Source: Riemerella anatipestifer (GTDB lineage: Bacteria > Bacteroidota > Bacteroidia > Flavobacteriales > Weeksellaceae). From it: DNA of 64,000 nucleotides. The stretch is taken from contig NZ_CP142016.1 of the NCBI RefSeq assembly GCF_035666175.1, positions 2,294,001-2,358,000 of the forward strand, given 5' to 3'. Numbering within the stretch: position 1 is the stretch's first letter; each line of letters starts with the position of its first letter. The position numbers and the translations under genes are program-made. Of this stretch, positions 1-64,000 are shown in pieces. The notes below the pieces were generated by a model that saw only the letters and a list, made by a program, of their open reading frames with translations, was not told the DNA's origin and searched no databases.

Positions 1-159
1 TTTAGAGAACATTACGAAGTGTTGCCTTTTTCTCTGGATAACCTATCTTCGGTGGAATGTAAGGTGCTTAATAGCCTAACTGGTAACGCAGATATATACA
101 GAGCAAAGTTGGAGATTATAGGCGAAGATTATTACTTAGCCGTAGCGGAAGAAGCGTAG
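1..159 (+). CDS. C-terminal fragment of an unidentified protein
   Basis: An open frame runs in from the left window edge and stops with TAG at 157-159. The visible 52 residues (FREHYEVLPFSLDNLSSVEC..., ending YYLAVAEEA) are hydrophilic and mixed alpha/beta in character. I do not recognise the family. Its last 28 bases overlap the 3' end of the convergent FUSC gene on the other strand. The N-terminus is outside the window, so no function is assigned. Confidence 0.5.
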   Translation, partial: FREHYEVLPFSLDNLSSVECKVLNSLTGNADIYRAKLEIIGEDYYLAVAEEA

Positions 160-2393
160 TATTTTCTTAGTTCTAGACTTACTTTTCTTTGTTTTTTGGC
201 GGTACTGAAAATCAGTTCTAGGAGTTCTTGTATGCTTTTAAGTTCGGTGAGGTAAGTTACCTTTTTGGAATCTCGTGTATTATAAAACTCATTTTCGGAA
301 ATTTCCGTTTTCCTTTTGTTTAGAAGTTGGTGTACATAATCTTCAGGTGTTAGTTGGCTCTGTTTGTCTAATGTTTCATCGTAGAACTTATTATTTAGAG
401 CAATTTTTATTTTGCTTAGTTCGGCGTTTATCTTGGTGTCCCACGCTTCAAAATCTATTTCAGGGTAATCTTTTGTGGTTTTAGCGTATTGCGATAAAGA
501 AGCAATATAAGCCGTTAATAGATGTGAGGTATTAACGAATTGATGAATATGCTCCAGTTTTTTCTGTTGGTTTTTGGGGTCAGATAACATTCTTTGGAAA
601 TTGTCGGATAAATTGGCTAAAGCAATGGTTGCATTTTTTCTTAGCAGACGGTATTTTTCATCGGTAATATTTTTGTGCTGTAGCGTTTTTATAATTTCTT
701 CAAAATAGGCTTTGTTATGGTTGATGGCATTGAGCATAAGGGTTTGGTTTTGGGTATGCTCCCAAACAGGAAAGATAAAGTACGAAGTGAAAAGAGCAAT
801 AATCCCAGCGATGATAGTATCTATAATTCTATCCTTTAAGATGACTTCAAAATGCCCTGGGTTTAAAAAGTTGAATGCCAAAAAGATGTAAATCGTCATA
901 AAAAGAACTGCCCAAAAATAGCGTGTTCTGAAAGTTGCAAAGCAGAATACCATAGAAATAAATAATACGGAAACTTGTGCAACGGGGTGGGTAACCCAAT
1001 AGATAGCCGCTGTCCCTAAAAAAGCACCTACTAAAGTACCATAAAGTCTAAGGAGATTTCTACTTTTAGTAATGCTGTATGCAGGACGCATAATAGCGAC
1101 AATGGTAATGAGAATCCAGTAAGAGTGTCCTATGCTGAGAGCATCTATTTTAGAGACTGCGTAGCCTATCAGCATAGCTATAGTTACTCTAATAGAGTAT
1201 CTAAATTGTGCAGAATCTAAGGAAAGATTGTTTTTAAACACCTTAAAATTGATAGGATTTTCATCTGGTAGAAATTTTGACAAATCCAATCCAGAAGATA
1301 AACTCTTAGCGAGTTTGGTATCTTGTGATGAAACTTTATAAATCTGATTGATACTTTCAGTAAGTTCCGCTAGTCTCATCATACTTTGTCGCAGGAGTAA
1401 GAAATAGTCTAAAGTTTCTGCCGATAGCTTCTGGTTTCTTAAATCAAAATAGATGTTAAAGCAATCTTCTAGCTCTAGTGTAAGAGCGTGTTTGGGCTTT
1501 GGAGTGCTGCTTGTTTGTATGCTTATGCCAATGTTTTTAAGCTCAATGGAGAGTATAAACAGCATTCTTTGTATCTTGTTAAATACCTCTTCGTTGCCGA
1601 AAAATTGTCTTATTTTAGAATAATCATTATCGGAGGTGAGAAGTTTTTCATACAAATCAATACTACTAATGAAATTCATCATTAAAAGTCGGCTAGCAGT
1701 GGTAGATTCATTAACAAACTTTCTAGTTTTGAAAAGGAGTTCTCTAGTTTCCTCTTGAATATTTTTAATGAAAATTTGTTGTGTGGTAAGTTGCGTTACC
1801 AGTTGGTCTAAATCTGAATCTTTAGAGTAGAACTTAGACTTCTGTTCTAGGAACTTAGCGAGTTCTAAGTAATTTTCGCCTACGAGTTGTTTGGCGAGTT
1901 TATAAGGTTGTAGTCTAGATAGTAATAGTAATAAAAGTAAGTACCAAAGCGTTCCTAATGTGAAAATAAACAAACTTTTAATGATATGATTACCAGTAAG
2001 GTGTCCGTCAATAAAAATAGCTAATACCACCAAAGAAAGTCCACCAACGGAAGCCAGTCTAGCACCATAGACTCCTATCATATTGAAAAACATTCCAAAA
2101 ATGATAATTTCTAAAAACACCAGCAGACTATAATCTTTGAGCAAGCTAGCGGTAGTAGATACCACTAAAACAGCGATAATAGCGGCAATTAAAGTGTTTC
2201 GTCTTCTTACGAATGAACCAGGCAAATCTACCAAGGCGATAAAGCTTGTACCTAAAGGAAATAGGAAAAAATCTTTGAAAACTCCTAAATAACTGAAAAT
2301 AATAGATGGTATAACAATAGCCAAAGAAATTCTTACCCCAGCATATAAATATTGACTAGAAAAAAAGTTTTTAAGTTCTGTGGTGTATTTCAT
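132..2393 (-). CDS. FUSC family (YccS-like) inner-membrane protein
   Basis: A 753-residue protein with two blocks of hydrophobic segments: roughly residues 15-165 and again about 395-545. Each block is followed by a long soluble helical region. This duplicated layout is that of the YccS/YhfK and FUSC (fusaric-acid-resistance/aromatic efflux-like) family, usually about 700-750 residues. The fold resembles efflux pump membrane components, but no substrate can be read from the sequence. The ATG at 2391-2393 is followed directly by a hydrophobic N-terminus. The BlaI-like repressor gene ends 22 bp upstream on the same strand, so the two are probably co-transcribed. The 3' end overlaps a convergent gene by 28 bp. 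Confidence 0.85.
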   Translation of the reverse strand: MKYTTELKNFFSSQYLYAGVRISLAIVIPSIIFSYLGVFKDFFLFPLGTSFIALVDLPGSFVRRRNTLIAAIIAVLVVSTTASLLKDYSLLVFLEIIIFGMFFNMIGVYGARLASVGGLSLVVLAIFIDGHLTGNHIIKSLFIFTLGTLWYLLLLLLLSRLQPYKLAKQLVGENYLELAKFLEQKSKFYSKDSDLDQLVTQLTTQQIFIKNIQEETRELLFKTRKFVNESTTASRLLMMNFISSIDLYEKLLTSDNDYSKIRQFFGNEEVFNKIQRMLFILSIELKNIGISIQTSSTPKPKHALTLELEDCFNIYFDLRNQKLSAETLDYFLLLRQSMMRLAELTESINQIYKVSSQDTKLAKSLSSGLDLSKFLPDENPINFKVFKNNLSLDSAQFRYSIRVTIAMLIGYAVSKIDALSIGHSYWILITIVAIMRPAYSITKSRNLLRLYGTLVGAFLGTAAIYWVTHPVAQVSVLFISMVFCFATFRTRYFWAVLFMTIYIFLAFNFLNPGHFEVILKDRIIDTIIAGIIALFTSYFIFPVWEHTQNQTLMLNAINHNKAYFEEIIKTLQHKNITDEKYRLLRKNATIALANLSDNFQRMLSDPKNQQKKLEHIHQFVNTSHLLTAYIASLSQYAKTTKDYPEIDFEAWDTKINAELSKIKIALNNKFYDETLDKQSQLTPEDYVHQLLNKRKTEISENEFYNTRDSKKVTYLTELKSIQELLELIFSTAKKQRKVSLELRKYYASSATAK

Positions 2394-2415
2394 ATAGCTT
2401 ACATCGAGGTAGGTT

Positions 2416-2796
2416 TTATTTTTCTTTCTTTTTTTTCTTCTTCTTTTTTTCTTTTTTACAGAATTTAGAAAGGTCTTTGGTGGTAATGAGCTCTTCGTTT
2501 AAAAGTCTTTCTATCAATAGTTTTTTGTTATTGGTATAATAAGTTTCTACAAAATTTTTGAGTAAGAAAAGCTCATATTCTTCTTTGGAAATTTCTATTT
2601 TGTAGAAAAAAATCCGACCTTCTTTCTCTGTGCTTATGAATCCCTTTTCTACTAATATTTTAAGGAAGGTAGAAATGGTGTTTTGATGAGGTTTGGGTTC
2701 TGGATAGGCCTCCACAATATCTTTAAGGAAAGCTCCTTGTAATTCCCATACAACTTGCATAAGTTGTTCCTCAGCGGTAGTGAGTGGTGTTATCAT
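2416..2796 (-). CDS. BlaI/MecI/CopY-type repressor with poly-lysine tail
   Basis: 126 residues. The first 75 form the winged-helix DNA-binding domain of the BlaI/MecI family (TTAEEQLMQVVWELQGAFLKDIVEAY, then a recognition-helix region around HQNTISTFLKILVEKGFI). Family members are dimeric repressors normally paired with a BlaR1/M56 membrane protease sensor. No such sensor is next to it here; the downstream partner is the FUSC membrane protein. The C-terminus ends in a run of lysines (about 12 of the last 15 residues) encoded by A/AAG-rich DNA with several homopolymers, which is unusual for the family. The regulated target is not known. Confidence 0.85.
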   Translation of the reverse strand: MITPLTTAEEQLMQVVWELQGAFLKDIVEAYPEPKPHQNTISTFLKILVEKGFISTEKEGRIFFYKIEISKEEYELFLLKNFVETYYTNNKKLLIERLLNEELITTKDLSKFCKKEKKKKKKKKEK

Positions 2797-2960
2797 TGAT
2801 GAATAGTTTGCTACAAAAATAACTAAATGTTAGCTAAAACTCTTGCGTCTAACGTAAAAAATATAAGTGTTTTTGTTTTTGGGGTATTGAAGTAAGTGAA
2901 TTTCATAGTTTCAGTTCAATAAACTTTTTGAAAGAGTATTATATTAAATGAGATTTTTCT

Positions 2961-2968
2961 TACTTTTG
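2961..2968 (+). promoter_or_regulatory. Bacteroidetes -7 promoter element for pdhA
   Basis: TACTTTTG matches TAnnTTTG and lies 20 bp before the pdhA ATG at 2989. No TTTG -33 element is seen at the usual spacing, so the upstream half is weak. Confidence 0.55.
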
Positions 2969-2988
2969 CAATATATTTGAAAATAGCT

Positions 2989-3990
2989 ATGAAAGAATTT
3001 TCCAAAGAAGTTTACCTTAAGTGGTATGAAGATATGACTATGTGGAGACGCTTCGAAGATAAGTGTCGTTCTCTTTACTTGAAACAGAAAATTAGAGGTT
3101 TTTTACACCTTTATAATGGGCAGGAAGCGATACCAGCAGGATTTACTCATGCTATGGATTTAACCAAAGATAGTATGATAACTGCTTACCGTTGTCACAT
3201 ACATCCTATGGCGATGGGGGTAGACCCTAAGAGAATTATGGCAGAACTATGTGGTAAAGCTACGGGGACTTCGCAAGGTATGGGAGGTTCTATGCATATT
3301 TTTAGTAAAGAACACCGTTTTTATGGTGGGCATGGTATTGTTGGTGGGCAAATTCCTTTGGGAGCAGGTATTGCATTTGCTGATAAATATTTTGATAGAA
3401 AAGCAGTCAATATTTGTTTTATGGGAGACGGTGCCGTTCGTCAAGGGTCTTTACATGAAACATTTAATATGGCAATGAATTGGAAACTTCCAGTGGTTTT
3501 TGTTTGTGAAAACAACCAGTACGCTATGGGAACGTCTGTGAAAAGAACTGCTAACCACGAAGATATCTATAAACTAGGTTTAGGTTATGAAATGCCTTGT
3601 TTACCAGTAGATGCTATGGATCCTGAGAAAGTTGCTGAGGCTGCTTTTGAAGCTATAGAAAGAGCAAGAAGAGGAGATGGTCCTACATTTATAGAGGCTA
3701 GAACTTATCGTTACAGAGGACACTCAATGTCTGATGCAGAGCCTTATAGAACTAAAGAGGAGGTAGCTATTCATAAAGAGCAAGACCCTATTGAACTTGT
3801 AAAACAAAGGATTTTAGATAACAAATGGGCTACAGAGGCAGAGCTAGAGCAACTTGATGAAAATTCTAGAGCTTTCGTAGAAGAATGTGTGGAATTTATG
3901 GAGAACTCTCCGTTCCCAGATGCTGAAAAGGTCTATGAATATGTTTATTCTACATCAGATTATCCTTTTTTAGATAAATTAGAAAACTAA
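2989..3990 (+). CDS. pdhA: Pyruvate dehydrogenase E1 component, alpha subunit
   Basis: 333 residues. E1-alpha decarboxylates pyruvate with thiamine diphosphate and passes the acetyl group to the E2 lipoyl arm. The thiamine-diphosphate/Mg motif is present as GDGAVRQG (about residue 148) followed by ENNQYAMGT. The phosphorylation-loop region YRYRGHSMSDAEPYR is also conserved. An in-frame TTG lies four codons upstream, but the ATG at 2989 gives the usual N-terminus MKEFSKE and sits well after the promoter element. E2 follows after 78 bp, presumably in the same operon. No E1-beta gene is seen nearby, so it must lie elsewhere in the genome. Confidence 0.95.
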   Translation: MKEFSKEVYLKWYEDMTMWRRFEDKCRSLYLKQKIRGFLHLYNGQEAIPAGFTHAMDLTKDSMITAYRCHIHPMAMGVDPKRIMAELCGKATGTSQGMGGSMHIFSKEHRFYGGHGIVGGQIPLGAGIAFADKYFDRKAVNICFMGDGAVRQGSLHETFNMAMNWKLPVVFVCENNQYAMGTSVKRTANHEDIYKLGLGYEMPCLPVDAMDPEKVAEAAFEAIERARRGDGPTFIEARTYRYRGHSMSDAEPYRTKEEVAIHKEQDPIELVKQRILDNKWATEAELEQLDENSRAFVEECVEFMENSPFPDAEKVYEYVYSTSDYPFLDKLEN

Positions 3991-4068
3991 AATTTAAGTG
4001 AAGATTATGATTAAGGAATAAAATTTTTATTCTTTGAACATAATATAGAACATAATAAATAAAATAAT

Positions 4069-5667
4069 ATGGCAGAAATAATTACAATGCCTCGCCTTTC
4101 TGATACAATGACAGAAGGTAAGGTTTCCAAGTGGCATAAGCAGGTTGGAGATGCTGTAAAGGAAGGAGATATTCTTGCAGAAATAGAAACAGATAAAGCG
4201 GTTCAGGATTTTGAATCAGAGGTTAACGGAACACTACTTTATGTAGGTGTAAGTGAAGGAAATGCAGCTCCTGTGGACACTATTTTGGCAATTATAGGGA
4301 AAGAAGGCGAAGATATTTCAGGGCTTGTGGGCGGTAATCAAAGTACGCCTCAACCAGCTTCATCAGAAAGTGTCTCTGTGGAAAATACGGTAACTGAAAC
4401 TACGTCATCAGTAGAAGTGCCTAAGGGTGTTGAGGTAATTAATATGCCTCGTCTGTCTGATACAATGACAGAAGGTAAGGTTTCCAAGTGGCATAAGCAG
4501 GTTGGAGATGCTGTAAAGGAAGGAGATATTCTTGCAGAAATAGAAACAGATAAAGCCGTTCAAGATTTTGAATCAGAATTTAACGGAACTCTTTTATACC
4601 AAGGTGTAGGAGAGGGAGAAGCAGCTGAAGTAGATAAAATATTAGCCATTATAGGACCTGCTGGAACAGATGTTTCTGCTATAGTTTCTAATGGCGGAGT
4701 GGTTAGTAAGCCTCAAGCTCAACAAGAACAGTCAAGTGTAGCTTCTAGCTCAAAAGCAGAAAATGTTTCAACATCTAATGCTAGTGTTTCAACAGATAGA
4801 GTGGCTATTTCTCCATTGGCTAGAAAAATGGCAGAGGAGAAGGGTATAGATATTACAAATCTAAAAGGTTCTGGAGAGAACGGAAGAATAGTAAAGAAAG
4901 ATATAGAAAACTATCAGCCAAACGCAACAGAACAGCGTTCTGCTTCTGTAACGCCAGCTGCACAAGTAGCTATGAATTTTGTTGCTGGAGAAACTACAGA
5001 AACACCTAACTCTCAAGTTAGAAATGTAATCGCAAAAAGACTTTCTGAAAGTAAGTTTTCAGCACCTCACTACTATTTAATGGTAGAGGTGAATATGGAT
5101 AAAGCCATCACTGCTAGAAAGGAAATTAACTCACTTCCTGACACTAAAGTATCGTTTAACGATATGGTGATTAAGGCGACAGCTATGGCTCTTAGAAAGC
5201 ACCCTCAAATCAATAGTAGCTGGGCGGGAGATAAGATTATTCATCATGGTAGCATCAATATTGGCGTGGCAGTGGCTATCCCAGACGGATTAGTAGTACC
5301 TGTATTGAAGAATGCAGACTTTATGAATTATAGTCAAATTTCTGCAGGAGTTAAAGATATGGCTTCTAGAGCAAAATCTAAAGGTCTTAAAGCTAACGAA
5401 ATGGAAGGTTCTACATTCTCAATATCCAACCTTGGAATGTTTGGAATAGAAACATTTACTTCTATTATCAATCAACCGAACTCTTGTATACTTTCGGTAG
5501 GTGCTATTATAGAGAAGCCTGTAGTTAAAGACGGACAAATTGTAGTAGGTAATACTATGAAGTTGTCTTTAGCGTGTGACCACCGTGTGGTAGATGGTGC
5601 TACTGGTGCAGAGTTTTTACAAACATTAAAGACTTACCTAGAAAATCCGTTTGCATTATTAGTTTAA
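4069..5667 (+). CDS. pdhC: Dihydrolipoamide acetyltransferase (E2 of pyruvate dehydrogenase)
   Basis: 532 residues, core of the pyruvate dehydrogenase complex. Domains in order: lipoyl domain 1 (about 1-77), lipoyl domain 2 (about 121-196), a Ser/Ala/Gln-rich linker, a peripheral subunit-binding domain (about 243-285, AISPLARKMAEEKGIDITNL) and the catalytic acyltransferase domain with DHRVVDGA near the C-terminus. Both lipoyl domains carry the ETDKA lysine that receives lipoate. The two are nearly identical at DNA level, including a 101-bp perfect run (see repeats). It follows pdhA on the same strand. The E3 gene (lpd) lies 15 kb away in this window. Confidence 0.95.
   Translation: MAEIITMPRLSDTMTEGKVSKWHKQVGDAVKEGDILAEIETDKAVQDFESEVNGTLLYVGVSEGNAAPVDTILAIIGKEGEDISGLVGGNQSTPQPASSESVSVENTVTETTSSVEVPKGVEVINMPRLSDTMTEGKVSKWHKQVGDAVKEGDILAEIETDKAVQDFESEFNGTLLYQGVGEGEAAEVDKILAIIGPAGTDVSAIVSNGGVVSKPQAQQEQSSVASSSKAENVSTSNASVSTDRVAISPLARKMAEEKGIDITNLKGSGENGRIVKKDIENYQPNATEQRSASVTPAAQVAMNFVAGETTETPNSQVRNVIAKRLSESKFSAPHYYLMVEVNMDKAITARKEINSLPDTKVSFNDMVIKATAMALRKHPQINSSWAGDKIIHHGSINIGVAVAIPDGLVVPVLKNADFMNYSQISAGVKDMASRAKSKGLKANEMEGSTFSISNLGMFGIETFTSIINQPNSCILSVGAIIEKPVVKDGQIVVGNTMKLSLACDHRVVDGATGAEFLQTLKTYLENPFALLV
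4099..4199 (+). repeat. Direct repeat, lipoyl-domain copy 1
   Basis: This 101-bp stretch of the E2 gene is base-for-base identical to 4456-4556, an offset of 357 bp. It covers the first lipoyl domain including the lipoylated lysine codon. Synonymous differences begin immediately outside it. Confidence 0.9.
4456..4556 (+). repeat. Direct repeat, lipoyl-domain copy 2
   Basis: Second copy of the 101-bp perfect repeat that begins at 4099. It lies in the second lipoyl domain of E2. Confidence 0.9.
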
Positions 5668-5691
5668 TATTTGCAATACTTTAATAAAAAT

Positions 5692-5723
5692 AAAACTCCA
5701 TATCAAAAGGATATGGAGTTTTT
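5692..5723 (+). terminator. Rho-independent terminator after pdhC
   Basis: AAAACTCCATATC and GATATGGAGTTTT pair around an AAAAG loop and are followed by T's. It ends the pdhA-pdhC transcript. Confidence 0.85.
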
Positions 5724-5743
5724 TATGGTTTGTATTTAGGATA

Positions 5744-5779
5744 AAAAATAACCTCTGTTAAGAAGCAGAGGTTATTTTT
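5744..5779 (-). terminator. Terminator after deoC (probably bidirectional)
   Basis: AAAAATAACCTCTG pairs with CAGAGGTTATTTTT around an 8-nt loop. A/T tracts on both sides allow it to work in both directions. It lies 20 bp beyond the deoC stop. Confidence 0.8.
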
Positions 5780-5798
5780 AATAATATGTTTTTATTTC

Positions 5799-6545
5799 TT
5801 AGTATCCTTCCGAAGCGTTTTCACCTTTTACAAGAGCCATTGCTGAAGAAGTACCTATTCTTTTCACGCCTAGAGCAATCATTTTTTCGGCGTCTTCTGG
5901 TGTTCTTACACCGCCTGCTGCTTTCACAGGAAGTTTCCCTGCGTTTTCTAGCATTATTTCAATACCTTCAAAAGTAGCACCATTAGGCTTGCCACCTTCT
6001 GTTTGATAGAAACCAGTAGAAGATTTTACAAAAATATTTTCTAGGTCTTCTTCCTTAAAAGTATCTGTAGCCCAAGTTGCTATTTTTTTAGTCAAATCCT
6101 CTATTTGAGCATCTGTAAGAGCAGCGATTTCAATAATCCACTTTGCTATCTTTTTGTGGTTTAAGCAAAGTTCTGTACAACGCAAAAATTCGTCTTTAAC
6201 TAAATCATTTTCGCCGTTTTTGTAAGCAGTATAATTGATAACAAAATCTAGTTCATCAGCACCATCTTCTATTGCTTTTTGAGCTTCATTTAGTTTTGAC
6301 TCTATACTCGCTGTACCTTCGTGAAACCCAATTACAGTGCCTAGTACTACCTTAGCATTTTTTTGAGCTAAATAATTTTTAGTTTCTTTAACAAAATCAG
6401 GACGAATCATCACAGCGAAAAGTCCATTATCAATTGCTTCATCAGTTAGTTCTCTTACCTTTGCTTTAGTTTCTTCTGGAGTAATTCCAGCCTGTTCAGG
6501 AGTTTTAAGATAAGTAGAGTCTAGATAGTTTTTTACGTTTATCAT
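5799..6545 (-). CDS. deoC: Deoxyribose-phosphate aldolase
   Basis: 248 residues, the usual DeoC length. It cleaves 2-deoxyribose-5-phosphate to glyceraldehyde-3-phosphate and acetaldehyde in deoxynucleoside catabolism. The Schiff-base lysine motif is visible as FVKSSTGF, followed by PVKAAGGVRT and the GTSSA phosphate-binding end. It is a single-gene unit: a TAnnTTTG element (TATCTTTG, minus strand 6577-6584) lies upstream and a terminator follows. Confidence 0.95.
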   Translation of the reverse strand: MINVKNYLDSTYLKTPEQAGITPEETKAKVRELTDEAIDNGLFAVMIRPDFVKETKNYLAQKNAKVVLGTVIGFHEGTASIESKLNEAQKAIEDGADELDFVINYTAYKNGENDLVKDEFLRCTELCLNHKKIAKWIIEIAALTDAQIEDLTKKIATWATDTFKEEDLENIFVKSSTGFYQTEGGKPNGATFEGIEIMLENAGKLPVKAAGGVRTPEDAEKMIALGVKRIGTSSAMALVKGENASEGY

Positions 6546-6576
6546 TGCTTTATTTTTTAAGGGTTAAAATAGGGGT

Positions 6577-6584
6577 CAAAGATA
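6577..6584 (-). promoter_or_regulatory. -7 promoter element for deoC
   Basis: Reads TATCTTTG on the minus strand, 31 bp upstream of the deoC ATG, matching TAnnTTTG. Confidence 0.5.
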
Positions 6585-6664
6585 CGAAAGTTTCTTCTTT
6601 TCTAAATGAGTAATCTAATGACTTTTGTAATGAATTTAAAAAAAGAAAGATTAAGGACAAATGG

Positions 6665-6692
6665 TTGCAATAAATATAAAAGTTTACCTTTG
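6665..6692 (+). promoter_or_regulatory. Promoter of the PG_1098-type methyltransferase gene
   Basis: TTG at 6665-6667 and TACCTTTG at 6685-6692 are 17 bp apart, which fits the Bacteroidetes -33/-7 pattern. The start codon is 21 bp further on. Confidence 0.6.
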
Positions 6693-6713
6693 TACAGCTA
6701 AACTAAAAACAGA

Positions 6714-7865
6714 ATGGAGTGTCTACAGAGAAAGGAATTGAAGGATTTTATAGAAGCACACCTCAAAGAAGATGTGATGAAAATTCTTTTGAAAAAACCG
6801 ATTTTTGAAGGGGTTAACAATCAAGATTTAGTTCAGCAGATAGAAGGACGTAGGATAGCTCGTAAAAAATTCCCTTTTTTGGATAGAAGTGGCATTTTAT
6901 TTCCTCCTCATCTTAATTTAGAACAATCCTCTTCGCAATCTACGGCTTCTTTTAAAGGAGAAAGGTTTAGTGGAAATCACTTTTTGGATTTAACTAGTGG
7001 CTTCGGGATAGATGCTTTTTTTCTGTCTCAAAACTTTAAAAAAGTAACTCTTGTGGAGCAAAATAGCTCTCTTTTATCATTAGTTGAACATAATTGGACG
7101 GAACTTGGTAGAGAGGCTGATTTCATCAATACAAATCTGGAAACTTTTTTAGAAAATAACCAAAAGCTGTATGACTTGGTCTATTTAGACCCTGCTAGAA
7201 GAGATAATAATAAAAATAAAAAATTTCTTTTAGAGGATTTATCGCCTAATATCTTAGAGATTAAAAATCAACTTTTGGAGATTTCTCCAAAGGTGTTGGT
7301 TAAACTTTCTCCTCTTATTGATATTAAATACTTGATTTCCGTTTTGTCTCATATCGTTTCCATAGATGTTATAGCGGTAAAAAATGAAGTGAAAGAAGTT
7401 TTAGTTTTGATGGACAGAAGTGCAGAGGAAAACAGCTCTCCGCTTTGCAGATGTTTTAATTTAGAAACAAATGAACCTGATTTTTCGTTCATTATAAAAG
7501 GTGAGGAGAATACTCAAGTCTATTTTTCTGAAGCTGAAAAATATCTGTATATTCCTAATGGGGCTATACTTAAATCGGGGGCGTTTAAGAGTGTTGCACA
7601 AAAATATCAACTGAATAAGCTTCATATCAATACACATCTCTACACTTCGGAAGAAAAAATATTAGATTTTCCAGGGCGAGTTCTTGAAGTAGAAGAGGTT
7701 TCGTCTAAGGAAATAAAAAAGGGAGAGCAGTATAACATTATTTCAAAAAATTACCCACTAAGTCCTGTGGAAATTAAGAAAAAATACAAACTTAAAGATG
7801 GGGGACAGAACTATCTTATTTTTACTCAAACCATAAAAGGTAAAGTAATTTTGAGGTCTAAATAA
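6714..7865 (+). CDS. PG_1098-type class I SAM-dependent methyltransferase
   Basis: 383 residues. An N-terminal helical region (about 1-75) precedes a Rossmann methyltransferase core with motif I FLDLTSGFGIDAFFLS and a YLDPARRD motif where DPPY-type enzymes carry their catalytic loop. The C-terminal 100 or so residues match the THUMP-like domain of the PG_1098 family known in Bacteroidetes. The family is thought to act on RNA, but the target is not established. It has its own promoter and stands alone. Confidence 0.8.
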   Translation: MECLQRKELKDFIEAHLKEDVMKILLKKPIFEGVNNQDLVQQIEGRRIARKKFPFLDRSGILFPPHLNLEQSSSQSTASFKGERFSGNHFLDLTSGFGIDAFFLSQNFKKVTLVEQNSSLLSLVEHNWTELGREADFINTNLETFLENNQKLYDLVYLDPARRDNNKNKKFLLEDLSPNILEIKNQLLEISPKVLVKLSPLIDIKYLISVLSHIVSIDVIAVKNEVKEVLVLMDRSAEENSSPLCRCFNLETNEPDFSFIIKGEENTQVYFSEAEKYLYIPNGAILKSGAFKSVAQKYQLNKLHINTHLYTSEEKILDFPGRVLEVEEVSSKEIKKGEQYNIISKNYPLSPVEIKKKYKLKDGGQNYLIFTQTIKGKVILRSK

Positions 7866-7906
7866 AAATTAAAAATAAATATTTAGGCTATTAAAAAGAG
7901 ATTTAT

Positions 7907-7914
7907 TAACTTTG
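7907..7914 (+). promoter_or_regulatory. -7 promoter element for the OmpA-like lipoprotein
   Basis: TAACTTTG matches TAnnTTTG, 17 bp before the ATG at 7932. Confidence 0.5.
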
Positions 7915-7931
7915 GGACAAAATTTAAAAGA

Positions 7932-8579
7932 ATGAAAAAATATATTTTTGCAGTAGCTGCTATTTCGTTTATGGTATCTTGTAAGAAGATTCAGCCAGGA
8001 GGCAATAAGAATATTCTTAAACTAGAAGAAGGGGTAGAAAGATATACAGATGATGCACAAGGTAATGGGCATTCTGCTCACGCGGAAGGTCATCATGCTT
8101 CAGGCGCTAAAGAAGAGGTAACTATAGACTTGGAAGGTGTTACGCTAAAAGGATATAAAGGTGGAATGGAAGATACGATGTTATCTTTCCTTAAATCAGG
8201 GAAGTATGCATCTTCTTCAGATGATGTTCTTAAGAATGTTTGGTATGATTTTGACCATGTTAACTTTAAAATGGGTTCTACCAATCAGTTAGAGTCTGGT
8301 GCAGAGCAAATAGATAACTTAGCAAAAATATTAAAGGCGTATCCAGACGCTAAAATTAAAATTGGAGGTTATACAGATAAAACAGGTAGCGAGGAAACTA
8401 ATGTTAAAATATCTCAAGCTAGAGCAGAATTTATTAAGGCTCAGTTAGAAAAAGCAGGTGTGGGAGCTCAAGTAGTATCAGCAGAAGGGTACGGAAGTAA
8501 ATTTGCTAAAGTAGCAGCAGATGCCTCTGATGAGGAAAGAGCTTCGGACAGAAAGATGTCTGTAAGATTCACAAAATAA
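7932..8579 (+). CDS. OmpA-family peptidoglycan-binding lipoprotein
   Basis: 215 residues. The signal peptide ends in SFMVSC with the lipobox cysteine at residue 17, so it should be lipid-anchored in the outer membrane. A His-rich stretch (GNGHSAHAEGHHASG, about residues 43-57) follows. The C-terminal half is the OmpA-C/MotB-like domain that binds peptidoglycan (YPDAKIKIGGYTDKTGSEETN, then SQARAEFIKAQL). It probably tethers the outer membrane to the cell wall. It is monocistronic, with promoter and terminator. Confidence 0.9.
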   Translation: MKKYIFAVAAISFMVSCKKIQPGGNKNILKLEEGVERYTDDAQGNGHSAHAEGHHASGAKEEVTIDLEGVTLKGYKGGMEDTMLSFLKSGKYASSSDDVLKNVWYDFDHVNFKMGSTNQLESGAEQIDNLAKILKAYPDAKIKIGGYTDKTGSEETNVKISQARAEFIKAQLEKAGVGAQVVSAEGYGSKFAKVAADASDEERASDRKMSVRFTK

Positions 8580-8602
8580 GAAAAGTACAAGTACATAATC
8601 TG

Positions 8603-8635
8603 CGTCTCTCCTCGCTTTAGGAGGGACGTTTTTTT
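8603..8635 (+). terminator. Terminator after the OmpA-like gene
   Basis: CGTCTCTCCT and AGGAGGGACG form a stem around CGCTTT and are followed by seven T's. Confidence 0.85.
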
Positions 8636-8679
8636 ATTTCATTAAAAATAATTACTTTTACTACATCAAAAATAAACTG

Positions 8680-10071
8680 ATGCAAGAAACACAAAATTAC
8701 ATTCAAAACCACAAGAAAAGATTTTTAGACGAACTTATAGAATTGCTTAAAATAGCTTCTATTAGTGCAGACCCAGCTTATAATCAAGATGTGCTTAACT
8801 GTGCTGAAGAGGTAGCAAAACACCTAGCTAATGCGGGAGCGGATGCGGTTGAGGTGTGTGAGACCAAAGGTTATCCTATTGTATTTGGTGAGAAAATTAT
8901 AGACCCATCACTTCCTACGGCATTGGTTTATGGGCATTACGATGTGCAGCCACCAGACCCTTTGGAATTGTGGGAAAGTGGTCCTTTTGAGCCTGTAGTT
9001 AAAGAAACTCCGTTGCACCCAGAAGGAGCAATTTTTGCAAGAGGAGCGGCAGACGATAAAGGTCAGTTTTTTATGCATTTAAAGGCGTTTGAAGCGATGA
9101 TGAAGACCAATGTCCTCCCTTGTAATGTTAAATTTATCATAGAAGGAGAAGAGGAAGTTGGTTCGGCTAGCTTGGCGGATTTCCTTAAAGAAAACCAATC
9201 TAAACTGTCTTGTGATGTCATTCTGATTTCAGATACGGGGCTTTATTCTATGGAGCAACCTACGGTAACTACAGGGCTTAGAGGTCTTAGTTATGTAGAA
9301 GTAGAGGTGGAAGGTCCTAACCGAGATTTACATTCTGGACTTTATGGAGGGGCTGTTCCTAACCCTATCAATGTGTTGTCTAAAATGATAGGTAGTCTTA
9401 TAGATGACAAAGGTAGGATAACTGTGGAAGGTTTCTATGATAATGTAGAAGTTGTTTCCCTTGAAGAAAGAGCAGAAATGAATAAACTGAAAGATGATGT
9501 AGAATCTTTTAAAAAGTCAATTGGGCTTAATGGTATACAGGGAGAAGAAGGTTATACGACTTTGGAGAGAACTTCTATTAGACCAACTTTAGATGTTAAT
9601 GGTATGTGGGGAGGCTATATTGGAGAAGGTGCTAAAACCGTAATACCATCTAAGGCGTTTGCTAAAATTTCAATGAGATTAGTGCCTAACCAAACACCAG
9701 AGGAGATTACAGAGAAATTTGTAAATCACTTTAAGAAAATAGCACCAGATAGCGTTAAAGTAAAAGTAACACCATACCACGGTGGAATGCCTTATGTCTT
9801 AAAGAGCGATACCAATGAGTTTTTGGCGGCTAAAAAAGCAATGGAAAAAGCTTTTGGAAAAGAAGTTTTACCATTTAGAAGTGGTGGTAGTATCCCAATT
9901 ACGGCATTGTTTGAGGAAGTTTTAGGAGCTAAATGTGTATTGATGGGCTTTGGTTTAGATACAGATGCAATACATTCTCCTAACGAACATTATGGCTTGT
10001 ATAACTTCTATAAGGGGATAGAAAGTATTCCGTATTTCTTTCAATACTATACAGAGATGAAAACTAAGTAA
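8680..10071 (+). CDS. M20 family dipeptidase
   Basis: 463 residues, the length of the CNDP/PepV-like branch of peptidase family M20. It should hydrolyse small peptides using two metal ions. Metal-binding and catalytic motifs are visible: GHYDVQPP (about residue 87), ARGAADDKGQ, and the general-base glutamates in EGEEEVGS. The lid/dimerisation domain lies between about residues 205 and 350. There is no signal peptide, so it is cytoplasmic. It is a single gene followed by a terminator. The exact substrate cannot be told. Confidence 0.9.
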   Translation: MQETQNYIQNHKKRFLDELIELLKIASISADPAYNQDVLNCAEEVAKHLANAGADAVEVCETKGYPIVFGEKIIDPSLPTALVYGHYDVQPPDPLELWESGPFEPVVKETPLHPEGAIFARGAADDKGQFFMHLKAFEAMMKTNVLPCNVKFIIEGEEEVGSASLADFLKENQSKLSCDVILISDTGLYSMEQPTVTTGLRGLSYVEVEVEGPNRDLHSGLYGGAVPNPINVLSKMIGSLIDDKGRITVEGFYDNVEVVSLEERAEMNKLKDDVESFKKSIGLNGIQGEEGYTTLERTSIRPTLDVNGMWGGYIGEGAKTVIPSKAFAKISMRLVPNQTPEEITEKFVNHFKKIAPDSVKVKVTPYHGGMPYVLKSDTNEFLAAKKAMEKAFGKEVLPFRSGGSIPITALFEEVLGAKCVLMGFGLDTDAIHSPNEHYGLYNFYKGIESIPYFFQYYTEMKTK

Positions 10072-10100
10072 ATATAACTATACTTGGTAACATTATAAAA

Positions 10101-10134
10101 AAATAAGGCTGCTCTTTTAGGAGTAGCCTTATTT
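10101..10134. terminator. Bidirectional terminator between dipeptidase and head-GIN gene
   Basis: AAATAAGGCTGCTC pairs with GGAGTAGCCTTATTT around a short A/T loop, between two convergent genes. Confidence 0.75.
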
Positions 10135-10152
10135 AGTTTGTATTCAGAGAAA

Positions 10153-10917
10153 TTATTTAGAGATTATTTTACTCATAGAGTTGTTTTCTTTTTCTATACT
10201 GCTGTAAGACAAGTCAGACAAATCTATTTTAGAAGCTCCACTAGCACTAGCTGTTATTTTATTAGAACTTCCTTTTAGAACAGCTTTAGAAGCACCAGAA
10301 ACTTCCAAAGTAGTTACATTGGCGGTGTTTATTTGACTATTGATGTTAGATGCACCGCTTACTTCAATTTTAGCACTCTTAGCGGTAATAGTTCCAGAAG
10401 TATTACTTGCACCACTGATTTCAATGGTAGTGCTATCGGCATTTAGGTTACCTTTAAAGTCACTTGCACCACTGCAACTAAGGTTGATATTTTTAGCATT
10501 AAAGTTTCCAGAAATATTAGAGGCTCCGCTCAAACGAATATCACTAGTATTGAATGTATCTTGACTTTCTACAGAAGAAGCACCGCTTACCTCCATTTTG
10601 TTGATGTTTTTGGTATAGACGATGGCTTTGGTTTTAGCATTTTTTAGAGAGGTGTTAGGCTTGTATTTTAATGTAAGCACACCATTGCTAGAAACAACGG
10701 TAAGGTAATCTAAAGCGTTAGAAGTTACCTCTACTTTCTCCTGATTAGACTTTACTAATTTAACTCCTATATTGGATTGAACTTTAAGCTGGTTAAAACT
10801 AGCCACATCAAACGTTTGGGTTTTGGTAGGAGCGTTGGTGAGATTTACTTTCTGCGAATACACGCTAACAATAAACAAGGTAAGGAACAATAAGATCCAT
10901 TTTTTTAGATTTTTCAT
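10153..10917 (-). CDS. Head-GIN domain (DUF2807) exported protein
   Basis: 254 residues from the ATG at 10915-10917. An upstream in-frame TTG lies inside the probable promoter and is not used. A signal peptide (KKWILLFLTLFIVSVYSQ) is followed by a repetitive region in which the motif S-G-A-S recurs about every 16-20 residues (SGASSV, SGASNI, SGASDF, SGASNT, SGASK). This is typical of the right-handed beta-helix of the Bacteroidetes 'putative autotransporter adhesin, head GIN' family. It is probably periplasmic or surface-exposed; the function is not known. A -7 element TATATTTG lies at 10945-10952 on this strand. Confidence 0.85.
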   Translation of the reverse strand: MKNLKKWILLFLTLFIVSVYSQKVNLTNAPTKTQTFDVASFNQLKVQSNIGVKLVKSNQEKVEVTSNALDYLTVVSSNGVLTLKYKPNTSLKNAKTKAIVYTKNINKMEVSGASSVESQDTFNTSDIRLSGASNISGNFNAKNINLSCSGASDFKGNLNADSTTIEISGASNTSGTITAKSAKIEVSGASNINSQINTANVTTLEVSGASKAVLKGSSNKITASASGASKIDLSDLSYSSIEKENNSMSKIISK

Positions 10918-10944
10918 AATATACTTTTTTAGATTGTTATGTTT

Positions 10945-10952
10945 CAAATATA
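10945..10952 (-). promoter_or_regulatory. -7 promoter element for the head-GIN gene
   Basis: Reads TATATTTG on the minus strand, 27 bp upstream of the chosen ATG. It argues against the alternative TTG start at 10947, which it overlaps. Confidence 0.5.
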
Positions 10953-11023
10953 ATAAAAATGATCAAATAAATTCTAAATACTTTCTATTGATATTTTTAG
11001 ATGGGTAATTAAAAATAATCCAT

Positions 11024-11031
11024 TATATTTG
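11024..11031 (+). promoter_or_regulatory. -7 promoter element of the thiamine-riboswitch operon
   Basis: TATATTTG, just upstream of the THI element. Transcription would start near 11037, immediately before the riboswitch. Confidence 0.55.
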
Positions 11032-11036
11032 TGCAA

Positions 11037-11120
11037 ACAAAAGCACGGGGTGCCGTTATGGCTGAGATTATACCCGATACCTGATTTGGATAATGCCAAC
11101 GTAGGGATTGCAATGTGAAT
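11037..11120 (+). ncRNA. TPP riboswitch (THI element)
   Basis: The conserved THI-box blocks are present in order: GGGGTGCC (11047-11054), GGCTGAGAT (11060-11068), TACCCG, ACCTGATTTGGATAATGCCA and CGTAGGGA. These are the pyrimidine- and diphosphate-sensing arms of the thiamine pyrophosphate aptamer. No rho-independent terminator follows. The expression platform is therefore probably at translation start, where GAGG at 11161-11164 precedes the ATG at 11167. It should shut the downstream genes off when TPP is plentiful. Confidence 0.93.
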
Positions 11121-11166
11121 CTTTGTATATTTTCAATTCTATACTTGTCGCATTTTTCATGAGGTT

Positions 11167-11907
11167 ATGCTAAAAAACAAGTATATGAAAATGGAAAAAT
11201 TCTCAACAGGATTGATTCCTCTGAATCATCAAAACTGGCAAGGTAGACCAGAGTGGTTTTTTAATCGTGAACATACAGATACCTATGAGTTGTGGTATGA
11301 AGGACGCTACAAACGAGCAGAAATTTGGCAGAAAAAGGTCATGGAGCACTTGATAACCAAAGATAGGCGTGTGAAAACATTGCTGGAGTTTGGTTGTGGA
11401 ACGGGACGATTTACCCGTTGGTGGAAAAAAATAGGAATTGAAGCTACAGGAGGAGATATTTCCCCACTGATGTTGTCGCAAGCTAAACATCTTTTTGGTG
11501 GAGATTTAGTAATGGCAGATTCACATAATATGCCTTTTAAAGACAATACCTTTGATGCACTCGCTTTCATCACCACTTTTGAGTATTATAAAGATCCAGT
11601 TAAGGTTATTAGAGAGGCGGCTAGGGTAAGTAGATATGGTATTGCTATGGGGATGATGAATAGATATTCTACCAAAGTTATTAGGAGGAGAATTCAGCAG
11701 ATTTTTGGCAAAAATCCATTTTATATAACGGCTACATTTTATTCACCTAAAATGCTGATGAGTATTATTGATGAAGCACTTAAAGGCAGAGAATATACGA
11801 TTGAGTGGAAATGTACAGGATTGCCTCAATGGTTTCCGATACAGCAATGGGAAGTGCCGTTTGGAGATTTTTTCGGATTATACATACAGTTTAAAGATGT
11901 GGATTAA
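11167..11907 (+). CDS. Class I SAM-dependent methyltransferase, TPP-riboswitch operon
   Basis: 246 residues. It has a UbiE/Methyltransf_11-like fold: motif I LLEFGCGTGRFTRWW (about 76-90), acidic ribose-binding D in GGDISPLML, and a post-motif region DNTFDALAFITTFEYY. The substrate is not recognisable. The ATG at 11167 follows a GAGG; other in-frame ATGs lie at 11185 and 11191. It is the first gene after the thiamine riboswitch, and its stop codon abuts the ATG of the next gene with no gap. A Trm112-like small protein, a type of methyltransferase activator, is encoded three genes downstream. No methyltransferase belongs to the standard thiamine pathway, so its role here is open. Confidence 0.8.
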   Translation: MLKNKYMKMEKFSTGLIPLNHQNWQGRPEWFFNREHTDTYELWYEGRYKRAEIWQKKVMEHLITKDRRVKTLLEFGCGTGRFTRWWKKIGIEATGGDISPLMLSQAKHLFGGDLVMADSHNMPFKDNTFDALAFITTFEYYKDPVKVIREAARVSRYGIAMGMMNRYSTKVIRRRIQQIFGKNPFYITATFYSPKMLMSIIDEALKGREYTIEWKCTGLPQWFPIQQWEVPFGDFFGLYIQFKDVD

Positions 11908-12963
11908 ATGATTGATGAAATGGGGAAAATAGGACAAGGTTCATTTGAGCAATTTATTTTTAATAATTGTGGTTATCCTAGAACTGAGGTGTTGGCTGGT
12001 CCACAATTCGGCGTAGATGTCTCTCTTATTGATTTGCATACAGAAATGGCAATGGCACTCACTAGTGATCCGTTATCACTAATTCCATCACTAGGTTTGC
12101 AGGAATCGGCGTGGTTGTCAGTTCATCTTATGGCCAATGATATGGCAACCACGGGGTTCGCACCTATGTACGGTCAGTTTGTGTTAAATCTTCCACCTAC
12201 ACTTTCTAAAAACGATTTTCAAGAATATTGGCAATATGTGCATAAGTTTTCATCAGAAATAAAAGTAGCTATTACAGGAGGGCATACAGGATTTATTGAA
12301 GGACAAAACTCAACCATTGCAGGGGGAGGAACTTTTGTTACCATTGCACCTAAGTCCAAAATATTATTGTCAAAATATGCGAATGCAGGAGATATCATAT
12401 TAGTAACTAAGTCTTGTGCCATCTCTTCCGCAGCAATTCTTGCAATGAGTTTTCCTAAAGTAGTGATTGATAAAGTTGGTAACGAAATTTATAAACTAGC
12501 TTGTGAGTCTTTTTATAAGACCTCATCGTTACAAGATGCTCTGGTTGCGGTGGGTCAGGATTTAGATTTTCAGGAAGTTACAGCTATGCATGATGTAACG
12601 GAGGGTGGTGTTTTAGGGGCTATCTATGAATTAACAAAAGCTTCGGATAATGGAGCGGCGATTTACTATGACCAATTGCCACTGGCGGAAGTACAAACGG
12701 AAATATGTAATCTGTTTGATATAGACCCTAGAAATTGCATAGGTGCAGGTTCTATGATTATTACCTGTAAAAAAGAATTTGTGACAAATGTAGTTTCTCG
12801 TTTGGAAGCTAGTGGTATTCCGTGTGTATCTGTGGGGGAATTATGTGGTAAAGAACATGGTATGAAACTTATTAAAAATGATGAGGTGACGGAATTTGAG
12901 TATTTAGAAAAATACCCTTATTGGGAAGCATTTTTTAAAGCATTAAAAAGAGGATGGAAATAA
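11908..12963 (+). CDS. HypE/PurM-superfamily ATP-binding protein
   Basis: 351 residues of the AIR-synthase-related superfamily (PurM, ThiL, HypE, SelD). The N-terminal domain has the ATP/Mg-binding patterns FGVDVSLI and LTSDPLSLIP. Next come TGGHTG and a glycine-rich AGGGTFV. The C-terminal domain contains MHDVTEGGVLGAIYELT, most like HypE-type members. The superfamily includes ThiL, which phosphorylates thiamine phosphate. Its position between a TPP riboswitch and a ThiE-like gene suggests a thiamine-phosphate kinase or related role, but it is not a canonical ThiL. It abuts the methyltransferase gene and overlaps the ThiE-like gene by 10 bp. Confidence 0.8.
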   Translation: MIDEMGKIGQGSFEQFIFNNCGYPRTEVLAGPQFGVDVSLIDLHTEMAMALTSDPLSLIPSLGLQESAWLSVHLMANDMATTGFAPMYGQFVLNLPPTLSKNDFQEYWQYVHKFSSEIKVAITGGHTGFIEGQNSTIAGGGTFVTIAPKSKILLSKYANAGDIILVTKSCAISSAAILAMSFPKVVIDKVGNEIYKLACESFYKTSSLQDALVAVGQDLDFQEVTAMHDVTEGGVLGAIYELTKASDNGAAIYYDQLPLAEVQTEICNLFDIDPRNCIGAGSMIITCKKEFVTNVVSRLEASGIPCVSVGELCGKEHGMKLIKNDEVTEFEYLEKYPYWEAFFKALKRGWK

Positions 12964-13577
12964 AAAATGGGATTTATCTTATCGTAAATCCGTCAATGCA
13001 TCGTGATACCTTGTTGATAAAATTGGAAAAGATTATTTCAGAGGGTATTGTAGCGGTTCAGATCTGGGATAATTTTAATGACAATGATAATATTTTAGAC
13101 ATCATAAATAGAATTATTGAGATTTGTCACAAAGAAAATATTCCTGTATTGATTAATAACCGTTGGGAACTGTTAAGGGAGGTAAATATAGATGGAGTTC
13201 ATTTTGATGTGCAACCAAATGATATTGAAGCAATAAGGCGGGAGTTAGGGCGTAAAGTTATTATGGGTATTACCTGTAATAACGATTTGGAACATGTGCA
13301 ATGGGCTAATAAACAAAAGATGGACTATATTTCATTTTGTTCTATATTTCCGTCATCTACAGCAAATAGTTGCGAATTTGTAAGATTTGATACAGTTCGT
13401 GAAGCCCAAAAAATAACGCAAATACCAATCTTTTTAGCTGGGGGTATAACACCTGAAAATGTAGGAGAATTAACCTACTTAAATTGCTCTGGTATAGCTG
13501 TGGTTTCTGGTATAATGGATTCTGAACAACCAATTCAAGAAATTAAAAAGTATAAACTAAAATTAAAAAAGACCTGA
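12954..13577 (+). CDS. thiE: ThiE/TenI-like thiamine phosphate synthase
   Basis: 207 residues, a TIM-barrel of the ThiE/TenI family. ThiE joins HMP-PP and the thiazole phosphate to give thiamine phosphate. Family marks: YLIVNP at the start, LINNRWELLREVNIDGVHF, YISFCSIFPSS and IFLAGGITPENV followed by GIAVVSGI. The early substrate-binding segment reads VQIWD where ThiE normally has QLR(E/D)K, so catalytic activity is likely but not assured; TenI-type function is an alternative. The ATG at 12954 is preceded by AGAGG and lies inside the end of the previous gene. Confidence 0.8.
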   Translation: MEIKNGIYLIVNPSMHRDTLLIKLEKIISEGIVAVQIWDNFNDNDNILDIINRIIEICHKENIPVLINNRWELLREVNIDGVHFDVQPNDIEAIRRELGRKVIMGITCNNDLEHVQWANKQKMDYISFCSIFPSSTANSCEFVRFDTVREAQKITQIPIFLAGGITPENVGELTYLNCSGIAVVSGIMDSEQPIQEIKKYKLKLKKT

Positions 13578-13579
13578 AT

Positions 13580-13840
13580 ATGAGATTAAAAACGATAGAG
13601 AAACTCTGTTGTCCTTTTGATAAACAAGAGTTAGAATTAACGATAGTAAAGCAAGAGACTGAAGAAAGTGTAGAGGAAGGATATTTGCTTTGTAATAATT
13701 GTAGAAGGGTTTATCCTATAGTTTCAGGTATTCCTATTATGAGTCCTGATGAATATAGGGAGTTTGAGTTAGAGAGACCTTTATTAAATCGTTGGCTAGA
13801 TAATAAAGTAGATACTCAATTCCGCCTCATTGAAGGATAG
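13580..13840 (+). CDS. Trm112-like zinc-ribbon protein
   Basis: 86 residues. It has the Trm112/YcaR (UPF0434) pattern: KLCCPFDKQEL near the N-terminus, then LLCNNCRRVYPIVSGIPIM, which can bind zinc or form the compact Trm112 fold. In eukaryotes and archaea Trm112 proteins bind and stabilise several methyltransferases. It starts 2 bp after the ThiE-like stop and closes the riboswitch operon, which begins with a methyltransferase, so the two may form a pair (inference). An A/T-rich inverted repeat (TTTATTCTTT with AAAGAATAAA, 13876-13898) may serve as a weak terminator. Confidence 0.8.
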   Translation: MRLKTIEKLCCPFDKQELELTIVKQETEESVEEGYLLCNNCRRVYPIVSGIPIMSPDEYREFELERPLLNRWLDNKVDTQFRLIEG

Positions 13841-13926
13841 ATATAGTTATAACCAGTTTATGTTTTAAATTCCTATTTATTCTTTAATAAAGAATAAAAA
13901 CTTGTGCTTTTGTCTGTATAAATCAT

Positions 13927-13934
13927 TATTTTTG
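13927..13934 (+). promoter_or_regulatory. -7 promoter element for polyprenyl synthase
   Basis: TATTTTTG, matching TAnnTTTG, 28 bp before the ATG at 13963. Confidence 0.5.
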
Positions 13935-13962
13935 TGGCAATATTCACGGATAAAAAAGACTT

Positions 13963-14934
13963 ATGAAATTCTTAGACAGATATCAAGACTTAGTAGCAGA
14001 AGCAATAGAAAAGCATCAATTTAAAAACGAACCAAAAGAACTCTATGAGCCTATGAATTATATCATTTCTCACGGAGGAAAACGCCTGAGGCCTATTATG
14101 GTACTAATGGGGTGCGAGCTTTTTGGAGGTAGTTTAGAAAAAGCGATGAAACCAGCTTTGGCTATAGAGTTTTTTCATAATTTCACGCTTATCCACGACG
14201 ATATTATGGACGATGCGCCACTTAGAAGAAATAAACCTACAATACATACGCTACACGGCATCAATGTAGGTATTCTGTCGGGAGATGCATTGCTCATTAA
14301 AGCCTATCAGTTTTTTGAAGATTTAGAGCCAGAACTATTTAAAAAGTGTATCACTCTATTCTCCGAAACGGGAGCGGTGCTTTGCGAGGGGCAGCAGATG
14401 GACGTTAATTTTGAAACCAACTCTAGCGTTACCTACGAAGATTATATAAAAATGATAACCTATAAAACGGGGGTGCTTAGTGCAGCTTCGTTTAAGATAG
14501 GGGCTATGATAGCGGGAGCTACCGAACAGGAGGCAGAGGCGTTGTATCAATTTGGTAAACATATTGGGATTGCGTTCCAGATTATGGACGATTATTTAGA
14601 TGTCTTCGGAAATCAGGAGCAGTTTGGAAAGAAACACGCAGGGGATATTTTTGAAAATAAAAAGACAGTACTTTACCTATTAGCAATGGAAAACGCGACT
14701 GAGGAAGAGCGAAAAGAGCTTAACTATTGGTACTCTAAAAAGACGGATAATATAGATAAAATCTACTGTGTAGAGAAGATTTTTAGAAGAACAAAAGTAG
14801 ATGAAAAGGTGCTGAGATTGATACAAAAGCACAACCAAATCGGTCAAGATTGTTTAAAAACCATTAATCTACCAGAAGATAAAAAACAACCTTTTATAGA
14901 GTTGGCTAATTACCTTTTGAAAAGAGAATCTTAA
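13963..14934 (+). CDS. Polyprenyl diphosphate synthase
   Basis: 323 residues, trans-isoprenyl diphosphate synthase fold. The first aspartate-rich motif is HDDIMDDAP (about residue 78) and the second QIMDDYLDVFG (about 205). GGKRLRP near residue 45 binds diphosphate. It extends farnesyl-type precursors with IPP; the residues before the first motif do not allow me to fix product length (menaquinone side chain, C20 or longer). It is the first gene of a run with the DprE2-like reductase (19 bp downstream) and a HAD phosphatase. Confidence 0.92.
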   Translation: MKFLDRYQDLVAEAIEKHQFKNEPKELYEPMNYIISHGGKRLRPIMVLMGCELFGGSLEKAMKPALAIEFFHNFTLIHDDIMDDAPLRRNKPTIHTLHGINVGILSGDALLIKAYQFFEDLEPELFKKCITLFSETGAVLCEGQQMDVNFETNSSVTYEDYIKMITYKTGVLSAASFKIGAMIAGATEQEAEALYQFGKHIGIAFQIMDDYLDVFGNQEQFGKKHAGDIFENKKTVLYLLAMENATEEERKELNYWYSKKTDNIDKIYCVEKIFRRTKVDEKVLRLIQKHNQIGQDCLKTINLPEDKKQPFIELANYLLKRES

Positions 14935-14953
14935 TTCTCCAAAATCTTAAAAT

Positions 14954-15679
14954 ATGATTGTACTAGGTAGTAATTCGGAAGTGGCACAAGCCTTTGTGGA
15001 GGAAGTGTTGTCTGAGGGGCAAAGATTTAGAAATCTTTATCTTTTCACTTCTAATAGAGAAAGTGCAGAGAAATTTGCAAAACATATAGAAGTAAAATAT
15101 CTTCAGCATAGCCAAGTTATCATGTTGGATTTGATGCAACCTATTAATTTTAAAGCCTTAGAAGAAGTAGATTCGGAACTTTTATTCTGTGCTTCTGGTT
15201 ACTTAGGTAAAGGCACCGAAGAGGGATTATTAAATCACAAAAATACAGAAGCTATTATTGATATTAACTACGCTAAACTTGTTCCGTTACTCAATTATTT
15301 TGCCGAAAAAATGGCATCTAAAAGAGCGGGAACTATGGTGGTTTTGTCTTCGGTAGCAGGAGATAGAGGCAGACAGAGTAATTTTATTTACGGGAGTGCT
15401 AAGGCGGGATTAACTGCTTATCTGAGTGGACTTAGAAATTATTTGTTCCACAGAAAAGTGCATGTAATGACGGTGAAACCAGGCTTTATGGCTACTAAAA
15501 TGACGGAAGGTATGCCACTTAATCCCAAACTCACTGCAACACCTAAACAAGCAGCGGTTTCTATATATAAAGCCTACAAAGCCAAAAGGAATGTGGCGTA
15601 TGTACTGCCTATATGGTGGGCTGTTATGTTGATTATAAAAAACATTCCTGAGTTTATATTTAAAAAATTGAAACTTTAA
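14954..15679 (+). CDS. Short-chain dehydrogenase, DprE2-like
   Basis: 241 residues. It has a short-chain dehydrogenase fold with nucleotide loop VLGSNSEVAQAF, INY near residue 96, SSVAGDRGRQSNFIYGSAKAG holding the catalytic Ser and Tyr-x3-Lys, and VKPGFMATKMTEG. The C-terminus (WWAVMLIIKNIPEFIFKKL) and overall pattern strongly recall mycobacterial DprE2, the keto-reductase that finishes epimerisation of decaprenyl-phospho-ribose to the arabinose form. This resemblance is from memory of the family, not an alignment. Its neighbours are a polyprenyl synthase and a HAD-IB phosphatase, which fits polyprenyl-phosphate sugar chemistry. No DprE1 partner is in the window. Confidence 0.75.
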   Translation: MIVLGSNSEVAQAFVEEVLSEGQRFRNLYLFTSNRESAEKFAKHIEVKYLQHSQVIMLDLMQPINFKALEEVDSELLFCASGYLGKGTEEGLLNHKNTEAIIDINYAKLVPLLNYFAEKMASKRAGTMVVLSSVAGDRGRQSNFIYGSAKAGLTAYLSGLRNYLFHRKVHVMTVKPGFMATKMTEGMPLNPKLTATPKQAAVSIYKAYKAKRNVAYVLPIWWAVMLIIKNIPEFIFKKLKL

Positions 15680-15709
15680 AATTAGCTCCTAAAGTACCTT
15701 TCTTCATTT

Positions 15710-16297
15710 ATGAAAAAACTATATCTATTCGACTTTGATGGTACACTTACCACAGAGGACACTTTATTTCTATATCTTAAATTCTATAACAGCAGTAAAT
15801 ATAGAATACAATTTTTAAGGTACATTCCACTTTTTATTCTTTTGAAAATGAAACTTCTCAAAGCAGAGAAGGTCAAAGAGAGCTTTATTGCTTCTATACT
15901 TGCAGGAGAATCTAAAGAGCGAATAGAGAAGAAGTCTAAAGCCTTTTTTGAAGAATATTATCCAAAACTTTTCAGGACTAATGCTTTGGAATTTATAGAA
16001 AAAATAGATAAAGAGAAGACGGTAGCGTTCATTGTAACGGCATCGTTGGATATTTGGGTTCGCCCTTTTGCGGAGCATTTTGGTATGGGGCTTTTGGCTA
16101 CGGAAGCCGAGTTTAAAGATGGGAAATTTTCAGGTAAGTTTAAAACCAAAAATTGCAACGGAGAAGAAAAAGTAAAAAGAATAAAACAGGCTACAGAAGG
16201 GCTTAAATATGATAAAAGTATAGCCTTTGGAGATACAGCAGGAGACCACGCAATGCTGAAATGGGCTAATGAAGGTTTGTTTCAATTTTTTCATTAA
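15710..16297 (+). CDS. HAD-IB family phosphatase
   Basis: 195 residues, HAD subfamily IB (SerB-like). Motif I is LFDFDGTLTTEDT (nucleophile Asp at residue 8). A helical cap runs about 20-90, motif II threonine lies in FIVTASLD, and motif IV is AFGDTAGDHAML. It hydrolyses a phosphomonoester of unknown identity. It follows the DprE2-like gene by 30 bp, so the substrate may be a phosphorylated sugar or lipid intermediate (inference). Confidence 0.82.
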   Translation: MKKLYLFDFDGTLTTEDTLFLYLKFYNSSKYRIQFLRYIPLFILLKMKLLKAEKVKESFIASILAGESKERIEKKSKAFFEEYYPKLFRTNALEFIEKIDKEKTVAFIVTASLDIWVRPFAEHFGMGLLATEAEFKDGKFSGKFKTKNCNGEEKVKRIKQATEGLKYDKSIAFGDTAGDHAMLKWANEGLFQFFH

Positions 16298-16317
16298 ATT
16301 AGCCAAAAATATTGGTG

Positions 16318-16827
16318 ATGAAAAATTTACTTTTAACCTTAGGTTTAGGCATCTTTACGATGTGTACTCCTCAAAAGCGGAAAGTTATGAAGCAAGAGAT
16401 TAGTAATCAGCAAAAACAAGAGGAAAGATTGTTTTATTCGGAAGCTTCTGGAGGGGAAGAAAAGAGGGGCTTTAGACTTATAAACTCTCAAGAGGAACTT
16501 AATAGGGTTTTATCTACGAACCAATTTGTAGTTTTAAATCCAAATGAGGAGAAGAGTAAAGAGCCTAAATTAATTTTTCCTAAAAATCAACAAGTAATTC
16601 TTTATCATTTAGGAACTTTTAGAGCAGGTATGCATAAGCCTCAAGGTATTGATAGTGTTAAATTGGTAGGTGATACTTTGGAAGTTTATATGAAAAAAAA
16701 TCAGTCTTCTTCGCCTTCAAAAACATCTATTAGAGAACCAGAAATGCAAGTGCAGGTCATTACCACACCGTGGATGGTTTTTTCAGTTTCTAAGAATTTA
16801 AAGTTTAATAATATCATACTGAAATAA
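16318..16827 (+). CDS. Conserved exported protein, possible lipoprotein
   Basis: 169 residues from the ATG at 16318; TTG and GTG codons just upstream are in frame but less likely. The N-terminus LLLTLGLGIFTMCTPQKRK resembles a signal peptide with a weak lipobox (FTMC). The rest (SGGEEKRGFRLINSQEELNR..., ILYHLGTFRAGMH) is a small globular domain seen in Flavobacteria, for which I know no function. It is followed after 4 bp by the cysteine desulfurase gene, with which it is probably co-transcribed. Confidence 0.65.
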   Translation: MKNLLLTLGLGIFTMCTPQKRKVMKQEISNQQKQEERLFYSEASGGEEKRGFRLINSQEELNRVLSTNQFVVLNPNEEKSKEPKLIFPKNQQVILYHLGTFRAGMHKPQGIDSVKLVGDTLEVYMKKNQSSSPSKTSIREPEMQVQVITTPWMVFSVSKNLKFNNIILK

Positions 16828-16831
16828 AAAA

Positions 16832-17977
16832 ATGAGTAAAATATATTTAGATAATGCGGCTACTACGCCACTTTTAGACGAAGTAATAGAGGAAATGGTA
16901 AACTCTATGAAATTTTGTTATGGTAACCCTTCTTCTACGCATAGTATAGGGCAAGAGGCTAAAACTAGGATAGAAGCTGTGAGACGCCAAATCGCTGATT
17001 ATTTAAAGGTGCAACCTGGCGAAATTATCTTTACTTCGTGCGGTACAGAGTCTAATAATATGATTATTAAATCTTGTGTGGAGCATTTGGGTGTGGAGCG
17101 AATTATTACTTCTCCTATAGAGCACAAATGCGTGGCGGAGACTTGTTTGGATATGAAGAAACGCAAGGGCGTGGAGTTGGTATATCTTCGTCCTAATGCA
17201 CAGGGTGATATAGATTTGGTAAAACTAGAGCAAGAATTAAAGAAATCGGATAAAAAAACTTTGGTTACTCTAATGCACGCCAATAATGAGATAGGTAATA
17301 TTTTAGATATCAAAAAGGTATCTGCACTATGTAAAGAAAATGGAGCTTTATTCCATTCGGATACGGTGCAAACGGTAGCTCATTTAGATTTAGATTTTCA
17401 AGAAGTGCCTTTGGATTTTGCCTCTTGTAGTGCTCATAAATTCCACGGACCTAAAGGAGCGGGGTTTGCTTTTGTTAGGAAAGCTTCAGGGCTTCAGTCG
17501 CTTATAACAGGAGGGCCTCAGGAGAGAAGTCTTCGTGCAGGCACAGAAAATGTGAGTGGCATTGTAGGACTTGGCAAGGCTTTAGAAATTGCAATGAGCA
17601 ACCTAGAAAATTATACTTCTCATATTAAAGACATAAAGAATTACGCAATAGAGCAATTATCTGGAAATATTTCAGGAGTTAAATTTAACGGAAGAAGCGC
17701 TGAGCAGGATAGTAGCCTTTATACGGTATTGAGTGTTCTACTGCCATTTAAAAATCCGTTATTGAGCTTGCAGTTGGATATGAAAGGTATTGCTGTTTCT
17801 CAAGGAAGTGCGTGTAGTTCTGGGGCTAGTAAGCCTTCTATGGTAATGATGATGGTAGTAGATGAAGAAGATATGGAGCATACCACACCTCTAAGAGTAT
17901 CTTTTAGCCATCTTACGACTAAGGCTGATATAGATGCATTGGTAAAGGCTCTTAAAGAAATACAGCAAGAATTATAG
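16832..17977 (+). CDS. Cysteine desulfurase (NifS/IscS family)
   Basis: 381 residues. A PLP enzyme that takes sulfur from cysteine to form a protein persulfide for Fe-S clusters or other sulfur transfer. The PLP lysine is in SAHKFHGPKGAG (about residue 203) and the catalytic cysteine loop is SQGSACSSG (about 328). The short active-site loop and length fit group I NifS/IscS. It is not next to iscU or suf genes, so a specialised sulfur donor is possible. It begins 4 bp after the upstream exported protein. Confidence 0.93.
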   Translation: MSKIYLDNAATTPLLDEVIEEMVNSMKFCYGNPSSTHSIGQEAKTRIEAVRRQIADYLKVQPGEIIFTSCGTESNNMIIKSCVEHLGVERIITSPIEHKCVAETCLDMKKRKGVELVYLRPNAQGDIDLVKLEQELKKSDKKTLVTLMHANNEIGNILDIKKVSALCKENGALFHSDTVQTVAHLDLDFQEVPLDFASCSAHKFHGPKGAGFAFVRKASGLQSLITGGPQERSLRAGTENVSGIVGLGKALEIAMSNLENYTSHIKDIKNYAIEQLSGNISGVKFNGRSAEQDSSLYTVLSVLLPFKNPLLSLQLDMKGIAVSQGSACSSGASKPSMVMMMVVDEEDMEHTTPLRVSFSHLTTKADIDALVKALKEIQQEL

Positions 17978-18032
17978 AAATAAACGATATTAACTATCGA
18001 TATATAAATACTAAAATAAAAGAATAAAGTAA

Positions 18033-18040
18033 TATATTTG
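18033..18040 (+). promoter_or_regulatory. -7 promoter element for trxA
   Basis: TATATTTG, 20 bp before the thioredoxin ATG. Confidence 0.5.
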
Positions 18041-18060
18041 CAGACTAAAAATGTAAAATT

Positions 18061-18378
18061 ATGGCATTAGAAATTACAGACAGCAATTTTAAAGAAGTAG
18101 TAATAAACTCAGACAAGCCTGTATTAGTAGACTTTTGGGCAGTATGGTGTGGGCCATGCAGAATGCTAGGACCTATCGTAGAAGAATTAGCAAATGATTT
18201 TGAAGGCAAAGCAGTTGTAGGTAAAGTAGATGTAGATAACAACCAGCAGGTAGCTATGGAGTACGGTATTAGAAATATACCTACAGTTCTTATCTTCAAG
18301 AATGGAGAAGTGGTAGATAAGTTAGTAGGCGTGTCTCCTAAGGAGGTTATTGCAGAAAAATTATCAGCACATTTATAA
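18061..18378 (+). CDS. trxA: Thioredoxin
   Basis: 105 residues, the classic thioredoxin length, with the redox site WCGPCR and the cis-proline loop RNIPTVLIFKNGE. It is a cytoplasmic dithiol reductant. There is no signal peptide. It has its own promoter element and a terminator, so it is monocistronic. Confidence 0.95.
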   Translation: MALEITDSNFKEVVINSDKPVLVDFWAVWCGPCRMLGPIVEELANDFEGKAVVGKVDVDNNQQVAMEYGIRNIPTVLIFKNGEVVDKLVGVSPKEVIAEKLSAHL

Positions 18379-18399
18379 AAAAAAATAAATTGATTTATA

Positions 18400-18430
18400 A
18401 GCACTTTCTAAAATGAAGGTGCTTTTTTTT
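18400..18430 (+). terminator. Terminator after trxA
   Basis: AGCACTTTC and GAAGGTGCT form the stem (one G-T pair), followed by eight T's. Confidence 0.85.
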
Positions 18431-18439
18431 ATATAAAAT

Positions 18440-18470
18440 TTTGTTTGTATTGAAAAAAGTTATACTTTTG
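18440..18470 (+). promoter_or_regulatory. Promoter of the tRNA-Asp pair
   Basis: TTTG at 18440-18443, a 19-bp spacer and TACTTTTG at 18463-18470. This is a full match to the Bacteroidetes TTTG-N19-TAnnTTTG promoter, about 60 bp before the first tRNA. Confidence 0.75.
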
Positions 18471-18530
18471 CAACCACATTATTCAGATAAGCGTTCTGAT
18501 ACATAATTAAGAATAATGTTCTTATAAAAA

Positions 18531-18604
18531 GATCCGGTAGTTCAGCTGGTTAGAATACCTGCCTGTCACGCAGGTGGTCGCGGGTTCGAGCCCCGTCCGG
18601 ATCG
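18531..18604 (+). tRNA. tRNA-Asp (GTC), copy 1
   Basis: A 74-nt cloverleaf. The acceptor arm is GATCCGG with CCGGATC, the anticodon loop CTGTCAC gives GTC, and the T arm contains GGTTCGAGCC. CCA is not encoded and must be added after transcription. Confidence 0.96.
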
Positions 18605-18624
18605 CTTTTTTATAACTTTTTTCT

Positions 18625-18698
18625 GATCCGGTAGTTCAGCTGGTTAGAATACCTGCCTGTCACGCAGGTGGTCGCGGGTTCGAGCCCCGTCCGGATCG
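18625..18698 (+). tRNA. tRNA-Asp (GTC), copy 2
   Basis: Identical in all 74 nt to the copy at 18531, separated by a 20-nt A/T-rich spacer. The two are evidently co-transcribed, with one promoter upstream and one terminator downstream. Confidence 0.96.
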
Positions 18699-18714
18699 CA
18701 GTATTTATGGTTAG

Positions 18715-18742
18715 AACCTCTAGTGTCAACTGGAGGTTTTTT
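18715..18742 (+). terminator. Terminator after the tRNA-Asp pair
   Basis: AACCTC...AGT pairs with ACT...GAGGTT around GTCA and is followed by seven T's. Confidence 0.85.
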
Positions 18743-18844
18743 TGTTTTTAGACTTTTCTTGCTGTTAAAAATCATCTTAGATACTTTTCATTTTTAGCTA
18801 AATAATCTTAACTTTATAGAGTAAAATAAAAGTAAGATTATTAT

Positions 18845-19699
18845 ATGATACCAAAGACTGATTTAGAGAAAATGAAAACCAAAGAGGATCTGATGAAATA
18901 CCTCTACAAGAATCAAGATGAAGATTCTAAATATGCTGCTCTTATAGAAAAGATAGAGTATGAAGATGAGTTAAAATTGTTACAAACTGAACTTGTAAAT
19001 CTTCAGAACTGGATTAAAAATACGGGTAAAAAAGTTGCTATTATTTTTGAAGGTAGAGATGCGTCTGGTAAAGGGGGGACTATTAAGCGTTTTGCGGAAC
19101 ATCTTAACCCTCGTGCTATGCGTATTGTAGCTCTTAATAAACCTACAGATGTAGAGCGAGGACAATGGTATTTTCGTAGATATATTAAAGAACTTCCTAA
19201 TTCTGGTGAGATTGTTTTCTTTGATAGAAGTTGGTATAATAGAGCGGTAGTGGAGCCTGTGATGGGGTTCTGTACGCCAGAGCAATATGAGGAATATATG
19301 GTTCAGGTGCCAGAGTTTGAGCATATGCTTTACGAATCGGGGACGCATATTATTAAATTTTGGTTTTCTGTAAGTAAAGATGAACAGTTATTCCGTTTTA
19401 ATAGTAGGCTTCAAAATCCACTGAAAAAATGGAAATATAGCCCCGTAGATGAAAAAGGACAGGAACTATGGGACGAGTTCACAAAATACAAAAATCAGAT
19501 GTTTTCTAGAACTCATAATGCCTTTTCGCCTTGGGTGGTGGTGAAGTCTGATAATAAAAAGAGAGCGAGGCTAGAGGCGATAAGGTATGTGCTTAGTCAG
19601 TTTAATTACGAAGGGAAAGGAGAGAGTGAGGTTTCTCTTAACCCAGACCCTAGTGTGGTACAGAGGTACTTTAGAATGATTAAGCAAATAGATTTTTAA
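18845..19699 (+). CDS. Polyphosphate kinase 2, paralogue 1
   Basis: 284 residues of the PPK2 family. PPK2 enzymes use polyphosphate to phosphorylate nucleotides (or the reverse). Walker A is EGRDASGKGG (about residue 69). The Walker-B/lid region is FFDRSWYNRAVVEPVMGFC, and the C-terminal SPVDEKGQELWDEFTKYK is conserved. The N-terminal 55 residues are a charged helical extension. Whether it prefers NDP or NMP acceptors cannot be read safely. The second paralogue follows after 18 bp. Confidence 0.92.
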   Translation: MIPKTDLEKMKTKEDLMKYLYKNQDEDSKYAALIEKIEYEDELKLLQTELVNLQNWIKNTGKKVAIIFEGRDASGKGGTIKRFAEHLNPRAMRIVALNKPTDVERGQWYFRRYIKELPNSGEIVFFDRSWYNRAVVEPVMGFCTPEQYEEYMVQVPEFEHMLYESGTHIIKFWFSVSKDEQLFRFNSRLQNPLKKWKYSPVDEKGQELWDEFTKYKNQMFSRTHNAFSPWVVVKSDNKKRARLEAIRYVLSQFNYEGKGESEVSLNPDPSVVQRYFRMIKQIDF

Positions 19700-19717
19700 T
19701 TATAAATAAACATCAAT

Positions 19718-20524
19718 ATGGAACTTACAGATACACAATATAAAAAACTAGATACTAAAAAGGGTCTTTACGCTCTATTGCAGTCAGATACGCTTAATCC
19801 AGACAAAGCATTGCGTACGATAAAGTACGAGAAAAGATTGGCTAAATTACAAGAAGAGCTTATCAAAATGCAAAATTGGGTAGTAGAAAATAAACAGAGA
19901 GTAATCATTATTTTTGAAGGTAGAGATGCCGCTGGTAAAGGAGGGGCGATAAGAAGAATTACTGAGCATCTTAACCCTAGAGAGCATCGTGTGGTTGCTC
20001 TTCCAAAGCCTAATGAGGTAGAGCAAGGTCAATGGTATTTTCAGCGATACATCAGTCAGTTGCCAAAAGCAGGGGAAATTGTATTTTTTGATAGAAGTTG
20101 GTACAACCGTGCAGTAGTAGAGCCTGTTAATGGTTTTTGTACAAAAGAAGAGTATGATATTTTTATGTCGCAAGTCAATGAGTTTGAAAAAATGCTAGTA
20201 AACTCGGGTACTTATTTGCTCAAGTTGTATTTCTCCATTTCAAAAGAAGAACAAGCAAAGAGATTTGCTGATATTATAGAAAATCCACTTAAAAAATGGA
20301 AGTATAGTCCTGTAGATGCTAAGGCTTTAGATTTATGGGATGTTTATACGGAATATAAGGAAAAAATGTTTGAGGTTTCGGATACAGAAATTGCACCGTG
20401 GAAGGTACTAAAAGCCAATAAAAAATCTAAGGCAAGAGTAGAAGCATTAGAGTATATATTGGATAAAATTCCGTACGAACCGAAGAACTCAGAGGTGATA
20501 ACTCACGAAGAGTTAGAAGATTAA
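19718..20524 (+). CDS. Polyphosphate kinase 2, paralogue 2
   Basis: 268 residues, collinear with the upstream PPK2. Walker A is EGRDAAGKGG, then FFDRSWYNRAVVEPVNGFC and the matching C-terminal SPVDAKALDLWDVYTEYK. The two share the family core but differ widely outside it, so the duplication is old. They may divide labour, for example NMP versus NDP phosphorylation (inference). A terminator follows. Confidence 0.92.
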   Translation: MELTDTQYKKLDTKKGLYALLQSDTLNPDKALRTIKYEKRLAKLQEELIKMQNWVVENKQRVIIIFEGRDAAGKGGAIRRITEHLNPREHRVVALPKPNEVEQGQWYFQRYISQLPKAGEIVFFDRSWYNRAVVEPVNGFCTKEEYDIFMSQVNEFEKMLVNSGTYLLKLYFSISKEEQAKRFADIIENPLKKWKYSPVDAKALDLWDVYTEYKEKMFEVSDTEIAPWKVLKANKKSKARVEALEYILDKIPYEPKNSEVITHEELED

Positions 20525-20534
20525 GATAGTTTAC

Positions 20535-20565
20535 AAAAGGTGGCTTATTAGTCGCCTTTTTTGTT
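20535..20565 (+). terminator. Terminator after the PPK2 pair
   Basis: AAAAGGTGGC pairs with GTCGCCTTTT (with G-T pairs) around TTATTA, followed by T's. Confidence 0.8.
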
Positions 20566-20587
20566 TTAGGTTTGCGGAATATCTAGG

Positions 20588-20618
20588 TTGGTGGTTCATA
20601 TAAAAATTAGTACATTTG
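20588..20618 (+). promoter_or_regulatory. Promoter of lpd
   Basis: TTG at 20588-20590 and TACATTTG at 20611-20618 with a 20-bp spacer, ahead of the ATG at 20652. Confidence 0.6.
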
Positions 20619-20651
20619 TCAGGGTAAAAACAAAAATAAATTTGAATTATA

Positions 20652-22055
20652 ATGAGTCAATTTGATGTTACTGTTATCGGTTCTGGACCTGGAGGTTATG
20701 TGGCAGCTATTCGTTGTGCACAATTAGGTTTTAAAACAGCTATTATAGAGAAATATCCTACTTTGGGAGGAACATGTCTTAATGTAGGATGTATTCCGTC
20801 TAAGGCACTTTTGGATAGTTCGGAGCATTTTGAAAATGCGAAGCATAACTTTGCAAACCACGGGATTGTTATCAACGAGCCTAAAGCAGATTTGGCTAGA
20901 ATGATAGAGCGAAAAAACGAAGTGGTAGACCAAACTACTAAAGGGATTAATTTCCTAATGGACAAAAACAAGATTACAGTTTTTGAAGGAGTGGGAAGTT
21001 TTGAAACGGCAACTAAAATCAAAGTAACAAAAAATGATGGCTCTACAGAGTCTATTGAGTCTAAATATACCATTATAGCTACAGGTTCTAAGCCTTCTTC
21101 TTTACCTTTTATCAGTTTAGATAAAGAAAGAATCATAACCTCTACGGAAGCTCTTAATTTGAAAGAAATACCTAAACATCTTGTCGTAATTGGTGGTGGT
21201 GTTATAGGGCTAGAGCTTGGTTCTGTTTACAAAAGACTTGGTTCTGAGGTAACAGTGGTAGAGTATTTAGATAAAATTATCCCAGGAATGGACGGTTCTT
21301 TATCTAAAGAATTGCAAAAAGTTCTTAAAAAACAAGGAATGAAATTTATGCTTTCTACAGCGGTTTCTGCGGTGGAAAGAAAAGGCGATACAGTAGTAGT
21401 AATGGCTAAAGATAAGAAGGGAGAAGAAGTAAGTGTAGAGGGAGATTATTGCTTAGTATCAGTGGGAAGAAGACCTTATACGGATGGTTTAGGCTTAGAG
21501 AACGCAGGTGTGGATTTAGACGAAAGAGGAAGAGTAAAAGTAAACGACCATCTTCAGACTAATGTGTCTAACATCTATGCGATTGGTGATGTGGTTAAGG
21601 GAGCTATGTTGGCCCACAAGGCGGAAGAAGAAGGTGTTTTTGTAGCAGAAACTTTGGCAGGGCAAAAACCTCATATCAACTACAATCTAATACCAGGAGT
21701 GGTTTACACTTGGCCAGAAGTAGCTGGAGTAGGGAAGACAGAAGAGCAGCTTAAAGAAGAAGGCGTTTCTTATAAGGTAGGAAGTTTCCCAATGAGAGCC
21801 TTGGGTAGAAGCCGTGCGAGTGGAGATATTGATGGACTAATTAAGGTATTGGCTGATGAAAAAACAGACGAAATTTTAGGAGTTCATATGATAGGAGCTC
21901 GTGCTGCGGATATGATTGCAGAAGCTGTAGTAGCTATGGAATTCCGTGCGAGTGCAGAAGATATTTCAAGAATTTCTCACGCTCACCCAACATTTACAGA
22001 GGCTATTAAAGAAGCGGCTTTAGATGCTACAGGAAAAAGAGCATTGCATATGTAA
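20652..22055 (+). CDS. lpd: Dihydrolipoyl dehydrogenase (E3)
   Basis: 467 residues. It reoxidises the dihydrolipoyl arm of 2-oxo-acid dehydrogenase complexes with FAD and NAD. Visible are the FAD loop GSGPGGY, the redox disulfide GGTCLNVGCIPSK, the NAD-binding GGGVIGLELGSVY, AIGDVV and the C-terminal HAHPTFTEA with the catalytic His-Glu pair. It lies apart from pdhA-pdhC but probably serves that complex and also the oxoglutarate or glycine systems. It is monocistronic, with a strong terminator. Confidence 0.96.
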   Translation: MSQFDVTVIGSGPGGYVAAIRCAQLGFKTAIIEKYPTLGGTCLNVGCIPSKALLDSSEHFENAKHNFANHGIVINEPKADLARMIERKNEVVDQTTKGINFLMDKNKITVFEGVGSFETATKIKVTKNDGSTESIESKYTIIATGSKPSSLPFISLDKERIITSTEALNLKEIPKHLVVIGGGVIGLELGSVYKRLGSEVTVVEYLDKIIPGMDGSLSKELQKVLKKQGMKFMLSTAVSAVERKGDTVVVMAKDKKGEEVSVEGDYCLVSVGRRPYTDGLGLENAGVDLDERGRVKVNDHLQTNVSNIYAIGDVVKGAMLAHKAEEEGVFVAETLAGQKPHINYNLIPGVVYTWPEVAGVGKTEEQLKEEGVSYKVGSFPMRALGRSRASGDIDGLIKVLADEKTDEILGVHMIGARAADMIAEAVVAMEFRASAEDISRISHAHPTFTEAIKEAALDATGKRALHM

Positions 22056-22079
22056 TTGATTTATAGATAAATTAATATA

Positions 22080-22119
22080 AAAATCGCTGTTAGAGAAATT
22101 TCTCTAACAGCGATTTTTT
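22080..22119 (+). terminator. Strong terminator after lpd
   Basis: A perfect long palindrome (AAAATCGCTGTTAGAGAAA with its complement) centred at 22098/22099 and followed by T's. Confidence 0.9.
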
Positions 22120-22131
22120 ATAGGTATTTAT

Positions 22132-22224
22132 TCAATAATTATTGAATTTGAAAGAATTGAGAATACCTGAACTATAAATTGCTCCATTTGGATTATAAAT
22201 AGTTCTAGGAGCTGTATTCTTTCA
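22132..22224 (-). pseudogene. Possible fossil of a protein C-terminus
   Basis: On the minus strand about 28 codons read NTAPRTIYNPNGAIYSSG..., ending SFKFNNY and a TGA. The composition is that of a real protein tail rather than random A/T-rich sequence. A stop lies a few codons upstream and no start or RBS is seen. It may be the end of a deleted gene, but the stretch is short and the call is tentative. Confidence 0.25.
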
Positions 22225-22248
22225 ATATAAATATAATTTAGCTAGGTA

Positions 22249-23478
22249 TTATTCTTTATAAACAATATACTTCTGACGAATTTTTTCAAACTCTTGTAAG
22301 TCTTTTTGCCAAGATTTTTTGATTTCCGTTTCGCTTTTTCCTTGTATAATTTGAAGCCTTAGTTGGTCAGTCCCTGCTAAAGTATCAAACCAAAGATTTT
22401 TGATGAAAAACGGTTTATTAGGATTTTTATAGTTTTTGTAAGCCGTAATTATCCATTCTAGGTTAAGTTCTCTCAAATCTTTAGAGTATTTAGAGAGGTT
22501 TTCTCCATAGCATAATTGTCCGTTAAAAGGCGGATTTTTAGCTCCAAAATTAGGCTTTGGAGTGAATTTATAACTTAATTTTTTAGTCCATGGTGAGCCA
22601 TAAATTTGGAAAGGATAGTCAGTGCCGCGTCCTACCGAAACCTCAGCTCCTTCAAAAAAACATAGGGAAGGATATAGGTTGATAGACTTATCATTTGGTA
22701 AGTTAGGAGAAGGGCGTCTAAGTATAGGATAGCGTTGTTTTTTATGGTAATTTTTCATTGGGATTAAGGTATACTTAGTTTTTATTTTATTTTTAAGCCA
22801 ACCTTCGCCGTTTACCATATTACCGTACTCGCCAATGGTTAATCCATAAACTATAGGGACTGGGTGCATACCCACAAAACTTGTCCATTTTTCCTTTAAT
22901 ATAGGTCCATCTGTGTAGCCGTCGTGAGGGTTAGGTCTATCTAGTACAATCACTTCTACATTATGCTCTGCGGCAGCTTCCATCACATAGGCAAGGGTTG
23001 AAATATAGGTGTAAAATCTTACCCCAACATCTTGAATATCAAAAAGAATAATGTCTAAATCTTTGACTTGCTCTACGGTTGGTTTTTTGTTTTTACCATA
23101 AAGAGAAATAATGGGAATACCTGTTTTGGTATCTACGCCATTTTTTACATATTCCCCTGCGTCGGCTTCGCCTCTAAAACCGTGTTCTGGAGCGAAAACT
23201 CTTCTAATATCTATAGTATTTTCTCTTAGGAAATCCACAATGCTGAGTGTATCTAGGGTAGTAGGATTATGTTTTTGTGGTTTTAGTACCAGCCCTGTTT
23301 GGTTGGTTACCACGCCTACTTTTTTATTTTTTAATAGAGGAAGATAAAGCTCTGGTTGGTCGGCTCCTGTTTTAAAATCAGGACAAATGTTACCATTTTG
23401 AGCATAGTTTCTACCAGATAACCCTAAATAAATTAGGCAAATCAATAGTAAATTTTTAATTTTGAGGCTTAAATACAT
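22249..23478 (-). CDS. NamZ-like exo-beta-N-acetylmuramidase (DUF1343)
   Basis: About 409 residues. The DUF1343 family includes NamZ, an exo-lytic N-acetylmuramidase acting on peptidoglycan fragments. Conserved stretches are VVTNQTG, FAPEHGFRGEADAG, LFDIQDVGVRFYTYI, LDRPNPHDG and EGAEVSVGRGTDYPFQ. The ATG at 23476-23478 gives a signal peptide ending ...GLSGRNYAQ; an ATG six codons earlier (23494-23496) is also possible and would overlap the divergent gene. It is therefore exported, probably periplasmic. The divergent ABC-permease gene starts 5 bp away. Confidence 0.85.
   Translation of the reverse strand: MYLSLKIKNLLLICLIYLGLSGRNYAQNGNICPDFKTGADQPELYLPLLKNKKVGVVTNQTGLVLKPQKHNPTTLDTLSIVDFLRENTIDIRRVFAPEHGFRGEADAGEYVKNGVDTKTGIPIISLYGKNKKPTVEQVKDLDIILFDIQDVGVRFYTYISTLAYVMEAAAEHNVEVIVLDRPNPHDGYTDGPILKEKWTSFVGMHPVPIVYGLTIGEYGNMVNGEGWLKNKIKTKYTLIPMKNYHKKQRYPILRRPSPNLPNDKSINLYPSLCFFEGAEVSVGRGTDYPFQIYGSPWTKKLSYKFTPKPNFGAKNPPFNGQLCYGENLSKYSKDLRELNLEWIITAYKNYKNPNKPFFIKNLWFDTLAGTDQLRLQIIQGKSETEIKKSWQKDLQEFEKIRQKYIVYKE
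23457..23464 (+). promoter_or_regulatory. -7 element for the ABC permease, inside the NamZ-like gene
   Basis: TAATTTTG on the plus strand, 19 bp before the TTG start at 23484. It lies inside the first codons of the opposite-strand gene. Confidence 0.45.
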
Positions 23479-23483
23479 AGGTT

Positions 23484-24713
23484 TTGAAATTTCCATTATA
23501 TTTTTCTAAAAAAATAGCATTCTCCAAAGATAACAAAAATAATCTTTCTAAGGTGATTGTGTTTATTGGTAGGCTGTCTGTTGCGTTGGGGGTCATTGTT
23601 TCTTTAATTACGGTAGCCACAGGTTTGGGAGCTAAAAAAGCCATCAAAAATAAGATGGGAGATTTTTCGGGGCATATTTCTGTGAAATCTACTAGGTCTA
23701 ATTCGTCTTACAACTCTTCAGTTCTAGACTTAAAAGAAATCAATATAAATCAAATTAAGACCTTACAAGAAGTAGAAGGTATGCAGTCTTATGCGTCTGT
23801 AAGTGGTATTCTTAGGACAGAAGAAAATTTCTCTGGGATTTTATTAAAAGGTGTTGGGAAAGATTTTGATACCAAAAGATTTGAAAAATTTTTGGTGGAA
23901 GGTAGCGTTCCGAACTTTACAGAAAAGGGATATAATAATGAGGTTATATTACCAGAAAAAATAGCCAATGATTTAAGGCTTAAACTAAACGATGAAATCG
24001 TGGCTATTTTCTCTAAAGAAGACCAAAAGCCAATCTACCGAAAATTCAAAGTAAAAGGGATTTACAAAACGGATATCAAAATGATAGACGACCTATTTAT
24101 CATAGGAGATATCAACCATGTGAGGAGGATACAAAATATGGATAAAACTGCCATAGGAGGTATAGATATTTTCCTTAAAGATATGGGAGAAATAGATGAG
24201 GTTTTTCCAAAGATTGAAGAGAGAATAGGATATAAAAACTATGCTGAAAAGATAACAGATAAGTATCCAGAAATTGTAAATTGGATTAACATTTTTGATA
24301 CCAATATAGCTTTAATTATCACAATTATGTTGGTGGTTGTAGTCATCAATATTGTAATGGTGTTGCTTATTTTAATTATAGAACGCACCAATTCCATAGG
24401 GGTATTGAAAACTTTGGGAGCAAATAATGCTCAAATACGAGCTATTTTCATCAATTATACTTTACTTATTATGGTTCCTGGTTTGTTGGTTGGGAATTTT
24501 ATAGGATTGGGACTACTACTTTTACAAAAATGGACGGGCATTGTTCAACTCAATCCTGATAACTATTACATCAGTACCGTGCCTATAGATTTGAATCCTA
24601 TTTACATTGTGGCAATTTCTTTAGGGATTTTGTTGGTGTCTGCGGTGTCACTTATTTTTCCTAGTTATTTAATTAGTAAAATATCACCAGTTAAAGCGAT
24701 TAAATACAATTAA
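23484..24713 (+). CDS. LolC/E-like ABC transporter permease
   Basis: 409 residues. One membrane segment lies near the N-terminus (VALGVIVSLITVATGLG), a periplasmic MacB/LolE-type domain spans about 50-270, and three further membrane segments lie between about 275 and 400 around the FtsX-like core (RTNSIGVLKTLGANNAQIRAIF). Such permeases extract lipoproteins from the inner membrane or act in related export. The start is a TTG: the preceding in-frame codon region has a stop at 23478-23480, and the protein sequence MKFPLYFSKKIAFSK is the family's usual N-terminus. No ATPase gene is adjacent. Confidence 0.85.
   Translation: MKFPLYFSKKIAFSKDNKNNLSKVIVFIGRLSVALGVIVSLITVATGLGAKKAIKNKMGDFSGHISVKSTRSNSSYNSSVLDLKEININQIKTLQEVEGMQSYASVSGILRTEENFSGILLKGVGKDFDTKRFEKFLVEGSVPNFTEKGYNNEVILPEKIANDLRLKLNDEIVAIFSKEDQKPIYRKFKVKGIYKTDIKMIDDLFIIGDINHVRRIQNMDKTAIGGIDIFLKDMGEIDEVFPKIEERIGYKNYAEKITDKYPEIVNWINIFDTNIALIITIMLVVVVINIVMVLLILIIERTNSIGVLKTLGANNAQIRAIFINYTLLIMVPGLLVGNFIGLGLLLLQKWTGIVQLNPDNYYISTVPIDLNPIYIVAISLGILLVSAVSLIFPSYLISKISPVKAIKYN
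23525..23532 (-). promoter_or_regulatory. -7 element for the NamZ-like gene, inside the permease gene
   Basis: Reads TATCTTTG on the minus strand, 46 bp upstream of the 23478 start. It lies within the coding region of the divergent permease. Confidence 0.4.
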
Positions 24714-24734
24714 GGTACATCAGTGATTTTTCTG

Positions 24735-24742
24735 TACTTTTG
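24735..24742 (+). promoter_or_regulatory. -7 promoter element for prmA
   Basis: TACTTTTG, 18 bp before the prmA ATG at 24761. Confidence 0.5.
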
Positions 24743-24760
24743 TGGAAACAATACATTAGA

Positions 24761-25592
24761 ATGCAATCTTATTTAGAATTCAAATTTACCATTACGCCAC
24801 CTCAGCCTTGGAGCGAAATTTTAATGGCGGAACTTATACATATTGGCTTTGATAGCTTTACAGAGGAAACTAACGGTATTTTAGCCTACATTCCAAAGAA
24901 CGATTTAAACGAAGACGCGATAAAATCACTCTATATTTTTGAGCAAAAAGGTGTGGAGATAGATTATACCTATACAGAAATGCCTAATATTAATTGGAAC
25001 GAAGAATGGGAAAAAAACTTTTCGCCCATAAACGTAGAAGATAAAGTTTACATTAGAGCAGAGTTTCACGAGCCTCAACCGCTGGATTATGAAATTATCA
25101 TACAGCCTAAAATGTCTTTTGGTACGGGGCATCATGCCACTACTTACCTGATGATTCAGCAAATGTTGGAAATGGATTTTAAAGGTAAAAAAAATCTTGG
25201 ATATGGGCTGTGGGACTTCAGTATTGGCAATCTTCGCTAAACTGAAAGAAGCAGGAGATACTTTAGCCATAGATATAGACCCTTGGTCGGTAGAAAATTC
25301 CAAAGAAAACGCAGACCGAAACCAAGTCAGTTTAAGGATAGAAGAAGGCACTGCCGAGAATTTAGGACAGGAAAAATTTGACATTATATTGGCAAACATC
25401 AATAGAAATATTCTTATTTCTGATATTCCAACTTATGTTTCGGTGTTAGAAAAAGGCGGTAAGTTGTTATTATCAGGCTTATGCTTTTTTGATGTAGAAG
25501 ACATTATGGAAGTTTGTATGGCACAGAACCTTACACTCAACAAAAAAGTGCAAAGAGAAGAGTGGGTAAGTCTGCTTTTAGAAAAAAACTAA
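24761..25592 (+). pseudogene. prmA: prmA, ribosomal protein L11 methyltransferase, frameshifted
   Basis: PrmA trimethylates ribosomal protein L11 using SAM. The frame from 24761 encodes the N-terminal domain and the start of the catalytic domain (INWNEEWEKNFSPI, KMSFGTGHHATT) but then shifts at an A8 run (25187-25194). The other frame continues with the SAM motif LDMGCGTSVLAIFAKLKEAG, DIDPWSVENS, ILANINRNIL and the normal C-terminus to 25592. The span is 832 nt, so removing one base gives 276 residues, the normal PrmA length. It is either a recent +1 mutation, a slippery tract rescued by slippage, or a sequencing error. The upstream ORF ends at 25240. Confidence 0.88.
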
Positions 25593-25596
25593 ACGC

Positions 25597-25604
25597 TATA
25601 TTTG
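25597..25604 (+). promoter_or_regulatory. -7 promoter element for gpsA
   Basis: TATATTTG, 21 bp before the ATG at 25626. Confidence 0.5.
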
Positions 25605-25625
25605 TAACTCAAAATTAAGTCTATA

Positions 25626-26636
25626 ATGGCTAAAAAAGATAAAAAATCAGCAGTTAGCGTGGGTGTTTTAGGTAGCGGAAGTTTTGCTACAGCCATAGTA
25701 AAAATGCTTCAAGAGAACTCAAAAATGGTGCATTGGTGCGTTCGTAATGAGTTTGTAAAAGGAGCCATAGAACTTAGAAAACACAATCCTACTTACTTGC
25801 AATCGGTGATGTTTAACACGCGTTATCTTAATATTACTACCGATGTTAATCAGCTTGTATCCGCTTGTGATGTTATTATTTTGGCGACGCCGTCTATCTA
25901 TTTGTCGGACAGTTTAGAGAAAATGACTTGCGATTATTCCAACAAGTTGTTTGTATCTGCTATAAAAGGGATTGTCCCTAAACATAACGATGTGGTAGCA
26001 CATTACCTTAGAGACCAATTTCAGATAGGGTTTAGAAATCAGGCCGTAATTGCAGGACCTTGCCACGCGGAGGAAGTTGCTATGGAACGCCTCTCGTACC
26101 TTACCGTCGCTACCGTAGAAGAAGAAAATGCTCAAAAACTGAAAGATTTATTTTCTTCTAGTTATATTAAGGTAAGTACCAGCAGCGATATACTAGGCAA
26201 CGAGTATAGTGCAATACTAAAGAATATTTACGCCATTGGGGCAGGTATGGCAAGCGGTTTGGGCTACGGCGACAATTTCCAAGCGGTGTATGTATCCAAC
26301 GCCATTCGTGAGATGGAAATCTTCCTAGAAGCCATTTACGAAGCCCCAAGAGATGTTAACGAAAGTGCCTATCTAGGGGATTTACTGGTAACGGCGTACT
26401 CGCTGTTTTCCAGAAACAGGTCTTTGGGAAATTTGGTGGGCAAAGGTTACACGGTAAAATCGGCGATACAATCTATGAATATGGTGGCAGAAGGCTACTA
26501 TGCTGCGGCATCTATCTATAATACTGCCAAAGAAAAGGGGCTTAAACTACCTATCATCAGCACGGTATATAATGTTCTCTACGAAGGCAAAAATGTAGAA
26601 AAACAGTTCAAAAAGCTCACTGCCAAACTAAACTAA
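25626..26636 (+). CDS. gpsA: Glycerol-3-phosphate dehydrogenase (NAD(P)+)
   Basis: 336 residues. It reduces dihydroxyacetone phosphate to glycerol-3-phosphate for phospholipid synthesis. The nucleotide loop is VGVLGSGSFATAIVKML. Further marks are IKGI, AGPCHAEEVA, the catalytic lysine in YSAILKNIYAIGAGMASGLGYGDN, and the C-terminal helical substrate domain. The N-terminus is slightly extended by lysines (AKKDKKS). It follows prmA closely but has its own promoter element. Confidence 0.94.
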   Translation: MAKKDKKSAVSVGVLGSGSFATAIVKMLQENSKMVHWCVRNEFVKGAIELRKHNPTYLQSVMFNTRYLNITTDVNQLVSACDVIILATPSIYLSDSLEKMTCDYSNKLFVSAIKGIVPKHNDVVAHYLRDQFQIGFRNQAVIAGPCHAEEVAMERLSYLTVATVEEENAQKLKDLFSSSYIKVSTSSDILGNEYSAILKNIYAIGAGMASGLGYGDNFQAVYVSNAIREMEIFLEAIYEAPRDVNESAYLGDLLVTAYSLFSRNRSLGNLVGKGYTVKSAIQSMNMVAEGYYAAASIYNTAKEKGLKLPIISTVYNVLYEGKNVEKQFKKLTAKLN

Positions 26637-26658
26637 TAGGGCGTAACCCCTTTCCATC

Positions 26659-26702
26659 AGCCGAAAATCCCACTGCTAGGGGGCGGGCTTTCGGCTTTAT
26701 CT
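26659..26702 (+). terminator. GC-rich hairpin/terminator after gpsA
   Basis: AGCCGAAA...CCC pairs with GGG...TTTCGGCT and is followed by a T-rich stretch. More imperfect repeats with CTTTACCTTTTG and CAAAAGATAAAG follow up to 26755. No coding potential is seen in 26637-26821. Confidence 0.6.
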
Positions 26703-26821
26703 TTACCTTTTGTCCCTAACGAGGGCTTTGGCAGTCAAAAGATAAAGGATATCGCCTCTATCCCTTACGCACAGCAGAGTGTTTAGAAGTTACAAAATAT
26801 CATATTGAAAAACAGAAATAG

Positions 26822-27319
26822 ATGTTTCAACCAGCGAGAATAGAAGATACAGATATTATTTGGGAGATGCTTCAGCAGGGTATTAGGAGAAGAAAGGAAG
26901 ACGGCAGTAACCAATGGCAAGATGGTTACCCTAATAGAAGTGTGGTAGAAAAAGACATTCGTGATGGGGTGGGCTATGTTTGGGTTCAAGATGATGAGGT
27001 CTTGGGCTATGCCGCTCTAATGCTCAATAACGAACCAGCCTATGATAATATAGAAGGCGAATGGTTATCCAACGGAGATTATATAGTGGTGCATCGTGTA
27101 GTGGTACACGACCAATGCTTAGGAAAAGGGATTTCTAAGCAGATGTTCCTGTGGATAGAAGGTTGGGCGAAACAACAAAATATTTACAGTATAAAAGTAG
27201 ATACCAATTACGATAACCAACCAATGCTCCACATTTTACAGCATTTAGGTTATCAGTATTGTGGAGAGGTTTACTTTAGAGGTAGCCCTAGAAAAGCCTT
27301 TGAAAAAGTTCTAAAATAA
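26822..27319 (+). CDS. GNAT family N-acetyltransferase
   Basis: 165 residues of the GNAT fold. The acetyl-CoA loop region is VVHDQCLGKGISKQMFLWIEGW, and the C-terminal strand GYQYCGEVYFRGSPRKAFEKVL is typical of small-molecule GNATs. The substrate is unknown. Its last 100 or so bases recur 1,002 bp downstream (28221-28321), beyond the GLPGLI gene. Confidence 0.85.
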   Translation: MFQPARIEDTDIIWEMLQQGIRRRKEDGSNQWQDGYPNRSVVEKDIRDGVGYVWVQDDEVLGYAALMLNNEPAYDNIEGEWLSNGDYIVVHRVVVHDQCLGKGISKQMFLWIEGWAKQQNIYSIKVDTNYDNQPMLHILQHLGYQYCGEVYFRGSPRKAFEKVLK

Positions 27320-27429
27320 AAAGGGCTTTTGCTGATTAACCTATTTATTGAGGAATCTAAAAGAAAATGATTATCCTAAATGTTATACATTAGCAATTGC
27401 AAAAATATTATATTCTATATAGTGATTTA

Positions 27430-28215
27430 ATGGTAAGAGTCTATATATTGTTTTCTTTATTCTGTTTTCAAGTTTTAATATCTCAGCTTAGAGTGGACTA
27501 CCGTGTGTTTCACCGTATAGATTCTCTTACAACGCAAGAAGCTGTAGTTCCCTATGATGTTAGGTTATTTATTGATGGTAATGAGACATTATATGTTTCA
27601 GAGGCAAGGATTCAGTCAGATTCTTTAAGATTGAAACTTAGAGCTAATATGGATTTTGGGGTGCTTTCTGTTCCTAGAAAAAAAGGATTTCAAAGTGAAT
27701 ATATTACAGGAGATTTAAAAAATAACATTATAACACAACATACTCGAATAAATGATGAAGGTTTCAAATTTGAATGGAAAGTAGATACCAAATGGATGTT
27801 AGATACACAAACAAAAAAAATAGGAGAATATACTGCTAAAAAAGCTATGGGTAAACTTTCAGGAAGAAATTATACCGTTTGGTACACTACAGAAATACCT
27901 ATTCCTGCGGGACCGTTTAAATTTTTTGGCTTACCTGGTTTAGTCTTAGAAGCAGAAGATGATATGGGAGATGTACGTTTTGAATTGATTTCTATAAAAA
28001 AATCGGATAGGATGAATGTAAAAGAGTGTATAATAGAGAATGCTAACGAAAAGACAGTTAAAACTTACTCTGAGTATTTGAAGGTATTTAAAAATGCGAT
28101 GCATGCAAGACCTGCACAAGTTCTCTATGACTTTGCAGACCAAGAAAGTAAAAAAAGACTTGAAGAAAACTATCAAGCGAAGGTTAGAATATATAATAAT
28201 TTTATAGAGAGATGA
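27430..28215 (+). CDS. GLPGLI family exported protein
   Basis: 261 residues. The signal peptide (YILFSLFCFQVLISQ) is followed by a lipocalin/LolA-like beta-rich protein bearing the signature PFKFFGLPGLVLEAED, the motif that names the Bacteroidetes GLPGLI family. Members are exported, often in several copies per genome, and have no known activity. The ATG at 27430 is chosen over an upstream TTG at 27397 because it gives a clean signal peptide. The gene is more A/T-rich than its neighbours and lies exactly between a GNAT gene and a fragment of the same GNAT gene, so it looks inserted. Confidence 0.85.
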   Translation: MVRVYILFSLFCFQVLISQLRVDYRVFHRIDSLTTQEAVVPYDVRLFIDGNETLYVSEARIQSDSLRLKLRANMDFGVLSVPRKKGFQSEYITGDLKNNIITQHTRINDEGFKFEWKVDTKWMLDTQTKKIGEYTAKKAMGKLSGRNYTVWYTTEIPIPAGPFKFFGLPGLVLEAEDDMGDVRFELISIKKSDRMNVKECIIENANEKTVKTYSEYLKVFKNAMHARPAQVLYDFADQESKKRLEENYQAKVRIYNNFIER

Positions 28216-28220
28216 TTGAG

Positions 28221-28321
28221 AACCAAAGCTCCATATTTTACAGCATTTAGGTTATCAGTATTGTGGAGAGGTTTACTTTAGGGGAAGCCCTAGGAAAACC
28301 TTTGAGAAAGTTTTAAAATAA
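28221..28321 (+). pseudogene. Duplicated 3' fragment of the GNAT gene
   Basis: The sequence matches the end of the GNAT gene (27219-27319) without gaps and with about eight mismatches, including the TAA stop. It lacks everything upstream. It starts 5 bp after the GLPGLI stop. It is a remnant of a second GNAT copy or of a duplication that accompanied arrival of the GLPGLI gene. Confidence 0.88.
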
Positions 28322-28349
28322 AAAAAGGTGGCTTATTGCCACCTTTTTT
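28321..28349. terminator. Bidirectional terminator between GNAT remnant and rhodanese gene
   Basis: AAAAAAGGTGGC pairs perfectly with GCCACCTTTTTT around TTATT. Confidence 0.88.
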
Positions 28350-28365
28350 ATGAGTCAGTAAAGGT

Positions 28366-28650
28366 TTAGAGGTTATCTAAAACTTCCTTTAGGTCAGAGT
28401 AGCCACCACCATTATAGACATTAGTAAGCCCAAGAGATTTAAAATATTCTACGGCTCTGCCACTTCTGTTGCCACTTCTACAAAACAAGATTACATTGCC
28501 GTCTAGGCTGGTAACTTCCTCTTTTCGGTCTTCTAATTCTCCTAGTGGAATGTTTTTAGCGGCTTCTATGTTTCCGTCCATTTCTAGCTCCATCGGCTCT
28601 CTTACATCTATAAGGTGGTAATTTCCTGATTTTAATACTTCTTCAATCAT
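28366..28650 (-). CDS. Single-domain rhodanese-like protein
   Basis: 94 residues, one rhodanese domain: LIDVREPMELEMDG at the start and the active-site loop FCRSGNRSGRA with its sulfur-carrying cysteine. Such proteins transfer or carry sulfane sulfur in the cytoplasm. It stands alone, with a terminator downstream. Confidence 0.9.
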   Translation of the reverse strand: MIEEVLKSGNYHLIDVREPMELEMDGNIEAAKNIPLGELEDRKEEVTSLDGNVILFCRSGNRSGRAVEYFKSLGLTNVYNGGGYSDLKEVLDNL

Positions 28651-28730
28651 GATATTGTTAAATTATAAGGTTTAGAAGCGTAAAGATAGAAGAGATTAGC
28701 ACAATACCCAAATTTTAGGCATTAAATTTA

Positions 28731-28738
28731 TACTTTTG
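28731..28738 (+). promoter_or_regulatory. -7 promoter element for queG
   Basis: TACTTTTG, only 5 bp before the GTG start at 28744. The transcript would have almost no leader. Confidence 0.5.
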
Positions 28739-28743
28739 CACCT

Positions 28744-29682
28744 GTGAACAAAAAAGCCCACTATACCCAGCTGATAAAAAATAAAGCCAAAGCTTTTGGC
28801 TTTCAGTCTTGTGGTATTTCGCAGGCTGCATTTTTGGAGGAGGAATCGCCTCGGCTAGAAGTGTGGCTAAAAAAGGGCTATCACGGTAAGATGTCTTATA
28901 TGGAAAACCATTTTGACAAGCGTTTAGACCCAAGGCTACTGGTGGAAGGCTCTCGCTCCGTTATTTCGTTGTCGTATAATTACTTTCCGCAAGAGGAATT
29001 GCCCACCATAGATAACTTTAAAATATCAAAGTATGCGTATGGTAGAGATTACCACGAGGTTATTAAAGATATTTTGAGGGATATGGTTGCAGAGCTTCAG
29101 GAAGAGATAGGAGCTTTTGGCTTTAGAGTATTTGTGGACTCTGCACCTGTGCTGGAACGGGCGTGGGCAAAAAAATCTGGAATTGGCTGGGTGGGGAAGA
29201 ATGCTAACCTAATTTCTAAGAAAAGCGGGTCTTTTTTCTTTCTAGCCGAAATTATTTGCGATTTGGAGCTAGAGCCAGACGCTCCTACAACCGACCATTG
29301 CGGACGCTGCACGCGTTGTATAGATGCCTGTCCTACCAATGCTATTGTTAATGAAAAAATTATAGACGGCAGCCGTTGCATTTCGTATGCTACCATAGAA
29401 CTCAAGGAGGAAATTCCTGCAGCGTTTAGGTCTAATATGCAAGACTGGATGTTTGGGTGTGATATTTGCCAAGAGGTTTGCCCATGGAACCGTTTTTCTA
29501 AACCTCACAATCAGCCTTTGTTTAACCCTAATCCTGCCCTTAAAAACTTTACTAAAAGGGAATGGAGAGAGCTTACTCAAGATTTGTTTTCCGAAATATT
29601 TAGAAAATCGCCTGTTAAAAGGACTAAGTTTGCAGGACTACAACGGAATATTTCTTTTTTAGACCAAGAGCTATCAGACTAA
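28744..29682 (+). CDS. queG: Epoxyqueuosine reductase
   Basis: 312 residues. QueG performs the last step of queuosine synthesis in tRNA, reducing epoxyqueuosine with a cobalamin and two 4Fe-4S clusters. The ferredoxin-like motifs are [16 protein letters not shown] and [11 protein letters not shown]. The N-terminal domain carries [24 protein letters not shown]. The only sensible start is a GTG, since no ATG occurs until about residue 51. The promoter element is so close that the mRNA may be leaderless. Confidence 0.94.
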
Positions 29683-29702
29683 ATAATGAGTAGTAATAAA
29701 AA

Positions 29703-29736
29703 CCCCATTGCATGTTGTAGTGCAATGGGGCGTGTT
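29703..29736. terminator. Terminator between queG and surface protein gene A
   Basis: CCCCATTGCA pairs perfectly with TGCAATGGGG around an 8-nt loop. T's follow on the plus strand and an A-rich flank allows use from the minus strand. Confidence 0.8.
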
Positions 29737-29757
29737 TTTAGAGTAAGGTATTATAAC

Positions 29758-31557
29758 CTATTTTGCTAGTAGAGCTTCTAGCTTTTCTAATCTAGCTTTT
29801 AACTCCTTTACTTCTTTGTCCTTCTCTAAAAGGTGTAAATAGAGTTCTTCTATCTTCTCTACATTGGTCAGTTGAGTTGCCATAAGGTCTATATAACCTT
29901 GCTTTTTGATAGCTTCTGCAGATTGATACCCTGGCAAATGTCCATTAGTCTTTACAAAGTCTTCTACTTGACTAAGGGTTTTAAAGCTATAGTCTGCCTT
30001 GAGACTAGAAGTACCTGTATAATACTTTTGGAATACATAGTCTGGGAAAGTGGTGGCTCCGCTGTATCCCATAAACCCTTTAGCTGTAACCGCTCCGTCG
30101 TCTGCTATGGTAACTCGGTTATCATTAGTTCTAGCAGTAGTGCCATCAGAAGTGGTAGCCAATCTAGCTAAATTATTATTAGCATCATTAGTCCATAAGC
30201 CTAGAGCGGTTGTGGAAGTCCCTACTACCAGTTTACCATTTTCATCAGCCATCACACTTTTAAGCCCATTACCTGCTAATGCAGTAGATTTAATAGAGCC
30301 ACCCACTACTAGTTTCTCATCAATATCAGGGTTTATCTTATAAGCGTAAGCACCACCTATCCCTACATTTCCGTTGTCCCTAATAATGAGTTTAGGTCCT
30401 GAGCTTGGAGCAGAATCATCTGTATTGTAAGACCACAAGTGCAACCCTTCTCTGTATGCGGATGCAGGGTCGGTTGGGGTAGCATCGTAGGCGTTAAACC
30501 ACATCCATCTGTTGGCTTGTGTAGCTCCCGTTTTAGAGTTATTTTCAATATTGATTACAGAGCCTACTGCCCCTTCTCCTAATACTGTAAATGAGCGGGT
30601 GTAAGTATGCGATTGGTTAGTAATCCAAAAAGCATCAATATTGGTATCAGACTTAAATTTAACAATGTTTTGATGAACAGGAGTTCCTCTTACCAAAAGG
30701 CGTTCATCGGTAGCTTTATTACCTATTCCAAGACCTGCATCAGGAGAGAGGAACATGGCAAAATAGGGCTTAGAGTCTGTTGTTCGTCTAACTCCCCAAG
30801 CTAATTCAGATGAAAACGAATTCAAATCATTATATTCTAATACTGATGATCTGAAAAATGAAGCATTTCTATCTCCTGAAAAAGTACCCATAGGGTCTCC
30901 TACTCTAAAGTATATTTGTCCTAACACATCATCTTTCTGTATAGCAGTAGGGGCATCTATTGTCCCTCTCAATCTTTCTAAAACTAATGCAGTAGGGGAA
31001 ATCGAGTTATTATATCTTTTCATTCCTATTCCATAAGCCGATAGTGAAAAACCAAGCTCATTCAATTTATCTGTAGATTGGAAAGAAGCAGTTATCCCAT
31101 TTCTTTTCTCTCCCTCTGAGTCTAAGAATGGGAGTATAACCTCTCTTCTAAGAATACTTCCGTCCATAAACTTATTCTCCTTCCAAATTTCGTTATAGGT
31201 TCCTGCGGTACTCTTTACCCACTCTGTGCCATTATAATAGTAGTAGCCTTTTTCTGTGATTTTGGCTACTTTGGTATCTGTACCTGTATAGTCCGAAATT
31301 TTACTGTCGGCTTCATCTGTGGCATACACTAATGTCCCTTCTACAGGGCTAGCAATAGCAGCAATACGCGTTTTAGAAAGTTTTGGAGCGATGAACCCCT
31401 CGTTAGTCGTACCAGCTAAGTTAGTTGAGGTAGGTTGTACCTCTAGTGTAGCTGCAGGTTTACCAGTGTTAATACCTACCTTACCACTTTGCCCATAAGC
31501 TACTAGCCCTAGTCCTAGAAAGGCTAACACACTTAATTTTGTAGCTGTTGTTTTCAT
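29758..31557 (-). CDS. Surface protein A with conserved ends and variable centre
   Basis: 599 residues. A signal peptide (LSVLAFLGLGLVAYGQ) is followed by a conserved N-terminal region (SGKVGINTGKPAATLEVQP, through KGYYYYNGTEWVKS). A divergent centre spans about 120-490. The conserved C-terminal module (FPDYVFQKYYTGTSSLKADYS, HLPGYQSAEAIKKQGYIDLM) ends in a coiled coil (KDKEVKELKARLEKLEALL). Motifs such as NVGIGGAYAYK resemble tail-fibre-like repeats. It is probably a cell-surface or secreted protein. Protein B at 58472 shares both ends but not the middle. It follows a HU-related gene, with a hairpin cluster between them. Confidence 0.85.
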   Translation of the reverse strand: MKTTATKLSVLAFLGLGLVAYGQSGKVGINTGKPAATLEVQPTSTNLAGTTNEGFIAPKLSKTRIAAIASPVEGTLVYATDEADSKISDYTGTDTKVAKITEKGYYYYNGTEWVKSTAGTYNEIWKENKFMDGSILRREVILPFLDSEGEKRNGITASFQSTDKLNELGFSLSAYGIGMKRYNNSISPTALVLERLRGTIDAPTAIQKDDVLGQIYFRVGDPMGTFSGDRNASFFRSSVLEYNDLNSFSSELAWGVRRTTDSKPYFAMFLSPDAGLGIGNKATDERLLVRGTPVHQNIVKFKSDTNIDAFWITNQSHTYTRSFTVLGEGAVGSVINIENNSKTGATQANRWMWFNAYDATPTDPASAYREGLHLWSYNTDDSAPSSGPKLIIRDNGNVGIGGAYAYKINPDIDEKLVVGGSIKSTALAGNGLKSVMADENGKLVVGTSTTALGLWTNDANNNLARLATTSDGTTARTNDNRVTIADDGAVTAKGFMGYSGATTFPDYVFQKYYTGTSSLKADYSFKTLSQVEDFVKTNGHLPGYQSAEAIKKQGYIDLMATQLTNVEKIEELYLHLLEKDKEVKELKARLEKLEALLAK

Positions 31558-31628
31558 AAAATTTAATTTTAAAGTTGTTAATAATTTATTTTCTCGTAAC
31601 CGTTTTTTACTTGATTTCCTTTGGGCTT

Positions 31629-31715
31629 AAAACCGCAGGCGTCTCGTTTAAATTTTCACGCCTGTGGTTGCCCAACCGCACGCCTGCGGATTTTTTTTTC
31701 ACGCGTGCGGTTTTA
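31629..31715 (-). repeat. Cluster of four G/C-rich inverted-repeat arms between HU and surface gene
   Basis: On the minus strand the arms are AACCGCACGC, GCGTGCGGTT, AACCACAGGCGT and ACGCCTGCGGTTTT. Arm 1 pairs with arm 2 and arm 3 with arm 4. The arm-2 region also contains CCGCAGGCGT, which pairs perfectly with ACGCCTGCGG of arm 4, so alternative folds exclude one another. The last arm ends in TTTT. It may attenuate or process the mRNA between the HU-related gene and surface protein A. Confidence 0.6.
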
Positions 31716-31725
31716 TTACCCTCTG

Positions 31726-32109
31726 CTAGAGCTTTTCGTAGCTTAGCGTTGCCAGCATTTTTTTCAGGTCAGAACCTGGGGTGAAGACTACCTTGGCATT
31801 TTTAATAGCTGCTGAGGTTACTTCCTCTTCCTTAGCTTTACCCTCGCTACTGATGCTCACCCTCATACTACCGAGTTCTCCTAAACGGATAATTTGTCCG
31901 TCTGCTAGAGAAGACTGCATTACATCTACCAAAGCATAAAGCACCGCTCTGATGTCCGCTCCGCTTACTGTTGAAATTTTCTCGATGTCTTTAGTCAGAC
32001 CTGCTAAAGTTTTTTCGCTGACTACATTGGCAGAGGCATAATATTTTTTCTCGCCTCCACCGGCAACTCCTGGTTGCCCTTTCTGAATCACTTTGTACTT
32101 AATTGGCAT
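31726..32109 (-). CDS. HU-related DNA-binding protein
   Basis: 127 residues, the HU-related family of Bacteroidetes. It reads MPIKYKVIQKGQPG at the start, then helices (SEKTLAGLTKDIEKISTVSGADIRAVLYALVDVMQSSLADG), the beta-arm region QIIRLGELGSMRVSISSEG and VVFTPGSDLKKML. It may bind DNA as a dimer; the basic arm is shorter than in classical HU. It is the first gene after leader A and lies upstream of surface protein A. Its cassette-B counterpart is the larger HU/DUF4469 protein at 60095. Confidence 0.85.
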   Translation of the reverse strand: MPIKYKVIQKGQPGVAGGGEKKYYASANVVSEKTLAGLTKDIEKISTVSGADIRAVLYALVDVMQSSLADGQIIRLGELGSMRVSISSEGKAKEEEVTSAAIKNAKVVFTPGSDLKKMLATLSYEKL

Positions 32110-32230
32110 AAAGATTTAGTTTTTAGATGTTAGTTGTTAATGTTTGGTGGCTATTAGAGGTTGGAGGTTGGTCTTAAGGGCTGATGAGGCTATACTAAGT
32201 TCTAATCTCTCATATCTAACCTCTAACCTT

Positions 32231-32630
32231 AAAAAACGCCTTCCCTCTCTAAACACACACAAAACGAGAGGAAAGGCTAAAGCAGAAAGAAAGCAAAAAC
32301 TCCCTTTCTGAACACTAAAAGCACCCAACAAGAACGACCATGTTATTAGACAAAACAATGGTGCTTTTAGTAGATATTGATGAAAGCTAAAATTAGAATA
32401 GTATAAACACGAAAAGCCACCAACGAAGATTGGCAGAACGGTATTTTGGTTTAACGATAAAAGTCTAAATAATCGGACACATACCCACGAAACTACTTTG
32501 TGTGTGTGTTTACACAATTATTTGGAACTACCAAATTTTTGTGTAGTTTTTTTGCATTTTCTTGTATGTAATTGATATGGTGCAGCATAAATATGAAGCA
32601 AACTTATAACCTTTTGTTAAAGTACACAAG
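32231..32630 (-). ncRNA. Leader A: promoter and structured leader ending in a terminator-like hairpin
   Basis: Homologous to leader B (57932-58332) but on the opposite strand. Promoter: TTG (32628-32630), 20-bp spacer, TAAGTTTG (32600-32607). Further conserved blocks are a palindrome (32513-32543), a (CA)5 tract, CTAAAAGCACC pairing with GGTGCTTTTAG, a CAGAAAG/CTTTCTG hairpin, and GCCTTTCCTCTC pairing with GAGAGGGAAGGC before T6 (32231-32277). From the inferred start near 32594 the RNA to the T-run is about 364 nt. The HU start codon is about 120 nt further on. No convincing protein is encoded in 32110-32701. Confidence 0.65.
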
Positions 32631-32701
32631 TTTTTAGAGAGAAAATATTTTGATGAATAAAATAAAAAGTTATCTTCGTGGCTTACTTATTCTGATAAAA
32701 A

Positions 32702-33379
32702 ATGAAAAAGATATTAGTTTTTCTACTGAAAGCATTAGGTGCTGTGGTAGGGTTTGTGGTGGTGTATGTCTTGTTAGGTCTGCTATTACCGCTGATACCT
32801 GTTGCGGAGGAGCGTGTGAGCGAGGCGAAGACTATTCCTGTTTACATCTATACCAATGGCGTCCATACCGATTTGGTAATGCCTACCCAGACGCCACTCA
32901 TCAATTGGAGCGAGGTGGTGCCTTACAAAAATACGCGTTCGCAAAACGAAAACTTACCCTATCTAGCAGTAGGCTGGGGAGATAAAGGCTTCTACCTAGA
33001 TACGCCAGAATGGGCAGACTTAAAGTTTTCTACGGCGTTTAATGCGGCATTTGGGCTGGGCGAGTCGGCAATGCACTGTACTTACTACGCTAAAATGAAA
33101 GAAGGCGAAGACTGCAAGAAAATAATGCTTACAGAAACGCAATACGCTAACCTTGTTCGCTTTGTAAAGGAAAGTTTCGATACCGATGAAAGTGGCAAGA
33201 CGATACTCATAAAAACCGATGCGGTGTATGGCTCTAACGATGCTTTCTACGAAGCTAAAGGAAGCTATAGTTTTATGCACACCTGCAACACTTGGGCAAA
33301 TAATGGTCTAAAGGCGGCAGGGCAAAAAGCAGCGTTATGGACGCCTACAGATTTCGGTATTTTCAGGCACTACCGATAA
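32702..33379 (+). CDS. TIGR02117/DUF2459 family membrane-anchored protein
   Basis: 225 residues. An N-terminal membrane anchor (LLKALGAVVGFVVVYVLLGLLLPLIP) precedes the DUF2459 domain: YIYTNGVHTDLVMP, YLAVGWGDKGFYLDTPEW and YSFMHTCNTWANNGLKAAG, with an invariant His and Cys suggestive of an enzyme. No biochemical role is established for the family. It ends 4 bp from the convergent M23 peptidase gene. Confidence 0.85.
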   Translation: MKKILVFLLKALGAVVGFVVVYVLLGLLLPLIPVAEERVSEAKTIPVYIYTNGVHTDLVMPTQTPLINWSEVVPYKNTRSQNENLPYLAVGWGDKGFYLDTPEWADLKFSTAFNAAFGLGESAMHCTYYAKMKEGEDCKKIMLTETQYANLVRFVKESFDTDESGKTILIKTDAVYGSNDAFYEAKGSYSFMHTCNTWANNGLKAAGQKAALWTPTDFGIFRHYR

Positions 33380-33383
33380 ACCT

Positions 33384-34211
33384 CTAAAGGGTTAAAAATA
33401 ATTTCGGGTTAATGGGAGTACCGTTCTTGTGGACTTCGTAATGCAAGTGCGGTCCTGTGGAGCGTCCTGTATTTCCTGATTTGGCAATGGTTTCTCCTGC
33501 TTTTATCTTATCGTTAGCCTTTACCAAGACTTGCGAGAGGTGTCCGTAGAGAGTGGCTAGTCCGTTGCCGTGAGAGATAATCACGCATTTGCCGTAGCCA
33601 CTTTTCTCTCCTGCAAAAAGTATGGTTCCTGCAGCGGCACTTTTGATGTCTTTGCCGATGCTTACTGCAATGTCTATCCCTTTATGAAATTGCATTTGTT
33701 CTGGCTCTTTTGGAGTGGAGTTTATTTTGGTAGTGACAGAGTCTATATTTGTTTTGGTAGAAGGTTTTAGAGAAGCCAAAACAGTTTTAGGAGGAATAGG
33801 ATTTTTTCTCTTTCCAAAATTAGAGGATATATAGCCTTCTGTAGGAATGCCCAGTGGTACAGTCTGAAGTTTTTCTTGTAAATCTACCAAGTATTGGCTG
33901 TATCTGTTAGCCATTTTGGCGAGATAGACACTATTGTTAAGGCTGTCTTGAGCGAGGTTTTCTATGTTGGAATTAACTACCTGCTTAGAAACTAAGAAAC
34001 GATGCAAATCTTTTACGGTACTGTGTATAAGTCCTAAATCTTGTTTTATTTTGGAGTAATCTACACTATCCTTTTGGGTATTGATTTTAACGAGGTTGAC
34101 TTCGTATTGTTTGTCGTCCTTTTCAGAATAGAGTTTAATTATAAAAAGAGATTGCAGTAGTATTATCAAAAAAAGTCCTCCTAATATATATTTGTTATTG
34201 ATGTTTTTCAT
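33384..34211 (-). CDS. M23 family metallopeptidase, membrane-anchored
   Basis: 275 residues. One N-terminal membrane segment (YILGGLFLIILLQSLFIIKLY) and a coiled-coil-like stretch (about 30-115) lead to a LytM/M23 domain. Zinc ligands are HKGIDIA (His, Asp) and HLHYE, with the second-His loop VIISHGNGLATLYGHL. It should cleave peptidoglycan crosslinks, or act as an EnvC-like activator if inactive, but the ligands look complete. It is convergent with the DUF2459 gene, and no hairpin terminator separates them. Confidence 0.9.
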   Translation of the reverse strand: MKNINNKYILGGLFLIILLQSLFIIKLYSEKDDKQYEVNLVKINTQKDSVDYSKIKQDLGLIHSTVKDLHRFLVSKQVVNSNIENLAQDSLNNSVYLAKMANRYSQYLVDLQEKLQTVPLGIPTEGYISSNFGKRKNPIPPKTVLASLKPSTKTNIDSVTTKINSTPKEPEQMQFHKGIDIAVSIGKDIKSAAAGTILFAGEKSGYGKCVIISHGNGLATLYGHLSQVLVKANDKIKAGETIAKSGNTGRSTGPHLHYEVHKNGTPINPKLFLTL

Positions 34212-34305
34212 TCCTAAAAAATTAAGGTTGCAAATTTAATACAGTTTAACGAGCTTTAGCTTTAATAATTGTGTCCTTATATGTTAAAAAGTGCTAAACT
34301 TTTGT

Positions 34306-36417
34306 CTACTCATTGCAACCTTCAGTAATACAATCCCACTGCATGGTACCAGAGCCAAAGTCTTTATACAGCTCCAAACATTGCTTGGTAATGTTCCATA
34401 TCAGCATACCTTCTTTGGGGTCTGCTATTTGGTCTCTTTCGTCGGTAGTGAGCCTTGTAATAACAAAAGGTTTGTTATTAGATACCAACTTTATAAAGCC
34501 TCCTTTGGAGCTATTTGTAATTTGGTCGTTGTTACTAAGAGTAGAGATGACTACTTTGGTAGGTAGAGCCTCTTTGGAGGTGTTGGCAGGTTTGTAGCAT
34601 TTGCTTTTAGGTGTGCTGATGGCTGCCGTAGGCGTAAGCGTAAAACCACCTAATACCGTGGCATCAGATTCATTGGAACTAAAGGGTTGGTAATTGGTCA
34701 AGGCGAAGATGATACTGTTCTTAGGTTTTATTTTGATGATACCTGCAGGGACTTCTCTATCTCGTACGGAGGCGGTTGTTATGGCTTTATTAGGTAAAGT
34801 GAGTTGGTATTGACCAGTATTCGGAACATCATCTGCTAATAGCGTGTAAGTTTTTCCAAAATCATCGGAAATGGAGATGCTTACTTTGTCGTATTGAGCC
34901 TTCATACTTTCGTCCATTTCCCAAGTAAGCGGGATGGTTTCTCCTCCGTTATAGCTTGGTTGTAGGGTAGAGGTGATGCGGAATGGTTTATAGCTTGGGT
35001 TTGCCATAACTGTAATATTTTTGACATCATACATTGTGATATGAGGAGTGTTGGCGTCAAGTTTTTGGTCGGCTACGGCAACCCAAAAATCTGCAATAGC
35101 TCCTGATGAAGATGAGGGTAACCCAAGCAAGTAGAACCCATCAACATATTCGTTTTTAAATTCTACTACAGGGTTAGGGTTCATTTTCTTGGACATAAAA
35201 AGGGCTCGTCTTTCAGGAGTTAATCTATAAGGATACATATCTGATTGGTGGGCCAGATAGAAAAGGCGGTCGCCATCATCATCGGAGGCTGTAATATCAA
35301 ACTCAAAACAAGTGTTGATGGGTATGGTATAGGTAGGTTCAAAATTATTGAGGATTACAGGGGAAGTATTATTGAGGACTTCGCCATAAGGAATATTAGA
35401 AACGGAAGAGTATTCTCCAACTACTATGGTTCTTTCCTTATTTGTATAGTAAGGAGCTTTGGCAAGCCCTTTCTTTATTTGATAGATGCTAGGAAGCGAA
35501 AAGAAATCTCTTGGGGTACCATAGCTCATAATAGAAGTTCCTCTTAGAGGTTCGGTTTGGGCAGAGCCAGAGCTATTGATAGATTCTGTAAAGGTATGGT
35601 CAGCACCAAAGAGGTGTCCTATTTCGTGGGCAATGGTAGCTAGAAAAGGTCTGGCAGTAGCATTAGCTTTTAGGGAGTTTATATAAGCGGCACTTTGCAT
35701 TGCGAGTCCGTTGTAATTAATATTGGCAACTACGAGTCCTAAATCATAGTTTTTGCTTCCAATGAGTTGATTGATGACGCTTGTAGAGCTACTAATTATG
35801 GTAGAGGCATTATAAACATTATCACTAGGATATTGGCTTATGTTGATGAGCCTATCGTCTGCAATTACCTCAAATTTAACCCCAACATCTCTAAGGTAGA
35901 GTTCATTTAGATAGGCTTCTGCTCGGCTCCAAAAGGCATAAACTTTATCGTTATTGCTATCAAATAATCTTTTGAAAATTGTGGGTGTAACAGCAAGTGC
36001 CAGTCTGTAAGTTCTTAGTACATTGTCTTTGAAGAGCAAAGTTTCGTCAGAGCTGATGTTTTGCAATGTTCTATTTTCTAGGTTATCTAGGCTTCTTTTT
36101 TTACGAGATGGGGTGTTGTTTTGCTTTATTATATGGCAAGAATGCTCTTCTTCGGCGTCTTCTATGCTGCTACATTCTACATTAGTTCCTTGTACAGAAG
36201 CTACTACTATCAGTTGGTTATTAGTATTATAGCCTAAGTAAGTACTAATTTCTTTTCTCGATGGTGTGGTAGAGCTTTTCTTCCAAATTAAAGTTTCTTT
36301 AGATTGTGCACAGCTATTTAGGAGTTTAATAGTTACAGAATCATTTGTCTGTGCCTTTATGCTGTATAAACCAAGAAATAAAAAATTAAATAGTAAGATA
36401 ACAGATTTATTCATCAT
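34306..36417 (-). CDS. Secreted reprolysin-type zinc metalloprotease
   Basis: About 703 residues from the ATG at 36415-36417 (36414 is equally good). Signal peptide SVILLFNFLFLGLYSIKAQ; upstream in-frame sequence to 36480 lies within or before the promoter. The metzincin motif TIAHEIGHLFGADHTF (HExxHxxGxxH) has the M12B-like context found in flavobacterial secreted proteases. Ig-like/beta domains follow (ITSTLQPSYNGGETIPLTWEMD). A dibasic KKRS (about residue 100) may be a pro-peptide cleavage site. No classical T9SS sorting domain is recognised at the C-terminus. Confidence 0.85.
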   Translation of the reverse strand: MMNKSVILLFNFLFLGLYSIKAQTNDSVTIKLLNSCAQSKETLIWKKSSTTPSRKEISTYLGYNTNNQLIVVASVQGTNVECSSIEDAEEEHSCHIIKQNNTPSRKKRSLDNLENRTLQNISSDETLLFKDNVLRTYRLALAVTPTIFKRLFDSNNDKVYAFWSRAEAYLNELYLRDVGVKFEVIADDRLINISQYPSDNVYNASTIISSSTSVINQLIGSKNYDLGLVVANINYNGLAMQSAAYINSLKANATARPFLATIAHEIGHLFGADHTFTESINSSGSAQTEPLRGTSIMSYGTPRDFFSLPSIYQIKKGLAKAPYYTNKERTIVVGEYSSVSNIPYGEVLNNTSPVILNNFEPTYTIPINTCFEFDITASDDDGDRLFYLAHQSDMYPYRLTPERRALFMSKKMNPNPVVEFKNEYVDGFYLLGLPSSSSGAIADFWVAVADQKLDANTPHITMYDVKNITVMANPSYKPFRITSTLQPSYNGGETIPLTWEMDESMKAQYDKVSISISDDFGKTYTLLADDVPNTGQYQLTLPNKAITTASVRDREVPAGIIKIKPKNSIIFALTNYQPFSSNESDATVLGGFTLTPTAAISTPKSKCYKPANTSKEALPTKVVISTLSNNDQITNSSKGGFIKLVSNNKPFVITRLTTDERDQIADPKEGMLIWNITKQCLELYKDFGSGTMQWDCITEGCNE

Positions 36418-36438
36418 TTTTTTTCTAAAAAGAGTTGG

Positions 36439-36446
36439 CAAAGGTA
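36439..36446 (-). promoter_or_regulatory. -7 promoter element for the metalloprotease
   Basis: Reads TACCTTTG on the minus strand, 21 bp upstream of 36417. It supports the shorter start. Confidence 0.5.
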
Positions 36447-36480
36447 CAAAATTTAGTCTCCAATTAAAAACAGCGGGCAT

Positions 36481-36777
36481 CTGAAAAGGCTTTTGGCTAT
36501 ATTCAAATTATCGTCTTCTCCTCTTCTCCTCTAATAACCTACGGAATTTGGAGCGAGTATGGTTATATTTAGTGTCATCGAAGGTTTTTTGCTAAAAATA
36601 ATTACGGTATATATAGCTGCCTGATCTGAAATGTATTATGCATTATTTCAGTCTTTAAGTTGTTTCAAGATTAGCATTGCTAAATTTTCATGGCATTAAG
36701 TTTTTTTCTCCGTCAGTATTGTGTGAAACTGATGGGAAATATTTCTCGATAGAATGGAAAGTAGCTTCTCAAGAAAT
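36481..36777. other. Intergenic region without recognised features
   Basis: 297 bp between ligA and the metalloprotease gene. I see no gene, strong hairpin or known RNA in it. Confidence 0.6.
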
Positions 36778-38908
<2,131 letters not shown>

Positions 38909-38913
38909 CATCA

Positions 38914-39080
38914 TTAAATAGCCATTTTAATTGTATAAAAATATTTCAATAATGCCGTGTTTCATGATGTGTCTTTTACAGGATGCGGCTGTTGGTTGTA
39001 CATTAGGTTAAAAAGAAATAGATAATATACAAACAAGAATAAATATAGCCGCTACTTGTAAAAAGTAAGCGGTTTTTTAT
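38914..39080 (+). ncRNA. Candidate riboswitch or attenuator leader of the TonB receptor
   Basis: The leader runs from about 38914 to a terminator-like hairpin: CCGCTACTT (39049-39057) with AAGTAAGCGG (39063-39072) and T6. Upstream, GCGGCT (38985-38990) can pair with AGCCGC (39047-39052), which would break the terminator stem, and also lies within reach of GCCG (38954-38957). Mutually exclusive pairings of this kind are typical of riboswitches. I do not recognise a known ligand class; TPP and cobalamin signatures are absent. Confidence 0.5.
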
Positions 39081-39110
39081 TGCTGAAGATAATCTGTAAA
39101 AATATATAAT

Positions 39111-41852
39111 ATGAAAAATTCATTACAAAAGAAGTCTTATCTCCTTACAGCCTCAGTGCTATTTTTTGCAGGAGGTGAATTTTATGGGCAGAGTAAAAAA
39201 GATTCTGTAAAAACTAAACAAGTAGAAGAGGTAGTACTACTAGGGAGCCGTTCTGGAGCTCGCTCTAAAACGGATAGTCCTGTTCCGGTAGATGTGTTTG
39301 ATGTTCAGAAAATGAGCGTTACATTACCTCAAACCAATATCAACCAAATGCTGAATGTAGTAGCTCCATCATTTACTTCCACCGTACAAACGGGAGCCGA
39401 CGGTACAGACCACCTAGACCCTGCACAGCTTAGAGGTTTAGGTCCAGACCAAGTGTTGGTATTAGTTAATGGTAAAAGGAGACACACTTCTGCTCTCATC
39501 AATGTTAATGGGACGCCAGGTAGAGGTACTGTAGGTACTGACCTTAACGCTATACCAGCCTTTGCACTTAGTAAATTAGAAGTACTTAGAGATGGGGCTT
39601 CGGCACAGTATGGTTCTGATGCCATTGCGGGAGTAATGAACCTCAATCTTAAAAGAAATACAGGTAAATTAGAGGGGCAGCTCTCATTTGGAGTTAATCC
39701 AAGTAAAGCTTCTAATAATCACACCAAAGGGATAGATGGAGAAACCTTTCAGATAGATTTAAACTACGGTAATAAAATAGGTTCTAAAGGAGGTTTCTAT
39801 AACCTTACTTGGTCATCTCAATTCAGAAATCCTACCTACCGTGCCAACGAGGAAGAAGGGAAAATCTTTAATGCTTATAATGCTATAGAACGAAGAGCGG
39901 CAGAGGGAGGCGTTAATCTATCCTCACTATTTACAAATATCAATACCACGCCCAACCAGCAGCAATTGGTAGATTATATTCACAATTACTCTCAAAAGGT
40001 ATCCTACTTTTCGTCTGATTTCCAAAGTAAAATACAGGGAGCGAATAGTATTAGTAGCTTACAAAAAATTTTGTCGGAAGACGTGACCAATCAAGAACTA
40101 GCATACAGAGGTCTTAACCGAAAAGATTTTAATATGCTCGTAGGACAATCCAAACTTAGTACCCATCAATTTTTTGCTAATATAGAAGTCCCATTGAATG
40201 ATGTATGGAAAGTCTATACCTTTGGTGGATATAGTTTCAGAAATGGAACTTCAGGAGGTTTCTATAGAAAGCCTAATCAGTTCCGAACTTTTACAGGGCT
40301 TAATTTAGATGGTTTTCTTCCGAATATTACTACTAATATAGAAGACCTTTCATTAGCAGCTGGTATCAAAGGAAGTCTAGGAGAATGGCGTGTGGATTTT
40401 AGTAATACTTTTGGGCAAAATAGCTTTGATTATAATGTGAAAAACTCAGGTAATACCTCATTGAGATTTAACTCTCCAAGCGAATTTGATGCAGGTGGAC
40501 TACGCTTTCTTCAAAATACACTTAACCTAGATGTTTATAGAAGTTATGATGTTTGGGAAGGACTTAATTTAGCCTTCGGAGCAGAACAAAGAACTGAAAA
40601 TTTCAAAATTAGAGCAGGAGAGCCAGTATCTTATCTTACTTATGATGTTTTTGGAAATCCTCAAACGGCACAAACACTTAGCTTACAAAAGCCTACTGAT
40701 TTCTTTGGCAATGTATTGCCAGGTGGCTCTCAGGTATTTGGAGGCTTCCGTGCAGAGAATGCGGGTAGCAATGGTAGAAGTTCTTATGCTTTCTATGCAG
40801 ATGTGGAAGCCAATTTCACTAAAAGGGTTTTAGTTGCAGCTGCAGCACGTTTTGAAAACTATTCAGACTTTGGTTCTACACTAAACTATAAATTAGCTTC
40901 TAGGATAAAAGCTACGGATAATCTTAATTTTCGTCTAGCGGGTTCTACGGGGTTTAGAGCACCATCTGTACACCAAATTTATTATAATACCACTTCTACA
41001 TTATTAGTTAATGGACAGCTACAAGAGGTGGGAACTTTTAATAATTATTCCCAAATTGCTAATCTTTTAGGTATTCCTAAACTAAAACAAGAAACTTCAC
41101 AATCGGTAAGTGCAGGATTTACCTATCGTATTCCATCTGTAAGGTTAAATATTACAGGAGATGCTTATTTTACACGTATCAACAATAGGATTGTGCTTAC
41201 AGATACATTCAGAGCGGGTTCTAATACAGAGCTTCAGAATCTATTTACACAGGCTAATGTAAATGCAGCACAGTTTTTTGCTAATGCCATAGATACGGAA
41301 ACCAAAGGGTTAGATGTAGTGGTAAGCCACGATTTTAAGAGCGGAGATTTTAAACTTACCAATGATTTTGCTCTTAACCTTAGCCAAACAAGGAGGGTAG
41401 GAGAAATACACTCTTCACCAGTGCTTAAAGTAGCGGGTTTAGATGATACTTATTTTTCTGAGCGCTCTAGGGTTTATGTAGAAGAAGCCATTCCTAGATT
41501 TAAAGCGGGGCTTTCCCATAACTTTAGTTACAAAAAACTAAATGTTTACTTAAGAAATAGCTATTTCGGAAAAGTAACGGGAGCTGATGTAGTAGATGCA
41601 AACGGCGATGGTGTTACGTTGCCTAACGAGCACCAAATAATGACGGATAGAGTAGTTACAGATTTATCTATCGGATATGCTTTTTCTCCTAAAATTACCT
41701 TTACGCTAGGAGCTAACAACCTATTTGATGTTTATCCTAGCCGAAATCTTCCTGTTTCTACTAGTAATGGACAGTTTGTTTATACAAGAGCAACCTCGCA
41801 GTTTGGACTTAACGGAAGATATGTATTTTCTAGATTAAGCTTCAACTTTTAA
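39111..41852 (+). CDS. TonB-dependent outer-membrane receptor
   Basis: 913 residues. A signal peptide ends near FAGGEFYGQ. The plug domain follows (VEEVVLLGSRSGARSKTDSPVPVDVF, LDPAQLRGLGPDQVLVLVNGKRRHTSALIN, LEVLRDGASAQYGSDAIAGVMNL) and then a large beta-barrel ending ...FGLNGRYVFSRLSFNF with terminal Phe. It imports a TonB-energised substrate, a siderophore, vitamin or other complex. There is no SusD partner. It is preceded by an unassigned terminator-bearing leader, which hints that its substrate controls it. Confidence 0.92.
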   Translation: MKNSLQKKSYLLTASVLFFAGGEFYGQSKKDSVKTKQVEEVVLLGSRSGARSKTDSPVPVDVFDVQKMSVTLPQTNINQMLNVVAPSFTSTVQTGADGTDHLDPAQLRGLGPDQVLVLVNGKRRHTSALINVNGTPGRGTVGTDLNAIPAFALSKLEVLRDGASAQYGSDAIAGVMNLNLKRNTGKLEGQLSFGVNPSKASNNHTKGIDGETFQIDLNYGNKIGSKGGFYNLTWSSQFRNPTYRANEEEGKIFNAYNAIERRAAEGGVNLSSLFTNINTTPNQQQLVDYIHNYSQKVSYFSSDFQSKIQGANSISSLQKILSEDVTNQELAYRGLNRKDFNMLVGQSKLSTHQFFANIEVPLNDVWKVYTFGGYSFRNGTSGGFYRKPNQFRTFTGLNLDGFLPNITTNIEDLSLAAGIKGSLGEWRVDFSNTFGQNSFDYNVKNSGNTSLRFNSPSEFDAGGLRFLQNTLNLDVYRSYDVWEGLNLAFGAEQRTENFKIRAGEPVSYLTYDVFGNPQTAQTLSLQKPTDFFGNVLPGGSQVFGGFRAENAGSNGRSSYAFYADVEANFTKRVLVAAAARFENYSDFGSTLNYKLASRIKATDNLNFRLAGSTGFRAPSVHQIYYNTTSTLLVNGQLQEVGTFNNYSQIANLLGIPKLKQETSQSVSAGFTYRIPSVRLNITGDAYFTRINNRIVLTDTFRAGSNTELQNLFTQANVNAAQFFANAIDTETKGLDVVVSHDFKSGDFKLTNDFALNLSQTRRVGEIHSSPVLKVAGLDDTYFSERSRVYVEEAIPRFKAGLSHNFSYKKLNVYLRNSYFGKVTGADVVDANGDGVTLPNEHQIMTDRVVTDLSIGYAFSPKITFTLGANNLFDVYPSRNLPVSTSNGQFVYTRATSQFGLNGRYVFSRLSFNF

Positions 41853-41862
41853 ACTTTATAAT

Positions 41863-41894
41863 AATGCTACTTTATGAAAATAGAGTAGCATTTT
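41863..41894 (+). terminator. Terminator after the TonB receptor
   Basis: AATGCTACT and AGTAGCATT form the stem, followed by T's. Confidence 0.8.
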
Positions 41895-41937
41895 CACTTT
41901 GATTTTAAAAGAATTTAACATTTTTTAACTTGGTTTC

Positions 41938-41967
41938 TTTGTAGAACTCCAAAAAAGACTATATTTG
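41938..41967 (+). promoter_or_regulatory. Promoter of the POT transporter
   Basis: TTTG at 41938-41941, 18-bp spacer, TATATTTG at 41960-41967, ahead of the ATG at 42009. Confidence 0.7.
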
Positions 41968-42008
41968 TTGGTCTTTTAACAAAATAATAATAACTATTCT
42001 AAAATTAT

Positions 42009-43793
42009 ATGGATACAACAGTCAGTAAAAAAGGGCATCCAGCGGGATTATACCTTTTATTTGTAACGGAAATGTGGGAACGTTTCAGTTATTATGGTAT
42101 GAGAGCTTTATTTGTATTATTTATGACTAAAGCTTTAATGTTTGATAAGGGGCTAGGTGCTCAGATTTATGGTAGTTACACTGGACTAGTATATTTAACT
42201 CCTTTAATTGGAGGATATATAGCTGATAGATACTGGGGAAACAGAAAATCTATAATTGTTGGAGGTATTTTAATGGCTTTAGGTCAATTCCTTATGTTTA
42301 TGTCAGGGTATTTATATGAGAGTAAAGAAATTGCACCTTTATTTATGTTTTCTGGTTTGGGATTCTTAATTTTTGGGAATGGATTTTTTAAACCAAATAT
42401 TTCGTCCATGGTTGGGCAACTGTATTCTGAAAATGATAGTAGAGTAGATGGAGCGTTCACTATTTTTTATATGGGGATTAACCTTGGTGCTTTTATAGCT
42501 CCTTTATTATGTGGATATTTAGGAGATACAGGTAATGCTGCAGATTTCAAATGGGGGTTCTTAGTTGCTTGTATAGGAATGATTCTGAGTGTTATTATCT
42601 TTGTACTATTTAAAAATAAGTATTTAGTTACTCCAGAAGGAGAAGCTATAGGTGGGAAACCAACTGTTAGTGAAACTTCTGTGAAGGATGATGTGGCTGG
42701 GGCTAATTTGGTAGATAATACTAATGCTACAAAAAAAGCTGCTGCTACAAAGTTGATGATAATATGGGGTGTTATTTGGTTAGTTTTATTAGGTGCTTTT
42801 TACTTTTTAATGAGTGGAGATGATGGTAATAAAGACTTAATAGGTGCTTTTATTTTTTCTCTAACATTAGCAGCTCCGGGGTATATCATATCTGACCCAT
42901 CATTAACTAAAATTGAAAAGAAGAGAATTTGGGTAATATATATAGTAGCTTTCTTTGTTATATTCTTTTGGTCTGCTTTTGAGCAAGCTGGAGCTTCATT
43001 AACTTATTTTGCAGAAGAACAAACGGATAGACATTTATTAGGGAAAGTAGTACCAGCATCTTATTTCCAGTCAATCAATGCAGTAGCGATTGTTGTTTTT
43101 GCTCCTATATTTGCTGTTATATGGTCTGCTCTGAGCAAAAGAAAAATGGAACCAGCTTCTCCTTACAAACAAGCTATCGGTTTATTTTTACTAGCTTTAG
43201 GATATTTAGTAATTGCTTTTGGAGTAAAAGGTTTAGCTCCTGGGGTAAAAGTAAGTATGATGTGGTTAGTGAGTTTATATACTATACATACATTCGGAGA
43301 GTTATGTCTTTCTCCTATAGGTCTATCTATGGTTAATAAACTTGCTCCTGTAAGATTTGTTTCATTACTAATGGGAGTTTGGTTTTTAAGTACAGCAACA
43401 GCTAATAAATTTGCAGGAACATTATCTTCTTTTTATCCACAATCATATGTTTCTGTAGATAAGGTTCAGAATTTTGAAAAAGAAGTAAATACTTCCCTCA
43501 TAAATAAAGATTTTAATATCAAAGACAAGAAGAATGTTGTTCAGATTGATGGGCAAAATATGATACCTTTTGATAAGATTACTGTAGCGGATATTAAGAA
43601 TGAAGACTTGAAACAAAATATAAAATTAGAAATAGAGAAAGCTCAAGTAGTAAAAGAAAAATCTTTTTTAGGATTTAAAGTAGCTAGCTTATATGATTTC
43701 TTTATGTTATTTGTATTTATGTCTGGTATATCTTCAGTTATTTTATTTTTACTAAGTAAGTATTTGGTTAAAATGATGCACGGTGTTAAATAG
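42009..43793 (+). CDS. POT/PTR family peptide transporter
   Basis: 594 residues, with the twelve to fourteen membrane segments of the major-facilitator POT family. It takes up di- and tripeptides with protons. The signature helix-1 motif is EMWERFSYYGMRALFVLF, and the PTR2 motifs GGYIADRYWGNRKS and FYMGINLGAFIAPLLCGYLGD follow. A hydrophilic insertion (about 475-555) precedes the last helix, longer than in E. coli DtpA but usual in Bacteroidetes members. Monocistronic, with promoter and perfect terminator. Confidence 0.93.
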   Translation: MDTTVSKKGHPAGLYLLFVTEMWERFSYYGMRALFVLFMTKALMFDKGLGAQIYGSYTGLVYLTPLIGGYIADRYWGNRKSIIVGGILMALGQFLMFMSGYLYESKEIAPLFMFSGLGFLIFGNGFFKPNISSMVGQLYSENDSRVDGAFTIFYMGINLGAFIAPLLCGYLGDTGNAADFKWGFLVACIGMILSVIIFVLFKNKYLVTPEGEAIGGKPTVSETSVKDDVAGANLVDNTNATKKAAATKLMIIWGVIWLVLLGAFYFLMSGDDGNKDLIGAFIFSLTLAAPGYIISDPSLTKIEKKRIWVIYIVAFFVIFFWSAFEQAGASLTYFAEEQTDRHLLGKVVPASYFQSINAVAIVVFAPIFAVIWSALSKRKMEPASPYKQAIGLFLLALGYLVIAFGVKGLAPGVKVSMMWLVSLYTIHTFGELCLSPIGLSMVNKLAPVRFVSLLMGVWFLSTATANKFAGTLSSFYPQSYVSVDKVQNFEKEVNTSLINKDFNIKDKKNVVQIDGQNMIPFDKITVADIKNEDLKQNIKLEIEKAQVVKEKSFLGFKVASLYDFFMLFVFMSGISSVILFLLSKYLVKMMHGVK

Positions 43794-43802
43794 CATATTT
43801 TT

Positions 43803-43834
43803 AAAAACTCTGAATCTCAAGATTCAGAGTTTTT
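43803..43834 (+). terminator. Terminator after the POT transporter
   Basis: AAAAACTCTGAATC pairs perfectly with GATTCAGAGTTTTT around a TCAA loop. Confidence 0.9.
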
Positions 43835-43848
43835 GATTTTATAACTAT

Positions 43849-43877
43849 TTTGATTTAAAAAGAATTATGTACATTTG
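43849..43877 (+). promoter_or_regulatory. Promoter of the exported thioredoxin-fold protein
   Basis: TTTG at 43849-43852, 17-bp spacer, TACATTTG at 43870-43877. Confidence 0.65.
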
Positions 43878-43901
43878 TTACCTAATTAAAGAAAATTGAT
43901 A

Positions 43902-44438
43902 ATGAAAAAGGTAATACTAATATTTAGTTTATTTTTAATTAACTTAGCTTTGGCACAAGAGGTTAAATGGCTTACCTTTGATGAAGCTATGGCGGCTCAA
44001 AAGACTAAACCTAAGAAAATCTTATTAGATGTATATGCTCCATGGTGTGGTCCTTGTAAACTAATGGAGAAAGAAACTTATGGACACCCAGAAATAGCTA
44101 AAATTATCAACGAAAATTATTATGCCGTTAAGTTTAATGGAGAAGGTAACGAAGTGACACATTATCAAAATAGAACATTCTCAAATCCCAATTATAGAGC
44201 CAATGTTTCAGGCAGAAATGCACCACATGAGTTAGCGAGATTTCTAAATGTGAGTGCTTACCCAACAACAGTTTTTTTAGATGAAACAGGTAAGCCTATT
44301 ACTAATTTGGTTGGAGCTTTTAGACCTAAAGAGTTAGAACTTTATCTTTCTCTATTTTACAAAGATGAATATAAAAAAATAGAAACAAAAGAGCAGTGGG
44401 AAAACTTCCAAAAGAAGTTTAAATCGGTTATTAAATAA
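43902..44438 (+). CDS. Exported thioredoxin-fold protein
   Basis: 178 residues from the ATG at 43902 (a TTG two codons earlier is in frame). The signal peptide is KKVILIFSLFLINLALAQ. The thioredoxin fold has the redox site APWCGPCKLME and the cis-Pro loop NVSAYPTTVFLDE, with an insertion between (about 75-110). It probably acts in periplasmic disulfide reduction (DsbD/DUF255-like thioredoxins). Monocistronic, with a terminator. Confidence 0.88.
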   Translation: MKKVILIFSLFLINLALAQEVKWLTFDEAMAAQKTKPKKILLDVYAPWCGPCKLMEKETYGHPEIAKIINENYYAVKFNGEGNEVTHYQNRTFSNPNYRANVSGRNAPHELARFLNVSAYPTTVFLDETGKPITNLVGAFRPKELELYLSLFYKDEYKKIETKEQWENFQKKFKSVIK

Positions 44439-44464
44439 ATTGTTTTACACAAGTCATTCATATT

Positions 44465-44494
44465 AAAAGCCTCATTACTAAATGAGGCTTTTAT
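44465..44494. terminator. Bidirectional terminator after the exported thioredoxin-fold gene
   Basis: AAAAGCCTCATT pairs perfectly with AATGAGGCTTTT around ACTA, lying between two convergent genes. Confidence 0.88.
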
Positions 44495-44500
44495 TTTGAA

Positions 44501-45025
44501 TCAAGGTTCGTTACCTCGTATAATAAAATTATTTTCTTTAGAATATTTTTTATCTGTTTTAGTGAAAATCTCAATAAAGTTCATATTTTTTAAGCTATTG
44601 ATTTTGTCAAGTTGGTATACTGTAATCTGTGTGATGTTTTTCTCATAGATAAAGGTAGAGTCGGCATCAGAGTTGATGATTTCTGTATTAACGCTATAAA
44701 TGTAATTATCGTTATCTTTTAAATTAGTATACTTGGATACCAGTTGTTTAACTGTTATTAACTTAGTATTAAATCCTGATTTCGTTTTTATAATAATTTT
44801 TCCATTGTAACTTTTTCCATCAAGTTCAAAACTTCCCTTACTGATATTTATAGATTCAATATCTAGATTTTTTAAAGTGGATAAAACTAGCGAAGGATAT
44901 AGTTTCCCATTCATTTCAAAAAGTGGTGTACTAATTTCATTTTTATAAATTACTACAGGCTTTTCTTGATTGTTTGATTGTGCAAATGCAGTAAAATAGA
45001 AAAAGAATATTAACCCGTTGTGCAT
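44501..45025 (-). CDS. TonB-plug-like exported protein, 5' end displaced by IS982
   Basis: The present ORF has 174 residues. Removing the IS (45013-45992) and one target-site copy restores the N-terminus MKKFALLNLIFFFYFTAFAQ, with the original ATG at 46022-46024. The IS therefore sits inside the signal peptide. The IS end itself supplies an ATG (45023-45025) in frame, giving MHNGLIFFFYFTAFAQ, which lacks the two lysines. The mature part (DIESINISKGSFELDGKSYNGKIIIKTKSG) resembles a stand-alone TonB-receptor plug-like fold. Function unknown. Whether it is still expressed or exported is doubtful. Confidence 0.75.
   Translation of the reverse strand: MHNGLIFFFYFTAFAQSNNQEKPVVIYKNEISTPLFEMNGKLYPSLVLSTLKNLDIESINISKGSFELDGKSYNGKIIIKTKSGFNTKLITVKQLVSKYTNLKDNDNYIYSVNTEIINSDADSTFIYEKNITQITVYQLDKINSLKNMNFIEIFTKTDKKYSKENNFIIRGNEP
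45006..45012. repeat. Target-site duplication, left of IS982 element
   Basis: AATATTA, identical to 45993-45999. The 7-bp length fits the IS982 family. Confidence 0.9.
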
Positions 45026-45992
45026 TATGAAATGAAAAAAACAAGAGTTGTTTATTAGACTGAAAATAAGTATATTGTTTTTGCTATAAAACGATATAAA
45101 TGAACAACATAGAGCAAATATATGAAAGAATTTTGGAAGTTTTAGGACTTTTTTCAGAAAATCAACTGATTAGTTATCAGAGAAGAACACCTAAAATGAG
45201 CGATTTAGAAGTCATAAGTCTTAATATTACTGCTGAATACTTGAGTATTGATAGCGAATTACAGTTATTTAGAAAATTGCCAAACTCTCTGATAAACAAA
45301 ATTGAAAGAAGTGTTTACAATAAGCGAAAACGAAGACTATCCCTACAAACAGAGCAAATTAGACAGCGTATTTCGATGGAGTTCAATGAGTTTGAAGATA
45401 TTTTTATCGTTGATAGCATGCCAATGAAAGTTTGTGAAAATGCTCGTTCTACTCGTTCAAAAATTTGTAAAGAGCAATCCTATTCTTCACCAACATATGG
45501 TTATTGTGCTTCACAGAAATTATATTTCTATGGCTATAAACTACACGCAGTATGTTCTTTAAATGGTGTGATTAAGAATTTTGATATAAGCCCTGCATCC
45601 GTTCACGACATCCACTATTTAAAAGATATTGGTGAGCAAATGCGAAACTGTACTTTAATTGGAGATAGAGGCTATTTATCAGCAAAAGTTCAAATAGATT
45701 TATTTAACTATGCTAATATTAAATTAGATACACCAATGAGAAGTAATCAGAAAGATTATATTCCTCAATTTTCATTGTACAAGAAAAAGCGAAAACGAAT
45801 TGAGACATTTTTCTCTCAACTTTGCGACCAATTTATGATTAAAAGAAACTATGCTAAAACTTTTGAAGGCTTTAAAACAAGGATAATCAGTAAAATAACC
45901 GCCGCAACGGTTATTCAATATATCAATAAATTTATCTTCCAAAGAAAATTAAATCATCTAAAAATCAGTATTATTTAAAATGCACAACGAGT
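45013..45992 (+). mobile_element. IS982-family insertion sequence (ISRa1-like)
   Basis: 980 bp bounded by inverted repeats: ACCCGTTGTGCATT on the left and, reading inward, ACTCGTTGTGCATT on the right. It is flanked by 7-bp direct repeats AATATTA and contains one complete transposase gene. Ends starting with AC and the transposase type place it in IS982; it looks like ISRa1, the common Riemerella element. It is intact, so it may still be mobile. Confidence 0.93.
45100..45978 (+). CDS. IS982-family transposase
   Basis: 292 residues, full length. The DDE residues can be placed in FIVDSMPMKVCENARSTR (first Asp), LIGDRGYLSAKVQ (second Asp) and KRIETFFSQLCDQF (Glu). The N-terminal region (SDLEVISLNITAEYLSID) is typical of IS982. 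Seen intact within its inverted repeats. Confidence 0.95.
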   Translation: MNNIEQIYERILEVLGLFSENQLISYQRRTPKMSDLEVISLNITAEYLSIDSELQLFRKLPNSLINKIERSVYNKRKRRLSLQTEQIRQRISMEFNEFEDIFIVDSMPMKVCENARSTRSKICKEQSYSSPTYGYCASQKLYFYGYKLHAVCSLNGVIKNFDISPASVHDIHYLKDIGEQMRNCTLIGDRGYLSAKVQIDLFNYANIKLDTPMRSNQKDYIPQFSLYKKKRKRIETFFSQLCDQFMIKRNYAKTFEGFKTRIISKITAATVIQYINKFIFQRKLNHLKISII

Positions 45993-45999
45993 AATATTA
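45993..45999. repeat. Target-site duplication, right of IS982 element
   Basis: AATATTA, matching 45006-45012. Confidence 0.9.
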
Positions 46000-46271
46000 G
46001 GTTTAGAAGTGCAAATTTCTTCATGCTTTTTATTTTTAGATATATGCATTGTTTAAACTGTGCTGTAAATCTGATAATTCTTGGCTCTTTCACGATTTGG
46101 TAAATAAGTTTTTTATAAGTTTTCTAGAGATGTTTTATTTTGATGTTGTTTTAAAGTTGTGTGTCTATGATTTTTGAATACTTATATAAAGGTAAGAGTT
46201 TATTATTTAAGTTTTTTAATCTTTCAGGATATAAATTTATTTTCGTGTCATATTTAGCCTATCTAGAGAAA

Positions 46272-46985
46272 TTATTTGATTATTGTGACTTTATCTGCTA
46301 TAAAATTATGTATGAAAATTTTATCAAACTTACTTTCAATATCAGAAAAATCTATAAAATCAGTTCTACTAGAAGAAGCCTTTGTTCCAAAATTAGAAAC
46401 AAGTAAAAGCCAGTTTTCAGTGTATTTTTCAGTGTATTTGCAGATATTATTTTCCTTTTTTTTAATAATATCTTTTAGCCAATCCTTATCTATAAAGTCT
46501 ACTTTCCAAGCACCAAAATGTTGCCAGTGATTCATTTCTCTTGTATTATATACTGAAAAATGAGAAATACTTTCTGATACTGACTTATTAATTTTAGATT
46601 GTACTGAAAAATTAAAATTTTTATTATTTAAATAAACAGTTTCAACTAGATTAAAAACTTCGTCAACATATTTTTGTTCTGAACTTTTTCCTCCGTTGAG
46701 CTTTATATTTTTAAAAGTAATTAATACATATAGGTCTGCATTATATTTTTGGTTGAATTTTTTTTGAGCTAGATTGATTATTTTTTCTCTATATGCTTCA
46801 ACTTGCTTAAGTTTAGGATTAATTAACCTTGTATGTTCAATTGAAATTAATTTTTTGTCAATATTCACGATAAAATCTGGTGTTTCAGAATTTTTGATAT
46901 TATAAACTCTAAACTTTAGTTCTTCATTTGATATGAATTTTTCCAACTCATATCTCTCTATTTGTTTCTTATCAATTATTTGCAT
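46272..46985 (-). CDS. Hypothetical protein with possible PD-(D/E)xK nuclease core
   Basis: 237 residues, very A/T-rich. I do not recognise the family. It contains PDFIVNIDKKLISIEHTRL (about 36-54), a P-D, 13-residue, E-x-T pattern within predicted strands that resembles the catalytic core of restriction-like nucleases, though with Thr for Lys. It also has an aromatic/basic C-terminal half with a WQHFGAWKVDFID segment. It lies beside the IS982 insertion in a low-G/C pocket (about 44.5-47 kb), which suggests horizontal acquisition. No partner antitoxin or methyltransferase is next to it. Confidence 0.5.
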   Translation of the reverse strand: MQIIDKKQIERYELEKFISNEELKFRVYNIKNSETPDFIVNIDKKLISIEHTRLINPKLKQVEAYREKIINLAQKKFNQKYNADLYVLITFKNIKLNGGKSSEQKYVDEVFNLVETVYLNNKNFNFSVQSKINKSVSESISHFSVYNTREMNHWQHFGAWKVDFIDKDWLKDIIKKKENNICKYTEKYTENWLLLVSNFGTKASSSRTDFIDFSDIESKFDKIFIHNFIADKVTIIK

Positions 46986-47254
46986 TAGTGTTTTAGAAAA
47001 AAATATACTATTGACAAATATATACTAACTTCAGTAGATTTAAAATAGCAGTAGAATATTTTTTAGAGCTTTACTGCGTGAGGGCGGAGGGCATTGTTGT
47101 AGCTCCTTTTTTTTGGAGGTGAAGAAAGGTTAGGCTTAGCCGCTGGAGAGCTTCGGCTAAAAAAGACCGACTGCCCAAAGACCGACCCATCAGCCTAGGG
47201 AATAGTCTCGGCTTGGGGCACTCCCAAATATTTATAAAACTTATACGCCTAATG
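46986..47254. other. Intergenic spacer with G/C-rich imperfect repeats
   Basis: No gene seen. AGCCG...CGGCT (around 47138-47158) flanked by A/T tracts, and a repeated GACCGACTG/GACCGACCC unit (47164-47190), may form a terminator for the aminotransferase operon, reading leftward. The call is weak. Confidence 0.4.
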
Positions 47255-48436
47255 TTATAATGGTTCTTCGTCTAAGGTCTCTAGTATAATTTGACACCCT
47301 TTCTGTATTTCCTCTTTTGTTAGCGTAAGCGGTGGCGAAATTCTCAGATATTCGTTTCGGTACAGCTGCCAAAATACAATAAGCCCTTTATCCATACATT
47401 TTTTAGCCACTCTGAGGGTATATTCTGGTGAACCTAGATTAACGGCTAACATTAGCCCTTTACCATTGATATTTTTGATTTTTGGGTGTACTAATAGTTG
47501 CCTAAAAAGAGCTTCTTTTTCTTCTACTTCTTCCATTAGCTCACTTTCTAGGACTTCTTTTAAAGTTGCATAACTAGCCGCAGCTATCAGAGGGTTACCT
47601 CCAAAAGTGGTGATATGCCCCAATTTAGGCGAATGAGAAAGGCTTTGCATAATTTCCCTAGAACTCATAAATGCTCCTACTGGAACGCCTCCGCCCATAC
47701 CTTTGCCCATCACTAGAATGTCTGGCACGATGCCAAAATGTTCAAATGCGAACAGTTTGCCTGTTCGTCCAAAACCTGGCTGTATTTCGTCTAGTATGAG
47801 TAAAGCACCTACCTCTTCGCATCTTTTTTTTAGTTGGATAAGATAGTTTGGACTAGGCACTAGAAAACCTGCCGCTCCTTGTATGGTTTCTACAATAACG
47901 CCTGCGGTTTTTTCTGTGATTTGGTCTAAATCTGTCTCATTATTAAACTCTATGAACGAAACCATAGGCAACAATGGACGAAATTCTCTTTTATGCACCT
48001 CATTACCAGAAACACTCAATGCTCCATGGGTATTACCGTGATAAGAATTTTTGAAAGCTACGATTTCCTCTCTCCCTGTGTATCTTTTAGCGAGTTTCAA
48101 TGCTCCGTCTATGGCTTCGGCTCCGCTATTAACCAAATAGGTTACCTCCAATGGTGCAGGAGTAGCCTCTGCTAGTAGTTTACATAATGCCACAGGTTTC
48201 TCTTGTGCATACTCTCCATAGACCATTATATGAAGGTATTTATCTGCCTGTTCCTTAATTGCATTGATGATTTTTGGGTGCGAATGTCCCAAAGTATTGG
48301 CAGATACTCCTGCTACAAAGTCTAGATAGGCTTTGCCATCTTTTCCGTAAATATAGTTTCCTTCTGCTCTTTCGGCTTCAAAACCTGAGGCAAAAGGTGT
48401 GGTTTGAGCTTGATACTTAAAGAAATCTTGTTGCAT
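47255..48436 (-). CDS. Class III PLP-dependent aminotransferase
   Basis: 393 residues, the acetylornithine/4-aminobutyrate aminotransferase family. The PLP lysine is in VMGKGMGGGVPVGAFM (about residue 245). DEIQPGFGRTG and the N-terminal GKAYLDFVAGVSANTLGHSHP are conserved. Substrate choice (acetylornithine, ornithine, GABA) cannot be told; no arginine genes are nearby. It follows the ostA-like gene by 28 bp and is the last gene of the kup-fur-ostA-aminotransferase run. Confidence 0.9.
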   Translation of the reverse strand: MQQDFFKYQAQTTPFASGFEAERAEGNYIYGKDGKAYLDFVAGVSANTLGHSHPKIINAIKEQADKYLHIMVYGEYAQEKPVALCKLLAEATPAPLEVTYLVNSGAEAIDGALKLAKRYTGREEIVAFKNSYHGNTHGALSVSGNEVHKREFRPLLPMVSFIEFNNETDLDQITEKTAGVIVETIQGAAGFLVPSPNYLIQLKKRCEEVGALLILDEIQPGFGRTGKLFAFEHFGIVPDILVMGKGMGGGVPVGAFMSSREIMQSLSHSPKLGHITTFGGNPLIAAASYATLKEVLESELMEEVEEKEALFRQLLVHPKIKNINGKGLMLAVNLGSPEYTLRVAKKCMDKGLIVFWQLYRNEYLRISPPLTLTKEEIQKGCQIILETLDEEPL

Positions 48437-48464
48437 GGTCTAATGAGAGGTTAAAAAGTGAATA

Positions 48465-50216
48465 TTAGTTTCGTTTTTTTCTTTTGGGTTCGTTTTTCCT
48501 TTTTGCTTCTTCTTGCTTTTGTTTCAGCTCTTGAGCTTTTTGGTAAAGGCTGTCATCAGAAATATACTCTGTTTCAGGATAGTCAGGCGTGTCTAGGAAA
48601 ATGTCTTTCCAATGTTTCAGTCGGTCTTTGGTATTCCAATTGAAATCTGGAAAAAATCGTTTTTCTTTGTTTACCATACTCATCGGATACACATCGGTAT
48701 TCGCACCAATATTACACGAGATGATTTGCACCTTTTTTTCTTCAAACAAAGCTTCTATCGCTCCACAAGTAGAAAACGAGATGCCAATACGGTCAACTTG
48801 TTTTGTTTTTTCGTCTTGAGAATCAGCATAGGTAATGGCTTGTGCATTGCCCACCACTTTGGTAAGTTTAAGTTCTCCATCTACAAAAAACGCTGTCATA
48901 AAATTACCCTTCACTTGGTTGAACTCATCTTTGTTATTGAGCGAATCGGCTTTGCTAATTGCAAAAGCATTTCCTATTACTTTGATGGAATCTAATTCTT
49001 CCTTTTGGGTATTCATATACACCTCTATTTTATCTCCTGAGATTTGTTTTTGTCCTGTCCAAAATATCGGTTTTCCCATGAGGTGTAAAATACCATCAGT
49101 TTCATTGAAACTTAGAGAATCGGCTCTACCTTGGAAATTAGATTTAAAAATTCTAGCTTTATGAAAAGCTCTAAGGTAACTCTTTTTTACTCCTGTGCTA
49201 TCTGGTTTTTGGAAGGCTAATATTTTTTCTGCTCCAAAGTAGATAGAGTCTTCTTTCATTATCTTTACAGCATAAGGTTTTTCTGTTACCATAGCTGAAT
49301 CTTTGAACTCATAGATTTCGCCATAACCTCCTTTGATAAATCGGTTCTCTTTTGGGTCATCTAAATAGACATTTCCCTTAGCTGTACCGTAGCCTGTATT
49401 TTGGTTATAATACATGGTTTCTCCCGTGAGGACTTTCCCATTGTAATGTATTCTAGAGTTTTTATTGAGATACACCTCTTTGGAAGTCATAAGGTAACGC
49501 CCCTTTTCTGTATAAACATAATTTCTAGGATTTTGTTTATTGATAACTTTTGTTGCTCCTAAAAATTCTGCTATATTAGTTTTTTGATTTTGAATGATTT
49601 TAGAACCTTCTACACGATATTTATCGTTGTCAATACTTACATTACCCGAAACATCTATCGTCTGTGTGTTGATGTTATAGGTGCCCACTTGCGTCCAAAT
49701 AGTATTTTTACCATTATAAATGGTTCCACCCGAATTAAAATAAGCTGTATTGGGTAAACGGTCGTAATAAAGTGTTTCTGTTTTTATGGTTTGCTGAGGG
49801 TCTGTAAGCACCACATTTTTTCTTGCGATACCTCTTTGAGTTTTACTATCGTATTCCATTTCTTGGGAAGTAATGCGGTTGCCTTCGGCAGTGGTAAGCA
49901 CTACATTACCTATTGCTTTTACAAAGTTGTCATTCTGGTAAAATACAACCTTATCTGCCTTTAAAACTGAGCCTTGATGTTGAAACTCTACATTACCAAT
50001 AAATACAGGATTACCTTCATATAAATCAGGACGTCTAACCAAAGAGTCTGAGTGAATATGCTTTAACTTTTCTTCATTTCCTGCAACAGTACCTTTGGTA
50101 TTAGGGTTTGGTTTAAAATACGCATCTTTTACCAATGGTGTTGTAGAGGCTTTCTCTTTCTGCTGAGCCAATGCAGAAAACCCTAAGCACATTAGTACGA
50201 GTATAATTAGCCTCAT
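48465..50216 (-). CDS. OstA/LptA-like periplasmic protein
   Basis: 583 residues. The signal peptide is LIILVLMCLGFSALAQ. Repeated OstA-fold strands follow (YEGNPVFIGNVEFQHQGSVLKADKVVFYQNDNFVKAIGNVVLTT, and similar units to about residue 420), as in LptA and the N-domain of LptD. The C-terminus is highly basic (KRKNEPKRKKRN). It probably takes part in lipopolysaccharide transport across the periplasm. Its ATG overlaps the fur-like stop by one base (TAATG), so translation is likely coupled. Confidence 0.87.
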   Translation of the reverse strand: MRLIILVLMCLGFSALAQQKEKASTTPLVKDAYFKPNPNTKGTVAGNEEKLKHIHSDSLVRRPDLYEGNPVFIGNVEFQHQGSVLKADKVVFYQNDNFVKAIGNVVLTTAEGNRITSQEMEYDSKTQRGIARKNVVLTDPQQTIKTETLYYDRLPNTAYFNSGGTIYNGKNTIWTQVGTYNINTQTIDVSGNVSIDNDKYRVEGSKIIQNQKTNIAEFLGATKVINKQNPRNYVYTEKGRYLMTSKEVYLNKNSRIHYNGKVLTGETMYYNQNTGYGTAKGNVYLDDPKENRFIKGGYGEIYEFKDSAMVTEKPYAVKIMKEDSIYFGAEKILAFQKPDSTGVKKSYLRAFHKARIFKSNFQGRADSLSFNETDGILHLMGKPIFWTGQKQISGDKIEVYMNTQKEELDSIKVIGNAFAISKADSLNNKDEFNQVKGNFMTAFFVDGELKLTKVVGNAQAITYADSQDEKTKQVDRIGISFSTCGAIEALFEEKKVQIISCNIGANTDVYPMSMVNKEKRFFPDFNWNTKDRLKHWKDIFLDTPDYPETEYISDDSLYQKAQELKQKQEEAKRKNEPKRKKRN

Positions 50217-50683
50217 TATGCTTTTTTATGACCGTAGAAATAAAGCGAATGATTTTCTATTTTCACGCCAAATATTTCTTCTATAGAATCTTTAATTCCT
50301 TGGATACGAGGGTCACAAAATTCTATAATTTCTGCAATTTCTTTGCTACCTTCTTTTTTATAGATTACCAAATGGTCGTGCTGTTTATCAAAGAAAGATT
50401 TTTCATAAGAAGCCGAAGTCATAGATTTTTCACCAAACTGGTGCTTACGAATAAGTCCTGCATCTAGAAAAATTTCTATACTATTGTAGATGGTGGCTTT
50501 ACTCACATGATACTTCTTATTAAGCATAATGAGGTAGAGGTCATCTACATTAAAGTGTTCATCAAGTTTATAGATTTCCTCTAATATAGTGTATCGCTCA
50601 GGCGTGTTTCTAAATCCGTTTTCTTGTAAATACTGTTTTAGAGCGTCTTTTATTATTTCTATATCTTTCTCTTGATGTTCCAT
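50216..50683 (-). CDS. Fur-family transcriptional regulator
   Basis: 155 residues. A winged-helix domain (ENGFRNTPERYTILEEIYKL, VSKATIYNSIEIFLDAGLI) is followed by the Fur dimerisation domain with KQHDHLVIYKKEG and EFCDPRIQGIKD. The CxxC structural-zinc pair of classical Fur after the HDH motif is absent. This leaves Fur, PerR or Zur type open. It lies between kup and ostA, starting 26 bp after kup. A role in metal- or peroxide-responsive control is expected. Confidence 0.88.
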   Translation of the reverse strand: MEHQEKDIEIIKDALKQYLQENGFRNTPERYTILEEIYKLDEHFNVDDLYLIMLNKKYHVSKATIYNSIEIFLDAGLIRKHQFGEKSMTSASYEKSFFDKQHDHLVIYKKEGSKEIAEIIEFCDPRIQGIKDSIEEIFGVKIENHSLYFYGHKKA

Positions 50684-50709
50684 TAGGTACTATTATTTTC
50701 TAGATTTAT

Positions 50710-52684
50710 TTAGTTACTTGTTTTAAAATTATCCATTTGTATACGCTTGTCTCCAGCTGCTGAATACAAAAGTGGAGCAGATTCTACCACCACATTATGA
50801 GTGGCAAGCCCAAAGGCTTTAAAATCATTGCTACCTAATTTTTTTACAAAGTTATAAATATTCATCGTAATTTTTTCCTTTATGGTGAAAAGATTGTCAT
50901 TTATATAGACATTATCTATAATCACATACTTCATATCTGGAGGAATATTATGGCTCCTAAGCGATGGATAGTTACTCTTATCAGAGATAATCTCAGAGTT
51001 CATCATATCTTCCAATACGTCTTGGAAATAATCGTTAATTCTTCTATCTATTTTAAACCCTAACAAGAAATTGATTTTATAAATCGTACCAGGTAACACT
51101 TCATCTATTTCATATTTGAAAGTATAAGGGTTTTCTTGATTGATGATGTTCAGTATAAAATAATGATCAGCTCTCTTAGGTTGGGCTCTAATTATAGAAT
51201 AAATAATCTTAGACTCTATTTCATCTTCCCTTTTAGCACGGCTGAAGAAGGCTAGGTTGGTAGCATATTTAGGCACACTATCGTCTAGTTTTAAATCTCT
51301 AATCGTAGAAATATAATTCTCTAGTTTTACAAATTTTATAAATCTGTTTTTTATCATTCTACCATTATACCAAGCATACATACAAATGCCTATAAAACCA
51401 GCAAGAACTACCGTAATCCAACCGCCTTCGTGAAATTTTATCACATTAGCACTGAAAAAGCCTAGTTCTATTGTACCATAAATACCTAAAAATAAAAAAA
51501 TCAATAACTTATTAACTCGTTTTTTGATAAGGAAGAAAGATAGTAGCAAGCATAGTTACCGTGATAGAAAGTCCGTAAGCGGCTTCCATTTTTTCGGATT
51601 CTTTGAAGTAAAGCACCACTACTATACACATAAGGAGAAGTCCCCAATTAATTTTAGGAATATACATTTGTCCTTTAACACCAGAAGGGTAATCTATTTT
51701 ATGGATAGGCCAAAAGTTAAGCGACATTGCCTCTGAAAATATCGTAAAAGAACCTGTAATAAGGGCTTGACTAGCAATAATAGCTGCTAAAGTAGCCAGT
51801 ATTACTGAAGGTAAAACAAACCAATCAGGCATTATTCCAAAGAAAGGGTTGAGACTGCCAAGAGTTTCGTGATTATATTTTAATATCCAAGCTCCCTGAC
51901 CTAAATAGTTGAGAATAAGCATTATTTTAACAAATACCCAGCTCACTCTAATATTTTTAGCGCCACAATGTCCCAAATCAGAGTAAAGAGCTTCTGCTCC
52001 TGTAGTACAAAGGAATACCGCTCCCATGATAATAATGGCACTAGGCGAATGTGTTATAAGTTTATAAGCATAGTAAGGATTAAAGGCTTTTAAAACTTCT
52101 AAGTCTTCCGTTAAACGAAAAAAACCAAAGCCTCCTAGTGCTAAAAACCAAAGTACCATTACAGGTCCAAAAAATTTACCTATAAACGAAGTTCCAAATT
52201 GTTGCACAAAGAAGATTGCTACTAATATCCCCAATGTAATGGGAACTACTGGAGTCTCAGGATTGTAAATTTTCAACCCCTCAATAGCAGACATTACTGT
52301 AAGTGATGGTGTTATTACTCCGTCTGCAATCAGTGCAGAAGCACCCAGTATTGCAATTAGGTATAGCCACCCTTTTTTTAGATTTTTGACTAGTGAAAAT
52401 AATGCTAAAATACCACCTTCTCCTTTATTATCTGCCCTTAAAGAAACGAGTACATATTTTATAGTGGTTTGAATTGTAAGCGTCCAAATGATACAAGAAA
52501 GAGCCCCTTCTATATATTCATCAAAAGGAATAGAAGCATCTTTTCTAGCATTAACAATGGCTTTCATTACATAGAGAGGAGAAGTACCTATGTCTCCGAA
52601 AACAATACCTAAAGAGACTAATACTCCAATGATTGAGAGCTTTTTTGTGTCAAAATGAGAATGCTCTCCGTTAAGTGTAGACAT
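50710..52684 (-). pseudogene. kup: kup potassium transporter, frameshifted
   Basis: Two overlapping frames on the minus strand together make one Kup/HAK potassium uptake protein. The first (52684 to 51512) holds the N-terminal membrane segments (GIVFGDIGTSPLYVMKAI, GASALIADGVITPSLTV). The second (to 50710) holds the last segments and the cytoplasmic C-terminus. The reading changes near 51536-51538, where TTT on the minus strand would read through as ...ATIFFLIKKRV if one T were removed. The span is 1,975 nt; minus one base it gives 657 residues, a normal Kup length. Either a real loss-of-function mutation or a sequence error. Confidence 0.87.
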
Positions 52685-52709
52685 TTAATCTTTGAATTAA
52701 AAATAAGAG

Positions 52710-52717
52710 CAAAATTA
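52710..52717 (-). promoter_or_regulatory. -7 promoter element for the kup operon
   Basis: Reads TAATTTTG on the minus strand, 25 bp upstream of the kup ATG. Confidence 0.45.
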
Positions 52718-52803
52718 AATCAAATTTCGATATAGCTAAAGAAATTTTTGAACTTTCTTTTACAACTAGAAAAGATGAATGGTTTATGAAGTATAACAAA
52801 AAT

Positions 52804-52828
52804 ACCCCATATTGTTAAAATATAGGGT
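52804..52828 (-). terminator. Terminator after the DUF6341-like gene
   Basis: ACCCCATATT pairs with AATATAGGGT (one G-T pair) around GTTAA, followed on the minus strand by a T-rich run. Confidence 0.7.
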
Positions 52829-52853
52829 TTTGTTATATTCTTATAATGAAGGA

Positions 52854-53087
52854 TTAACCTTCTTTTTTATAAATATTGGTATCGTAGTAAGGGAACTTAC
52901 CTTCCGTAGGTGAATGGTATTCCTTATCCTTATCTCCTCCTAAAGTAACTACTAATGTATAGCACCAGTAGATGAAGAACCCACAACCTAGTAAAAATAA
53001 AACCCAGTTTAAAACATTACCAGCAGCATCATAGAATCCAAAAGACCATTTAAATAAATCGCTTAAAAATAACCAGAAAGAAGTCAT
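52854..53087 (-). CDS. Small membrane protein, DUF6341 type
   Basis: 77 residues. A central hydrophobic segment (VLNWVLFLLGCGFFIYWCYTLVVTL) is flanked by an amphipathic N-terminus and a short tail ending in YYDTNIYKKEG. The same small protein is found next to DUF6427 genes across Flavobacteria. No function is known. It is divergent from the DUF6427 gene and shares a palindromic promoter with it. Confidence 0.75.
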   Translation of the reverse strand: MTSFWLFLSDLFKWSFGFYDAAGNVLNWVLFLLGCGFFIYWCYTLVVTLGGDKDKEYHSPTEGKFPYYDTNIYKKEG

Positions 53088-53105
53088 TGTTTTTCTTTTT
53101 TAAAT

Positions 53106-53123
53106 TAACTTTGCACAAAGTTA
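53106..53123. promoter_or_regulatory. Palindromic divergent promoter (two face-to-face -7 elements)
   Basis: TAACTTTG (53106-53113, plus) and its exact complement CAAAGTTA (53116-53123, hence TAACTTTG on minus) are separated by two bases. Each is a perfect TAnnTTTG for one of the divergent genes at 53130 (+) and 53087 (-). On the minus side, CAAA at 53146-53149 gives a -33 TTTG with a 22-bp spacer. Confidence 0.65.
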
Positions 53124-53129
53124 TAAAAA

Positions 53130-54050
53130 ATGTTCAGATTACTCTCAAATGAAATTAAAATTTTTTCTATTCCTATCTATATAGGTGTTTTGTTTCTTAT
53201 GGTAATCGGTTTTAATGCTTTAAATATCAATACGGTAGAGGTTTTTTCTGGATTGTTTAGCTTCACAGGTATTGCTTTAGGGTATTTTTTATTCAATAAG
53301 ATAGGTCTTAATTATAACAGGCATGTGCCGTTTTTTATCTATACCTTTATTGTATTTGCTTTCTATGAAGGTAATTTAGATATTGGGATAGCCTTTAACC
53401 TTTTTACTAATGCATTTGTATTGCTTATTTTGACCACTGGAGAGGAAGTTTTTAAGAAAAATTACTATCTGATTGTGGGAGCATTACTAGCTTTAGGATA
53501 TTTATTTTTACCTACAGTGTGGGCATTTACCATTTTTGTAATTATCCATTTAATAGCAACTTCAGATAAAATAGGGCTCAATATATTTAGGCTAGTTTTT
53601 GGTTTTATGCTAGTATTATTGTCTTACTTTGGGGTGATGTATCTCCTTGGGAGCAATTCATTTAATTCAGCTTACCTGCCTTTAATTTCTCCTCGATTTC
53701 AAGAGAATTACTATCCGTTGTATTTTCTGTTACCTGTTTTGCTGATGGTGTTTTACGCCGTTGCTAATCATTTTATTCATTTTAATAAGAAAAGCCCTAT
53801 TAGTAGGTTTAAATACACCTTTATATTGCTATACACACTCACTCAATCTATAACAATATTTTTATATATGGGTACAGTGTATGAGTATCTGTTATTCATA
53901 GCCTTACCAGTAAGTATCATCGTAAGTAGAGCACTAAGATTTATGCCTAAATATTGGATGCAAGAGCTAGGGCTTTGGGTGGTAGTTTTGAGTTTAGTTT
54001 TGTTTAAAATAGGAACTTTTTTAGATATTAAAGAAATAATAAATTTATGA
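53130..54050 (+). CDS. DUF6427 family integral membrane protein
   Basis: 306 residues with about eight to ten hydrophobic segments and short loops, starting MFRLLSNEIKIFSIPIYIGVLFLMVIGF. It belongs to the flavobacterial DUF6427 family, with no known activity. Its stop overlaps the start of the DUF3109 gene by four bases (ATGA), so the two are translationally coupled. Confidence 0.78.
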   Translation: MFRLLSNEIKIFSIPIYIGVLFLMVIGFNALNINTVEVFSGLFSFTGIALGYFLFNKIGLNYNRHVPFFIYTFIVFAFYEGNLDIGIAFNLFTNAFVLLILTTGEEVFKKNYYLIVGALLALGYLFLPTVWAFTIFVIIHLIATSDKIGLNIFRLVFGFMLVLLSYFGVMYLLGSNSFNSAYLPLISPRFQENYYPLYFLLPVLLMVFYAVANHFIHFNKKSPISRFKYTFILLYTLTQSITIFLYMGTVYEYLLFIALPVSIIVSRALRFMPKYWMQELGLWVVVLSLVLFKIGTFLDIKEIINL

Positions 54051-54634
54051 TTCAGATAGAAGATAAACTAATTTCGGAGGATTTGTTCTCGGAGGAATTT
54101 GTATGCAACCTTAACAAGTGTAAGGGGGCTTGTTGTATAGAGGGAGATGCTGGGGCTCCACTAGAGCAGCCGGAAGTAAAGATATTAGAGGATATTTATC
54201 CTAAAATTAAAAGCTATCTTCGTCCAGAAGGAATTAAAGCCATAGAAGAGCAAGGAACTTCTGTAGAAGATTTTGAGGGCGATTTGGTAACACCACTGAT
54301 TGATAATAGAGATTGTGCTTATGTTATTTTTGATGAAAATGGCATTACCAAATGTGGTATAGAGAAGGCTTATGAAGAAGGAGCTATCGATTGGCAAAAA
54401 CCAATCTCCTGCCACTTGTACCCTATTAGAATTACAGAATACTCTACTTTTACAGCGTTTAACTATCATGAGTGGAAGATATGCAGCGATGCCTGTGCTT
54501 TAGGAAAAGAACTTAAAGTACCTGTGTATAAGTTTCTAAAAACACCTTTAATCAGAAAGTATGGAGAAGGTTTTTACCAAACATTAACGGAAGCTGCGGA
54601 AGAATACGAACGAGCTTTTGGTAATCGTGAGTAG
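54047..54634 (+). CDS. DUF3109 family cysteine-rich protein
   Basis: 195 residues with eight cysteines in a conserved arrangement: CNLNKCKGACC near the N-terminus, NRDCAYVIF, KCGIEKAYEEG, SCHLYPIRI and WKICSDACALG. The pattern suggests a metal or Fe-S cluster site, as in YkgJ-like families. No function is established. It is coupled to DUF6427 by a four-base overlap. Confidence 0.85.
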   Translation: MIQIEDKLISEDLFSEEFVCNLNKCKGACCIEGDAGAPLEQPEVKILEDIYPKIKSYLRPEGIKAIEEQGTSVEDFEGDLVTPLIDNRDCAYVIFDENGITKCGIEKAYEEGAIDWQKPISCHLYPIRITEYSTFTAFNYHEWKICSDACALGKELKVPVYKFLKTPLIRKYGEGFYQTLTEAAEEYERAFGNRE

Positions 54635-54665
54635 TAGAAACTTGGCTTCTTTGAAGAATATGGCT

Positions 54666-54673
54666 TATCTTTG
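54666..54673 (+). promoter_or_regulatory. -7 promoter element for the TPR-like membrane protein
   Basis: TATCTTTG, 32 bp before the ATG at 54706; a TTG lies 21 bp upstream of it. Confidence 0.5.
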
Positions 54674-54705
54674 CAAAAATCTTAACTAAAAAACAACTAA
54701 AACAG

Positions 54706-55275
54706 ATGAATAATAAGTATATTAAACTGGTGGTAGCTGCCCTTATGATAGCTTTTGGTGTTTATTTGATGTTTAATAGAAATATAGGTTGGGGTATTGT
54801 AATGGTGTTACTATCCTCGTTGCCTATTATATTATTCTTCAAAAATGAGTTTATCCTTCTTGCGTTTTGGCAGTTAAGAAAGCAGAACTTCCCTAAAGCC
54901 GCACAATGGTTAGCCTCTATAAAGAATTATAAAAGTCAGTTGCACCGTTCGCAATACGGTTATTATCATTACTTACAAGGGCTTACTCTAGCTCAAGATG
55001 AGCCTAGAAAGGTAGAACCTCTAATGAAAAAGGCTTTGGAATACGGTCTGAATATGAAACACGATCGTGCAATGGCAACCCTTAATTTAGCGGCAGGAGC
55101 AATGCAAAGAGGACGCAAACAAGAGGCTCAAAGACTTCTAGAAGAAGCGAAAAGGCTAGATAGTTCGGGTATGATGACAGAGCATATTAAAACGATGAAA
55201 GACCAACTTAAAATGCCTACTATGCAGAAACACATACATAACCCCAATATGAGACAAAGAGGTAAATTCTTTTAA
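54706..55275 (+). CDS. Membrane protein with C-terminal TPR-like helices
   Basis: 189 residues. Two N-terminal membrane helices (LVVAALMIAFGVYLMF and GWGIVMVLLSSLPIILFF) precede a helical repeat region (NFPKAAQWLASIKNYKSQLHRSQYGYYHYLQGLTL, KHDRAMATLNLAAGAMQRGRKQEAQRLLEEAKRL) typical of tetratricopeptide scaffolds. It probably assembles a membrane complex; the partner is unknown. The IS1-type element is inserted at its stop codon: the TAA at 55273-55275 lies in the target duplication, so the coding sequence remains intact. Confidence 0.78.
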   Translation: MNNKYIKLVVAALMIAFGVYLMFNRNIGWGIVMVLLSSLPIILFFKNEFILLAFWQLRKQNFPKAAQWLASIKNYKSQLHRSQYGYYHYLQGLTLAQDEPRKVEPLMKKALEYGLNMKHDRAMATLNLAAGAMQRGRKQEAQRLLEEAKRLDSSGMMTEHIKTMKDQLKMPTMQKHIHNPNMRQRGKFF

Positions 55276-55277
55276 AT

Positions 55278-56006
55278 GGCATTGTTAATCTGATATATTT
55301 TTTATAATTTAGCCTAATGAAATGTACCAAATGTCAATCATCCAATAAGATTAAAGCAGGCTTTGCCAGAGAGCGACAGCGATATAAATGTAAAGATTGT
55401 GGCTATTTTTTCAGTGTTGAGAAAAAATCAGATGTAAAAACACTAGAACAAAAGCGTCTTGCTTTAGAAATGTATCTAGAAGGGTTAGGCTTTCGAGCCA
55501 TTGGGAGGCTATTAAATATTAGCTATGGAACAGTTTATCAATGGGTTAAGAAATGGGGAGAATCTGTAGAGCTTCCAAAAAATGAAGTTCCTATTGAAAT
55601 AGTGGAATTAGATGAGATTCACAGCTATGTACAGCATAAAAAAACTACTGTTGGAGCTGGATTGCTGTTGATAGACTTAGAAAAAGGTTCATCAGTTTTA
55701 TTTGTGACAAACGGGACACAAAAACCTTCTTAAAACTTTGGGAGCAATTGAAAAACAGAAATATAAATGTTTTTTGTAGTGATTATTGGAAAAGTTATTC
55801 AGAGCTGATACCCAGTGAAAGACACGTAACCTCCAAAGCAGAAACCTTTACAGTGGAGGGATATAACAGTAGAATAAGGCATTATTTGGCGAGATTTAAA
55901 AGAAAAACAAAGTGTTACTCTAAGTCAAAAACAATGTTGGAAAATTCTTTAAAACTTTTGTTCTTGAAACTAAATAATGAATTGAATATAATAATTTAAC
56001 AATACC
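55278..56006 (+). mobile_element. IS1-family insertion sequence, probably inactive
   Basis: About 729 bp between short inverted ends GGCATTGTTAA (55278-55288) and TTAACAATACC (55996-56006). Direct repeats CTTTTAAA occur at 55269-55276 and 56007-56014 (one extra base on the left), fitting the 8-9-bp duplication of IS1. The transposase frame is broken once. Confidence 0.82.
55317..55999 (+). pseudogene. IS1-type transposase with one frameshift
   Basis: The first frame (55317-55733) has the IS1 zinc ribbon (MKCTKCQSSNKIKAG, YKCKDCGYFF), a helix-turn-helix (GFRAIGRLLNISYGTVYQWVKKW) and IVELDEIHSYVQHKK with the first catalytic Asp. It ends early at KPS. The correct frame resumes as RDTKTFLKLWEQLKNRNINV, then FCSDYWKSYSELIP and the C-terminus to 55999. 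A single-base loss near 55707 (GTG ACA AAC for an expected GTG AAC AAA) explains it. Programmed frameshifting, as in enteric IS1, is less likely because no slippery A6C motif is present. Confidence 0.85.
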
Positions 56007-56031
56007 CTTTTAAAATATAGGTTAGTAAAAC

Positions 56032-56067
56032 AAAAATCCCTTAGCAAAAAGCTAAGGGATTTTTTTA
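56032..56067. terminator. Bidirectional terminator downstream of the barnase-like gene
   Basis: AAAAATCCCTTAGC pairs perfectly with GCTAAGGGATTTTT around AAAAA, with T's on either strand. Confidence 0.88.
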
Positions 56068-56078
56068 TTGATAAATAA

Positions 56079-56564
56079 TTACTTCTCCTGAAAGGTTTTG
56101 TAATGGTCTTTGGTGATCCACACTTTACCGTCTTTTGTAAAGATGAGCCTATCGGCATTTCTTCTACCACATTGGTAGTTGATATCTGCTTCGTAGTAAC
56201 GGTCTCCTTGAGGAAGCTGATTTTCTCTATTTCGGAATTTATCTCCACCAATAGCTTTCCCAGGCAGCACTTCACAAAGATTACCAGAGGAAGGATTCCA
56301 CCCTGATTTTTTAGCTTCATTTTTGGTAATGTAATACGCTGGAAGTTCGTGATGTTCTTTTATATAAGCAATTACGGTGTTTTCTTCTGTAAGAACCTCA
56401 ATATCTTGCTGATTGCTTTCTTGGGAAGACGCACCTGTGCTAGCTTCAGATGTAACATTACTTAGAGCATCAGGGCTAGATTTCTGAAAACATTTAACTC
56501 CTATTAAAGTCCCTGCTAATAGTCCTAAAACTAGGAAAATCCATTTATTATTAAGATATTTCAT
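56079..56564 (-). CDS. Membrane-anchored barnase-like ribonuclease
   Basis: 161 residues. An N-terminal membrane anchor or signal (KWIFLVLGLLAGTLIGVKCF) and a Ser/Gln-rich linker (about 30-55) lead to a complete barnase-fold domain: VIAYIKEHHELPAYYITKNEA, KSGWNPSSGNLCEVLPGKAIGGD, then YYEADINYQCGRRNADRLIFTKDG and TKDHYKTF. The residues equivalent to barnase Glu73, Arg87 and His102 are all visible, so it should be an active guanyl-preferring RNase acting outside the cytoplasm. No barstar-like inhibitor gene is adjacent. It follows the porin gene by 19 bp on the same strand. Confidence 0.88.
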   Translation of the reverse strand: MKYLNNKWIFLVLGLLAGTLIGVKCFQKSSPDALSNVTSEASTGASSQESNQQDIEVLTEENTVIAYIKEHHELPAYYITKNEAKKSGWNPSSGNLCEVLPGKAIGGDKFRNRENQLPQGDRYYEADINYQCGRRNADRLIFTKDGKVWITKDHYKTFQEK

Positions 56565-56583
56565 TGTATTATGATTTGTGTGA

Positions 56584-57837
56584 TTAAATTCCTATTTCTA
56601 CTTGAAATCTAGCGTACCAATTATTATCCTTTCTTCCATCTATGTAGAGAAAGTTATTTTTACTTACTTCTACTTGGGCTTTAAAGGCATGCTCCCAAAT
56701 ATACTTGGTAATACCAAAGGAAAGTTGATTTTGTTTTGGTATCAAGTTCTGTATAGTTTTATTAGGTGTCATTTGAGAGAAACGCCCAATGACTTCCCAA
56801 TTTTTAGGGAAAATATAACTGAGTTGAGTATCGTAGCCATGTCCTGCTGCCACAGGTATTACTTTAGAAAAATCGGCATTATGTGTGAGTGGGTTGCTGG
56901 TGCTTCTGCTCATATAAGCAACGGTAGCTGTCCAGCCATTGTATTTCATCATACCATCTAAAAGGATAGACTGCAAATCTCTACTTTCCAACAACTCTTT
57001 CCCCCTTTGTCCTTGTGAAAAATTAGACCTTTGGTTGAAGTGATAAGTACCTCCTAGGTAAATCTTAGGCGTAGGCTCTCGGTATAAATCGCCTTCAAAA
57101 AATTCTCCATTGTTCTTAAAAGCTCCTAAAGGGTAGAGTTCTACTCTTCCAGTATAGGCAAGTCCGTCGGTTTTGTCATTAAAATTTCTTCCTTCACCAG
57201 TAGTTATAGCAGCTTTCAAGCTGTATCCAAACTCATTAGCTTTGGTATTGTTATAAATGGCTTGGAAACCAAAATCCCTATCAATGTTAAACATAGCGTT
57301 GTTGATGGAACGGTCGGTAAGGTCTAATGCTCCCGATGAGTTCACTCTTTGTCTGTTCCCTGGGAGTTTTGTTTGTCCGAAACCAAGCATGAGTTTATTG
57401 GTAGCTTTATAAAATACAATTGCATCTCTTATGATGTTAAGCGGACTACCTTCTTTAATCTCTCCCACATCATCAGGAGCAAAGGAAAGCTGTATAGCAT
57501 ACAAAAACCTAGGATTACCCACATACCCATCAAACCTTAAACGAAGACGGCGAATGGCAGCCTTATATTCTGTATTTTCATTGTCATTAAAATCAGCTTC
57601 TAGCCTGTTCTGCATTCTAAAACGAATATTAAATTGAAATAGACTATCAGGAGAAGTAATCCCTACACCTTTACCAAAGTTATAGTAGGGTAGAGCCTCT
57701 AAATGGAGCTGTTTAACCGTCTTAGAGGATAAAACAGTATCTTTTTTAAGCAGAATAATGGTATCCGAAACCTTAGTTTTTTGAGACTTGGCTACTAGGG
57801 GTAGAGTAAACAAGCATAGCCAAAACAAATATTTCAT
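56584..57837 (-). CDS. OprO/OprP-like (phosphate-selective type) porin
   Basis: 417 residues. The signal peptide is YLFWLCLFTLPLVAKSQ. Beta-strand-rich sequence follows, with the family's ALPYYNFGKGVGITSPDSLFQFNIRFRMQNRLEADF and AIRRLRLRFDGYVGNPRFLYAIQLSF, ending ...WYARFQVEIGI. It should be a 16-strand trimeric outer-membrane channel. Family members pass phosphate or pyrophosphate, but the ion cannot be fixed here. A TAAATTTG element (minus, 57860-57867) precedes it, and the barnase-like gene follows in the same operon. Confidence 0.87.
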   Translation of the reverse strand: MKYLFWLCLFTLPLVAKSQKTKVSDTIILLKKDTVLSSKTVKQLHLEALPYYNFGKGVGITSPDSLFQFNIRFRMQNRLEADFNDNENTEYKAAIRRLRLRFDGYVGNPRFLYAIQLSFAPDDVGEIKEGSPLNIIRDAIVFYKATNKLMLGFGQTKLPGNRQRVNSSGALDLTDRSINNAMFNIDRDFGFQAIYNNTKANEFGYSLKAAITTGEGRNFNDKTDGLAYTGRVELYPLGAFKNNGEFFEGDLYREPTPKIYLGGTYHFNQRSNFSQGQRGKELLESRDLQSILLDGMMKYNGWTATVAYMSRSTSNPLTHNADFSKVIPVAAGHGYDTQLSYIFPKNWEVIGRFSQMTPNKTIQNLIPKQNQLSFGITKYIWEHAFKAQVEVSKNNFLYIDGRKDNNWYARFQVEIGI

Positions 57838-57859
57838 CTTAGTATATTATTTAGGAGTG

Positions 57860-57867
57860 CAAATTTA
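57860..57867 (-). promoter_or_regulatory. -7 promoter element for the porin-RNase operon
   Basis: Reads TAAATTTG on the minus strand, 22 bp upstream of the porin ATG. Confidence 0.45.
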
Positions 57868-57931
57868 AACAAAAATAAGCAGGCGATTGTAGGGGATAAA
57901 CTAAGTTTTGCATAAAATTTCTCTTAAACAC

Positions 57932-58332
57932 TTGCACACTTCTACAAAAGGTTATAAGTTTGCCTTAGTTTTATGACACGCTATATCAGTAACATACAAA
58001 CAAGTGTAAAAAAGTACCACAATTATTTGGAACTACCAAATAATTGTGTAAACACACACACACACAGGTAGTTTCGTGGGTATGCGTCCGACTATTTAGC
58101 AAATTCTTTAGACTTTTATCGTTAATAATAAATAGAGTTCCGCCAACTTTTATTGGGGGCTTTTGGTATTTATATCATTCTAAATTTAGCTTTCATACTT
58201 ACTTGCTAAAAGCGTCTCATAACATGGTCGTTCTTGTTAGGTGCTTTTAGTGTTCAGGGGGAGCGTTACGCTCTTTCTGTTTTAGCCTTCCTCCTCGTTT
58301 TGTGTGTGTTGAGAGGGGGGAGGCGTTTTTTT
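57932..58332 (+). ncRNA. Leader B: promoter and structured leader ending in a terminator-like hairpin
   Basis: Homologous to leader A on the other strand. Promoter: TTG (57932-57934), 20-bp spacer, TAAGTTTG (57955-57962). Then a palindrome (58018-58048) with arms CACAATTATTTGG and CCAAATAATTGTG, a (CA)7 tract (58052-58066), CTAAAAGCG facing TGCTTTTAG, a CAGGGGGAGCG/CGCTCTTTCTG hairpin, and GCCTTCCTCCTC facing GAGAGGGGGGAGGC before T7 (58285-58332). The RNA from about 57968 to the T-run would be about 365 nt, virtually the same as in A. The surface-protein start lies 139 nt further on. No convincing protein is encoded in 57838-58471. Confidence 0.65.
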
Positions 58333-58471
58333 AGGGTAGAGGATAGATTTCAGAGTTTAGAATTTAGTATAGCCTCATCAACCCTTAAACCGAACCTCCC
58401 AACCTCTAAAATCCAATATCTAACCTCTATAATCTTAAACAATTAAATATCAACTTTTAAAATTAAACATT

Positions 58472-60070
58472 ATGACAACAAAGATTACAAAATTAAGTGT
58501 GTTAGCCTTTTTAGGACTAGGGCTAACAGTTTATGGGCAAAGTGGAAAGGTGGGGATTAACACTGATAAACCTGCGGCCACCTTAGAAATACAACCTAGC
58601 ACGGTTAACTTAGCTGGAACAACTAATGAAGGAATTTTAGCTCCTAAGTTGAGTAAAACCCGTGTGGCAAGTATTGAAACACCTGTAGAGGGAACCTTAG
58701 TCTATGTAATAGATGATGCTACTAAAACTAATGGGGCTATAAGTAATTATACAGGCAATGATACTAAAGTGGCTAAAATCACAGAAAAAGGTTACTATTA
58801 TTATAATGGTGTGGAATGGATAAAAAGTAAAAATAATGTGGAAGGACTATGGAAATATACTCAAAATACACAAGAAAGTTCCGTAAATGGTAGTACATCA
58901 AAAGATGAATATGCTCTAATACCATCATCTACGAACAATAACAAATATAGAATAATAGCTTCAGTTGGAGAAAATATTAATAACAAAACTCAGTTGAAAA
59001 GCTATGAAGGTAGATTAACTGTTTTCAACTATTTAGAAGATGGTACAGAAAGTTCGAGTACAACTTTAAGAACAGGAGGTTTAGAAATTTACAGAGGAGT
59101 TAGTGAAGTTTCTCAAACAACGCTAGGGTATATTGATTTTAAAAACAATATAGATATATATAACACAAGATTAAGAGCAGTAGACTTTTTGGCAGACACC
59201 GATACTTCAAACGATGATAAAAATAAAGCTTTGCGTTTGGAAAGTATGGATACAGCTAATGGCAATACATTTACTTTTGAGGTAAATGGAAGAGAAACAA
59301 CATTTTCTAATCCCAATTATATTTATTCTTTTGGAAAAAAAGGAGCTACATTAAAATCTCTAAAATCTGTCGAATCTAATTCTATAGGAAACTATATATA
59401 CCATAGAATGTATGTAAAAACAGGAAAAGAAGACACAGGTAATAGTTCTTTTATTGATTGGTCAATGAATAGATTTAAGGAAACTATAGATCCCACTCAG
59501 GACTGGGAAGGTACGGTTAATCGTCTTCAAAAAAGTATTGATGAAAGAAAAATGGGATTTATAGACTTTGGAATAAGCAATAATAGTTATAACGATATAT
59601 TGGATAATAATGGTCTTGGATTTGGATATAATGAGACCGTTCATGCTGTAATTAGAGAAAATGGCAATGTAGGTATAGGGATAACAACTCCATCAGAAAA
59701 ATTAGAAGTAATAGGAAATATAAAAGCAAATACATTTATTGCTAGTAATGGTAATACTTTCCCAGATTATGTGTTCCAAAAGTATTACACAGGAGCCTCT
59801 AGCATTAAAGCGGATTATAGCTTTAAAACCCTTAGCCAAGTGGAAGATTTTGTAAAAGCTAATGGACATTTGCCAGGGTATCAATCTGCAGAAGCTATCA
59901 AAAAACAAGGTTATATAGACCTTATGGCAACTCAACTCACCAATGTGGAGAAGATAGAGGAACTTTATCTACACAGCATAGAGCAAGACAAGGCTCTAAA
60001 AGCTAAAGATGCTAAAATAGCAGAATTAGAAGCTCGTTTACAGAAGCTAGAAGCCTTATTAGTAAAATAA
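58472..60070 (+). CDS. Surface protein B with conserved ends and variable centre
   Basis: 532 residues. Signal peptide LSVLAFLGLGLTVYGQ, conserved N-terminal region SGKVGINTDKPAATLEIQP through KGYYYYNGVEWIKS, and a divergent centre (about 125-410) unlike that of protein A. A tail-fibre-like GNVGIGITTPSEKLEVIGNIKA follows, then the conserved C-terminal module (FPDYVFQKYYTGASSIKADYS, HLPGYQSAEAIKKQGYIDLM) and a coiled coil. DNA identity to A in the C-terminal module is high, far higher than in the centre. It directly follows leader B and precedes the HU/DUF4469 gene by 24 bp. Confidence 0.85.
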   Translation: MTTKITKLSVLAFLGLGLTVYGQSGKVGINTDKPAATLEIQPSTVNLAGTTNEGILAPKLSKTRVASIETPVEGTLVYVIDDATKTNGAISNYTGNDTKVAKITEKGYYYYNGVEWIKSKNNVEGLWKYTQNTQESSVNGSTSKDEYALIPSSTNNNKYRIIASVGENINNKTQLKSYEGRLTVFNYLEDGTESSSTTLRTGGLEIYRGVSEVSQTTLGYIDFKNNIDIYNTRLRAVDFLADTDTSNDDKNKALRLESMDTANGNTFTFEVNGRETTFSNPNYIYSFGKKGATLKSLKSVESNSIGNYIYHRMYVKTGKEDTGNSSFIDWSMNRFKETIDPTQDWEGTVNRLQKSIDERKMGFIDFGISNNSYNDILDNNGLGFGYNETVHAVIRENGNVGIGITTPSEKLEVIGNIKANTFIASNGNTFPDYVFQKYYTGASSIKADYSFKTLSQVEDFVKANGHLPGYQSAEAIKKQGYIDLMATQLTNVEKIEELYLHSIEQDKALKAKDAKIAELEARLQKLEALLVK

Positions 60071-60094
60071 TTTAACCTTAAAAAATGATACATT

Positions 60095-60814
60095 ATGAAT
60101 ACCTTAAAAGCATGGTTGCGTCCCAACCTACTCACCAAAGACGACCCTAACGATTTTGTAGCCGTGCCACTTCTAGGTGGTAGTCTTGGCATTACAGAAA
60201 TCATAGAAGCCCTTAAAAAAGAGGGTATGGAGATACAAACCGAAACGGCGGTAGATATTATCACTCGTTTTAACCGTAAAGCTTCAGAGTTGGTACTCAA
60301 TGGGTATAGTGTAAATACAGGGCTGGTGTATATGCGTCCTGCAATTAAGGGTGTGTTTTACGACAAAACTTGGGATAAAGAAAAGCACTCGGTGTATGTA
60401 AATGTGAACCAAGGTCTAGACCTTAGAAAAGCAGTAGCAGACACTAAGGTAGAAATCCTAGGCGAACAATCCAGCCCAATGAGCGTGTTCAGCATTACCG
60501 ACAAAGCCACAGGCAAAGCAGACGGCACCCTAACCAAAGGTAAGAATGCGGAAATCAAAGGCACTTACATTAAAATAGACGGCAATGACCCTAAAAATGG
60601 CATCGTCTTCAAAAACCTAGACACTCAACAAGAAGTGAAACTCTCAGTAGAGCATATTGTGCTTAATGAGCCGTCAAGGTTACTCATTCTTGTGCCTTCG
60701 GATTTAGAAGCGGGGAACTATGAACTCAGCATTACCACGCAATATTCTAAAGGTGGTATCACTACCAAAGAGCCTAGAGTGGGTGTACTTTCAGCGCCAG
60801 TGGTTATTGGTTAA
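60095..60814 (+). CDS. HU-like DNA-binding protein with Ig-like DUF4469 domain
   Basis: 239 residues. The N-terminal 120 or so residues fit the diverged HU/IHF fold of Bacteroidetes (GGSLGITEIIEALKKEGMEIQTETAVDIITRFNRKASELVLNGYSVNTGLVYMRPAIKG). The C-terminal part is the DUF4469 Ig-like beta domain (EVKLSVEHIVLNEPSRLLILVPSDLEAGNYELSITTQY). Such HU-Ig proteins are abundant in Bacteroidetes and lack a settled role. It is the second gene of cassette B; cassette A carries a smaller HU-related gene at the corresponding locus. Confidence 0.85.
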   Translation: MNTLKAWLRPNLLTKDDPNDFVAVPLLGGSLGITEIIEALKKEGMEIQTETAVDIITRFNRKASELVLNGYSVNTGLVYMRPAIKGVFYDKTWDKEKHSVYVNVNQGLDLRKAVADTKVEILGEQSSPMSVFSITDKATGKADGTLTKGKNAEIKGTYIKIDGNDPKNGIVFKNLDTQQEVKLSVEHIVLNEPSRLLILVPSDLEAGNYELSITTQYSKGGITTKEPRVGVLSAPVVIG

Positions 60815-60843
60815 ATAAGGTGCTATTCCCTAGCTTAATGAGA

Positions 60844-60890
60844 AACGCCTCCCCACGACCGTGGGGAGGCGTTCCCTATATCCATAGGGA
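60844..60890. terminator. Two consecutive hairpins after cassette B
   Basis: AACGCCTCCCCAC pairs perfectly with GTGGGGAGGCGTT (60844-60873). TCCCTAT pairs with ATAGGGA (60873-60890). No T-run follows directly, so it may be an RNA-end or protein-binding structure rather than a classical terminator. It separates convergent genes. Confidence 0.55.
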
Positions 60891-60910
60891 GGTCTTCCCT
60901 AAAAATACAT

Positions 60911-61237
60911 TTAGCTTGATACGGCTTTCAGCCCAATAATAGAGCCTATAAGAGTGACTAAGAAAAAGAGTCTTAGTGTGGTGGCGGGTTCTTTAAATAT
61001 AAAGATGCCAATTAGTACGGTGCCTACCGCTCCTATTCCTGTCCATACAGCGTAGGCGGTTCCTATAGGTAGTGTTTGGGTGGCTTTAATGAGTAACCCC
61101 ATACTTGTAGTAAGAGCAACCAAAAAGCCTAGATACCACCAAACCGCTTCTGTATTTTCCGAAGTTTTGGCTTTCCCTAAGCGAAATGCAAATAAGGCTT
61201 CAAAAAGTCCTGCAATGATTAAAATAATCCAATTCAT
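60911..61237 (-). CDS. SMR-family small transporter (Gdx/SugE-like)
   Basis: 108 residues in four membrane helices. The essential glutamate is in LIIAGLFEALFAFRLG (residue 13), and PIGTAYAVWTGIGAVGTVLIGIFIFKEP is the family signature, closer to the SugE/Gdx branch than to EmrE. It should export small cations such as guanidinium or quaternary ammonium. No guanidine riboswitch is recognised in the 94 bp upstream, which contain the terminator of the preceding gene. Confidence 0.88.
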   Translation of the reverse strand: MNWIILIIAGLFEALFAFRLGKAKTSENTEAVWWYLGFLVALTTSMGLLIKATQTLPIGTAYAVWTGIGAVGTVLIGIFIFKEPATTLRLFFLVTLIGSIIGLKAVSS

Positions 61238-61279
61238 CTTAATGGTATAAAAAAGGTTTTGATGAGTTGATGTAAAATA

Positions 61280-61316
61280 AAAAACTGTTTCTACATCTGT
61301 TGTAGAAACAGTTTTT
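61280..61316 (-). terminator. Terminator after the cysteine-synthase-type gene
   Basis: AAAAACTGTTTCTACA pairs perfectly with TGTAGAAACAGTTTTT around TCTGT. It can act in either direction. Confidence 0.88.
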
Positions 61317-61331
61317 ACCTATAATTTTAGT

Positions 61332-62369
61332 TTATATATGCTCCGTTTTAAAGAGCTTGTCGTAGTTATGAAGTTCGTTATTGGTAAAGCCTTGAGATTC
61401 CATCCACTCGTCATTATAGACTTTGCTGATGTATCTAGAACCGTGGTCTGGGTAGATAAGTACCACTAAATCATCTTCTTTAAACGGATTCTCCTCTGCA
61501 TACTGCATAAGAGCTTGGGTAACGGCTCCTGTAGTGTAGCCTCCCATAATGCCTTCTTTTATAGCGATTTCTCTTGTGCGGTAAGCACTTTGTTCATCGT
61601 TCACTCGTACAAATTCGTCTATTAAATCAAACCTAAGAGCAGTTGGGATTAAGTTTTTGCCCAACCCTTCTATTTGATAGGGGTGAATATCCTCTTTATT
61701 GATAGCCCCTGTTTCGTGGTAAGTTTTAAGTATAGAACCATCTGCATCTACTCCAATGATTTTAATGTCAGGGTTCTGCTCTTTAAGAAATTTAGCAGAG
61801 CCAGAAAGTGTTCCACCAGTACCAGTACACGCTATTAGATGCGTGATTTTCCCTTGGGTCTGTTCCCATATTTCAGGACCAGTAGAGGAGTAGTGAGCAT
61901 CTATATTTAATTCGTTAAAATATTGGTTGATGTAGATAGAGTTAGGTGTTTCTTTAGCAATTCTCTTAGCGACTTCGTAATAAGAGCGAGGGTCGTCCGC
62001 AGGTACATTTGCAGGGCAAACATATACGGTAGCACCTAATGCCTTTAGATAAGCTATTTTTTCAGGCTTGGTTTTATCGCTTACAGATAAGATGCACTTG
62101 TACCCTTTGATAATGTTTACCATTGCAATGGAGAACCCTGTGTTACCAGAGGTGGTCTCTACAATAGTAGCACCTGGTTTTAGTAATCCTTTTTTTTCTG
62201 CTTGTTCTATAATATGCAGAGCTATCCTATCTTTAGTAGAGTGCCCTGGGTTAGAAGACTCTATCTTCGCATAGACTGTAGCTGCTATATTTTCGGTAAT
62301 TTTATTTAATCTAACAAGAGGAGTATTTCCTATTAAACCGAGAATATTATCATAAACATTAGTCGCCAT
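61332..62369 (-). CDS. PLP-dependent cysteine synthase / cystathionine beta-synthase-type enzyme
   Basis: 345 residues from the ATG at 62367-62369 (an upstream TTG at 62384 is less likely). Fold-type II PLP enzyme: LGLIGNTPLVRLNKI, the PLP lysine in ESSNPGHSTKDR (about residue 42), the substrate loop ETTSGNTGFS and the phosphate cup GTGGTLSGSAKFL. The C-terminal HGSRYISKVYND fits the catalytic core of cystathionine beta-synthase as well as CysK; a regulatory CBS-domain pair is absent. It makes cysteine from O-acetylserine or cystathionine from serine and homocysteine. Confidence 0.88.
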   Translation of the reverse strand: MATNVYDNILGLIGNTPLVRLNKITENIAATVYAKIESSNPGHSTKDRIALHIIEQAEKKGLLKPGATIVETTSGNTGFSIAMVNIIKGYKCILSVSDKTKPEKIAYLKALGATVYVCPANVPADDPRSYYEVAKRIAKETPNSIYINQYFNELNIDAHYSSTGPEIWEQTQGKITHLIACTGTGGTLSGSAKFLKEQNPDIKIIGVDADGSILKTYHETGAINKEDIHPYQIEGLGKNLIPTALRFDLIDEFVRVNDEQSAYRTREIAIKEGIMGGYTTGAVTQALMQYAEENPFKEDDLVVLIYPDHGSRYISKVYNDEWMESQGFTNNELHNYDKLFKTEHI

Positions 62370-62394
62370 ATTACATTTTCTCAAAAACTGGGTG

Positions 62395-62402
62395 CAAAGT
62401 TA
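62395..62402 (-). promoter_or_regulatory. -7 promoter element for the cysteine-synthase-type gene
   Basis: Reads TAACTTTG on the minus strand, 25 bp upstream of the ATG at 62369. Confidence 0.5.
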
Positions 62403-62532
62403 ATAAAAAAATAAGGAATATAAGACTTAAATATCTGTTTAGTTTTGGTGGTGTTTTATATTATTAGTTATAGTTGATTTGCTTTTTTACTTCAAGCTTC
62501 TATTTTATAGCTATACTCCCAAGGTTTTTTAA

Positions 62533-62540
62533 TATTTTTG
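62533..62540 (+). promoter_or_regulatory. -7 promoter element for the ZIP transporter
   Basis: TATTTTTG, 19 bp before the ATG at 62560. Confidence 0.5.
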
Positions 62541-62559
62541 CGGTTCTATTTTTAATTCT

Positions 62560-63252
62560 ATGATTATTGTTCTTCTCATTCTAAGTGTAATACTGGGGGT
62601 ATTGTTGGGTAAATTTTTTGGGGCTAAAGAGAAGCTAGCAAAGAATTTACTTATTCTAAGTGCGGGGTTTCTTATTACGATTTGTCTTAACGAAGTCTTT
62701 CCTCAAGTCTACCACGAACATAATCACAACATAGGTGTTTGGATTGTATTAGGAGTCCTGTTGCAGATGGTTTTAGAAAGCCTTACCAAAGGCTTTGAGC
62801 ATGGGCATATCCACCATCACAGCGAAACTAAAAATATACTGCCTGTGGCACTTATGGTGGGTTTGTTTCTTCATGCTTTTATAGAAGGTATCCCTTTAGC
62901 TAACGAAACAGAGGTTTTGTCGCCTTATCTTACAGGTATCTTGTTTCATAACCTTCCTATTTCCTTTGTTTTGGGAGCGTATTTGTTTGGTAAAGGGTCA
63001 TCAAAGCGTTATTCGTGGAGTATTATTAGCATTTTTGCTTTGGCTTCTCCTCTTGGAGTGTTTTTGGGTAAATATATCCCAATGGAGTGGCAGTCTTATT
63101 TTCTAGCCATAGTGGGAGGGATATTTCTGCATATCTCCGCTGTAATTATTTTTGAAAGCAACAAAAACCACAAAATGGATTGGACGAAGCTCTTGCTTGT
63201 AGTGTCAGGGATTTTGATTGCTTTGCTAGGGCATTTATTTCATCATCATTAA
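62560..63252 (+). CDS. ZIP family divalent metal transporter
   Basis: 230 residues, about eight membrane helices. The binuclear metal site motifs are visible: HAFIEGIPLANE (helix 4) and LFHNLPISFVLGAYL (helix 5). A His-rich cytoplasmic loop (GFEHGHIHHHSET) and a terminal HLFHHH may bind zinc. It should import zinc or related metals. Monocistronic; a terminator shared with kbl follows. Confidence 0.9.
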   Translation: MIIVLLILSVILGVLLGKFFGAKEKLAKNLLILSAGFLITICLNEVFPQVYHEHNHNIGVWIVLGVLLQMVLESLTKGFEHGHIHHHSETKNILPVALMVGLFLHAFIEGIPLANETEVLSPYLTGILFHNLPISFVLGAYLFGKGSSKRYSWSIISIFALASPLGVFLGKYIPMEWQSYFLAIVGGIFLHISAVIIFESNKNHKMDWTKLLLVVSGILIALLGHLFHHH

Positions 63253-63281
63253 AAGGTTAAATCTGATTGATATAAAAAAAT

Positions 63282-63316
63282 AAACCTTTGTAGTAAATAT
63301 TACAAAGGTTTTATTT
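63282..63316. terminator. Bidirectional terminator between ZIP and kbl
   Basis: AAACCTTTGTA pairs with TACAAAGGTTT around an A/T loop, with T's on both strands. Confidence 0.85.
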
Positions 63317-63333
63317 TTATAAATATAGGTCAG

Positions 63334-64000
63334 CTAGATAATCCCTAATTCTTTTCCTACTTTTTCAAAGGCAGCTATGGCTTTATCTAAGTGTTCCCTT
63401 GTATGTGCAGTTGATAATTGTACTCTAATTCTAGCCTTACCTTTAGGAACCACAGGATAGAAAAATCCGATAACATAGATGCCTTCGTCCATAAGTTTTT
63501 CTGCCATTTTTTGAGATAGTGGGGCATCATAAAGCATTACAGGTACAATAGCTGCATCGCCATCAGGAATGTCAAAGCCTTTGGCTTTCATTTGGGTTCT
63601 AAAATATTGGGCGTTATCCATTACCTTGTCTCTTAGGCTGGTATCTTCGGAAATCATTTCTAGAACTTTGGTTGCCGCACCTACAATGCCAGGAGCTAAA
63701 GAGTTGGAAAACAGATAAGGTCTAGAACGTTGTCTTAACATATCTATAATTTCTTTTTTACCAGAAGTAAAGCCACCCAACGCTCCACCTAGTGCTTTAC
63801 CTAGTGTAGAAGTAATGATGTCCACTCTTCCCATAACTTCGTTTGCTTCGTGGGTACCTCTTCCTGTTTTGCCGATAAAACCTGTAGCGTGGGAGTCGTC
63901 TACCATCACTAGAGCATCGTATTTTTCAGCTAAATCACAAACACCTTTTAGGTCGGCTACGATACCGTCCATAGAAAACACTCCATCGGTAACAATGATT
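63334..64000 (-). CDS. kbl: 2-amino-3-ketobutyrate CoA ligase (glycine C-acetyltransferase), 3' part
   Basis: The frame is open to the right window edge, so the N-terminal part (roughly 175 residues of about 395) is missing. The alpha-oxoamine synthase core is clear: [21 protein letters not shown], the PLP lysine in [31 protein letters not shown] and [33 protein letters not shown]. These are closer to Kbl than to BioF. With threonine dehydrogenase it converts threonine to glycine and acetyl-CoA. Confidence 0.88.

Follow-up and report, generated by a model that had tools for sequence, protein, structure and literature searches.

What does a structured leader, with its own promoter and a terminator-like hairpin, do in front of the surface-protein genes of the duck pathogen Riemerella anatipestifer? 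The stretch analysed here (the window, 64,000 nucleotides of contig NZ_CP142016.1) carries two such leaders, copy A on the minus and copy B on the plus strand, which an earlier note had read as a conserved RNA and as either an attenuator or a free regulatory RNA. Overlooked there was a reading frame inside the leader that enters an AC microsatellite. We consider it very likely, judging from the sequences, that the number of repeats sets this leader frame, which is predicted to switch the downstream surface-protein and HU-like genes by phase-variable, translation-dependent attenuation. The phase that keeps the frame open is called ON here, and the two that close it OFF.

The two leaders in the window

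Both leaders lie where they had been placed, are 76% identical across the 411-base query and share a promoter; we take the leader promoters to follow the Bacteroidota -33/-7 consensus. From the terminator end to the first start codon are 139 nt in copy B and 121 nt in copy A, matching the distance given by the earlier note. Its description of the leaders as standing in front of surface-protein cassettes holds directly for copy B, while copy A precedes an HU-HIG gene and has the surface gene second. The 532-aa surface-type protein has no match in Pfam or NCBIfam and the 599-aa protein none in Pfam. Both copies are in the OFF phase. The stop codon of copy A's long frame begins 30 nt 5' of the HU-HIG start; the H2 region of copy B is without 11 nt that copy A has, and this gap also breaks its long frame.

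Table 1. Parts of leaders A and B and the genes behind them, in window positions.
Feature	Position	Strand	Basis or remark
Copy B promoter: TTG 57932-57934, 20 nt, TAAGTTTG 57955-57962	57932..57962	+	sequence; assumed Bacteroidota -33/-7 type
Copy B leader ORF in its present phase (predicted OFF), 32 codons, stop just past AC tract	57973..58071	+	
Copy B (AC)7 tract	58052..58065	+	
Copy B hairpin H1	58140..58159	+	consensus helix 1
Copy B hairpin H2	58206..58250	+	alignment
Copy B hairpin H3	58255..58279	+	consensus helix 3
Copy B intrinsic terminator, GTGTGTGT loop at 58302-58309	58285..58332	+	consensus helix 4 and sequence
Surface-type protein, 532 aa, signal-like N-terminus, VGINT start	58472..60070	+	3' of copy B
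HU-DNA_bdg + DUF4469 protein, 239 aa	60095..60814	+	domain match
Copy A promoter: TTG 32629-32627, 20 nt, TAAGTTTG 32606-32599	32599..32629	-	sequence
Copy A leader ORF in its present phase (predicted OFF), 31 codons	32493..32588	-	
Copy A (AC)5 tract	32500..32509	-	
Copy A long frame, open from tract through H1-H3 and terminator	32137..32499	-	
Copy A hairpin H1	32417..32436	-	fold/covariation
Copy A hairpin H2	32315..32370	-	fold/covariation
Copy A hairpin H3	32283..32310	-	fold/covariation
Copy A intrinsic terminator, -20.1 kcal/mol, within long frame	32231..32277	-	folding
HU-HIG DNA-binding protein, 127 aa	31726..32109	-	PF18291, E 3.2e-34
Surface-type protein, 599 aa	29758..31557	-	

The spacers between terminator and gene (58333-58471 and 32110-32230) hold partly self-complementary purine-rich repeats of AGAGGTTAGATAT versus ATATCTAACCTCT types, differing between the copies; they possibly form a second hairpin 5' of the start codon. 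Elsewhere in the window are a TPP riboswitch (11036-11125, plus strand), just 5' of an ORF at 11167, and two tandem tRNA-Asp genes with identical anticodon (18531-18699).

Copy number and downstream genes

The leader had been thought to be present twice, which proved wrong. Copy B matches 27 places in the window's genome (2.57 Mb, two contigs) at E <= 1.4e-17, plus one partial place at 1.2e-11, dispersed over both strands; since two copies are each split over two places, these represent 26 distinct copies, 24 of which have the leader start. One split copy (L054, G000:C1:1975695-1977141) has its two parts separated by an insertion of about 1 kb, and the other consists of two adjacent matches. 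Further homologues, for which the earlier note had proposed a search, are numerous in R. anatipestifer CCUG25054 as well (31 leader loci). Homologues of the frame past the tract come from R. anatipestifer, both from the CCUG25054 loci and from hypothetical proteins of other strains, and ON-phase proteins are present in other assemblies (P0004, an R. anatipestifer hypothetical protein, and P0002, an unnamed NCBI entry). The AC-tract form of the leader is uncommon within the family, its motif occurring in 8 of 246 genomes drawn from Weeksellaceae. Copy B found no relative in plasmid and phage collections, nor did the long-frame alignment among viral contigs. The view that no described RNA family fits holds for Rfam 15, which gave no leader match at gathering scores and nothing relevant at E <= 1 (the top weak match for copy B scored 27.7 bits against a cut-off of 99).

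At most loci the genes behind the leader belong to a few recurring classes. They encode proteins that begin with a signal-like segment and contain a VGINT motif (weak FISUMP matches under the family cut-off occur in some), or else HU-HIG or HU-DUF4469 DNA-binding proteins; the arrangement is surface gene then HU gene, or HU-HIG gene then surface gene. L103 precedes another kind of gene. At 8 of the 26 own-genome loci (L031, L035, L036, L037, L041, L043, L044 and L051) the downstream genes contain, or have close by, an insertion sequence with a 292-aa transposase (MNNIEQIYERILEVLG..).

A reading frame open through the terminator

When the copies are aligned in one orientation, an ATG common to them lies about 10 nt 3' of a TAnnTTTG box. 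Of 25 own-genome copies 24 have this box, and in 23 of these the spacer to the ATG is 10 nt; only 20 of 30 CCUG25054 copies match it, with spacers of 8-10 nt. Because the ATG follows the -7 box so closely, the leader RNA probably has almost no 5' untranslated part. The encoded peptide reads roughly M....I(Q)..VKK..L.VPNN(C/F)VNTHTH up to the (AC)n tract, beyond which one frame continues without a stop across the hairpins and the terminator. The two others close after a few codons, which for most R. anatipestifer copies means about 2 and 11-14 codons past the tract. The value of n therefore selects between two short peptides and one long one.

The long frame extends at least 60 codons past the tract in 90 of 97 scored copies from six genomes (78 of 85 in five genomes and 12 of 12 in the sixth), with medians of 5-11 codons for the other two frames in the five-genome set; as the copies are paralogues, such counts are not independent. 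Scoring covered 10 of 13 places in G029, 10 of 14 in G003, 11 of 12 in G033 and 12 of 12 in G076, with G001 (26 matches), G002 and G004 outside the five-genome scoring; L130 and L133 were dropped at contig ends, and L114, without a tract of three or more repeats, fell outside the set. The tracts of L145 and L021 were placed wrongly or at a decayed site and the counts were kept (L145 otherwise has a 92-codon frame). In nearly all intact copies the longest frame exceeds chance (P < 0.05, dinucleotide-preserving shuffles), the misses being decayed, truncated or mis-assigned (L017, L019, L024, L097, L118, L145). Decay is seen in L001 (copy B of the window), L017, L019, L021 and L024.

Both end motifs occur in 46 Riemerella copies. 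Between the tract and the LVLCV motif of the terminator, 43 of them have an open frame; the others are L001 with its 11-nt gap, L017 with one stop, and L021. The LVLCV pattern missed nine loci, three of which (L002, L005 and L018) are open and lie outside the substitution tests. A tree built from the 43 copies found open yielded 660 substitution events. For the long frame 4 nonsense changes were reconstructed, against 26.2 ± 5.1 expected, and for the other frames the numbers were near expectation (22 vs 19.9 and 23 vs 21.8). This is an approximately six-fold depletion in the long frame only, somewhat overstated by a set chosen for openness, to which the excluded copies could add few events. 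Most alignment gaps from the tract to the terminator span 3, 12 or 21 columns, the exceptions being copy B (11 columns) and L053 (one column near the tract); L033 has one extra base in a terminator arm. Median pairwise dN/dS is 0.64 in the long frame versus 0.85 and 0.89 in the others. As read from these substitutions, the long frame is under weak amino-acid constraint and strong constraint on openness.

The distance from the end of the long frame to the next start has a median of 30 nt and falls between -10 and 60 nt in 33 of the 45 copies with a recognised downstream ORF. At L102, L104, L185 and L196 the long frame runs stop-free into the surface protein, so that the ON phase there would give a fusion or send ribosomes directly into the gene.

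Could the peptide itself be what is selected? On such an account the ON-phase product of about 130-190 aa would be a phase-variable small protein and the terminator merely its end signal. Start, tract and long frame do form a single ORF, the lower dN/dS speaks for weak amino-acid constraint, and proteins of this kind stand in databases as hypothetical. The frame, however, passes the terminator to end beside the downstream start, the long-frame proteins of two other genera are unlike those of Riemerella beyond the tract, conservation follows the RNA pairs, and in the four loci just named and in four G006 copies the frame enters the surface gene. We regard a small protein as the main product as very unlikely.

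RNA structure and the terminator loop

A consensus fold of 45 Riemerella sequences contains 39 pairs in four helices, with 98.9% of cells pairing; hairpins H1-H3 precede helix 4, the terminator. A test for covariation, which the earlier note had called for, found two-sided changes in 11 pairs, against a shuffle mean of 7.2; none of 500 shuffles reached that number. When the partners were offset by 1-3 columns, pairing fell to 51-62%, and further pair types gave a weak signal (37 vs 34.9, reached by 22 of 500 shuffles). The CAGAAAG/CTTTCTG hairpin, singled out before for its paired changes, stood up in the same alignment: 98.0% of its cells pair, with two-sided changes in 4 of 10 pairs. The alignment was made without L019, L026 and L097 (decayed or divergent), L021, L022, L024, L028 and L115 (no loop motif in range) and L096, L099 and L107 (N runs).

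Folding and covariation were used for the terminators because a simple scanner, limited to loops of 8, lists neither window terminator, both of which have larger loops. By folding, 19 of 26 own-genome copies and 28 of 30 CCUG25054 copies have within the long frame a terminator with an energy of -15 to -22 kcal/mol. No stretch of the region is more conserved than the terminator loop (GTTTTGTGTGTGTTTA), which has a mean entropy of 0.014 over 11 columns, the lowest of 240 windows, versus 0.60 at other unpaired columns. This loop (GUGUGUGU) is complementary to the AC tract and pairs with TAAACACACAC there in a predicted duplex of -16.7 kcal/mol. In all 11 G033 copies the terminator has a different stem and the same TGTGTGTGTT loop. 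Loop conservation, complementarity and the retention of the loop on another stem together speak in favour of the AC tract pairing with the terminator loop. Pairing that helps termination is a simpler fit than pairing that hinders it, because the tract would be free of ribosomes in the OFF phase. The consensus fold shows only local hairpins and no antiterminator helix, in a non-exhaustive sampling of alternatives.

The earlier idea of a purely structural RNA is incomplete in that the same region is a conserved open frame. In the case of a free regulatory RNA, short terminated transcripts would act in trans as a multi-copy sRNA. Covarying hairpins ending in a terminator, repeated about 26-31 times per genome, would suit it, and the OFF phase would yield a short terminated RNA anyway; yet it leaves the open frame, the nonsense depletion and the tract unexplained, and the same gene classes stand behind most leaders, making a role in trans highly improbable as the main function.

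Variation and phase of the AC tract

Tract length ranges from n = 3 to 26 in CCUG25054 and reaches 24 in the intact copies of the window's genome; two partial copies there have longer tracts, one of them measured across interruptions, and the overall range is n = 3 to about 40, with the proviso that assemblies may misstate tract lengths. All 12 tracts of at least eight AC units found by pattern in the 2.57-Mb genome sit in leader copies. Length differs at each of the 12 orthologous loci with a tract in both Riemerella genomes, where orthology was judged from the upstream flanks (87-99% identity), which leaves room for an exchange of whole leaders; at a thirteenth locus (L021) the own-genome tract has decayed. 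Near-identical leaders within one genome also differ in tract length. In many copies n is only 3-5, and tracts of this length may seldom slip.

The ON phase was found in 14 of 89 phased long-frame copies (binomial test against 1/3, P = 2.7e-4), or in 12 of 87 (P = 5.3e-5) when two N-bearing copies are set aside; the P values are only a guide since the copies are related. The share is uneven, at 5 of 12 in G076 versus 9 of 77 elsewhere. Two of the ON calls (L099 and L107) have N right after the tract. Three own-genome copies are ON: L012, L023 and L022, the last of them truncated.

Near-identical leaders at different loci, and the position of some G003 copies at contig ends, would also be expected if the leader were a recombination platform that mainly shuffles surface cassettes, with expression control secondary. 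Recombination alone, however, would neither keep a frame open nor place the terminator in it, and we give this account as little credence as a free RNA.

Leaders in other lineages

In G003 (of the same genus as Riemerella), G029, G033 and G076 (of the genus of G033) the layout is kept and the sequence past the tract is largely unrelated. BLASTP of Riemerella long-frame proteins against those of G033 and of G029 (two pairs tested) found no similarity past the tract. Contigs and proteins of G033 match Weeksellaceae bacterium TAE3-ERU29. Folding finds terminators in G033 and G076 too; a folding scan gave no convincing terminator in any of 10 G029 copies, where the simple scanner gives one weak candidate (L117), nor in 6 of 8 G003 copies, among which L131 and L135 carry a GU run. 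The G033 leaders (L137-L147) have the GU-loop terminator about 220-260 nt past the tract, and in 9 of the 11 copies the strongest terminator-like hairpin lies about 120 nt past it, also within the long frame.

G006 has four near-identical leaders in which a CTTC repeat replaces AC, and one divergent copy without the CTTC repeat. The four (L200-L203; leader at about 1490-1930 of the oriented locus) all have four CTTC units. In these 4 of the 5 leader copies, an alternative frame enters a VGINT/FISUMP surface gene and meets no stop before the retrieved sequence of the locus ends (517 codons). Terminators of -44.5 and -50.7 kcal/mol were found in two of three folded copies. The least probable account is an amino-acid attenuator of the his/thr leader kind, in which stalling on the Thr-His repeat encoded by the tract senses starvation: the leader peptide does read ..NTHTHTHTH and a stalled ribosome would also mask tract-loop pairing, but the tract is a dinucleotide repeat with few interruptions, the stop is set by phase and not by the peptide, the CTTC repeats of G006 lack His, and the consensus fold is without an alternative antiterminator helix.

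A model of phase-variable attenuation

For repeat-set attenuation we propose the following sequence of events. Slipped-strand mispairing probably alters tract length. In two of the three phases ribosomes would leave the RNA early and RNA polymerase would stop at the terminator (OFF). In the third, the leading ribosome on the long frame would melt the hairpin, polymerase would read through, and the translating ribosome would end close to the next start codon (ON). The least certain step of the model is a possible reinforcement of the OFF state by the exposed AC tract, through base pairing with the GU-repeat loop of the terminator. The attenuator offered as one option in the earlier note fits this evidence; the override now proposed is a ribosome on a frame through the terminator, set by AC number.

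Each locus would switch on its own and probably at random, and if this is correct, some 25-30 independent switches would let a population hold many surface combinations, of which a genome assembly shows one phase per locus. Typing of AC-tract lengths would then read the predicted ON/OFF state of a strain. The model offers a testable mechanism for surface variation in Riemerella, and the complementarity of tract and terminator loop would be a new RNA feature. A broader reading is possible, though we consider it less likely than not: a genome-wide surface-diversity machine in Weeksellaceae with about 10-30 independent leader switches per genome, in which the microsatellite doubles as a frame selector in DNA and a strand that locks OFF in RNA through the GUGUGUGU loop, and in which the repeat unit is exchangeable between genera (AC or CTTC), the circuit being inherited rather than the sequence.

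Comparison with known systems

In Neisseria and Haemophilus, repeats inside genes give translational phase variation, repeat number setting the frame. The leaders described here are alike in that respect and differ in that the repeat belongs to a leader of its own 5' of the gene, and control is predicted at a transcription terminator. Attenuators of the trp/his type likewise combine a leader peptide with a terminator; unlike these, our leaders show no antiterminator helix in the consensus fold.

Searches of open-access text found no report of phase variation or of this leader mechanism in Riemerella. The text of PMC4335342 on R. anatipestifer CH3, as far as available, has the relevant words only within a cited title, and the accessible portion of PMC6421346 mentions the gene family only. 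Closer to our findings is Ornithobacterium hominis, also of the Weeksellaceae, for which repeated 450-bp 'noncoding' sequences at FISUMP-domain genes (PMC10353427) and a 'putative phase variation mechanism' (PMC13183296) are described in the accessible parts of these papers. The repeated sequences at FISUMP genes and the suspected phase variation are shared with our leaders; the accessible text gives no mechanism and calls the sequence noncoding (PMC10353427), whereas the leader here has a reading frame. Variation of such loci has thus already been proposed in the family. The searches of open-access text found no account of the mechanism, of the Riemerella repertoire or of the tract-loop complementarity.

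The closest mechanistic parallel is the pil1 locus of Streptococcus gallolyticus, where, according to the available text, repeat-dependent leader-peptide attenuation has been demonstrated by experiment for GCAGA repeats and deletion of the terminator locks expression high (PMC3894217). Features by which a pil1-type leader can be recognised in sequence, namely a leader ORF with a repeat, a terminator, alternative frames and a variable repeat, are present in our leaders, apart from the terminator in G029 and in 6 of 8 G003 copies, where folding found none that convinces. As the accessible parts of that report describe pil1 and pil3, the repeat lies in the leader ORF, a short peptide ends ahead of the terminator, the frameshifted long one reaches into the terminator or past it, and surface structures are encoded downstream (PMC3894217), as they are here. 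By comparison with the same text, our leaders differ in their AC dinucleotide (CTTC in G006), in their occurrence in Bacteroidota and in their 26-31 copies per Riemerella genome; the long frame usually ends near the next gene, and the start codon is close to the promoter. Three extra covarying hairpins, a repeat-complementary terminator loop and HU-like genes in the cassettes set them further apart from pil1 and pil3 (PMC3894217). Our data thus suggest that a control circuit known in a streptococcus exists in another phylum, multiplied.
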